DNA of 36,992 nucleotides, from assembly GCA_021791755.1 (NCBI GenBank), contig JAJYWA010000012.1, forward strand, positions 1 through 36,992, given 5' to 3'. Every line of letters begins with the position of its first letter. The stretch's first letter is position 1. Origin of the DNA: Actinomycetes bacterium. Lineage in GTDB: Bacteria; Actinomycetota; Acidimicrobiia; Acidimicrobiales; JAJZXF01. This document shows, piece by piece, positions 1 to 36,992 of this stretch. Below the pieces are notes generated by a model. The model saw only the letters and a program-made list of their open reading frames with translations. It had not been told where the DNA came from and made no database searches. The position numbers and the translations under genes were made by a program.

Positions 1-235
1 CTACCCCACTGAGGCGGGCGATACGTCGAAGAGTGTTCTGGTCGGTCACGAAGTGCTGCCCAAGGGCTTTGCGGGGCGTCAAACCACTCGTCCCGAGCAG
101 GCGCCGTACGTCGCGACGCGCAACCGTCTCGGCTCTTTCATTGGCTTCAGCGGCGGCTTCATCAGCGCCGCCGGCTGCCGCCAGTGCGCTACCCGGTGTC
201 GCAGACGTCAGCGGGTGAGGTCGCTGCCGGCTCAA
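1..235 (-). CDS. rsmA: 16S rRNA (adenine1518-N6/adenine1519-N6)-dimethyltransferase RsmA/KsgA, N-terminal part (truncated by window edge)
   Basis: Manual minus-strand translation gives ...RRDVRRLLGTSGLTPRKALGQHFVTDQNTLRRIARLSGV, the KsgA N-terminal signature (ALGQHF..D.N..RRI). Proposed TTG start at 235-233 overlaps the tatD stop. Not in the ORF track because it runs off the window and lacks an ATG. Confidence 0.88.
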   Translation of the reverse strand, partial: MSRQRPHPLTSATPGSALAAAGGADEAAAEANERAETVARRDVRRLLGTSGLTPRKALGQHFVTDQNTLRRIARLSGV

Positions 236-1068
236 GCGGACCGTGCCATCGCGTCGGCGGGGAGGCTGAACGCATCCACGGTGTTCTCGGCCGTCTGAAG
301 TGCCAGCTCGTCTACCGATACGGAGCGTAGCTGCGCTACCGCTTCGGCGACCAGAGGTACGAAGGCGGGCTGGTTCTGTTTGCCCCTGTGGGGAACCGGG
401 GCGAGGAAGGGAGCATCCGTTTCTACGAGCAACTTGTCTTGAGGACAAAGCGCCACGGCATCGCGGATCTCGCCAGCGTTCTTGAAGGTCACGATCCCGC
501 TGAAGGACAGGTAGCAACCTGCGTCGAGCGCGCGTTGGGCATCGACCGGCCCACCTGTGAAGCAGTGGAGCACCGTGCGTTCCGGTGGCCCTTCTGCGAG
601 GAGGATCCTCATCGTGTCATCCCATGCTTCGCGCGTATGGATGACGAGCGTGAGGTCGTACTTTTTCGCCAGGGCGATCTGCGCGGCGAAAACTTCTTGC
701 TGCGCGTCTCGAGGCGAGTGGTCGTAGTGGTAGTCGAGGCCGCACTCGCCTACAGCGACTATTCGAGAATGGCCAGACGGCCCGCCGCCGTCACCGCGGT
801 CACCGCGGTCAAACAGCGTGCTGGCGAGAGCGATCAGGCCGGAGGCGCCGGCGCTTGCCTCGTGCGGATGCAGGCCGATTGTCGCAAAGACGTCGTCGTT
901 CTGCGAGGCGAGGTCGATGGCGATCAGGGAGCTCTCGATGTCGGTGCCGACGCAGATCATCCCCCTAACTGACGCATCACGTGCTCGCGAGATGGTGTCG
1001 TCGGGATCGTCGAAGTCCTGCAGGTGGCAGTGGGAGTCGAACCAGAGCCTTTCGGGGGCGGTGGTCAT
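232..1068 (-). CDS. tatD: TatD-family metal-dependent DNase/hydrolase
   Basis: MTTAPERLWFDSHCHLQDF... with GLHPHEA, GECGLDYH, VIHTREA, LHCFTG, LLVETDAPFLAP. ATG at 1068 overlaps the metG stop; the longer 420-aa ORF extension is antisense to nothing useful and lies inside metG. Confidence 0.93.
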   Translation of the reverse strand: MTTAPERLWFDSHCHLQDFDDPDDTISRARDASVRGMICVGTDIESSLIAIDLASQNDDVFATIGLHPHEASAGASGLIALASTLFDRGDRGDGGGPSGHSRIVAVGECGLDYHYDHSPRDAQQEVFAAQIALAKKYDLTLVIHTREAWDDTMRILLAEGPPERTVLHCFTGGPVDAQRALDAGCYLSFSGIVTFKNAGEIRDAVALCPQDKLLVETDAPFLAPVPHRGKQNQPAFVPLVAEAVAQLRSVSVDELALQTAENTVDAFSLPADAMARSA

Positions 1069-2585
1069 CGAATGTCGGGCGCCGTCTGCTTGCGGGGGAA
1101 GAGCGGCGAGCCGCGTTCGACCGTGAGCCCGCCAGGATACCCCCCCCATCGAGTGTCGCGGGGGAACCGGGCGTCGAGGGGAGTGCCCTGGAGCCCCATG
1201 CGCCTCCACAGCTCCGAGCAGGCTACAGGCATGGCCGGAGAGGCCAGTATGGCAACGATACGCAGTACCTCCAATGCATCTCCGAGCACGCCATCCACAT
1301 CTGTGCCGGGCTCTTTCTTCCACGGCTCCGCGGCCTCGAGCTCGGCGTTCGTCTCGCGCAGCAGCTTCCAGGCTGCCTCCAGCGCTTCGTGCGGAGCGAA
1401 CCGCTCCCACGCGCTCCGGCATGTCTCGCAGGCCCGCTCTGCCTCGTGCGCGAGGCGGCCGCCGGCGGTCGGAGCCGGCCCGAGCCCGCCGCACTTGCTG
1501 GCGACTACAGCTGCGACGCGCGAAAAGAGGTTGCCAAGAGTGTTCGCGAGGTCGGCGTTGTAGCGGGTGACGACGCCCTCGTAGGTGAAGTCACCGTCAG
1601 GCCCCAGTGGCGTGTCGCGAAGAAGGTGGTAACGGAGGGCATCGACGCCTATCTCTTGGGCGAGATCGGCGGGTCGCACCTGGTTGAGCTTGCTCTTTGC
1701 CATCTTCTCTCCGCCGACGAGAAGCCAGCCGTGGACGAAGATGTTCCCCGGGGGGTCAATTCCCGCCGCCATGCACATTGCCGGCCACCAAACGCAGTGA
1801 AAGCGCAGTATGTCTTTTCCGATCAGGTGGTGGACGGCGGGCCACCAGGTGGAGAAGCTGGTGTCGTCCTCTCCGAAGCCGATGGCGGTCGCGTAGTTCA
1901 CGAGCGCGTCGTACCAGACGTAGAACACGTGGGAATGGTCCCACGGTACCTTCACCCCCCAGTCGATCGAGGTGCGAGTGATCGATATGTCCTTCAGGCC
2001 GCCCCTGATGAACCCGATTGCCTCGTTGCGCTTCGACTCCGGCATCACGGCATTGGGGTTGTCCTTGTACCACCGTAAGAGCCGATCGCCGAAGCGACTG
2101 AGCTCGAAGAAGTAATTCTCTTCCTCTACCTCGTCTGCTGGGATCGCGTGCACTGGGCAGTTGCCGTTCACGAGCTCTTCAGGCGTGTAGTACGCCTCGC
2201 AGCCGACGCAGTAGGGGCCTCGATAGGAGTCGAGGCGGATATAGCCGTTCGCGTAGATCCGGCCGAGGAGCTCTGCAACGGCCGCGTGATGTCGGGGATC
2301 TGTGGTGCGAACGAAGCGATCGTTGGAGATCTCGAGCTGCTCCCAAGCCTCTACGAACTGTTTGCTCATCCTGTCGGTCCACTCCTGCGGGGTCATGCCA
2401 TTCTGCTCGGCTGCCCTGGCCACCTTCAGACCGTGCTCGTCGGTACCTGTGACGAAGAGCACCTCGTCGCCGGAGAGCCTGTGCCAGCGCGATATGGCGT
2501 CGGCGTTCACCATGGTGTACGCGTGGCCGAGATGCGGCAGGTCGTTGACGTAGTAGATCGGGGTGGTCAAGTAAAATCGGGGCAC
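1065..2585 (-). CDS. metG: Methionyl-tRNA synthetase
   Basis: MPRFYLTTPIYYVNDLPHLGHAYTMVNADAISRWHR..., TGTDEHG, Cys motif CVGCEAYYTPEEL..NCPVH, KMAKSKLN (KMSKS-like). Confidence 0.96.
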   Translation of the reverse strand: MPRFYLTTPIYYVNDLPHLGHAYTMVNADAISRWHRLSGDEVLFVTGTDEHGLKVARAAEQNGMTPQEWTDRMSKQFVEAWEQLEISNDRFVRTTDPRHHAAVAELLGRIYANGYIRLDSYRGPYCVGCEAYYTPEELVNGNCPVHAIPADEVEEENYFFELSRFGDRLLRWYKDNPNAVMPESKRNEAIGFIRGGLKDISITRTSIDWGVKVPWDHSHVFYVWYDALVNYATAIGFGEDDTSFSTWWPAVHHLIGKDILRFHCVWWPAMCMAAGIDPPGNIFVHGWLLVGGEKMAKSKLNQVRPADLAQEIGVDALRYHLLRDTPLGPDGDFTYEGVVTRYNADLANTLGNLFSRVAAVVASKCGGLGPAPTAGGRLAHEAERACETCRSAWERFAPHEALEAAWKLLRETNAELEAAEPWKKEPGTDVDGVLGDALEVLRIVAILASPAMPVACSELWRRMGLQGTPLDARFPRDTRWGGYPGGLTVERGSPLFPRKQTAPDIR

Positions 2586-2604
2586 GCTCCTAGGGTACCG
2601 TCCT

Positions 2605-2646
2605 AGACGGTCGGACCCTGTGCTCAGACGGTCGGACCCTGTGCTC
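2605..2646. repeat. Perfect 21-bp tandem duplication (agacggtcggaccctgtgctc x2) in the metG-rsmI junction
   Basis: Direct reading; the second copy reaches into the rsmI stop codon (2645-2647). Confidence 0.95.
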
Positions 2647-3458
2647 AGACCGGATCGTTGTCAGATCCGCGCCGTCGGCGATCTCCGGCGATCACGATCA
2701 CGCACTCGCCTCGGAGCAGTCCGGCGTCGGCGCGATCTCTGGCCTGGTCCAAGACTTCACTGGCTTCGCCTCGCCAGACGTCCTCGAATGTCTTGGTGAG
2801 CTCTCGCGCCACTGTGACCCGGCGGGTGGGGCCGAACGCCGCGCTGATGTCTTCGAGGGTTCCCACGAGCCTGCTGGGGGCCTCGAAGATGACCGAGGCG
2901 CGCTTGTCTGCCGAGAGCAGGCGTAGGCGGCTCCGGCGTCGCGAACCCTTGCGTGGTAGGAATCCCTCGAAGCAGAAACGATCGTGCGGAATACCGCTAA
3001 CTGCCAGGCTGGCGGTGAGCGCCGATGGCCCTGGGACTACGCTGACAGTGAAGCCGGCCGAGGCCACGGCATCGACGAGCATGCATCCCGGGTCGGAGAT
3101 GCCTGGTGTGCCAGCGTCGCTGACCAGTGCCACCTGGTTGCCGTGCGCGAGCGCTTCGATGATCTGTGGAGTGCGGGTTTGCTCGTTGGCGGCGAACAGC
3201 GAGACGAGCCGCTTGCCGCTGATGCCTGCATGTGTCAGAAGGCGTCTGGTACGGCGGGTGTCCTCGCAGGCGATCACGTCTGAACCTGCCAGGGTCGCCA
3301 CCGCTCGCGGAGAAAGGTCGTTGAGGTTCCCGATTGGGGTCGCCACCACGACCAGGTTGGCGCCCCCGTTTGGGGAATCTTGGGCGGAGCCTGCGTCGTT
3401 CGTGGCGGCGCTGGCCGGACCGTTGGTTTCGGGCAGGGGGGTTGTACCTGGAGTCATG
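2645..3458 (-). CDS. rsmI: 16S rRNA (cytidine1402-2'-O)-methyltransferase RsmI
   Basis: NLVVVATPIGNLNDLSPRAVATLAGSDVIACEDTRRTRRLL..., VSDAGTPGISDPG, VPGPSALTASLAVSG. Start placed at MTPGTTPLPE overlapping the DUF192 stop. Confidence 0.93.
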
Positions 3459-3783
3459 CTCTGACCTCCAGGCGGTCGCCTGATCGCAGGCGCCACCGTT
3501 CGAACGCGCCGGCTTGGGCTTCGATCACACACCTTGCTTTGAGCCGTGGGAGGCAAATGCGGTAAGGGGGCACCCGCGTCACGCTGATCACCGTTAGCTT
3601 TCTGTCGCAGAAGGCGACATCGATGGGAAACCTCATTCCGAGAGTGTGGATGGCCCGAGTCGAGCTAAGCAAGATTGCCCCGTCAAAGCTGTCCAAGCCG
3701 AGCAGCCCCCTGCTGCGCGCGACGATCGAACTGGCCACGTCGAGCGTGGCCAGGACCTCACCATCTTTGAGCAGCCATGCCAT
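3454..3783 (-). CDS. DUF192 family protein
   Basis: MAWLLKDGEVLATLDVASSIVARSRGLLGLDSFDGAILLSSTRAIHTLGMRFPIDVAFCDRKLTVISVTRVPPYRICLPRLKARCVIEAQAGAFERW; DUF192-like core (GLLG, H..GM.FPIDV.F.D, V.E...G). Confidence 0.85.
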   Translation of the reverse strand: MAWLLKDGEVLATLDVASSIVARSRGLLGLDSFDGAILLSSTRAIHTLGMRFPIDVAFCDRKLTVISVTRVPPYRICLPRLKARCVIEAQAGAFERWRLRSGDRLEVRA

Positions 3784-3822
3784 GCAATGCCTCCTGGACG
3801 GGATTCACGCCTGTGAGGCCTA

Positions 3823-4926
3823 CTATCGCCGGGGTGAGCGCCCCGTGACGTTGAAGCGGATCTCCAACACGTCACCGTCCTGCACTTCGTAGTCCTTTCC
3901 TTCCAGGCGAAGCTTGCCACTCGCCTTGGCCGCGGACCAAGAGCCCGCTTGGAGCAGCTCGTCCCAGTGGACCACCTCTGCGCGGATGAACCCTCGTTCG
4001 AGGTCGGAGTGAATTACGCCGGCGCACTCGGGAGCCTTGGCTCCTGACTTGAAGGTCCAGGCTCGCGACTCCTTCTCGCCGGTGGTGAGGAACGTTCTTC
4101 GTCCAAGCAGCTGGTAAGCGGCACGAGCGACGCGCGCCAAGGCCCCCTCGCCCAGGCCAAGGCCTTCCAGCAGCTCGGCAGCGTCTCCGGCCTCGAGGCC
4201 GGCAGCCTCGGCCTCCAGCTTTACGCTGGTCGCCAGCACCTCGGCAGCGCCACCGATCTCCGATCGGATTCGTGCCGCAAGGTCTGTACCCTGGTCTCCA
4301 GCGTCTTCTCCTACGTTCACCACAATGAGCACCGGCTTGTCGGTCAGGAGGAAGTGCTCTCGGAGGGCCTCTCGGTGGTGCTCTGACATCGCCGCCCTGT
4401 ACAGGGGAACGCCCTGCTGGAGGAGGTCCATAGCCTGCTGCATGGCCTCGAGGTCGGCCGCTGCCGCCTGCCCTCCTCGAACCTGCTTTCGCTTTCTCGT
4501 CATCTGAGCTTCCATGCTGTGAATGTCCGCCATCACGAGCTCCAATTCGAGCACGGACAGAGCCGTTGCGGGCTCCTCGTACCCCGGTACGAGCGAGTCT
4601 TCGAAACCCCTCAGCACGTAGCAGAGGGCATCCATTTCCCGGATCCCGGCTAGGAACCTGTTACCAAGCCCCTCTCCCGCTGAGGAGCCTTCGACCAAGC
4701 CCGCGATGTCCACTATTTCCACGCCAGCGTGGACCACCTTCCGGCTGGCGCTCATGCGGCCGAGCGCTTCGAGCCGTGAGTCCGGCACCTGGGCGACACC
4801 AACAGTGGTCTCTGTGGTGGAGAACATATGTGGGGCCACTAGCGCCGAGCCTTTGGTGAGCGCATTGAACAGCGATGTTTTCCCCGAGTTGGGCAGACCG
4901 ACTAGACCTACGCGTTCCATCGGCAC
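3823..4926 (-). CDS. ychF: Ribosome-binding ATPase YchF (Obg-family GTPase fold)
   Basis: MPMERVGLVGLPNSGKTSLFNALTKGSA..., VEIVDIAGLVEGSSAGEGLGNRFLAGIREMDAL, C-terminal TGS-like tail AEVVHWDELLQAGSWSAAKASGKLRLEGKDYEVQDGDVLEIRFNV. Confidence 0.94.
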   Translation of the reverse strand: MPMERVGLVGLPNSGKTSLFNALTKGSALVAPHMFSTTETTVGVAQVPDSRLEALGRMSASRKVVHAGVEIVDIAGLVEGSSAGEGLGNRFLAGIREMDALCYVLRGFEDSLVPGYEEPATALSVLELELVMADIHSMEAQMTRKRKQVRGGQAAAADLEAMQQAMDLLQQGVPLYRAAMSEHHREALREHFLLTDKPVLIVVNVGEDAGDQGTDLAARIRSEIGGAAEVLATSVKLEAEAAGLEAGDAAELLEGLGLGEGALARVARAAYQLLGRRTFLTTGEKESRAWTFKSGAKAPECAGVIHSDLERGFIRAEVVHWDELLQAGSWSAAKASGKLRLEGKDYEVQDGDVLEIRFNVTGRSPRR

Positions 4927-5071
4927 GAGGCTACTGCGTGGGCCCGAAAAGTGCCGCCGAGCGAGCTAGCGAGGCACGACCTCATCGCGCTGGCGCGCGT
5001 GCCGGTACCCGCCGTCCCGTTCGCCCGCGGCAGCTGCCAAGCGCTACCCTTCTTGGTGAGGTGATGTGATC

Positions 5072-5149
5072 GTGTCCAAGAGAACACAGAAGCGCAAAGT
5101 GCGTAGCAAGAAGAAGGCCAATCACGGCAAGCGTCCCAACTGCGGCTGA
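5072..5149 (+). CDS. 25-aa bL37-like ribosomal microprotein
   Basis: GTG-started frame VSKRTQKRKVRSKKKANHGKRPNCG* preceded by GGTGAGG. The C-terminal KANHGKRPN core matches the small actinobacterial large-subunit protein bL37. Below the track length cut-off. Confidence 0.75.
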   Translation: MSKRTQKRKVRSKKKANHGKRPNCG

Positions 5150-5172
5150 GCTCGGGACAGGCGGTAGTGGGA

Positions 5173-6090
5173 TCAGGTCGGAGGATGGGTGGCCAGGCCG
5201 CTCCAGGCCGCTTTGTGAGAGTGGAGGGTCGCGGCGAGGACGGATGGCAGGTCCGAGATGATCCCGTCTGCGCCCAGAGCGATGAGGTTGGCCATCTGAG
5301 CGGGATCATTGACCGTCCAGACGTGAACAGCCTGTCTGTTCGCGTGGGCAGCGTCGACGAACGCGCGATCCACGATCGTCATCCCTGCCATGGAGATGGG
5401 AACCTGTAAGGCTGCGTGGCGCATCGGAGGCAAGGGCGCTCCAGCGTGGATCGCCTGCAGTAGCTCCGCGACGGCTCTTGGTCCCGCCGAGGTAGGTATC
5501 TCGGGTGCGAGCTCGGAGAAGGCATCGGTTGCCGCATCGTGAAATGATGCCACGATCACGTCATCCGACCGGCGATAACGGCGGAGGAGCTCAGCGAGAG
5601 TGGCTTCGTAGGCAACGACGTCAGGCGCCGTCGCTTTTATGTCGAGGTTGAGCACCGTGCCAGGGAACGCCTCGAGGACTTCCTCGAGCGTTGCGATCCG
5701 GAGCTCATGGTCCTCTGGCGCTCGACCTCGCAGGGGGTACTCGCTCTCGTCCCTGCCGGGGGCTACATCACTTCCGGGCGCAAACCAATATGCGTTGTCG
5801 AGAAGGCGCAGCTCGTCAAGGGTCATCTCACAGATCGCGCCAGAGCCGTTGGTGGTTCGATCCACACTCGAGTCGTGGCACACCACGAGCTGGCCGTCCA
5901 AGGTTGCATGTACATCGAGCTCCAAGGCTGTCGCTCCAGCCGCGACCGCTCGGCGCATCGCCCAGAGGGTGCTCGAAGGTCCCTCCCATGCCCCGCCCTG
6001 ATGGGCGAAGCCGATGACACGCCGCTCGAGCCAGGGGTTTGCCCTAGTCTCGCTTCTCGTGCCGCCCGTATCGCTTGCACAAGAGGTCAC
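5173..6090 (-). CDS. Glycerophosphodiester phosphodiesterase
   Basis: IGFAHQGGAWEGPSSTLWAMRRAVAAGATALELDVHATLDGQLVVCHDSSVDRTTNGSG..., HVWTVNDPAQMANLIALGADGIISDLP. Start placed at an in-frame GTG (MTSCASDTG...) because the longer ORF overlaps the divergent gene at 6205. Confidence 0.92.
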   Translation of the reverse strand: MTSCASDTGGTRSETRANPWLERRVIGFAHQGGAWEGPSSTLWAMRRAVAAGATALELDVHATLDGQLVVCHDSSVDRTTNGSGAICEMTLDELRLLDNAYWFAPGSDVAPGRDESEYPLRGRAPEDHELRIATLEEVLEAFPGTVLNLDIKATAPDVVAYEATLAELLRRYRRSDDVIVASFHDAATDAFSELAPEIPTSAGPRAVAELLQAIHAGAPLPPMRHAALQVPISMAGMTIVDRAFVDAAHANRQAVHVWTVNDPAQMANLIALGADGIISDLPSVLAATLHSHKAAWSGLATHPPT

Positions 6091-6204
6091 GCCACCAGGA
6101 TATACGAACCGCGCTGGAGCGCCGTGGTCCCGAGAGACCACGAGGGTGAACGGCGCTCCGCAACGGTCTCCACCAGAGCCTCCACGTCGTATAGCCTCGC
6201 GGCA

Positions 6205-6846
6205 ATGCTCGATCACATCCTCATAGACGTGATCTCCTCCGTTCGCGCCGCCTTCGAGGGAGCTCTTCTGCAGCGCCAAGCGGTCGAGGAAAGGTTCCAG
6301 GTGGACGTCTTCCTGGGCGACGTCTCCTGGGAGACGTCCTATAGCCTTCCCGGCGAGGACGCGCCTCCTCGGGTGACTGCCGATATCAGCCTTGATTGGC
6401 CGACCTGGAGCCAGAGTGCCTACCGATCGTGGTCGATCGGCGAGCCTCATGAGGATGCCCCCGAGATCGTTATCGAGGTGGTCCTGAGGTTGCAACGGCT
6501 GGCCAACCCGCCCGACCTGGATGTGCTCCTGCGTACGCTCCCAGTGCATGGCGCGGTGATCGGGACAGCTCAGCTCGTTCGCTCGGGTCCAACCGTGGAG
6601 CAGGACTACGGGGACCCAGGAGAGGCCGTCGGCGGTGATCGTCCTGCGCTGGCTAGTTCCCAGTTCGCGGTTGAGGCCACGTACCAGGGCACTTACAGGC
6701 TTGACGAAGACGTACTCGAGCACACCGCGCTCTTGAACGAGCACTTCGGTGAGCTGGCGGGGTGGGTGGCGTCCATCCTCGTGCGCTTGGGAGATCTCGA
6801 CCTCGTCTACCTGCCGCCCGAGTCGGGTGACGGAGGTGGCGGCTAG
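6205..6846 (+). CDS. Hypothetical protein (no family recognised)
   Basis: MLDHILIDVISSVRAAFEGALLQRQAVEERFQVDVFLGDVSWETSYSLPGEDAPPRVTADISLDWPTWSQSAYRSW...; good coding composition. Alternative in-frame GTG start at 6124 with GGAG upstream. Confidence 0.65.
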   Translation: MLDHILIDVISSVRAAFEGALLQRQAVEERFQVDVFLGDVSWETSYSLPGEDAPPRVTADISLDWPTWSQSAYRSWSIGEPHEDAPEIVIEVVLRLQRLANPPDLDVLLRTLPVHGAVIGTAQLVRSGPTVEQDYGDPGEAVGGDRPALASSQFAVEATYQGTYRLDEDVLEHTALLNEHFGELAGWVASILVRLGDLDLVYLPPESGDGGGG

Positions 6847-6902
6847 CCGTAGCTCGAGCAACGCTGAGCAGCCTGGCCCGGCATCGGCAGCTGGGCCCGG
6901 CC

Positions 6903-7955
6903 TCAGCCGACAATGCTTGTTCTGGCCACGATGCTCGACAGCGATGTCAGAGGGCGAGCGCCGAGATGAGCTATCACCTCGGCTGCGCACAGGCTGCCGA
7001 GCTTTGCGCATGCCTCGTGGTCGAGCTGGCGGGAGAGCCCGAAGAGGAACCCTGAAGCGTAAAGATCACCTGCACCGGTCGTATCTACGACCTCCGCGAC
7101 TGGCGAGGCGTCAACCTCGGCCACCACGCCAGAGTCTATGACCACTGAGCCGTCCCCACCTTTAGTGATCGCTGCCACCACGTTCATCTCCGAAAGGGCC
7201 TGTAGCGCTTCGTCTAGGGTCTCCACCCCCAGCAGCGACATAGCTTCGGCCTCGTTTGCAAGCACGAGGTCTACCGGGCCGCGTAGAAGGTCGAGAAATT
7301 CCTGCCGGTGGCGGTCCACGCAGAAAGGATCGGATAGCGTGAATGCCACTAGTCTCTGTGCCTGCTGGGCCAGTTCCATCGCCAGTTTCATAGCATCCTT
7401 TGCTTGGGGCAGGTCCCAGAGGTAACCCTCCAAGTAGACGGTACGAGAGCTGGACAGCACGTCAGCTACCACGTCTTCGCGCGCGATAGTTGACGCTGCT
7501 CCGAGGTGTGTGGCCATTGTCCTCTCGCCGTCCGGCGTGACGAAGACCAGGCAGTGCCCGGTTGCCCTCGCTGCCGTCTGACCGCAGAAAGCCACCGCGC
7601 CAGCGCGGGCCATGTCCTCCACGAAGAACTCGGCGAGCTCATCCCGGCCTACTTTGCCCAGATAGGCCACCTTTGCACCCAGGGAAGCCATCCCTACCAT
7701 CGTGTTCGCGACCGATCCCCCGGAGTGTCTCACAACCTTCAACGACCGCGCCTCCACCTCCGTGCGCAGGGCGTTTGCCTGATCGAGGTCGATCAGCGTC
7801 ATCGTTCCCTTCACAAGGCCTATCTTCGCGAGGTCGTCGTCTTCGAGCTCCACGACGAGGTCCACGAGAGCGCTGCCGATCCCCGCTACGTGGAAACCGT
7901 CGTCTGCGTTCTCGAAGCCATGTGTTGGAGCAGTCACGGTTAGTGACCTTAGCAA
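6903..7955 (-). CDS. PfkB-family carbohydrate/nucleoside kinase (adenosine-kinase-like)
   Basis: HVAGIGSALVDLVVE, GGSVANTMVGMASLGAKVAYLGKVGRDELAEFF, ATGHCLVFVTPDGERTM, VVDTTGAGDLYASGFLFGL (PfkB signature 2). Confidence 0.9.
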   Translation of the reverse strand: MLRSLTVTAPTHGFENADDGFHVAGIGSALVDLVVELEDDDLAKIGLVKGTMTLIDLDQANALRTEVEARSLKVVRHSGGSVANTMVGMASLGAKVAYLGKVGRDELAEFFVEDMARAGAVAFCGQTAARATGHCLVFVTPDGERTMATHLGAASTIAREDVVADVLSSSRTVYLEGYLWDLPQAKDAMKLAMELAQQAQRLVAFTLSDPFCVDRHRQEFLDLLRGPVDLVLANEAEAMSLLGVETLDEALQALSEMNVVAAITKGGDGSVVIDSGVVAEVDASPVAEVVDTTGAGDLYASGFLFGLSRQLDHEACAKLGSLCAAEVIAHLGARPLTSLSSIVARTSIVG

Positions 7956-8062
7956 GCTGGCTCGCGATCGGAGCCACGATGCCGGATGCCTCGTCTGGCG
8001 CCTAGCGGGTTCAGTGGACCGCTGCCTCGCCGCCCGCCTCGCCGTCCGTGTAACCTGCCGAT

Positions 8063-10888
8063 GTGACCACGCGAGATGACGTCAGCCCAACGCTCTCTGG
8101 CGCGAGCCCGGCGAGCCAAGCCAACCCTGCGAGCCCGGAAAGTGTCTACAGGCTTCCACGGTCCGTGGTTCCGCGTCGCTACGAGATAACCATCACGCCC
8201 GATCTCGACTTGGGTAGCTTCAGCGGCACGGAGCGCATCGAGATAGTCGTTGCCGAGCGGGTGTCGGAGGTGGTGTTGAACGCAGCCGATCTCGAGGTCG
8301 CCAACGCATCGATCTACCACTCTGGATCTCGCGTACCGCCGGCGAGGATCGAGATGGACGACGAGTGGGAGCGGATGACCTTGGTCTTCGACACGCCGCT
8401 CGATCCTGGCGTCTGGACGCTCGAGCTGGATTTTGCTGGCAGCCTCGTGCAGAAGCTGCGCGGGTTCTACAAGAGCGTTTTCCGCTGCGACGGAGAAGAG
8501 CACGCGGTGGCGGCGACCCAGTTCGAAGCCACAGATGCTCGCAGGGCGTTTCCCTGTTGGGACGAGCCCGACGCCAAGGCGGTGTTCTCGATCAGTCTCG
8601 TGGTCAAGGAAGGTCACGCTGCGATATCGAACACGCCGGTCGCCGAGGAGAAGCCTGCTGACGACGGTCGGCGGGTGGTTCGCTTCGAGGACACTATCCC
8701 GATGTCCACGTACCTAGTCGCTTTCGTTGTTGGCCCGCTGGAAGCAACCGACCCGGTGCGGGTTGATGGGGTGGACGTGCGAGTGGTGCACGCCGCGGGC
8801 CAGGGCCATCTCACGTCCTTTGCTATCGAGGTCTGCGCCCATGCGCTCGAGTTCTTCGGTGATTACTTTGGGATCCCCTACCCGGGCAGGAAGCTTGACC
8901 TCATTGCGCTTCCCGATTTCGCTTTCGGCGCGATGGAGAACCTGGGAGCCGTCACGTTCAGGGAGTCGCTCCTCCTCATCGACCCACGCAGTGCTTCGCG
9001 CTTGGAGCTGGAGCGAGTGGCAGACGTGATCTCACACGAGATTGCCCATATGTGGTTCGGCGATCTCGTGACCATGAAGTGGTGGAACGGCATCTGGCTA
9101 AACGAGGCCTTTGCGACGTTCATGGAGCTGGCTTGTGTCGATCACTTCCGGCCGGAGTGGGACCGTTGGACGAGTTTCGGGCTGTCCAGAGAGGTTGCGA
9201 TGTCCACGGACGGTCTGGCGTCCACACGGCCGATCGAGCTACCTGTCGCCCATCCGAGGGAGGCTGAGGGCATGTTCGACGTGCTCACGTACGAAAAGGG
9301 GGCCAGTGTTCTTCGCATGCTGGAGCAGTACTTGGGGCCAGGGCGTTTCCGTGATGGGATCCGTGTCTATCTAGGGGCTCACTTGTACGCGAACGCCGAA
9401 ACGACAGATCTGTGGGACGCGCTGGAGCAGGCGACTGGCGAGCCGATCCGCGCGACCATGGACTCTTGGATATTCCAGGGAGGGTACCCGAACGTCCGGG
9501 TCTCAGCTCTGCCGCCCAATGATGGCGTTGCAGACCAGGATGATGGCGTTGCAGACCACGGTAAGCCGCCAGAAGGTGGTGACGATGACCTGTCGTTCCG
9601 CCTCGCCTTGGAGCAGCAGCCCTTCCGGTACGGTGGCGCTCCGGCGTCCAGCACGGCTTCGTGGATGGTGCCCGTCGTCGTGAGGGCAGTGACCGGTGAT
9701 GATGCGGTCACGAGGAGGGTGCTTCTTGGGGGCCGTCCCGGCAGCGACGAAGGTCAGGATCGCGACGCGAGCAAGCCAGTGGTTGTTGATCTCCCCGCCT
9801 CGACCGAGTGGGCCGTCGTGAACGCTGGCGGATGGGGTTTTTACAGGGTTCGGTACGACCCCGAGTCCAGGGCGAGGCTGCTCAGCCCGTCTGCGATGAG
9901 CGGCCTTGGAGCACTCGAGAGGTTCAATCTCCTCTCCGACTCGTGGGCGAGCGTGCTGGCGGGCGAGAGCGCGCTGGAGGACGTAGTGGCGGTGCTCGAT
10001 GCCGAGCGAGCCGAGTCGGACCACAACATTTGGACGCTCATCACGGGCATCATCGGCTTTTGGGAGCATGTAGCGACTGGCGATGGTCATCAAGCTGTGC
10101 GTGACTTCGCGGCTTGGCTGCTCCGCCCGCAGCTTGAACGGATCGGATGGAGTGCGAGCACCGGTCAAGAGGAAGGCGAGGGCACGCCAGTGCTTCGGGG
10201 AAGGCTTATTGCAGCCCTGGGCATTACAGCAGCCGACGAGGAGGTACGCCGCCATGCGGTTGCGCTTCACAGGGCTGCCCTTCAGGGCTCCCAGAGGGGC
10301 TTCCCGGCCGGCGAGGGCCCCCAGGGCGGCGAGAAGTTGGACCCCGGGGAGCTGGACCCGAACATTCTTGCTGCAGTCGCCTCTGTTGCTGCCGCAGCGG
10401 GCGGCCCAGACGACCTGGATGCCTTCCTGGAGCGCTACAGGCACCCACGCGATCCCCAGGAGGAGCTTCGTTACCTATATGCCATGGCCAGCTTCCGTGA
10501 CCGCCGAGCAGTAGATCGTGTGCTCGACTTGGCGATCAGCGAGGTCCGTACGCAGAACGCGCCGTTCCTTATCCGCGATCTCCTCGCGAACAGGGACGCG
10601 GGTGAGATCACCTGGTCTTTTCTGAAGGCCCATTGGGATGAGGTGCTATCCAGGTTCCCAGACAACACCATCCCTCGCATGCTGGAGGGCACTCGCAGCC
10701 TCTGTGGATCCAGCGCCCTTGCTCAAGACGTGAAGACGTTCCTGGGCGATCATCCTTTGCGATCAGGCGAGCGCAGCCTCGATCAATCACTAGAACGGCT
10801 CGAGGTGAACCTGTTGTTCCGGCAAAGAGAGGCAGGTCGGTTTCGTGAAGTGCTGGCCCCTTTCCTTAGTGTCTTGGCATCGGAGTAG
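8063..10888 (+). CDS. M1 family metallopeptidase (aminopeptidase)
   Basis: GAMENLGAVTFRE and zinc motif HEIAHMWFGDLVTMKWWNGIWLNEAFATFME; C-terminal ERAP1-like helical region; GTG start at 8063. Confidence 0.95.
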   Translation: MTTRDDVSPTLSGASPASQANPASPESVYRLPRSVVPRRYEITITPDLDLGSFSGTERIEIVVAERVSEVVLNAADLEVANASIYHSGSRVPPARIEMDDEWERMTLVFDTPLDPGVWTLELDFAGSLVQKLRGFYKSVFRCDGEEHAVAATQFEATDARRAFPCWDEPDAKAVFSISLVVKEGHAAISNTPVAEEKPADDGRRVVRFEDTIPMSTYLVAFVVGPLEATDPVRVDGVDVRVVHAAGQGHLTSFAIEVCAHALEFFGDYFGIPYPGRKLDLIALPDFAFGAMENLGAVTFRESLLLIDPRSASRLELERVADVISHEIAHMWFGDLVTMKWWNGIWLNEAFATFMELACVDHFRPEWDRWTSFGLSREVAMSTDGLASTRPIELPVAHPREAEGMFDVLTYEKGASVLRMLEQYLGPGRFRDGIRVYLGAHLYANAETTDLWDALEQATGEPIRATMDSWIFQGGYPNVRVSALPPNDGVADQDDGVADHGKPPEGGDDDLSFRLALEQQPFRYGGAPASSTASWMVPVVVRAVTGDDAVTRRVLLGGRPGSDEGQDRDASKPVVVDLPASTEWAVVNAGGWGFYRVRYDPESRARLLSPSAMSGLGALERFNLLSDSWASVLAGESALEDVVAVLDAERAESDHNIWTLITGIIGFWEHVATGDGHQAVRDFAAWLLRPQLERIGWSASTGQEEGEGTPVLRGRLIAALGITAADEEVRRHAVALHRAALQGSQRGFPAGEGPQGGEKLDPGELDPNILAAVASVAAAAGGPDDLDAFLERYRHPRDPQEELRYLYAMASFRDRRAVDRVLDLAISEVRTQNAPFLIRDLLANRDAGEITWSFLKAHWDEVLSRFPDNTIPRMLEGTRSLCGSSALAQDVKTFLGDHPLRSGERSLDQSLERLEVNLLFRQREAGRFREVLAPFLSVLASE
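9519..9558. repeat. Two copies of atgatggcgttgcagacca at 21-bp period inside the M1 peptidase gene
   Basis: Direct reading; encodes DGVADQD-DGVADHG. Confidence 0.9.
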
Positions 10889-10992
10889 CGTCACAGTGAC
10901 TGGGGGTCTTGCGAGGTGAGCAGACCGGTCCGTTGCCCGGCCTATCGAGCGCTGCCCGCCGCCGCGGTCGCGACCGCGCGACGCTGAGGACC

Positions 10993-11721
10993 ATGGCGGC
11001 TCACCGGGGACCGGGCAGGTCGATGCCAATGGACCCGCGTCTGATGGCACTGGCCCGCAAGACCAAAGGCTTCATGCCAGACGACGAGGGCCTCGCTCTG
11101 TATCGAGCAGCGCTCGCGACTGTGACTAACTCGACCAAGTCTTGGGTGGAGGTCGGGGCCTACTGCGGAAAGTCGACCGTTTACCTCGGAGCAGCTGCGA
11201 AGAGCGTCGGAGCGGTGTTGTTCAGCGTAGATCACCACAGAGGCTCCGAAGAGAACCAGCCTGGATGGGAGCATCACGATCCCCTGCTTGTTGACGAGCA
11301 CACCGGACGGATGGACACCCTTCCCAGCTGGCGTAGGACGATGAACGAAGCCGGGCTTGGCTCACACGTGGTTGGTGTGATCGGAGAGTCCGCTGTCGTA
11401 TCGGCCCACTGGGCTGCGCCGTTGGCGTTCGTGTTCATCGACGGTGGGCACGGAGCAGAGCCCGCTTGGGCGGACCTGCGAGGATGGGCTCCACTGGTTG
11501 CAGCTGGTGGCACGTTGGCTATCCATGACGTGTTCGAAGATCCGAGCGAAGGTGGACGGCCGCCATGTGATATCTGGAGGGCGGCGCTGGCAACCGGGTG
11601 CTTTACGGAAGCAGGAGCCTGTGGAAGCCTCAGGCTACTGCGAAGGCTCGATGGCGGTGCTGACTGGGGCAGACAGGTCGGGCAGGTCCGGGAGGCTCTC
11701 GCCTCGGAACAAGCCAGCTGA
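10993..11721 (+). CDS. Class I SAM-dependent methyltransferase (Methyltransf_24-like)
   Basis: WVEVGAYCGKSTVYLGAAAKSVGAVLFSVDHHRGSEENQPGWEHHDPLL..., FVFIDGGHGAEPAWADLRGWAPLVAAGGTLAIHDVFEDP. TTG-started ORF from 10909; ATG candidates at 10993, 11023 and 11029. Confidence 0.8.
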   Translation: MAAHRGPGRSMPMDPRLMALARKTKGFMPDDEGLALYRAALATVTNSTKSWVEVGAYCGKSTVYLGAAAKSVGAVLFSVDHHRGSEENQPGWEHHDPLLVDEHTGRMDTLPSWRRTMNEAGLGSHVVGVIGESAVVSAHWAAPLAFVFIDGGHGAEPAWADLRGWAPLVAAGGTLAIHDVFEDPSEGGRPPCDIWRAALATGCFTEAGACGSLRLLRRLDGGADWGRQVGQVREALASEQAS

Positions 11722-12750
11722 CGGTCCTGTTCCGTCCAGAGCATTCGCGGCGAGCACCACCGCAGCGGCGGTGTAGGTGCTGCGCTCGCCGCCTGGAAAC
11801 GAAACTCGTTCCGGATATACGAGCCCTGTCCAGTAGGAGCCGTCATCACAACGCAGCCCCTTTGTCGTCTCGAACAGGGCGCGTGCTTCAGCTCGAAGGC
11901 CCAAGCAGTCGAGCGCGATGACGCACTCCGCTGTTTCAGCCGCCGTCACCCAGGGGCGTTCTGTGACGCACCGCACTCCCTTCCCCTCCATTACCATCTC
12001 TTGCCAGCGCTCGCGGATTCGTTCTGCACCCTTCGCGCCTCGTATGGCGCCAGCGAGCACCGGGTAGTACCAGTCCATAGCGTAGTTGCGCTTGGGCTCG
12101 AACAGATCGTCTTCTGCACAGAGCGCATGGCGGAGCCTGCCTGCTGCAAGCTCCCACTCGGGACGCTCGAGGCCCAGCTCTTCCGCGCACGCAACGGCGC
12201 AGCGCAGGCTCAGATAGATCGAAGACGACCCGGTGAGGAGCGCGTAGCGACCCGGCGTACCATCGGGCTCCAGGCACCAGAGGATCGCGCCATCCGGGCG
12301 CTGCCACGCGAGGACGAAGTCAATGGCTCTAGCGAGGAGCGTCCACATCTCCGTGAGAAAACCGGTGTCTCTTGTCTGGAGGTAGTGGAACCAGACGCCG
12401 GTTGCCGCGTACGCGCATACATTGGTGTCTTTGCGAAGATCCTCGATGCGATTTTCGAGGTAGTAGTTGTACCACGACCCGTCGGGCAACTGGGTAGATG
12501 CGAGCCAGTCATAGGCCCTCTCTGCCTCGGCGCGAAGCCCCGAAGCGCAGAGTGCCATCGCGGCCTCGACATGGTTCCATGGATCGCAGTGCCCGCCGGG
12601 GAACCAAGGGATCATTCCGTTCTCCAACTGGATGCGTGCGATCGTCTCTGCAGTCGCTGCAAGACCATGGTGCTCGAAAAGCTCACCGGCGCAGTTCGGA
12701 GTCCTCTCAGCTGCGTCGCCAGCGGCGGGATCTTGCGGCATCCGCGTCAT
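11635..12750 (-). CDS. Alpha/alpha-barrel repeat protein (prenyltransferase/squalene-oxidase-repeat-like)
   Basis: QLENGMIPWFPGGHCDPWNHVEAAMALCASGLRAEAERAYDWLASTQLPDGSWYNYYLENRIEDLRKDTNVCAYAATGVWFHYLQTRDTGF...; repeated helix-hairpin DGSW-type motifs. Start MTRMPQD overlaps the upstream methyltransferase stop. Confidence 0.75.
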   Translation of the reverse strand: MTRMPQDPAAGDAAERTPNCAGELFEHHGLAATAETIARIQLENGMIPWFPGGHCDPWNHVEAAMALCASGLRAEAERAYDWLASTQLPDGSWYNYYLENRIEDLRKDTNVCAYAATGVWFHYLQTRDTGFLTEMWTLLARAIDFVLAWQRPDGAILWCLEPDGTPGRYALLTGSSSIYLSLRCAVACAEELGLERPEWELAAGRLRHALCAEDDLFEPKRNYAMDWYYPVLAGAIRGAKGAERIRERWQEMVMEGKGVRCVTERPWVTAAETAECVIALDCLGLRAEARALFETTKGLRCDDGSYWTGLVYPERVSFPGGERSTYTAAAVVLAANALDGTGPSAGLFRGESLPDLPDLSAPVSTAIEPSQ

Positions 12751-13481
12751 CAGATCGTCTTTTCCAGGTAAACGACCAGGCTCTTGCCGATGAAAGGATC
12801 CAACAGCCGGCCGAGCGTACGGGTTATCGCTGGCCGGTCCACTATGTCCCAGACCAGAAAGCGATGGTAGGCCCTGACCAGCGGGTGGCTCTCTCGGTTC
12901 GGGCCAACGAAGCACCTGAGCCACCAGTAAGGCGAGTGAAGGCTGTGAGCGTGATGCAGGGCCACGGGCTCGAACCCTACCTCAGCGAGCCGTCCAATTA
13001 GCGTAGACCTCAAGTAGATTCGCACGTGGCCGCCTTTCACGCTGTGGTATGTGTCTGACAGCGCCCAGTTCACGAGCTCGGGACCAAACCTTGGCACCGT
13101 CACGGCCAACAGGCCGCCGGGGCGAAGCACGCGGTGGATCTCCGCGATGGCCTTTCGATCGGCTGGCACATGTTCGAGGACCTCTGCTGCTACTACGCGA
13201 TCAAAGCTCGCGTCCAGGAACGGAAGGCGAAGAGCGTCTGCGTTGACTACCGACCCCGATCCTCCCCGCTGGACCTTGCCCTCCGCGGCGAGGGCGCCCA
13301 TCAGCCCCCGCACGCTTGCCAAAGACGCGTTGTCAGCGTCGACGGCTACGACCCTCTGGGCGTGGGCCATGGCTTCGAAGGCATGTCTACCGGCGCCGCA
13401 GCCGATGTCAAGCAGGCGCCCTCCTGCATCGAGGCGCATTTTCTCGAAGTTGACCGTGAGCACTAGACGGTCACCGCTCAT
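12750..13481 (-). CDS. Class I SAM-dependent methyltransferase
   Basis: GGRLLDIGCGAGRHAFEAMAHAQRVVAVDADNASLASVRG..., VVNADALRLPFLDASFDRVVAAEVLEHVPADRKAIAEIHRVLRPGGLLAVTVPRFGPE. Start MSGDRLVL overlaps the GT4 3' end. Confidence 0.9.
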   Translation of the reverse strand: MSGDRLVLTVNFEKMRLDAGGRLLDIGCGAGRHAFEAMAHAQRVVAVDADNASLASVRGLMGALAAEGKVQRGGSGSVVNADALRLPFLDASFDRVVAAEVLEHVPADRKAIAEIHRVLRPGGLLAVTVPRFGPELVNWALSDTYHSVKGGHVRIYLRSTLIGRLAEVGFEPVALHHAHSLHSPYWWLRCFVGPNRESHPLVRAYHRFLVWDIVDRPAITRTLGRLLDPFIGKSLVVYLEKTI

Positions 13482-14919
13482 CGCCTGACTGAAGGCCGTC
13501 AAGGTCTGTGCCGACTTGGTTGCGCTCACGCATCGCAGATCGGACCGGCTGCGCAACGCCGAGAGCATCTCCGACGGGCGGAGGACCTTGGGGAAGCGCC
13601 GCGGTGACGGGCGGAAGATCTGCTGGCGTTCGAAGGTTCAACCTGGCGTTCTTTCCCTGGCGAGCATCTAGCTTCGAAAGCAGCACCCCGTACTCTTCCG
13701 CAGTCCTTCGTGCAGTAACTTGCCAGGTGAAGCGACCCAAGACCCTTCTGCGTCCTGCCTCGCCAAGGCGCGATCGCAGCTCGGCAGAGCCGAGGACAGT
13801 CGTTATCGCGTTCGCCAGCGCGCCGGGGTCGCCAGGCGGCACCAGGAGGGCAGTGAGCCCGTCGTCGCCTACGACTTCGGGAAGCGCCCCGCCGGTGGTC
13901 GCAACAACGGGAACGCCGCAGGACATAGCCTCGATCGCCGGCAGGGAGAACCCCTCGTAGAGTGATGGCACGACGGCAAGCTCGGCTTCAGCGTAAAGCC
14001 GGACGACCTCCTCGTCGCTGATCCCGCTGACGAAGCGCACGACGCCTTCTAGTCCGAGGCGATCGATCGCATCCCGCGTGGGGCCGCCGGTGCGCGGCTT
14101 GCCTATGACGACTAGCTCGGCGTCGCGGACAGAGCGTACCTTCGCCACTGCTTCCAGCAGGGGTATCAGCCCCTTCATGGGAACGTCAGCGCTCGCCGTT
14201 GTCATGATCCTTCCTGGAACCCTCCGGGTATGCTCCAGCGGACGGAACACGGCGTGGTCCACTCCAACGGGCACGACCGCCATTCGTGAGGGGTCTACGC
14301 CCATCTGGGAAGCTATGTCACGCTTTGACGACTCGGAGACAGTTACCACCCTGGCCATCCGACGCGCGACGCGTCCTTGCATGCGCAAGAAGCCGTACCA
14401 CCGTCTGAGAGCAAGCCGCCGGCGAAAGCTGGTGGCGTGCTCCAGCTCCAATTCTCTGTCTACCGTGATCGGATGATGCAGCGTCTCGATCAGCGGCCAG
14501 CCGTCGCGCAGCATCCCGAGAAGACCGGCGCCGAGGCATTGGTTGTCGTGCACTAGGTCGAAGTCCCCCCGCCTACGAGCAAGCAGCTTTCTTGCTCGTA
14601 GGCTGAAAGTGAGGGGCTCCGGGAAGCCCGCTGTGCACATGATCCCAAACTCCAGCAGATCTGTTGGCGTGTGCAGCTCCCTCAGCTTTGGAACGCGAAA
14701 AGGATCTGGCTCTCTGTAGAGATCCAGGCTTGGAACCGGAACAAACCCCACACCGTCGTCGAGCACCGGGTACGGCGGCCCAGCGTACACCACGACTTCG
14801 TGGCCAAGACCGACCAGTTCGCGAGTTAGGTGCCTGGTGTAGACACCCTGGCCTCCGCAGCGGGGGTTACCCCGGTAGACCAGGAAGGCGATCCTGAGCC
14901 GGTCCGACGTATAACCCAT
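13471..14919 (-). CDS. Glycosyltransferase family 4 (GT4)
   Basis: RIAFLVYRGNPRCGGQGVYTRHLTRELVGLGHEVVVYAG..., VVTVSESSKRDIA, VVPVGVDHAVFRP, VPSLYEGFSLPAIEAMSCGVPVVATTGGALPEVVGDDG. Alternative upstream start at 14979. Confidence 0.92.
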   Translation of the reverse strand: MGYTSDRLRIAFLVYRGNPRCGGQGVYTRHLTRELVGLGHEVVVYAGPPYPVLDDGVGFVPVPSLDLYREPDPFRVPKLRELHTPTDLLEFGIMCTAGFPEPLTFSLRARKLLARRRGDFDLVHDNQCLGAGLLGMLRDGWPLIETLHHPITVDRELELEHATSFRRRLALRRWYGFLRMQGRVARRMARVVTVSESSKRDIASQMGVDPSRMAVVPVGVDHAVFRPLEHTRRVPGRIMTTASADVPMKGLIPLLEAVAKVRSVRDAELVVIGKPRTGGPTRDAIDRLGLEGVVRFVSGISDEEVVRLYAEAELAVVPSLYEGFSLPAIEAMSCGVPVVATTGGALPEVVGDDGLTALLVPPGDPGALANAITTVLGSAELRSRLGEAGRRRVLGRFTWQVTARRTAEEYGVLLSKLDARQGKNARLNLRTPADLPPVTAALPQGPPPVGDALGVAQPVRSAMRERNQVGTDLDGLQSGDER

Positions 14920-15002
14920 GGCTCGCAAGCCTTCACCCGAAAGGCCATCTGGCGCAAGACGGATAGTGTGTAGTCTCATCGGTCCGCGGTACAGTCGATG
15001 AG

Positions 15003-16811
15003 GTGCTACCTGATTACGCGGACTACGAAGAGGCTACCGGGCTCAATTGGTACGGGGTGGACCCGAACCTCAGCTTTATCCTCGACCACCTCGTGCCAGA
15101 CGAGAAGCAGAGGGTCTTCGCCGAGGACAAGGTGCTTTCCTTTGGCGAGTTGGCAGGCAAGACTCTGGCGTGCCGAGCTGAGCAAACGGACAAGCACGGT
15201 CCCGTCCTCGTGCGCTACGACCGCTGGGGTGAGGAGATCAACCGGATTGAGCATCATCCGACGTGGCTTGCGAACAAGGCCGATCTCGTGCGCAACGGCT
15301 TTGTCGGGCTGCCTGCGCATACAGGCCATTCGGTGCAGAACGTGCTGATGTCGGCCCTGTCCTATCTGGTGTGCCAGGCTGAGACCGCTGCCTACTGTGC
15401 CCTCGGGATGACCGTTGAGGCCGCCGATATGGTCAGGCGCTATGCCCCGGCCGCGGTCAAGGACGACTACTACCGGCGGCTCACCTCGCTTGACCCTGCG
15501 GAGGCATGGGAGGGAGGGATGTTCCTTACCGAGCGCCAGGGGGGTAGCGATGTCGGGGCCAATACGACGGAGGCGTTCCCAGACGGGGACGAATGGCTGA
15601 TCCGGGGAGACAAGCACTTCTGCTCGAATGTGGATGCAGACCTGTTCATCGTTCTCGCTAGGCCCACCGGGGCAGGACCGGGTCCTAGGGGGCTCGCCAC
15701 GTTCGCGATGCCACGGCGCCTTCCCGACGGCTCCTCTAACGCGTTCCATATCAAGCGTCTGAAGTCGAAGCTCGGTACGGTTGGTGTGCCGACGGCTGAG
15801 GTGACCCTCGATGGAGCGAGGGCCTGGCTGCTCGCGCCCCAGCAGCCACCGACGGTGGACTCCTTTCTCCAGCCGGATGGTTGGGATCCCGCTCGGGACG
15901 GCAAGGGCCTGCGCCGGATGATGGAGATGGTCGACCAGAGCCGGTACGGCGTGGCGCTCATGGGCCTCGGAATTCAACGGCGATCTTTCCTGGAGGCCGC
16001 TGTCTATGCTGCCCGTCGCCAGCAGTTCGGCGAACGCATAGACGCCTACCCACTTGTCAGGGAGGCGCTCGTGGACATGCTCGTGGATCTTGAAGGCGGG
16101 GCAGCTATGACCTTCGAATGTGCCGCCGCTCGAGACATATCGGCTGGCATCCTGAACCCGGGCGCCGGCCTCCCAGCCCGGGAGGAGGCGGGGCTCTTGA
16201 GGAGGATCCTTGTTCCGCTGGCAAAGATGCGGGCCACTAGAGTCGCCATCAGCACCTCCAGCAGGGCATTGGAAGTGCTTGGTGGCAATGGCTACATGGA
16301 GGACTGGCCGCTTGCTCGCCAGGTGCGTGACGCCCAGGCGAACACCGTTTGGGAGGGCACCGACAATATCCTCTGCCTCGATGTCTTGCGCGCCATGCGC
16401 AAGGAGAAGGCGCACGCGCCGCTGCTCGCCCGGATCCGGCGTGTTCTCGATGTGGCGTCGTCGCATGCGCTGCTAGCGGGGCCGGTGCAGGCGCTCGCGT
16501 CGGCGCTCACGTCATTCGATGAATCACTGGACTACCTGGTCATGGCGTCGCCTGACCTCGTCAACTTGCAAGCCAGAAGGTTCGCAGACTTTCTTGCCGA
16601 CATCGCTGAGGGGACGTTCCTGCTGGAGGAGGCGTCATGGTCGCTCGAGCGCGACGGAGACGCCAGGAAGGCTTTCATGGTGCACCGGTTCACCAAGCGA
16701 ACGTTTGGCTGCCCTCCATGTAGGGGCATCACCGACGAGGACCGTAGCGTGATCGACCTCTTCGCGCCCGTGGTGCGTTACGGCAAGATCGATCCCGAAG
16801 ATGTCAGGTGA
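15003..16811 (+). CDS. Acyl-CoA dehydrogenase family protein, AidB-like
   Basis: AYCALGMTVEAADMVRRYAP..., GGMFLTERQGGSDVGANTTEA, LRGDKHFCSN-like, QRRSFLEAAVYAARRQQFG, EVLGGNGYMEDWPLARQVRDAQANTVWEGTDNI; about 600 aa with the AidB-type layout. Confidence 0.88.
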   Translation: MLPDYADYEEATGLNWYGVDPNLSFILDHLVPDEKQRVFAEDKVLSFGELAGKTLACRAEQTDKHGPVLVRYDRWGEEINRIEHHPTWLANKADLVRNGFVGLPAHTGHSVQNVLMSALSYLVCQAETAAYCALGMTVEAADMVRRYAPAAVKDDYYRRLTSLDPAEAWEGGMFLTERQGGSDVGANTTEAFPDGDEWLIRGDKHFCSNVDADLFIVLARPTGAGPGPRGLATFAMPRRLPDGSSNAFHIKRLKSKLGTVGVPTAEVTLDGARAWLLAPQQPPTVDSFLQPDGWDPARDGKGLRRMMEMVDQSRYGVALMGLGIQRRSFLEAAVYAARRQQFGERIDAYPLVREALVDMLVDLEGGAAMTFECAAARDISAGILNPGAGLPAREEAGLLRRILVPLAKMRATRVAISTSSRALEVLGGNGYMEDWPLARQVRDAQANTVWEGTDNILCLDVLRAMRKEKAHAPLLARIRRVLDVASSHALLAGPVQALASALTSFDESLDYLVMASPDLVNLQARRFADFLADIAEGTFLLEEASWSLERDGDARKAFMVHRFTKRTFGCPPCRGITDEDRSVIDLFAPVVRYGKIDPEDVR

Positions 16812-16844
16812 TATGCGGGGAAGCGACCACAGGCGCAGCATGCT

Positions 16845-17210
16845 TCAGCGAGCGACGTAGCTTCCACGGCCTCTTGCCTGGCTGAGGGATAGATCAAAGT
16901 CTTCGTCGATGCCACCGCGCACTTCCTTGATCCAGGGAAGCCGGTCTCTCAGTATCCGCTCGACTCCGTCTCCGAGGGTGGCGGAGCTGATGGCGCAGGA
17001 GCTGCAGGCGCCTTCGAGCATGACCTCGACCACGCCGCCTTCGGTGTCGACGTCCACGAGCGTCAGGTCGCCGCCGTCTGCTTGGATAGCTGACCTGATC
17101 AGCTCTAGGAGCGTCATGAACTCCTTCATCCTTGCCTCGTGCTCAGTAGGCTCGGCGAGCTCTTCCTGGTTTACGAGCATTGCCGTTTCAGCGCTTGTTC
17201 CTGATTCCAT
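16845..17210 (-). CDS. NifU C-terminal-domain Fe-S scaffold/carrier protein
   Basis: IRSAIQADGGDLTLVDVDTEGGVVEVMLEGACSSCAISSATLGDGVERILRDRLPWIKEV; conserved CxxC with NifU context. Confidence 0.9.
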   Translation of the reverse strand: MESGTSAETAMLVNQEELAEPTEHEARMKEFMTLLELIRSAIQADGGDLTLVDVDTEGGVVEVMLEGACSSCAISSATLGDGVERILRDRLPWIKEVRGGIDEDFDLSLSQARGRGSYVAR

Positions 17211-17329
17211 CGTTTCTACCTCGGTTCCAGGCTAGCCGGCGCGGGAGGCCGTGCAAACGACGCCTTGGCACGAGTGCACGGGTGCGTTCACGTCGCTCGT
17301 TACGCAGGTGAAGCCATCCCGGGGGTCGC

Positions 17330-18709
17330 CTAATCAGTCCCTCCGGCGGAGCAAAGCTCGTCGGGCGCTTCCGGCTCGATGTCGAGGCGGCGACGGCGGG
17401 TCTCGGGCAGGGAGCGCAATACCAGCCAGATGATCGGGACCGCGGCCAGTGCCAGGATGCTCACCGCATTGCCAACACCGTCGAGGAGGTTCTTTTCCGC
17501 GAGGAGCCCGACGAGCGCCGGGCCGATCAGCGAGCCGGTGTTGGCAAAGCCGCTCCTTACCCAGGCGGCTGCCTGTGCCCGTGTGGCAGTAGGGAATGGT
17601 TCCGTGGCAAACGCTGACAATGCGGGCCCGATCCCCGATCCGAAGAACACCGCGAAGAGCAGGCTGATCAGCATGACGAGGTGGTTCACGCTCTGGAAGG
17701 CCGCTATGCCCGAGATCGCCATGCCGGCCGCGTAGCCGATTGCCGCAGGTCGCCTGCCCCACCTGTCCATGAGCACGCCGCAGGCGTAGTAGCCAAGAGC
17801 GCCGAACGCCGCCGCCGCGAGCACGAACCTGCCTGCTTCGCTGGAGCTGAGGTGTCGCTCGTGCTCCGCGTAAAACGTCCACCAAGCCACTCCGGCGGTT
17901 GTCGGAAGCGCTTGTAGGAACGAGACCGTGCCGACGGCCAGTAGAACCCGTGCGTATGGGCCTCGCCAGATCAGGAGAATATTGGCCAAGGAGGCGCGGG
18001 CTCTGGTAGCAGCCGTACGCAAGGCTGTCCTACGAGGCACCTGTGCCTTGGTGTTTGGCGGCGGCATCTTATCGCCGGCTCCTTTTTCGCGCTCCATGGC
18101 CTGGAAAGCGAGCGTCTCCTGCAGCTTCCGCCGGGCTACTGCTATGAGGGCGAGTGGTACGATGCCGACGAGGTAAAAGGCGCGCCACGTCAGCGGGCTG
18201 TGGGCGAGCCCTCCAGCAAGCAGCGCCCCGGCAAGGACAGCTCCTAACGGGCCGAGGAGCAGCAACTTGCTCAGGGCCCTGGCTCGCTTCTCGATCGGGA
18301 ACTCTTCGACCACGACGGTGACGGCCACGCCGAACTCAGCGCCGATGAAGGCCTGCGCAGCGAACTGGCACGCGGCAAAGGTGGCTAGGTTCCAGGTTGC
18401 GGCCGTCAGGCCGGTGAACGCCGCGTAACCGACGATCGACCAGGTGAGCACGCGTTTACGGCCGATGCGATCAGACATTCGCACGATGAAGAACGCTACG
18501 AACTGTCCTGCCTGTATCGGTATGTTGGCTAGACCAAGCGAAGCTACACCCGCGTGGAAGTTGTGCTGAATTTGTGGCAATAGCAACCCGCGTAGCTGGG
18601 AGTCGTAGCCGTCGAAGAGCGCCGATGGCAGGAGCAACACGAACAGCAGTCGCAGGTATGCTCGTGATCGCACGGCTCCGGACGGTTCCATCTGCTCCGC
18701 CGGTATCAT
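17330..18709 (-). CDS. MFS transporter
   Basis: Twelve-TM-like hydrophobic pattern; RMSDRIGRKRVLTWSIVGYAAFTG, QFAAQAFIGAEFGVAVTVVVEEFPIEKRARA, GVLMDRWGRRPAAIGYAAG. Start placed at MIPAEQMEPSG. Confidence 0.88.
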   Translation of the reverse strand: MIPAEQMEPSGAVRSRAYLRLLFVLLLPSALFDGYDSQLRGLLLPQIQHNFHAGVASLGLANIPIQAGQFVAFFIVRMSDRIGRKRVLTWSIVGYAAFTGLTAATWNLATFAACQFAAQAFIGAEFGVAVTVVVEEFPIEKRARALSKLLLLGPLGAVLAGALLAGGLAHSPLTWRAFYLVGIVPLALIAVARRKLQETLAFQAMEREKGAGDKMPPPNTKAQVPRRTALRTAATRARASLANILLIWRGPYARVLLAVGTVSFLQALPTTAGVAWWTFYAEHERHLSSSEAGRFVLAAAAFGALGYYACGVLMDRWGRRPAAIGYAAGMAISGIAAFQSVNHLVMLISLLFAVFFGSGIGPALSAFATEPFPTATRAQAAAWVRSGFANTGSLIGPALVGLLAEKNLLDGVGNAVSILALAAVPIIWLVLRSLPETRRRRLDIEPEAPDELCSAGGTD

Positions 18710-18740
18710 GCCAGGTGATGCTACCGGAGGACGATCTTGC

Positions 18741-18781
18741 GTGTGGGTCCGGGCGGCGTGTGGGTCCGGGCGGCGTGTGGG
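18741..18781. repeat. 17-bp tandem repeat (gtgtgggtccgggcggc x2 plus 7 bp)
   Basis: Direct reading; upstream of the MFS start. Confidence 0.95.
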
Positions 18782-19118
18782 TTGTGACGAGTTTACGCCA
18801 GCATGCTCCGGGCTGCACTCCTCTGCACAACTGGCGGACGTTACGGACTCCCGGACGGCCCGCAATCGGTGGCCCAGCGCTGTATGGCGACGGACGGCAC
18901 GGCAGTGGCGGATGCTGACGGCGCTGTTGTGTCCATGCGATCAGCCTCGCCGGCGCATTGGGGCTACGGTCGTCGCCGGGGCGTTCGACGCCGGAAGCCA
19001 ATCGACGGGACCGCCATCTTCCTCATCCGTCGACAGGACCCGGCCAAGGTGAACGAGGCGGGCATGGCGCTGGCCGACGAGACCAGCTACCCGTGTCTCG
19101 CCGGTTCACCTGGCTGAT

Positions 19119-19526
19119 CTACCAGATCGTGAGGGCCGTGCAGCTGGCGAGTAGGTCGAAGTCCCGGTCAGAATGCAGAAGCGGCACCCCGTTACGCACG
19201 CACGGGGCGGCGATGAGGCAGTCGAGCGTCTTTCGGATGGTGACGCCGGCCCGCCGAGCCTGGCGGTAGAGTTGAGCGGCCAACGTGAAGTCGTCGAGCG
19301 TTTCGAGCCGCAGTACGGGGAAGGCTGCGAGGTGGTCGGCTACCGTCTTGGCCTCGCGCTCTGAGCGCAGGCCCTGGAGCACCTCAGTCAGCACCACGTC
19401 GGTGATCGCCACTGGAGCGCCCTGCTCAATGAGCTCCACGCACCGCTGAGCGGCCACCGAGTCAGTGCCGCTGAGCACGTCAATCCACACACTGGTGTCC
19501 ACGGCGATCACGGTCGTCGTCGCCAA
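19119..19526 (-). CDS. vapC: PIN-domain ribonuclease toxin VapC
   Basis: VIAVDTSVWIDVLSG, VLTEVLQGL, IRKTLDCLIAAPCVRNGVPLLHSDRDFDLLA; the acidic PIN residues appear intact. Confidence 0.9.
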   Translation of the reverse strand: MATTTVIAVDTSVWIDVLSGTDSVAAQRCVELIEQGAPVAITDVVLTEVLQGLRSEREAKTVADHLAAFPVLRLETLDDFTLAAQLYRQARRAGVTIRKTLDCLIAAPCVRNGVPLLHSDRDFDLLASCTALTIW

Positions 19527-19744
19527 GTGGGCCCTGCTATGCCCCCACGCCCGGTCCGGCTCTTGGCCAAGTTTCCCTCCCAGTGGACCTTGCCGCGCAG
19601 GCCCAAGATTTGGGTGCGTCGATCCCGGTCGACGAGCTCTCGCAGGGCAAACTCAACCGTCTCGCGCTTGGTCGCCGTGCCGGCGACACGCCGGGCCTCG
19701 GCCAGCAGGTCGTCGTCGATCTCGATGTTCGTCCGCATACACAA
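19508..19744 (-). CDS. vapB: VapB-type antitoxin
   Basis: MRTNIEIDDDLLAEARRVAGTATKRETVEFALRELVDRDRR, ribbon-helix-helix-type VapB; overlaps the vapC start. Confidence 0.9.
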   Translation of the reverse strand: MCMRTNIEIDDDLLAEARRVAGTATKRETVEFALRELVDRDRRTQILGLRGKVHWEGNLAKSRTGRGGIAGPTWRRRP

Positions 19745-19780
19745 CAGCTTACACCTTTATTACTCATAAGATACACATAG

Positions 19781-21035
19781 TCTGTTGGCAGTGGACTGCC
19801 TGATGGAGCTCCTGTCTTTCGCAATATTGTTGTTCAAGGCTCGAGGGCTATGGGGAAAACAACCACGGCAATGCACCGCGAAGGCTCGCTGATCGCACTT
19901 GACGACCCGGGAGCGCACGAGATTGTTCTCGCCGGACCTCGCCGGTTCCTCGAGGGGACACCGCCAATCGTGATCGACGAGTGGCAGCACTGGCCAGGCT
20001 CATGGGACCTGGTGCGCCGGGCCGTGGACCAGGATCCCTCACCAGGACGTTTTATGCTTACTGGCTCCGTTAGCCCCGTTGTCGGTCCAGCTCACTCGGG
20101 TGCGGGAGGTATCGTGCCGATGCAGATGCGTCCGCTCTCACTGGCCGAACGAGGCGTCGAGACGCCAAGCGTCTCGACGAAGTCGATTCTTGCTGGCAAC
20201 AGGCCGGAGCTTCTTGGTGAAACGCATATCGCCCTCGAGGACTACGTCAGTGAAATCCTGAACGGCGGCTTCCCTGGCATGCGCGCCACTAGCTAGCGGG
20301 CACAGGCGGCAGCGCTCGATGGATATCTCAGCCGCATCGTCACAGCCGACTTGCCGGAACTGGGAGCTCAAGTCCGGCATCCCGAGATGCTCAGCCGCTG
20401 GATGCATGCCTACGCTGCCGCAACCTCGACGACCGCTTCCTACGAGACCATCCGGGATGCAGCGCGACAAGCGGACAGGCCGAGAAGCCAGCTACAAGAC
20501 GACGACAATCCCGTACCGTGAGGTGCTACGGCGGCTCTGGATCCTCGACCCCATCCCAGCGTGGGCTCCGACGAACAACCGCCTCGCGCGACTCAACGGA
20601 GCCCCAAAGCATCAGCTTGTGGATCCAGCGCTCAGCGAGCGCTTGACAGGCGTGAACGCGCAGGCCTTTCTCCGTGGCGGTGGTCCGAGAACCATACCGC
20701 GTGATAGCACGTTTCTCGGGGCACTGTTCGAGTCACTCACCGCACTGAGTGTGCGAGTGTACGCTCAGGCTGCCACGGCCCAGACGTCGCACTGCAGGAC
20801 CAAGGGCGGCAAGCACGAAGTTGACCTCATAGTTCACACTCCCGACGGGCGCGTACTTGCAATCGAGGTGAAGCTTTCCGCGAGCGTCGAAGACGCGGAT
20901 GTGCGGCGCCTTCACTGGCTGCGTGAGCGGCTCGGGGACGACTGCGCCGACGCCATTTTGATCACGACAGGCCGCTATGCCTATCGGAGGCCTGACGGAA
21001 TTGGCGTTGTGCCCCTCGCGCTGTTGGGCCCTTGA
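19781..21035 (+). pseudogene. Broken AAA ATPase / DUF4143 family protein
   Basis: Frame 2: VFRNIVVQGSRAMGKTTTAMHREGSLIALDDPG...PPIVIDEWQHWPGSWDLVRRAVDQDPSPGRFMLTGS...NGGFPGMRATS, TAG at 20294-20296, continuing RAQAAALDGYLSRIVTADLPELGAQVRHPEMLSRWMHAYAAATSTTASYETIRDAAR, then a shift (about 20470-20490) to frame 0: KTTTIPYREVLRRLWILDPIPAWAPTNNRLARLNGAPKHQLVDPALSERLTG...GGKHEVDLIVHTPDGRVLAIEVKLSASVEDADVRRLHWLRERLGDD. No start codon after the upstream in-frame stop at 19778. Confidence 0.88.
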
Positions 21036-21104
21036 GCCCAGGTCACCTAACATGGTGCAGCGAAGTTCGGCTGAGCCTTATGCGCTCACCTTGGGTTTCG
21101 ACTC

Positions 21105-21266
21105 ATGGCGGCTGATGGTCTCGACAGCCACCAGATCGCTGCCCGCCTCGATGCCAGTCGGGTGATCGTCTCGAAGTGGCGAAAACGCTACTTCGAAGAG
21201 GGCCTTTCTGGCCTCGGGGAGCGCTCCCGGGGTGGTCGACCTCCGGTCTCTTCCCCCCTGAGGTAG
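21105..21266 (+). mobile_element. IS630-type transposase N-terminal HTH remnant
   Basis: MAADGLDSHQIAARLDASRVIVSKWRKRYFEEGLSGLGERSRGGRPPVSSPLR* matches the N-terminal winged-helix part of IS630-family transposases, ending before any DDE domain. A further N-terminal scrap (MVQRSSAEPYALTLG) lies in another frame at about 21052. Confidence 0.75.
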
Positions 21267-21385
21267 CTGTCTCTCGGGAAAACTGCTGTCCGTTCGCGGG
21301 CCCTACTGACCACAAGTGGGGAGTCTTGCGTGGCGCCTGTCGTCCCAGCAGACTTTCCCTGGCCGGGGTCACTTCGAGCCCCTGA

Positions 21386-22087
21386 GTGGGAATGGCCCTG
21401 ATCCTGCACGATCTTGGAAGAAGCGGCGCCCTTACGAGGCCGTGGGAACGGAGGATCGCTCCTTCGGTACGGCGACGTGTCGGCGGCCGCTTGGCGATCT
21501 CTTCTGGTACCGTCGAGGTCGTGGCAACCGGCTGGCTCCGCTCAATTCGCGGCTCGTTGCGTAGCCCACCTCGCCGTCTTTCTGCTGTCCGGGCCGTTCT
21601 TATAACGCTTTTTGTAACTGCAGTGCTCTCTTGGTTCGAGAGCGGGACACGTACCTTCACCTGGCAGGCGGAGTCGATTGTCAGCGTGCCGGTGGCGGCG
21701 ATGTTCATTGTTTCGGCATTGAACCGGCCCAAGCGAATCTCGTTGAGGGCATGGGCGAGAGCGCTACGCAGGTCTGCTGGCTCGAGACCGGGCACAGAGG
21801 CTGCGGGTCCAAAAGAGGCTGCGGGTCCAACAGGGCTGCTTCCTCATGCATGTTCCCCCGTGAACCGGGCATCCGCTGTGGAGCTGAGAACGAGCCTCGC
21901 GGTGTGGTGCCTCTGGTGCGTGGCTATGATCGTTCTGGAGCTTGTAGAGCTGTTCTACCTGCCACGTTCGCAACACCCCACGGCGAGCTCGATCATTGCG
22001 CCTTTTCTTGCTGGCTCGCGTCCCGTCCACGCTGCGGCCTTCTTCGCATGGATGTGGATAGGAGCGCTGTTCTCGGCGCGATGGTGA
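21386..22087 (+). CDS. Putative membrane protein, unknown function (start uncertain)
   Basis: Hydrophobic segments VLITLFVTAVLSWF..., ESIVSVPVAAMFIVSAL, LAVWCLWCVAMIVLELVELFYL, HAAAFFAWMWIGALFSARW; translationally coupled to the next gene (ATGGTGA overlap). Confidence 0.65.
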   Translation: MGMALILHDLGRSGALTRPWERRIAPSVRRRVGGRLAISSGTVEVVATGWLRSIRGSLRSPPRRLSAVRAVLITLFVTAVLSWFESGTRTFTWQAESIVSVPVAAMFIVSALNRPKRISLRAWARALRRSAGSRPGTEAAGPKEAAGPTGLLPHACSPVNRASAVELRTSLAVWCLWCVAMIVLELVELFYLPRSQHPTASSIIAPFLAGSRPVHAAAFFAWMWIGALFSARW

Positions 22088-22302
22088 CAGCCGTTGTGAG
22101 CATTAGCCCGTATTTCGTCGGGGTCGCAGCATGGTGCGTTCTCGCCCTGCTCGCTATCGTGATCGAGATCATGGCGCGGTTCGGGACGCGTGATCTATTG
22201 ACTATGGGACAGGTGCTTCGTTGTGTCATGCGCTCTACGGTTGGCAGGTGGGTGATCGTCCTCGGGTGGATGTGGGTAGGGTGGCATTTTTTCGTGAGGT
22301 GA
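22081..22302 (+). CDS. Small membrane protein, DUF6186-like
   Basis: MVTAVVSISPYFVGVAAWCVLALLAIVIEIMARFGTRDLLTMGQVLRCVMRSTVGRWVIVLGWMWVGWHFFVR*; the C-terminal GRW..LGW.W.GWHFF.R pattern is typical of short actinobacterial membrane proteins. Starts on the overlapping stop of the preceding ORF. Confidence 0.65.
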   Translation: MVTAVVSISPYFVGVAAWCVLALLAIVIEIMARFGTRDLLTMGQVLRCVMRSTVGRWVIVLGWMWVGWHFFVR

Positions 22303-22419
22303 CGGATCCCAGCAGGAGGAGCATGATCCGAGGTTGAGGCCGGGAGCCCGAGCCCGGAGAGCCGGAGCCCGGAGCGGCCCCGTCTTGTCGAGCGATGCCC
22401 GAGCGATGCCAGGTCGACC

Positions 22420-22689
22420 TCAGCTGATGAAGAACCCGGTTTCGCCACGGGGTTCTTCATCGAAGATCTCGATCTTGGTGACATAGGCGCGTGGCGGACC
22501 GTGCCTGCACCAGTTGACGAGCTGCTGGACCGCTTCCGGAGGTCCCTCCATCGCGATCTCAACACGGCCATCTGGCAGGTTTTGCGCGCTGCCCGAGACA
22601 CTGAGCTCGAGCGCGATCCGCCTGCAAGTTTCACGAAAGAAGACGCCTTGGACCCTGCCGCTGACGAAGACCCTACGGCGCGCTGGCAT
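22420..22689 (-). CDS. acyP: Acylphosphatase
   Basis: RRRVFVSGRVQGVFFRETCRRIALELSVSGSAQNLPDGRVEIAMEGPPEAVQQLVNWCRHGPPRAYV; matches G.VQGV.FR and N..DG.VE...G motifs. Confidence 0.95.
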   Translation of the reverse strand: MPARRRVFVSGRVQGVFFRETCRRIALELSVSGSAQNLPDGRVEIAMEGPPEAVQQLVNWCRHGPPRAYVTKIEIFDEEPRGETGFFIS

Positions 22690-23803
22690 CGATCTCCGAC
22701 GCTGGATTTCGCGTGGTGGCTTGGCGCCCGCCGTCCGCTAGCCCACCGCCGTCCGCTAGCCCACCGCCGTCCGCTAGCCCACCGCCGTCCGCTAGCCCAC
22801 CGCCCGTAATGCCGCCACCCACCTGGCAGCGGCTCGCTACCGCATCGCCTACCTGCTCGCCGTTGGTCAGCGTGGCGCTGTCAGTGTGCGTGCGAGTGGC
22901 GGTGTCTACGGCGCAGGGCTCCTCGTCATCGCCGACGCACCTCTCGCATTCGGTTTCGAGCGTTGCATGGCTTATCGAAAAGGGCTTCAAGATTGCGCAC
23001 TTGACCGTTCCTGCCACTGCCTGAGCGGCCTCTAGGTCGGGGCGCCCCGAGAGCACGAGGTGGGCAGAGAGCGCCCTTACCTCGCTGGAGAGGCTCCAGA
23101 CGTGGAGATCATGCACCTCGGAGACCCCTGGCACTGCTTCCATTGTCGTGGTCAAGTCGGACAGGTCCATGTCGTGAGGGGTGGACTCCAGTAGAACGTC
23201 AACGCTTTCTCGCATCAGGTTCCAGGACTGGACGACGATCATGGCGCCGATCCCGAGCGAGATGGCTGGATCGATTATCTGCGTGCCGGCCGTGGTCGAT
23301 ATCACGAGACCAGCCGTCACCACTCCGAGGCCTGCCAGAGCGTCTGCTGCCATGTGCCAGGTCGCTGTGCGCATGTTGAGGTCCTTCGACCGATCGTTCA
23401 GGACGACGACTGATAGAACATTGACCACGAGTGCAACCGCGCCGACCAGTGCCATCACGCCGCCGTTGACGGTACCGGGATGTGACAGCTTGTGAAGCGC
23501 TTCCCAGGCGATGACCGTCGTGATAGCAACCGTGAAACTTGCGTTTGCGAGCGCGGCCAGAATCGTGCCCCGGTGGTACCCGAACGAGCGTCGTGGCGTT
23601 GACGGCCTCGTCGCCCATCTCACTGCGATCAATGTGCCCGTGATCGCAGCGACATCCGCGAGATTGTGCCCCGCGTCTGCAAGGAGAGCCAAGGAATGCG
23701 CCCAGATCCCGAAGCTGGCCAGCACCACGACGAGCGCGGCGTTCAACGCCAGAGATACGCCGAGCCGTGAAAGGCGGGTCATCGAAGACGCCGGTAGCGA
23801 CAC
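22673..23803 (-). CDS. CDF family cation (Zn/Co/Cd) efflux transporter with repeat-expanded C-terminus
   Basis: SLALLADAGHNLADVAAITGTLIAVRWATRPSTPRRSFGYHRGTILAALANA..., TATWHMAADALAGLGVV, EVHDLHVWSLSSEVRALSAHLVL. Overlaps the acyP start by 17 nt. Confidence 0.92.
   Translation of the reverse strand: MSLPASSMTRLSRLGVSLALNAALVVVLASFGIWAHSLALLADAGHNLADVAAITGTLIAVRWATRPSTPRRSFGYHRGTILAALANASFTVAITTVIAWEALHKLSHPGTVNGGVMALVGAVALVVNVLSVVVLNDRSKDLNMRTATWHMAADALAGLGVVTAGLVISTTAGTQIIDPAISLGIGAMIVVQSWNLMRESVDVLLESTPHDMDLSDLTTTMEAVPGVSEVHDLHVWSLSSEVRALSAHLVLSGRPDLEAAQAVAGTVKCAILKPFSISHATLETECERCVGDDEEPCAVDTATRTHTDSATLTNGEQVGDAVASRCQVGGGITGGGLADGGGLADGGGLADGGGLADGGRQATTRNPASEIDASAP
22729..22800. repeat. 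18-bp x4 perfect tandem repeat (cgccgtccgctagcccac)
   Basis: Direct reading; encodes (GGGLAD)4 in the CDF C-terminal tail on the minus strand. Confidence 0.97.
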
Positions 23804-24003
23804 ACGATGTCCATTCTAGGTGCGTCAGGCCGGTTCATCAGGGCTTGTGCTCCCGGTTGGCACGGCTTGCAACGCTGCCCGCATCGTGCGTTACATGTCA
23901 TTATGTGCATCAGTGTCGGTCCTGTCCGTAGGTGGGGGCAGCAGGCTTGGGGGAGCCTCGCTCGCCTTTTTCCTCCGCCTCTTCCAGCTCGGCCAAGGTA
24001 GCG

Positions 24004-25233
24004 ATGGACCCGAGCGCACAACGGGCGGATGCTGGCCGCCACCTGGCGATGATCGGTGCGCGCTTTGGTGTGGGAGATAACCCTGTGGGTTCGAGCCAGG
24101 TCCACAGCGGCCACGTTCACGATACGTACATCGTGAGCTATGGCTCCGAACGCGACTTCCGGCGCTACGTGCACCAGCGAATTAGCCCGATCTTCGCTGA
24201 CGTCTCGGGGCTGATGTCGAATTTGGCGCTCATCTGCGTGCACCTCGAGGGAAAGTACGCAGGAGGTGCGCTGTCCACCCCCGGCGCCGGCGGCGCCAGC
24301 GAGGGAGGCAGCCCTCGCCGGCGGCCGCTGCGGATGCTGAGGTCCAGCGATGGTGAGCACTACTGGGTTGATCCGGACCAGCGGGCCTGGCGGACGTTCG
24401 AGATGGTGGAGGGAGCGCACCCGTGCGAGCAGGTGCTCACCCCTTTCCAGGCGTACCAGGTGGGCGCGGCGTTCGGCAGCTACCTGGCAACGCTCGACGA
24501 TCTGGCCCCGCCGGCGCCGGCAGGTGCGTCTCGAGCGCCTGTGCTCTTTGAGACCATCCCACGCTTCCACGACCTCGACCGGTACCTTGCCGGCCTGGAG
24601 GAAAGCGCACAAGAGGACGTCGCCGGCCGGATGGCGCAGGATGGGAGCGCGGCGACCCTGAACGAGGTGTTGCGTAGGCGCTGGATAGCCGATGAGGTGA
24701 GAGGGGCGATCGCAGCTGGCGTCCTTCCGAAGAGAACGGTCCACAACGACTGCAAGTCGGCCAATGTCCTCTGTGACGACATCACCGGTGCATGGGTATG
24801 TGTCATCGACCTCGACACCACTATGAGCGGGTACGTGATGCACGACTTCGGCGATATTGTCAGGACTTGTGCCACCTCTGCGGCCGAAGACGAGGAAGAC
24901 CCCAGGCTGTCGTGCATCGATCTCGATCTCTTCGCTGCAGCAGCCACGGGCTACCTGAACGAGTGCGGGTGGTTGCTCTCGGATGTGGAGCTGGACAGCC
25001 TGGTGCTGGGCGCTCTGGCAATGTCCTACGAGGCAGCGGTGCGCTTTCTCACGGACTACCTGCGCGGTGACACGTACTTCCATGTAGAGTCTCCCACACA
25101 TAACCTGAGGCGATGCCGGGCGCAACTCGCCCTGCTCGACTCGATCGTCGTGAACAGGGCCGAATTGGCCGGCATCGCCCGTGGTTGCCAGATTGCCTGC
25201 TTGGGTGACAGCGGCTCAGGCGGTGGCAGATGA
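24004..25233 (+). CDS. Aminoglycoside-phosphotransferase-fold kinase, N-acetylhexosamine 1-kinase (NahK)-like
   Basis: Catalytic/Mg loop TVHNDCKSANVLCDDITGAWVCVIDLDTTMSGYVMHDFGDIVR closely resembles the NahK pattern HND.K..NVLFD....CVIDLDT.MPG....DFGD..R; plus VEGAHPC.., QVGAAFGSYLATL, IPRFHDLDRYL. Confidence 0.82.
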   Translation: MDPSAQRADAGRHLAMIGARFGVGDNPVGSSQVHSGHVHDTYIVSYGSERDFRRYVHQRISPIFADVSGLMSNLALICVHLEGKYAGGALSTPGAGGASEGGSPRRRPLRMLRSSDGEHYWVDPDQRAWRTFEMVEGAHPCEQVLTPFQAYQVGAAFGSYLATLDDLAPPAPAGASRAPVLFETIPRFHDLDRYLAGLEESAQEDVAGRMAQDGSAATLNEVLRRRWIADEVRGAIAAGVLPKRTVHNDCKSANVLCDDITGAWVCVIDLDTTMSGYVMHDFGDIVRTCATSAAEDEEDPRLSCIDLDLFAAAATGYLNECGWLLSDVELDSLVLGALAMSYEAAVRFLTDYLRGDTYFHVESPTHNLRRCRAQLALLDSIVVNRAELAGIARGCQIACLGDSGSGGGR

Positions 25234-26370
25234 GCAGTCGTAGATCATGTTTGCGTGGATCATCTCCGTCGTGCCCGTTGTGTGCGTTGCCCCGCCGCTG
25301 GTGTTGTCGCACCCGCCCCCGCCCCCGCCCAGATCGCCGCCGAACACCGGGTCGGCGCCATCGTAGAGGAAGCCTGGGCCGCCGAAGGGGTTGAGCTCCC
25401 CGTACCAAAGCTGCGGGTTGTTGCCGAGCGCCTCGAAGTAGCCGTTGAGCACATTGAAGAACCCGGTGACGCTGTAGCTGACTCCGTTCGAATCAGTGAC
25501 GAAGTTGCTCGTGTTGCAGCCCGCGATACCGCAGAAGTTGGCAAAGTCCTGGGAGATCGAGCCGACCTGAGATGAGCTCATGCCCTGTCCCTGTCCCCAG
25601 GTCTGCTGGAGCACTGAGGACTCCTGCTGGACGAGCGTGAGAAAACCACTCAGGACGGTCGTTGACTGGTTGATCTGGGCTTGGCTCTGGCCAAGGGCCT
25701 CGCCGAAGTACTGTGCCTCGGCCGATGCGACGCTCGAGATCTGAGCAGAGGTCAGGTCGGCGGGGTTGCTGGGCAGTTCGCTGGCGTAGTTCTCCATCCA
25801 GTACGCGAAGTTGCCGATCGCGTTGATCTGGCCTTGGCTGGCGCCGGCGTCCGTCAGGTCCTGTACTACGTAGTTGACGAAGCTGCTGAAGCTGGAGAAG
25901 TTGGCCAGGTTCAGCTGGCTGGTGATCCCAGCCTCCTGGAGCACCGCCAGCTCGGCAGATTGCTCGGCTGCCAGGGAGCTGAAAGCGTGAGATGCAGTCC
26001 TGCTGGCGACGCTCGCCTGCGATCCTGATCTCGCCGGGCTGCTGGCGCCAGGTGTCGTTGTCCTAGAGCTGCCTATTGTACCCGTATGTGGCGCCGGAGT
26101 TGCGCTGCGTGCGCCGTGGCCGATCGGGGCACGATTGCGAAAGGTCGTGTCGCCAGTCCCTCGAGGGGTGTACGGCACCTCGCTCATCGCAGCGAATGAC
26201 GGAGCCTGCCTCGTTGCCTGGTCAGTTCGGCTGCCTACGGCGCGTGCTGAGTGGCTGCTCGCCGCCCAGGCGGCGCCCAGCGTACCGAGCGCCACTGCTG
26301 ATACGGCTGCCGACATGAGCAGCCTGCGACCTCGGTGACCACGTGAATGCGACTTCTGGTTCTTGTTCAT
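25216..26370 (-). CDS. Secreted Ser/Gln/Gly-rich protein of unknown function
   Basis: MNKNQKSHSRGHRGRRLLMSAAVSAVALGTLGAAWAASSHSARA: basic n-region, hydrophobic core, A-rich cleavage region. GGAGG 5 nt before the ATG. C-terminal GGGGGGC...DCSSATA. Confidence 0.8.
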   Translation of the reverse strand: MNKNQKSHSRGHRGRRLLMSAAVSAVALGTLGAAWAASSHSARAVGSRTDQATRQAPSFAAMSEVPYTPRGTGDTTFRNRAPIGHGARSATPAPHTGTIGSSRTTTPGASSPARSGSQASVASRTASHAFSSLAAEQSAELAVLQEAGITSQLNLANFSSFSSFVNYVVQDLTDAGASQGQINAIGNFAYWMENYASELPSNPADLTSAQISSVASAEAQYFGEALGQSQAQINQSTTVLSGFLTLVQQESSVLQQTWGQGQGMSSSQVGSISQDFANFCGIAGCNTSNFVTDSNGVSYSVTGFFNVLNGYFEALGNNPQLWYGELNPFGGPGFLYDGADPVFGGDLGGGGGGCDNTSGGATHTTGTTEMIHANMIYDCSSATA

Positions 26371-26396
26371 CTCTACCTCCACTGTGTGAATCCTTC

Positions 26397-26418
26397 AGGC
26401 TCATTTCTTAGTGAGCCT
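26397..26418. terminator. Possible hairpin (AGGCTCA-8nt-TGAGCCT) between the GH20 gene and the secreted-protein gene
   Basis: 7-bp perfect inverted repeat with 8-nt loop read directly; no clear U-tract, so terminator versus 5'UTR element is unresolved. Confidence 0.4.
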
Positions 26419-26534
26419 CCGTTCAGGATGCGTCGAGAAGGCTCCGTGCGGAATCCCTCCGTCGTGCACAGCTGCCTTGCTCATGGGGATAGGTAGATCT
26501 AGCGCCGGGGCAACAGTGTCGCCGGGGCACAGTG

Positions 26535-28322
26535 TCAGAGCTCTTGCGCCTGGAACCCGAGGGAGATGTCCGGACCTGCCCAGTCCGGGTCGGCGTGGCC
26601 ATCGTTGTAGCACTGGATCAGGTGCTCCAGCCACGCAACGCTGCGCACCAGCCCCCCGGCGCGGTTGCGAGCGAGCCATAGTTCCCGATAGTGCTCGGTC
26701 AGGGATGCAAGCTCTCGTGCAAAGTGGTCTCGTTGTGGCGCCGGCACTGAGTCGAGCGTCCCATCACCCTGCAGCCTCGACAGCGCATCCCTGGTGAGCA
26801 GCGATACCAGCGCGGCGGAGGCTCGGAGCTCATCCATGACGAGCGCGCCGTCTTCCGAGCGAGGCTGTGCGGCGTCCAGGCTTGCCACAGCGCGAATGAG
26901 GTGCTCTTCCACCTTTTCGAGGTCCTCGGCTCGCAGGCCGACCGTGAAGCCGTCCCCCAGCGTGAGCTGTGGGAAGTACAGGTGTAGGACCAGCGTCGAA
27001 AGGTTCGGGAACTGGCAGCTCAGCAGATCGTAGGTGTTGCCGAGAGCAATCAATGCGCCACCGATCTCCATGGATGGATCATCGAGCACGTGTAGCGAGA
27101 GAGCAGCTGCCAGATCGATCGAGCGGTTCTGCTCCCAGCACCACGAGACGGCCGCGGCGTACGCGAAGCCTGGATAGCTGATGGGCAGGTGCTGAAGGTG
27201 CCCCATATCGCCCCAGTCGGTGACGAGATAGCCTGTTGCGCCGCCGGCAAGGCCCTCTGCTGCGGCTTTGCTGCAGTTGCGGACCATGTTCCCGGTCCTT
27301 CCCAGGATGCTCAGCCAGCTGGACGTTCCTGGGCAGACCCATGTCTCTCTTCCCCCGGCGGACAGCTCGGACAGCTTCTCGCCGAATGGGTGCCAGTCCT
27401 CATACCCCCACTCACAGACGACGACATCCTCTGGGAGCTGGGGAACCAGTGACCGGTCGGCCGAGATGCGATCGCCCCAGACCAGCATCGTCCTTTGGTC
27501 CATCTCGCGCGACTCCCGGAGCTGGCGCATCCATGTCATGTACTCTGCGCCTGATCCTGGTGGCAGCTCCCACGGCTCATCGAGTCCCACATGCATCTTA
27601 TTGCTGGTGAAGCAGCTTCCGAGCTGGCCTAGCAGGTCGCGCACGAGCTCCAGGGATCCTGGGTTCGACGGGTCCAGCGTGCTGGCAGGGTGCCTCAGTC
27701 CGAAACCGTCCACACGCCCCTCGGGAGCGATCGCAAGGCTGTGGTACCTCGGGTGCCACAGCCACCGTTCCATATGTCCGAGGGTGTTCTGGTTTGGAAC
27801 CAGCTCCATGAAGCGGGCCCTGCAGAACGAGTCCAGACGGGCCAGGTCGTCAGCCGTGAGCGCGCTTGCCGCCGCCCACACGGCGTCGTGACCGCGGTAC
27901 GCGAAGGTATGCTCCATGTAGAGTTGGAGCTGGTTGACCTTCCACGAAGCGAGCAGCTCTACGAGCTGCTCGAGGGTGGCAATGGTTGGGACCTTGTCCC
28001 GGGATATATCGATCATCACGCCCCTCACCGGGAAGTCTGGCCAGTCACTGATCCTGCAACTGGGCAAGCCGTGGGGATTGAGGTGCCTGAGCTGGGCAAG
28101 CGTGCATCGCCCGTAGAACGCGCCGGCCTCGTCGGGCGCTGTGATCACGATGCCGTCGCGGTCCACCTCGAGCACGTACCCTTCGGCCTTGACGGGAGCA
28201 GATGCGTCGATGACTACGCGCTCGTCACAGTCGTCGACCAGGTCTGACCCAGGGTTCACGGAGCGAGGTCTCGGGAGAAGCCCATCCAGTATCTCCCGGG
28301 CCCGCCTGGTATCCGCGGTCAT
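26535..28322 (-). CDS. Glycoside hydrolase family 20-like beta-N-acetylhexosaminidase, apparently cytoplasmic
   Basis: SDWPDFPVRGVMIDISRDKVPTIATLEQLVELLASWKVNQLQLYMEHTFAY..., SNKMHVGLDEPWELPPGSG (H-x-G-x-D-E catalytic pair), WGDRI. No signal peptide visible. Confidence 0.85.
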   Translation of the reverse strand: MTADTRRAREILDGLLPRPRSVNPGSDLVDDCDERVVIDASAPVKAEGYVLEVDRDGIVITAPDEAGAFYGRCTLAQLRHLNPHGLPSCRISDWPDFPVRGVMIDISRDKVPTIATLEQLVELLASWKVNQLQLYMEHTFAYRGHDAVWAAASALTADDLARLDSFCRARFMELVPNQNTLGHMERWLWHPRYHSLAIAPEGRVDGFGLRHPASTLDPSNPGSLELVRDLLGQLGSCFTSNKMHVGLDEPWELPPGSGAEYMTWMRQLRESREMDQRTMLVWGDRISADRSLVPQLPEDVVVCEWGYEDWHPFGEKLSELSAGGRETWVCPGTSSWLSILGRTGNMVRNCSKAAAEGLAGGATGYLVTDWGDMGHLQHLPISYPGFAYAAAVSWCWEQNRSIDLAAALSLHVLDDPSMEIGGALIALGNTYDLLSCQFPNLSTLVLHLYFPQLTLGDGFTVGLRAEDLEKVEEHLIRAVASLDAAQPRSEDGALVMDELRASAALVSLLTRDALSRLQGDGTLDSVPAPQRDHFARELASLTEHYRELWLARNRAGGLVRSVAWLEHLIQCYNDGHADPDWAGPDISLGFQAQEL

Positions 28323-28331
28323 GCGATCACC

Positions 28332-29198
28332 TCAGATTTCCGCGCCGGTGGCCTTCGGGCGCTTCTCGTAGACTATGTACGCCTCTGCTATCTTGCCCCC
28401 AAGTCTGGCATAGGCGGAGATGACGCTGACCCATGACACCTTGACGCGGCTCCTTCCCTGCTCTCGTAGGTGCACGACGGCCGCATCGAGGATCCGTGCC
28501 CCGACGCCCTTGCCCATCAGGTCGGGTCGTACTGCTACGGGGCCGAGCACACCGTGCCGGTTCACGTCGAGCGCGCAGAAGCCACTGATCCCGTCCTCGT
28601 CCTCGGCCACGAGCAACATGGACTTGTCCAGAGCCCTCATGACCTCCTTTTTCCAGAAGCGCCAGTGGGTGTCCATGAACGAAGCGAGGTGGCTGCGATC
28701 GTCCTCGGTGGCCAGCTTCGCGCCCCCTCCAGAGACTCCGCCCAGTGTGCTCAGGTCGATCATCATGTCGAAGTTCACCGCGGTCCGCTGGTACTTGAAC
28801 CGCTCGAGGAGGCACTGCATAGCGGTCCAGGAAAGCTCCACGCCGGGAAAAAGGTAGTAAGGCGCGTCAGCCCCAATGGTGATCGTGGAGGCTGTCGCGA
28901 GATCGCGTTCGGCAGCCTCGAGAAGATCGTGGCCATGTCCCCTGCGCTGGTACGCGGGGTCGACTACGAGAAGCTTGACGAAGCCTCGGACTTCCCCGTT
29001 CGCTTCGTTCTCCTGAACAGAGGTCGCTACGACCGCCATCGTCGGGTCTCCGCGAACGCAGGCGGGTTCGTCTCGCGCGAAGAGACAGCCCAGGATCTCT
29101 CCGGCGTCCGGCGGATCCGGCAACGCTCTGCGGCAGAGCTTGGCGATCTCGCCAGCACTGGTCGCGTCCAGCGCATCGAGTGGTGTAGCGGACCTCAC
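28332..29198 (-). CDS. GNAT-family N-acetyltransferase (tandem GNAT-like)
   Basis: RGFVKLLVVDPAYQRRGHGHDLLEAAERDL and GPVAVRPDLMGKGVGARILDAAVVHLREQG: two acetyl-CoA-loop-like motifs. GTG start at 29198 overlaps the NTP-transferase TGA. Confidence 0.82.
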   Translation of the reverse strand: MRSATPLDALDATSAGEIAKLCRRALPDPPDAGEILGCLFARDEPACVRGDPTMAVVATSVQENEANGEVRGFVKLLVVDPAYQRRGHGHDLLEAAERDLATASTITIGADAPYYLFPGVELSWTAMQCLLERFKYQRTAVNFDMMIDLSTLGGVSGGGAKLATEDDRSHLASFMDTHWRFWKKEVMRALDKSMLLVAEDEDGISGFCALDVNRHGVLGPVAVRPDLMGKGVGARILDAAVVHLREQGRSRVKVSWVSVISAYARLGGKIAEAYIVYEKRPKATGAEI

Positions 29199-30202
29199 GC
29201 AGGCGCCCTGTGAGCACCCCAGAGCGGATCTGGGATAACGCCTGCTGCAACAAGGTCCTCGACCTGCTCCCGCACGGCCTTGAGATCCGCTCCGTGCGTG
29301 ACACCTATGCACCGTCCTGTTGAAGCCAAGATCCGGACTCTCTCAGGGCGCGGCCGGGAGATCATCTCTCCGACTACGTCCGGAAGCAGCAGCTCGTCGC
29401 TGTTGTCGACACCTGAGCCGCTGTGGAGCTCAGAGAAGTGGTCAAATGCCTCTTGGAGCACGGGGAAGATAGATGGCAGGAAACCCCACATGTTCACGGA
29501 CACGAGCTCGTCGCCTTTCAGGGCAACCGTGGCATCGTTGTTGCTGGCAGAGAAGGCGCCATCGTCGCGCACGGTGATCGTCTGCTCTGTGATCGCGGTC
29601 AGGTAGCCGTCGGCGTCCTGGTCGCAGGTTGCCCTCTTCACCGGCCCGTGACCTACGATCGTGTTCCGGAGCTTGAAGCCTACTAGGACATGGCTTGGCG
29701 GGTCCTGCCCCCCGCCCGTCTGTTGCTCCTGCCCCCCGCCCGTCAGATGATCGTAAAGCAGCTGGTATGACGCGGCCCCGTAGAGGTCATCCGCATTGAC
29801 CACACCGAAAGGGGCGCTGATGGCCGCACGCGTGGCAAGGACTGCTTGGGCCGTTCCACGAGGCATTCGGGCCGCTGTCGCGGCGATACTTGTCCCTGAG
29901 GCGCCAGGCATCGCCGCTGATTCCTGGCGTATGAGATCTACATGGAGATCGGCTGGCCAGCACCTCTTGATGTGGTATTCGAGCGTTGCTTCGATCTCGG
30001 CCCTGACAACCATCACCACCGACTCGAAGCCTGCCTCCATCGCATCGCGGACCGAGAGGTCGATTATCGCCTCTCCCCGCGCGCCTATTGGGGCCAGCGG
30101 TTTCAGGCCGCCATAGCGCCGGCCCAGACCTGCTGCCAAGATCACCAGCGCAGGTTTCTCAGGACACTGTCCTTTGCTTTCGGATTTCACAACGGATTTC
30201 AC
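29195..30202 (-). CDS. Sugar-1-phosphate nucleotidyltransferase (NTP_transferase)
   Basis: KPALVILAAGLGRRYGGLKPLAPIGARGEAIIDLSVRDAMEAGFESVVMVVR..., FGVVNADDLYGAASYQLLYDHL. GTG start at 30202 with GAGGAGG 7 nt upstream. Confidence 0.87.
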   Translation of the reverse strand: MKSVVKSESKGQCPEKPALVILAAGLGRRYGGLKPLAPIGARGEAIIDLSVRDAMEAGFESVVMVVRAEIEATLEYHIKRCWPADLHVDLIRQESAAMPGASGTSIAATAARMPRGTAQAVLATRAAISAPFGVVNADDLYGAASYQLLYDHLTGGGQEQQTGGGQDPPSHVLVGFKLRNTIVGHGPVKRATCDQDADGYLTAITEQTITVRDDGAFSASNNDATVALKGDELVSVNMWGFLPSIFPVLQEAFDHFSELHSGSGVDNSDELLLPDVVGEMISRPRPERVRILASTGRCIGVTHGADLKAVREQVEDLVAAGVIPDPLWGAHRAPA

Positions 30203-30241
30203 ACGGTCTCGCCTCCTCGTGGAGCTTCTCGAACACTTTAG

Positions 30242-31957
<1,716 letters not shown>

Positions 31958-32138
31958 CCGTCCGTTCCAAGCATCGGTCCCGAGCGCTGGCTCAGCATCG
32001 GTCCCGAGTCCCCAGCCTCAGCCGGTAAGCTTTCCCCGGTAGTGCCGCGCGTCGTTCTGGTCGCTAGAGTGTGGCTGTCGAGGAGCTGTACGTAAGAACA
32101 ATCAGAAGAAGGCGAAAGGATGGAGGACGAGCAGTAGC

Positions 32139-33059
32139 ATGAGACTCGCGCGCGCGCGGTGGGAATCCCGTATTGTGCTGGTTCGTCTGGATTCAGACTT
32201 GGAAGCTCCTGATGATGCAAGCGACGGAGCATCGCCGGTTGGCGTCGTTCTCGCGAGTGAGTCGAGCCATCCCGCTGCTGATGTCCTGAGGGAGGCGTTG
32301 GCGTCAGCGGTCGACCTGCGAGGCCCGGGCATCGCCGAGGTCGCGCTGGCCGATCTCGAGTTGCTCAGCCCGGTGGCCAACCCGTCCAAGCTGCTCGGAG
32401 TGGGCGACAACTACGCTGACCATGCCGACGAGCTCGGTGACGAACGCCCTCTGGCTCCTTTGCTGTTCCTGAAGGCGACGAGCGCCATCATAGGTCCTCT
32501 GGACCTGGTGACCTTCAGCCTTGCTGACTCTCAGCAGGTTGACTTCGAGGCGGAGCTTGCGGTGGTAATCGGCGCCCGCTGCCGGAGTGTGCCTTCTGAG
32601 GAGGCCCTCGAACACGTTCTGGGCTACACCCTGTGCAACGATGTGTCGGCGCGTGATGCGCAGTACGAGGTTGGTGGTCAGTGGATGAGGGGCAAGTCCT
32701 TCGACACCTTCGCGCCTCTCGGACCCTGGATCGTGACGCGAGACGAGATTCCCGCTCCGGTCGACCTTCGCATCACCTGCAAGGTCAACGGCGAGACCAT
32801 GCAGGACAGCAGGACGTCGCGGATGATCTTCGGCGTCGCGGAGATCGTGGCCTACGCCTCACGGTTCATGACGCTGGAGCCGGGCGATGTCATCTCGACC
32901 GGGACGCCCTCGGGTGTCGGTTCGGGCCGCAAGCCGCCCGTTTTCCTGCGCGATGGCGATGTTGTAGAGGTCGAGGTGGAGCGCGTGGGCGCGTTGAGGA
33001 ACGTCGTGAGAGCCGTTGCCGACAGAGCGCCGTCCTCTGGTGGCTTGCGAACCGCCTGA
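32139..33059 (+). CDS. Fumarylacetoacetate hydrolase (FAH) family protein
   Basis: KLLGVGDNYADHADELG, VDFEAELAVVIG, GYTLCNDVSARDAQ, GKSFDTFAPLGPWIVTRDEI, FMTLEPGDVISTGTPSGVG, FLRDGDVVEVEVERVG. Confidence 0.95.
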   Translation: MRLARARWESRIVLVRLDSDLEAPDDASDGASPVGVVLASESSHPAADVLREALASAVDLRGPGIAEVALADLELLSPVANPSKLLGVGDNYADHADELGDERPLAPLLFLKATSAIIGPLDLVTFSLADSQQVDFEAELAVVIGARCRSVPSEEALEHVLGYTLCNDVSARDAQYEVGGQWMRGKSFDTFAPLGPWIVTRDEIPAPVDLRITCKVNGETMQDSRTSRMIFGVAEIVAYASRFMTLEPGDVISTGTPSGVGSGRKPPVFLRDGDVVEVEVERVGALRNVVRAVADRAPSSGGLRTA

Positions 33060-33157
33060 GCTACGCTTGCCTCAGCCAGCAGGTGTTGGTGGCGGAAGGC
33101 ATGCCTGCGCGGGCGGGGCATTGCGGGGCATTGACAGTGGTGCAGATGATCTAACAG

Positions 33158-34330
33158 GTGATCCAGGAGGAAGACACGAGAGTGGTTGACGCAAGACCAT
33201 CGAACGAGTTTCGATCTCTGGGCTTCGAGGCTTCCCGGGCAGCGGATCTAATGGCGGAGCATGGCGTCGGTGCGGTGCTCGTGAGCCTGCCCGAGAACGT
33301 CTATTACACGACCGGCTACCCCTGTATCACTGGTACCGGAAATCCGATCCTGTTCAATCTGAGGAATCGCCTGCCAGCGTTTGCGTGCATCGGGTCGGAT
33401 GGCGCGCCGGCGCTGCTCTGCTGGGCGTTCTCCACCTATGGCGTGACCTTTGGCGCCGAGAGAGTGGTGGGCTACGAGGACCTGGACACTGCGGTCAGCT
33501 CGGTTCGCCAAGTGGTCTCGGAGCAGCTCAGCGCCGGCGAGAAGCTCGGCATCGAGTCGACATGTCCCCACTACGTTCTCGAAGCTCTGGCGGAGGACGG
33601 CATTGGCTCCGAGAGGTTGGTCGTGGTCGACTCGCTTCTAAGATCCTTGCGCCTCATCAAGTCTCCTCGCGAGCTGGAGGTTCTCGAGAAGAGCCTGGAA
33701 ATTGCGGAGTCCTGCGTCGACGAGTTGTTCTCCGTGCTGACCGTCGGTTCGTCGCGCCTAGCGCTCATCAACGAGGCCAAGCGGTACCTCTTCGAGCGCG
33801 GGGTCGACGGGATAAGCCACATAACCATCTCCTTCGGTACAGAGAACCCGGAGATCGCCATCGACGAGACCCTTGCCGAGAACAAGCTCATCACCTTGGA
33901 CGTAGGGGCTATGGTAGGCGGCTACTGTTCTGACAACCGCCGTTACGGGTTCTCGGGCGAGATCCCAGAGCAGATCAGCCATCTCTACGAGTCGATGGTC
34001 GGAGTCGTGGACTCGATCGGGGCGGTCCTGAAACCTGGAACGCCGTACTCGGACCTGTTCGCGTACGGCAAGAAGCTCCTGATCGACTCCAACATCACCG
34101 GCCATGAGTGGCTGAACCACGTAGGTCATTCCATAGGCCTCGAGATCGAGGAGGACTGGATAGACGACCGGGTGGGGCCGCGCATCGAAGAAGGCATGGT
34201 GGTTGCGATAGAGCTCTACACCATCACCGATGAGCTGGTTCCCATCGGCAACGAGGAGACGTACCACATCACTGGGACCGGCACGAAGAGGATGTCTATG
34301 CTTCCCCGCGTGCTGCACCGTGTGGCGTGA
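33158..34330 (+). CDS. M24 family (Xaa-Pro peptidase/creatinase fold) metallohydrolase
   Basis: LRSLRLIKSPRELEVLEKSLEIAE, ITLDVGAMVGGYCSDNRR (D..D), GHSIGLEIEE (H), VVAIELYTI (E), EETYHIT (E): complete ligand set. Start could be GTG 33158 or GTG 33182. Confidence 0.9.
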   Translation: MIQEEDTRVVDARPSNEFRSLGFEASRAADLMAEHGVGAVLVSLPENVYYTTGYPCITGTGNPILFNLRNRLPAFACIGSDGAPALLCWAFSTYGVTFGAERVVGYEDLDTAVSSVRQVVSEQLSAGEKLGIESTCPHYVLEALAEDGIGSERLVVVDSLLRSLRLIKSPRELEVLEKSLEIAESCVDELFSVLTVGSSRLALINEAKRYLFERGVDGISHITISFGTENPEIAIDETLAENKLITLDVGAMVGGYCSDNRRYGFSGEIPEQISHLYESMVGVVDSIGAVLKPGTPYSDLFAYGKKLLIDSNITGHEWLNHVGHSIGLEIEEDWIDDRVGPRIEEGMVVAIELYTITDELVPIGNEETYHITGTGTKRMSMLPRVLHRVA

Positions 34331-34434
34331 GTCATGAACGGTTGTGGAACCGGATCGTGTGGAACCGGATCGTTGGCTCTAGACGCCGTCCATCTTGACT
34401 GGCGTGGATGGCCTGGCTGCCTTGAAAGGATGAT

Positions 34435-35457
34435 GTGACGGTGTTGCGGATCGGAATGGTTGGGCTTGGCCTCATCTCGGCGGCTCATGGGCATGGGTAC
34501 GAGCTCGAGAAGGACCTGGTGGAGGTAGTCGCGGTCTGCGACAGCGCGGACGAGATGGCAGCGGCGAGGGCCAAGGTCATCGGCTGCAAGGGCTACACGG
34601 ACTATGACGAGCTCCTGGGTGACCACGAGATCGATGCTGTTGATCTCATGGTCCCGCACCACCTGCACTTTCCGATGGCGAAGGCAGCTCTCGAGGCAGG
34701 AAAGCACGTCATCGTGGAAAAGCCGCTCGCGAACAGCTCTGTCGAGGCGGAGCAGCTCGTCGCGCTTGCGAAGGCGAAGGGCTTGGTGATCAGCGTGGCG
34801 GAGAACACTCGGTTCGTGGCTGCGTACCTGGCATTGCAAAAGGTTCTGGAGGATGGTCGCCTAGGCGAGATACGTCTCATCAGGACTTTCATCGCGGGGA
34901 GCGAGGTCGTGCGGTTGTCGGATCCTACGCTGTGGAAGGGGAGCCGCATCGGGTCAGGCGGTGGGACCATCATGGACGCGGGGGCTCACTCGTTCTACCT
35001 GCTGTACTGGCTTTTCGGAGAGATCAAGAAGGTGCGGGCCGTCCAGTACAAGATGGTGCCCGAGAGCGAGGTGGAGGACCACGCGATCGTTTCGGGCACG
35101 CTGGACGGCGGGGCGATCTTCAGCACGGAGTTCACGTTCACAGCCGAGATTCCCTGGACGGAGCGGCTGGAGGTGTACGGGAGCACGGGGAGCGTCATCA
35201 TCGATCAACTCGCCGACCCGCCTGCGGTCTGGTACCGGGACGAGTGGGATGCCAAAGGCACTCCCCTCGAAGGGGTTGGCTCCGACGTGTTCGGCTGGAA
35301 GCTCCATTCGATAGCCGATGGCGTGCGGGACTTCGCCAGGGCTGTCGTCGAGCACAGAGCTCCCCAGGTGGACCCAGAGCTTGGCATACGGGCCTTGCGG
35401 GTGATCGAGCGCGCGTACGAGTCTGTCGCTCGCGACAGCAAAGAGCTGGAGGTATAG
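34435..35457 (+). CDS. Gfo/Idh/MocA family oxidoreductase
   Basis: LRIGMVGLGLISAAHGHGYELEKDLVEVVAVCDS (Rossmann), HVIVEKPLANSSVEAEQLVALAKAKGLVISVAENTRF, GGGTIMDAGAHSFYLLYWLFGE. Confidence 0.94.
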   Translation: MTVLRIGMVGLGLISAAHGHGYELEKDLVEVVAVCDSADEMAAARAKVIGCKGYTDYDELLGDHEIDAVDLMVPHHLHFPMAKAALEAGKHVIVEKPLANSSVEAEQLVALAKAKGLVISVAENTRFVAAYLALQKVLEDGRLGEIRLIRTFIAGSEVVRLSDPTLWKGSRIGSGGGTIMDAGAHSFYLLYWLFGEIKKVRAVQYKMVPESEVEDHAIVSGTLDGGAIFSTEFTFTAEIPWTERLEVYGSTGSVIIDQLADPPAVWYRDEWDAKGTPLEGVGSDVFGWKLHSIADGVRDFARAVVEHRAPQVDPELGIRALRVIERAYESVARDSKELEV

Positions 35458-35461
35458 GAGA

Positions 35462-36262
35462 ATGCGGACGGCGCGACCGGTTGTTATCACAGCATGCGCG
35501 AACGAGAGCTGGCTGTGGCCTAGCAAAGGAGGCGGTCCGGACACGGGGGTGGATCTGGACGAGCTGATCGCTGAAAGCGTGCGCTGCAAGGATGCGGGGG
35601 CTGCGGTGATGCATGTTCACACCGAAGGCGTCTGGGCTGAGGCGATCGATGGCATACGCGCCAAGACCGACCTGCTGGTCCAGTGCGGGATGTCGACGCT
35701 TCCGAAGGGTCCTCGCATGGCGGTCTTCGAGCACAAGGCGGAGATGATCTCCATCATGCTTGCGCACCATGACGAGGCGTTCGCGAACGTGCAGAACCAC
35801 GAGCTCCATCCGCGCGAGGAGCTGGTGGACTACGCAATGGTCTGCCGGGAGCACGGGGTTAAGCCGGAGTGCGAGATCTGGCACAGCGGCTCGATCTGGA
35901 ACCTCGAGTACTTAAAGGACGGCGGCCACCTCGATGAGCCGGTGATCACTACGCTGTTCTTCGGCTGGCCGGGAGGCACCTGGTCTCCGCCGACCGTGGA
36001 GGAGTACCTGTACCGTCGAAAGCTCATGCCGTCTGGGTGCGTTTCCAGCGTGAGCGTGATGGGCGAGCACCAAAGGGAGGTTCACACGATTGCGGTGCAG
36101 ATGGGCGATCACTTACGGGTCGGAACCGAGGACTGGCCTTTCAACCGGGCTGGAGAGAGGGCATCCACCTCGGAGCTCGTGGCCGAGGCCGCAGAGATGG
36201 TCGAGCTTCTCGGAGGCCGCGTTGCAACCGTCGCGGAGGCGAGAGAGCTGATGGGGCTGTGA
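35462..36262 (+). CDS. BKACE (beta-keto acid cleavage enzyme, DUF849) family protein
   Basis: PVVITACANES, CKDAGAAVMHVHTEG (HxH), VQCGMSTLPKGP, ECEIWHSGSIWNLEYL, VGTEDWPFNRAGERASTSELV (conserved Glu). Confidence 0.88.
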   Translation: MRTARPVVITACANESWLWPSKGGGPDTGVDLDELIAESVRCKDAGAAVMHVHTEGVWAEAIDGIRAKTDLLVQCGMSTLPKGPRMAVFEHKAEMISIMLAHHDEAFANVQNHELHPREELVDYAMVCREHGVKPECEIWHSGSIWNLEYLKDGGHLDEPVITTLFFGWPGGTWSPPTVEEYLYRRKLMPSGCVSSVSVMGEHQREVHTIAVQMGDHLRVGTEDWPFNRAGERASTSELVAEAAEMVELLGGRVATVAEARELMGL

Positions 36263-36992
36263 GCGCACCTGGCATGCAAGGCGCTCCGGTGGTCGTGGTG
36301 ACCGGTGCAGCCCAGGGGATTGGATACGCGGCCGCGAAGATGTTCGCCGAGAGGCTCTCGGCCCGGGTGGTGGCAGTGGACAGCTTGGCGCTTCCGGACT
36401 TCGGTGTGCCCGATGCCACCGCCGCTGGGGGCGGTGGCATCGACGCGAGGCGTTGCGACGTTACCGAAGAGAGCGAGGTGAAGGCGCTCGCGTCGGCTCT
36501 TCGAGACAGGTATGCGAGGGTGGACGTGTTGGTCAACAACGCGGGCGTCGTCCTCGTGAAGCCCCTCGCCGAGACCACGTGGGCAGATTTCCGCCATGTG
36601 GTCGATGTGAACCTGGGCGGTGCGATGCTCATGTGCCGGGAGCTCCTTCCGCTGCTGTCGGCGGCTTCCCCTGGTGCGGCTATTGTGAACCTGGCTTCGG
36701 TCTCAGGCCATGTGGGACAGGTTAACCATGCTGTCTATGGCGCCACCAAGGGGGCGGTCATATCCTTCACTCGCGGCCTCTCGTGGGAGCTTGCCCCCCT
36801 GGGTATCAGGGTCAACTCGCTGAGCCCGGGTTCCGTGGACACCCCTATGCTGCGCAGCGACGTGGAGGGAGAAGCTGCAAGGCAGCAGAGACCTGTCGCA
36901 GAGGTGCGAGCCGAGCGCGAGCAGGAGCAGGCTTTCGGGCGCTGGGCGAGCCCAGAGGAGATCGCAGAGGTGATCATCTTTCTCGCGAGCAA
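36259..36992 (+). CDS. Short-chain dehydrogenase/reductase (SDR), truncated by window end
   Basis: Manual translation from GTG overlapping the BKACE TGA: VSAPGMQGAPVVVVTGAAQGIGYAAAKMFAERL...DVLVNNAGVVLVKPL...VNLASVSGHVGQVNHAVYGATKGAVISFTRGLSWELAPLGIRVNSLSPGSVDTPML. Not in the ORF track because no stop lies in the window. Confidence 0.94.
   Translation, partial: MSAPGMQGAPVVVVTGAAQGIGYAAAKMFAERLSARVVAVDSLALPDFGVPDATAAGGGGIDARRCDVTEESEVKALASALRDRYARVDVLVNNAGVVLVKPLAETTWADFRHVVDVNLGGAMLMCRELLPLLSAASPGAAIVNLASVSGHVGQVNHAVYGATKGAVISFTRGLSWELAPLGIRVNSLSPGSVDTPMLRSDVEGEAARQQRPVAEVRAEREQEQAFGRWASPEEIAEVIIFLAS

Follow-up and report, generated by a model that had tools for sequence, protein, structure and literature searches.

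In the anaerobic phloroglucinol cluster of Clostridium scatologenes, a hydroxyacid dehydrogenase precedes an acetyl-CoA-using BKACE, and upstream of these are a reductase and a ring-opening hydrolase that depends on a metal (PMC10470551). In the oxidative deoxyribonate pathway, an SDR makes a beta-keto sugar acid that a BKACE is proposed to cleave, and a lactonase also takes part (PMC6365646). The window analysed here, which is the whole of one contig (C15, 36,992 nt), ends in a group of genes that includes a BKACE and an SDR, together with an FAH-superfamily hydrolase (FAH), an M24 protein and a Gfo/Idh/MocA-family dehydrogenase (GFO).

All five ORFs are on the + strand, between 32139 and 36990 (Table 1), as in the original prediction of five co-directional genes, and their Pfam scores are far above the cut-offs for the families named. 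The gaps between successive genes, from FAH to SDR, are 98, 104, 4 and -4 nt. The predicted overlap of SDR with the BKACE stop is therefore real, at 4 nt (SDR start GTG at 36259), but BKACE begins 4 nt, not 5 nt, after the dehydrogenase. As the contig stops there, SDR is incomplete at its C-terminus. Scans for promoters, terminators and Rfam families returned nothing above chance. A transporter and a regulator had been placed beyond the window. However, the close relative G001, in which the gene order is the same, has neither evident directly beside the operon or just past the point where the contig stops, and SDR is most likely the last gene of the operon. An MFS gene located upstream on the same strand (30296-31957) was rejected as an operon member; it matches multidrug-efflux models, and the FAH gene of G001 has no MFS gene beside it.

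Table 1. Genes of the locus at the right end of the window
Feature	Position	Strand	Pfam match and remarks
FAH-superfamily hydrolase, 306 aa	32139-33059	+	FAA_hydrolase 258 bits; optional fifth member
M24 (creatinase/prolidase-fold) protein, 390 aa, start GTG	33158-34330	+	Creatinase_N 47 bits and Peptidase_M24 79 bits
Gfo/Idh/MocA-family NAD(P)-dependent dehydrogenase, 340 aa, start GTG	34435-35457	+	GFO_IDH_MocA 101 bits
Divergent BKACE, 266 aa, start ATG	35462-36262	+	BKACE 147 bits
SDR dehydrogenase, start GTG, C-terminus missing	36259-36990 (contig end)	+	adh_short_C2 170 bits

The neighbourhood is conserved in relatives, a point on which the original prediction had been made to depend. 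The window BKACE belongs to a clade of its own (SH-aLRT support 100), members of which were found in 15 genomes. The M24 subfamily is present in 15/15 of these, SDR is directly downstream of BKACE in 15/15, and GFO is linked in 14/15. The G1024 contig lacks GFO, and this genome is 68 % complete. FAH is linked at 7/15 loci. In G043 the cluster is split over two contigs, with the C-terminus of M24 encoded at a contig end, adjoining GFO. When 397 genomes sampled across the phylum were surveyed (match threshold E<=1e-50), the M24 and BKACE subfamilies matched the identical 7/397 genomes. The gene set is conserved and its co-occurrence is far beyond chance. A scan of the genome contigs found a single locus only, on the same contig as G001:C90, and the plasmid search for relatives found just two distant BKACEs (32 %), on Sinorhizobium plasmids and without M24. 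The sister group of the clade consists of the BKACEs of G177, G490 and Sinorhizobium, none of which has an adjacent M24 of the window kind. In G531 and G648, the BKACEs score about 141 bits but sit in unrelated clusters, and they were set aside. An FAH gene is found near the G490 and Sinorhizobium BKACEs.

Gene order differs between lineages, but GFO and M24 stay together, as do SDR and BKACE. In a second class (G639, G560 and G500), GFO and M24 are fused in one chain, and Pfam recognises both domains in the G560 fusion; FAH is linked at none of the loci in this class. Pairwise distance correlations are 0.85 for GFO-M24 and 0.81 for SDR-BKACE compared to 0.19-0.55 across pairs, though these values are partly due to the divergent fused lineage. 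Judged from sequence, the four genes of the pairs GFO-M24 and SDR-BKACE make up the true core, and FAH is optional. The fusion points to joint action and suggests that M24 and GFO are one functional unit. To our knowledge, an M24 protein fused to a Gfo/Idh/MocA protein has not been seen before. A conserved gene for an SCP2-domain protein adjoins the fusion loci, hinting at a hydrophobic ligand there.

All five metal ligands of the M24 protein (D248, D259, H324, E352 and E366) are retained and invariant (alignment A3). However, in the alignment with 1wy2, both outer-sphere histidine positions of prolidase, which we take to be His192 and His291 of the Pyrococcus enzyme, are occupied by invariant glutamates, E232 and E331, and for this reason M24 is probably not a peptidase. 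The AlphaFold2 model (pLDDT 84.5) has prolidase 1wy2 as its best PDB match and also matches the structures of creatinase, the ectoine hydrolase DoeA and DddP, with identities of about 14-17 %. M24 is probably a metal-dependent hydrolase or lyase; hydrolysis of a C-N bond is possible, as are C-O or C-C cleavage and beta-elimination.

Membership of the BKACE family is clear (PF05853, 147 bits, cut-off 24.8), whereas the best NCBIfam equivalog gives only 105 bits (cut-off 382). The structure model (pLDDT 85.9) has a TIM-barrel fold and its top PDB matches are all BKACE/DUF849 family members. H51, H53 and E223 (the Zn ligands), together with R219 and D224, are invariant in BKACEs of the window type and match His46, His48, Glu230, Arg226 and Asp231 of Kce, where the first three are the Zn ligands. 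The natural reading is that this enzyme is predicted to cleave a beta-keto acid with acetyl-CoA. However, it shares only 20-24 % identity with solved BKACEs and, judged from an alignment, appears to lack the Ser-Thr-Gly loop found after IIQI in Kce, so the reaction could have changed. The cis-epoxysuccinate hydrolase has a BKACE-type fold with a changed reaction.

In GFO, the Rossmann domain is present, and E95-K96-P97, D181 and H185 are invariant in 13 alignment rows. SDR is of the classical type, with S147, Y160 and K164 invariant and TGAAQGIG fitting TGxxxGxG. In the seven linked FAHs, His95/Glu98 and Glu137/Glu139/Asp168/Lys186 are invariant. FAH is best read as a putative accessory diketo-acid hydrolase; among solved structures, its closest relative is L-2,4-diketo-3-deoxyrhamnonate hydrolase (8gsr, phmmer E 1e-59), and it scores 245 bits against the cut-off of 500 for the 2,4-didehydro-3-deoxy-L-rhamnonate hydrolase model NF053535.

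Assignment to a known pathway using NCBIfam equivalogs was rejected, as each of the five genes is well under the cut-off for a named step, and no description of the set was found in the open-access literature on BKACE, DUF849, M24 and related terms. The combination is, as originally proposed, an uncharacterised module that matches no named pathway, and it is probably catabolic. Oxidation followed by C-C cleavage by BKACE also stands as the natural reading, because SDR follows BKACE in 15/15 genomes, but the five-gene core, in which FAH proved optional, and the transporter and regulator past the window do not. Tentatively, and at slightly less than even confidence, we propose that the five genes form one operon for an undescribed pathway built from two co-evolving pairs. 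GFO, in which the catalytic Lys, Asp and His are intact, would act on a polar substrate, probably polyhydroxylated or aminated, and oxidise one of its secondary alcohols to a ketone. M24 would cleave this keto product to give a 3-hydroxy acid, either by beta-elimination or by hydrolysis of a C-N, C-O or C-C bond close to the new carbonyl, and the fusion suggests that the keto intermediate is handed over directly. SDR would oxidise this acid to a beta-keto acid, which BKACE and acetyl-CoA would split into acetoacetate and an acyl-CoA. At loci that have it, FAH may hydrolyse a side product or an alternative intermediate of the diketo or acylpyruvate type. We consider it somewhat more probable than not that GFO and a non-peptidase M24 are a bifunctional oxidise-then-cleave unit, a pairing not described before, that feeds a new BKACE specificity class. 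The locus represents a well-delimited, conserved enzyme set in which a dehydrogenase is naturally fused to an M24 metalloenzyme in some relatives and the BKACE clade falls outside every curated equivalog model.

From flanking genes in two relatives, we favour a carbohydrate-like substrate, although the sugar genes were found at two loci of one family only. The G928 locus includes sugar-type ABC transporter genes and genes for an FGGY kinase, a class II aldolase and a TIM-barrel protein resembling xylose isomerase, and in G1024 an aldolase-like gene is directly upstream of BKACE. It is possible, though unlikely, that GFO acts on a sugar or glycoside, which may be sulfated, and oxidises it at C3, that M24 eliminates or hydrolyses the substituent of the 3-keto sugar, and that SDR, BKACE and FAH break down the freed keto sugar acid. 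The DMSP lyase DddP, which the M24 model matches, has an M24 fold capable of beta-elimination, the hydrolase nearest to FAH acts on a 2,4-diketo-3-deoxy sugar acid, and the PDB matches of GFO include DgpA and other sugar oxidoreductases. Besides the sugar genes of G928, sulfatase genes are near the cluster in G928 and G116. However, the similarity to DgpA is low, most of the loci inspected have neither sugar genes nor sulfatases, and transposase-like genes adjoin the G116 cluster. We give the same low weight to a scheme in which M24 hydrolyses a C-N bond in the manner of creatinase or DoeA. Its substrate would be a lactam, amidine or amide produced by GFO, and the product would feed SDR and BKACE as in the carnitine- and lysine-type BKACE pathways. 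C-N hydrolysis is the commonest known M24 chemistry, both structures match the model, and the two invariant glutamates, which lie close to the metal site, are candidates for amine binding. This is countered by the score of M24 on the DoeA NCBIfam model (31 bits, cut-off 575), by a BKACE without an obvious equivalent of Glu14 for an amino-bearing keto acid, and by the finding of no conserved aminotransferase, deaminase or amine transporter nearby at the loci inspected.

Slightly more doubtful again is a route in which GFO converts a cyclitol or alicyclic alcohol to a cyclic beta-diketone, M24 replaces dihydrophloroglucinol cyclohydrolase in opening the ring by retro-Claisen hydrolysis, SDR oxidises the 3-hydroxy acid, and BKACE is a triacetate-type lyase. 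We know of no M24 protein that catalyses a retro-Claisen reaction, and the 3,5-dioxohexanoate/triacetate lyase model NF053538 gives BKACE 79 bits (cut-off 430). In an ungapped alignment, the invariant Trp17 of BKACE falls at the position of Kce Glu14, which is Trp16 in triacetate lyase, but HMMER gaps this region and the correspondence is ambiguous. Inositol 2-dehydrogenase (myo-inositol, TIGR04380) is the best NCBIfam relative of GFO, though at 125 bits against a cut-off of 355. The order of reductase/dehydrogenase, ring hydrolase, hydroxyacid dehydrogenase and BKACE parallels PGR-DPGC-TfD-TAL, but DPGC belongs to the cyclase family and not to M24 (PMC10470551). That ordinary dehydrogenases and hydrolases with separate roles are neighbours by chance is highly improbable. 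The SDR, GFO and FAH families are very large and FAH is linked at only about half of the loci, but the identical genome distribution of the M24 and BKACE subfamilies, the linkage kept despite reordering in 14-15 genomes and the fusion of M24 with GFO contradict it for the four core genes, though not for FAH.

The proposed pathway of two enzyme pairs shares parts with several known systems. The arrangement of a dehydrogenase and BKACE is common to the window set and the phloroglucinol cluster, but the ring hydrolase there is of the cyclase family, not M24, Gfo/Idh/MocA and FAH are not described (PMC10470551), and the window BKACE is far under the curated cut-off for the lyase of that pathway. 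The deoxyribonate pathway has the same pairing of SDR and BKACE but differs in having a lactonase, MFS transporters and a Mo-dehydrogenase, and no M24 or Gfo/Idh/MocA (PMC6365646). An SDR and a similar FAH are found in the L-rhamnose diketo-hydrolase pathway, from which the window FAH is separated by its score under the equivalog cut-off. We know of no BKACE or M24 in that pathway. Creatinase, DoeA and DddP use the pita-bread fold on a non-peptide substrate, as the window M24 probably does, but the low identity and the two invariant His-to-Glu changes set the window M24 apart as a different subfamily.

The window takes in the whole of contig C15, one of the 193 contigs of a 2.67 Mb genome, and the five cassette genes lie at its 3′ end. 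The original prediction described a run of closely spaced genes on one strand, with the SDR gene overlapping the end of the BKACE gene. This arrangement was found, the overlap between the SDR start codon and the BKACE stop codon being 4 nt. However, the gap between the stop codon of the Gfo/Idh/MocA-family gene (GFO) and the BKACE start, given as 5 nt, is 4 nt, and a GGAG motif precedes the BKACE start. The contig end falls within the SDR gene, so that the C-terminus of the protein is missing. GH20-type glycoside hydrolase, GNAT acetyltransferase and NTP-transferase-like genes are found upstream of an MFS gene, and do not adjoin the cassette in the close relative G001.

Location of the cassette genes, neighbouring genes and related loci (L numbers, extracted loci)
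Feature	Location	Strand	Remarks
FAH	32139-33059	+	Pfam family match well above cut-off
M24	33158-34330	+	Pfam family match well above cut-off
GFO	34435-35457	+	Pfam family match well above cut-off
BKACE	35462-36262	+	Pfam family match well above cut-off
SDR	36259 to contig end	+	Pfam family match well above cut-off; GTG start
GH20-type, GNAT and NTP-transferase-like genes	26535-30463	opposite to cassette	
SCP2-domain gene	L055:6597-7028		Pfam-tested
SCP2-type genes	L056:6648-7151; L054:12938-13504; L057:3-404		alike by eye
GntR/FadR-type regulator genes	L053:8226-8942 (G541); L054:8284-9072 (G639)		after SDR
G928 cluster	L080:249-17330		
G043 cluster	L035:1-4862		
Sister-group BKACE, Sinorhizobium americanum plasmid	L066:7947-13825		

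The neighbourhood proposed as an operon in the original prediction recurs in relatives. The search was confined to one phylum, and recovered related BKACEs sharing 44-87 % identity. BKACEs of the cassette type were present in 15 genomes, including that of the window (G000), though many genomes compared appear to be metagenome-assembled and their completeness differs. All five genes are in the same arrangement in G001 (contig C90). Further loci came from the same taxonomic order (G043, G039, G085, G834, G928 and G1024), from the same class (G106 and G116) and from a second class, of which 31 genomes were sampled (G500, G541, G560, G639 and G697). All 15 have the SDR gene immediately 3′ of BKACE and a member of the M24 subfamily, and GFO adjoins M24 in 14, there being no GFO on the short G1024 contig. 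The G043 cluster is split over two contigs, with the M24 C-terminus encoded at the end of C27, immediately 5′ of GFO. FAH is linked in seven (G000, G001, G043, G039, G085, G106 and G116).

The pairs are arranged variously: FAH-M24-GFO-BKACE-SDR (G000, G001), M24-GFO-BKACE-SDR-FAH (G043), BKACE-SDR-FAH divergent from M24-GFO (G039, G085), BKACE-SDR-M24-GFO (G834, G928) and BKACE-SDR-GFO-M24 with FAH convergent (G106, G116). In G500, G560 and G639, a GFO-M24 fusion precedes BKACE-SDR, and G541 and G697 share this layout with frame breaks. The fusion is a single ORF of ~760 aa in which Pfam detected GFO, Creatinase_N and M24 domains.

BKACE and M24 profiles, run separately on 397 phylum-wide genomes (E≤1e-50), matched the same seven genomes. 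Pairwise protein distances for 13 genomes were strongly correlated for GFO-M24 (Spearman 0.85) and SDR-BKACE (0.81), partly due to the divergent fused lineage, and more weakly across pairs (0.19-0.55). Both results support co-evolution. The cassette BKACEs form one group (SH-aLRT 100) separate from 27 other BKACEs. Neighbours of the sister-group BKACE of S. americanum include genes for an FAH, an FAD oxidoreductase, a carboxymuconolactone decarboxylase and a cyclase-family protein, and FAH also adjoins a sister-group BKACE in G490 (L059).

The active sites are complete. BKACE, ~20-24 % identical to solved members, retains the Zn ligands H51, H53 and E223 and the R219/D224 pair, GFO retains K96, D181 and H185, SDR S147, Y160 and K164, and FAH, whose nearest relative is L-2,4-diketo-3-deoxyrhamnonate hydrolase, H95, E98, E137, E139, D168 and K186. 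M24 retains all five metal ligands, and its model (pLDDT 84.5) best matched prolidase, then creatinase, DddP and DoeA. It is nevertheless probably not a peptidase, because invariant Glu232 and Glu331 align with the two substrate-contacting histidines of prolidase, His192 and His291. In alignment, the Ser-Thr-Gly loop found in Kce appears to be missing from BKACE. Its invariant Trp17 coincides with Kce Glu14, where the Clostridium scatologenes triacetate lyase has Trp16, if aligned ungapped; as HMMER gaps this stretch, the match is a lead that tentatively disfavours an amino-bearing β-keto acid.

We propose that GFO would oxidise an alcohol of the substrate and M24 would cleave the activated keto product, with direct transfer suggested by the fusion. 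SDR might then convert the resulting 3-hydroxy acid to a β-keto acid, from which BKACE, with acetyl-CoA, would yield acetoacetate and an acyl-CoA. In loci with a linked FAH, this enzyme may process a diketo acid.

Starts and minor neighbours are approximate, as loci were called with a simple ORF script. The G928 cluster is flanked by genes for a sugar-type ABC transporter, two sulfatases, an FGGY kinase and a class II aldolase, with a xylose-isomerase-like TIM barrel protein and a 2-hydroxyacid dehydrogenase also nearby. An aldolase-like gene is immediately upstream in G1024 and a sulfatase-like gene near the G116 cluster. Downstream in G043 are genes for an acyl-CoA dehydrogenase, an AMP-binding CoA ligase and hydantoinase B. 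In four genomes, a small SCP2 (sterol-carrier-like) protein gene is immediately 5′ of the fusion, a hint that a hydrophobic ligand or a binding subunit may be involved. As these clues disagree, no substrate is named. The GntR/FadR-type proteins of G541 and G639 are candidate cassette regulators.

The original prediction recognised no named pathway in the five-family combination. In agreement, no cassette gene reached the curated equivalog cut-off for any named step, and no description of the set was found in the open-access literature. The novelty is a new conserved combination of known enzyme families. Among worked-out pathways, the cassette most resembles phloroglucinol degradation and deoxyribonate oxidation, which share a hydroxyacid dehydrogenase and BKACE with it but lack GFO plus M24, and the L-rhamnose diketo-hydrolase route, which shares SDR and FAH, again without GFO plus M24.
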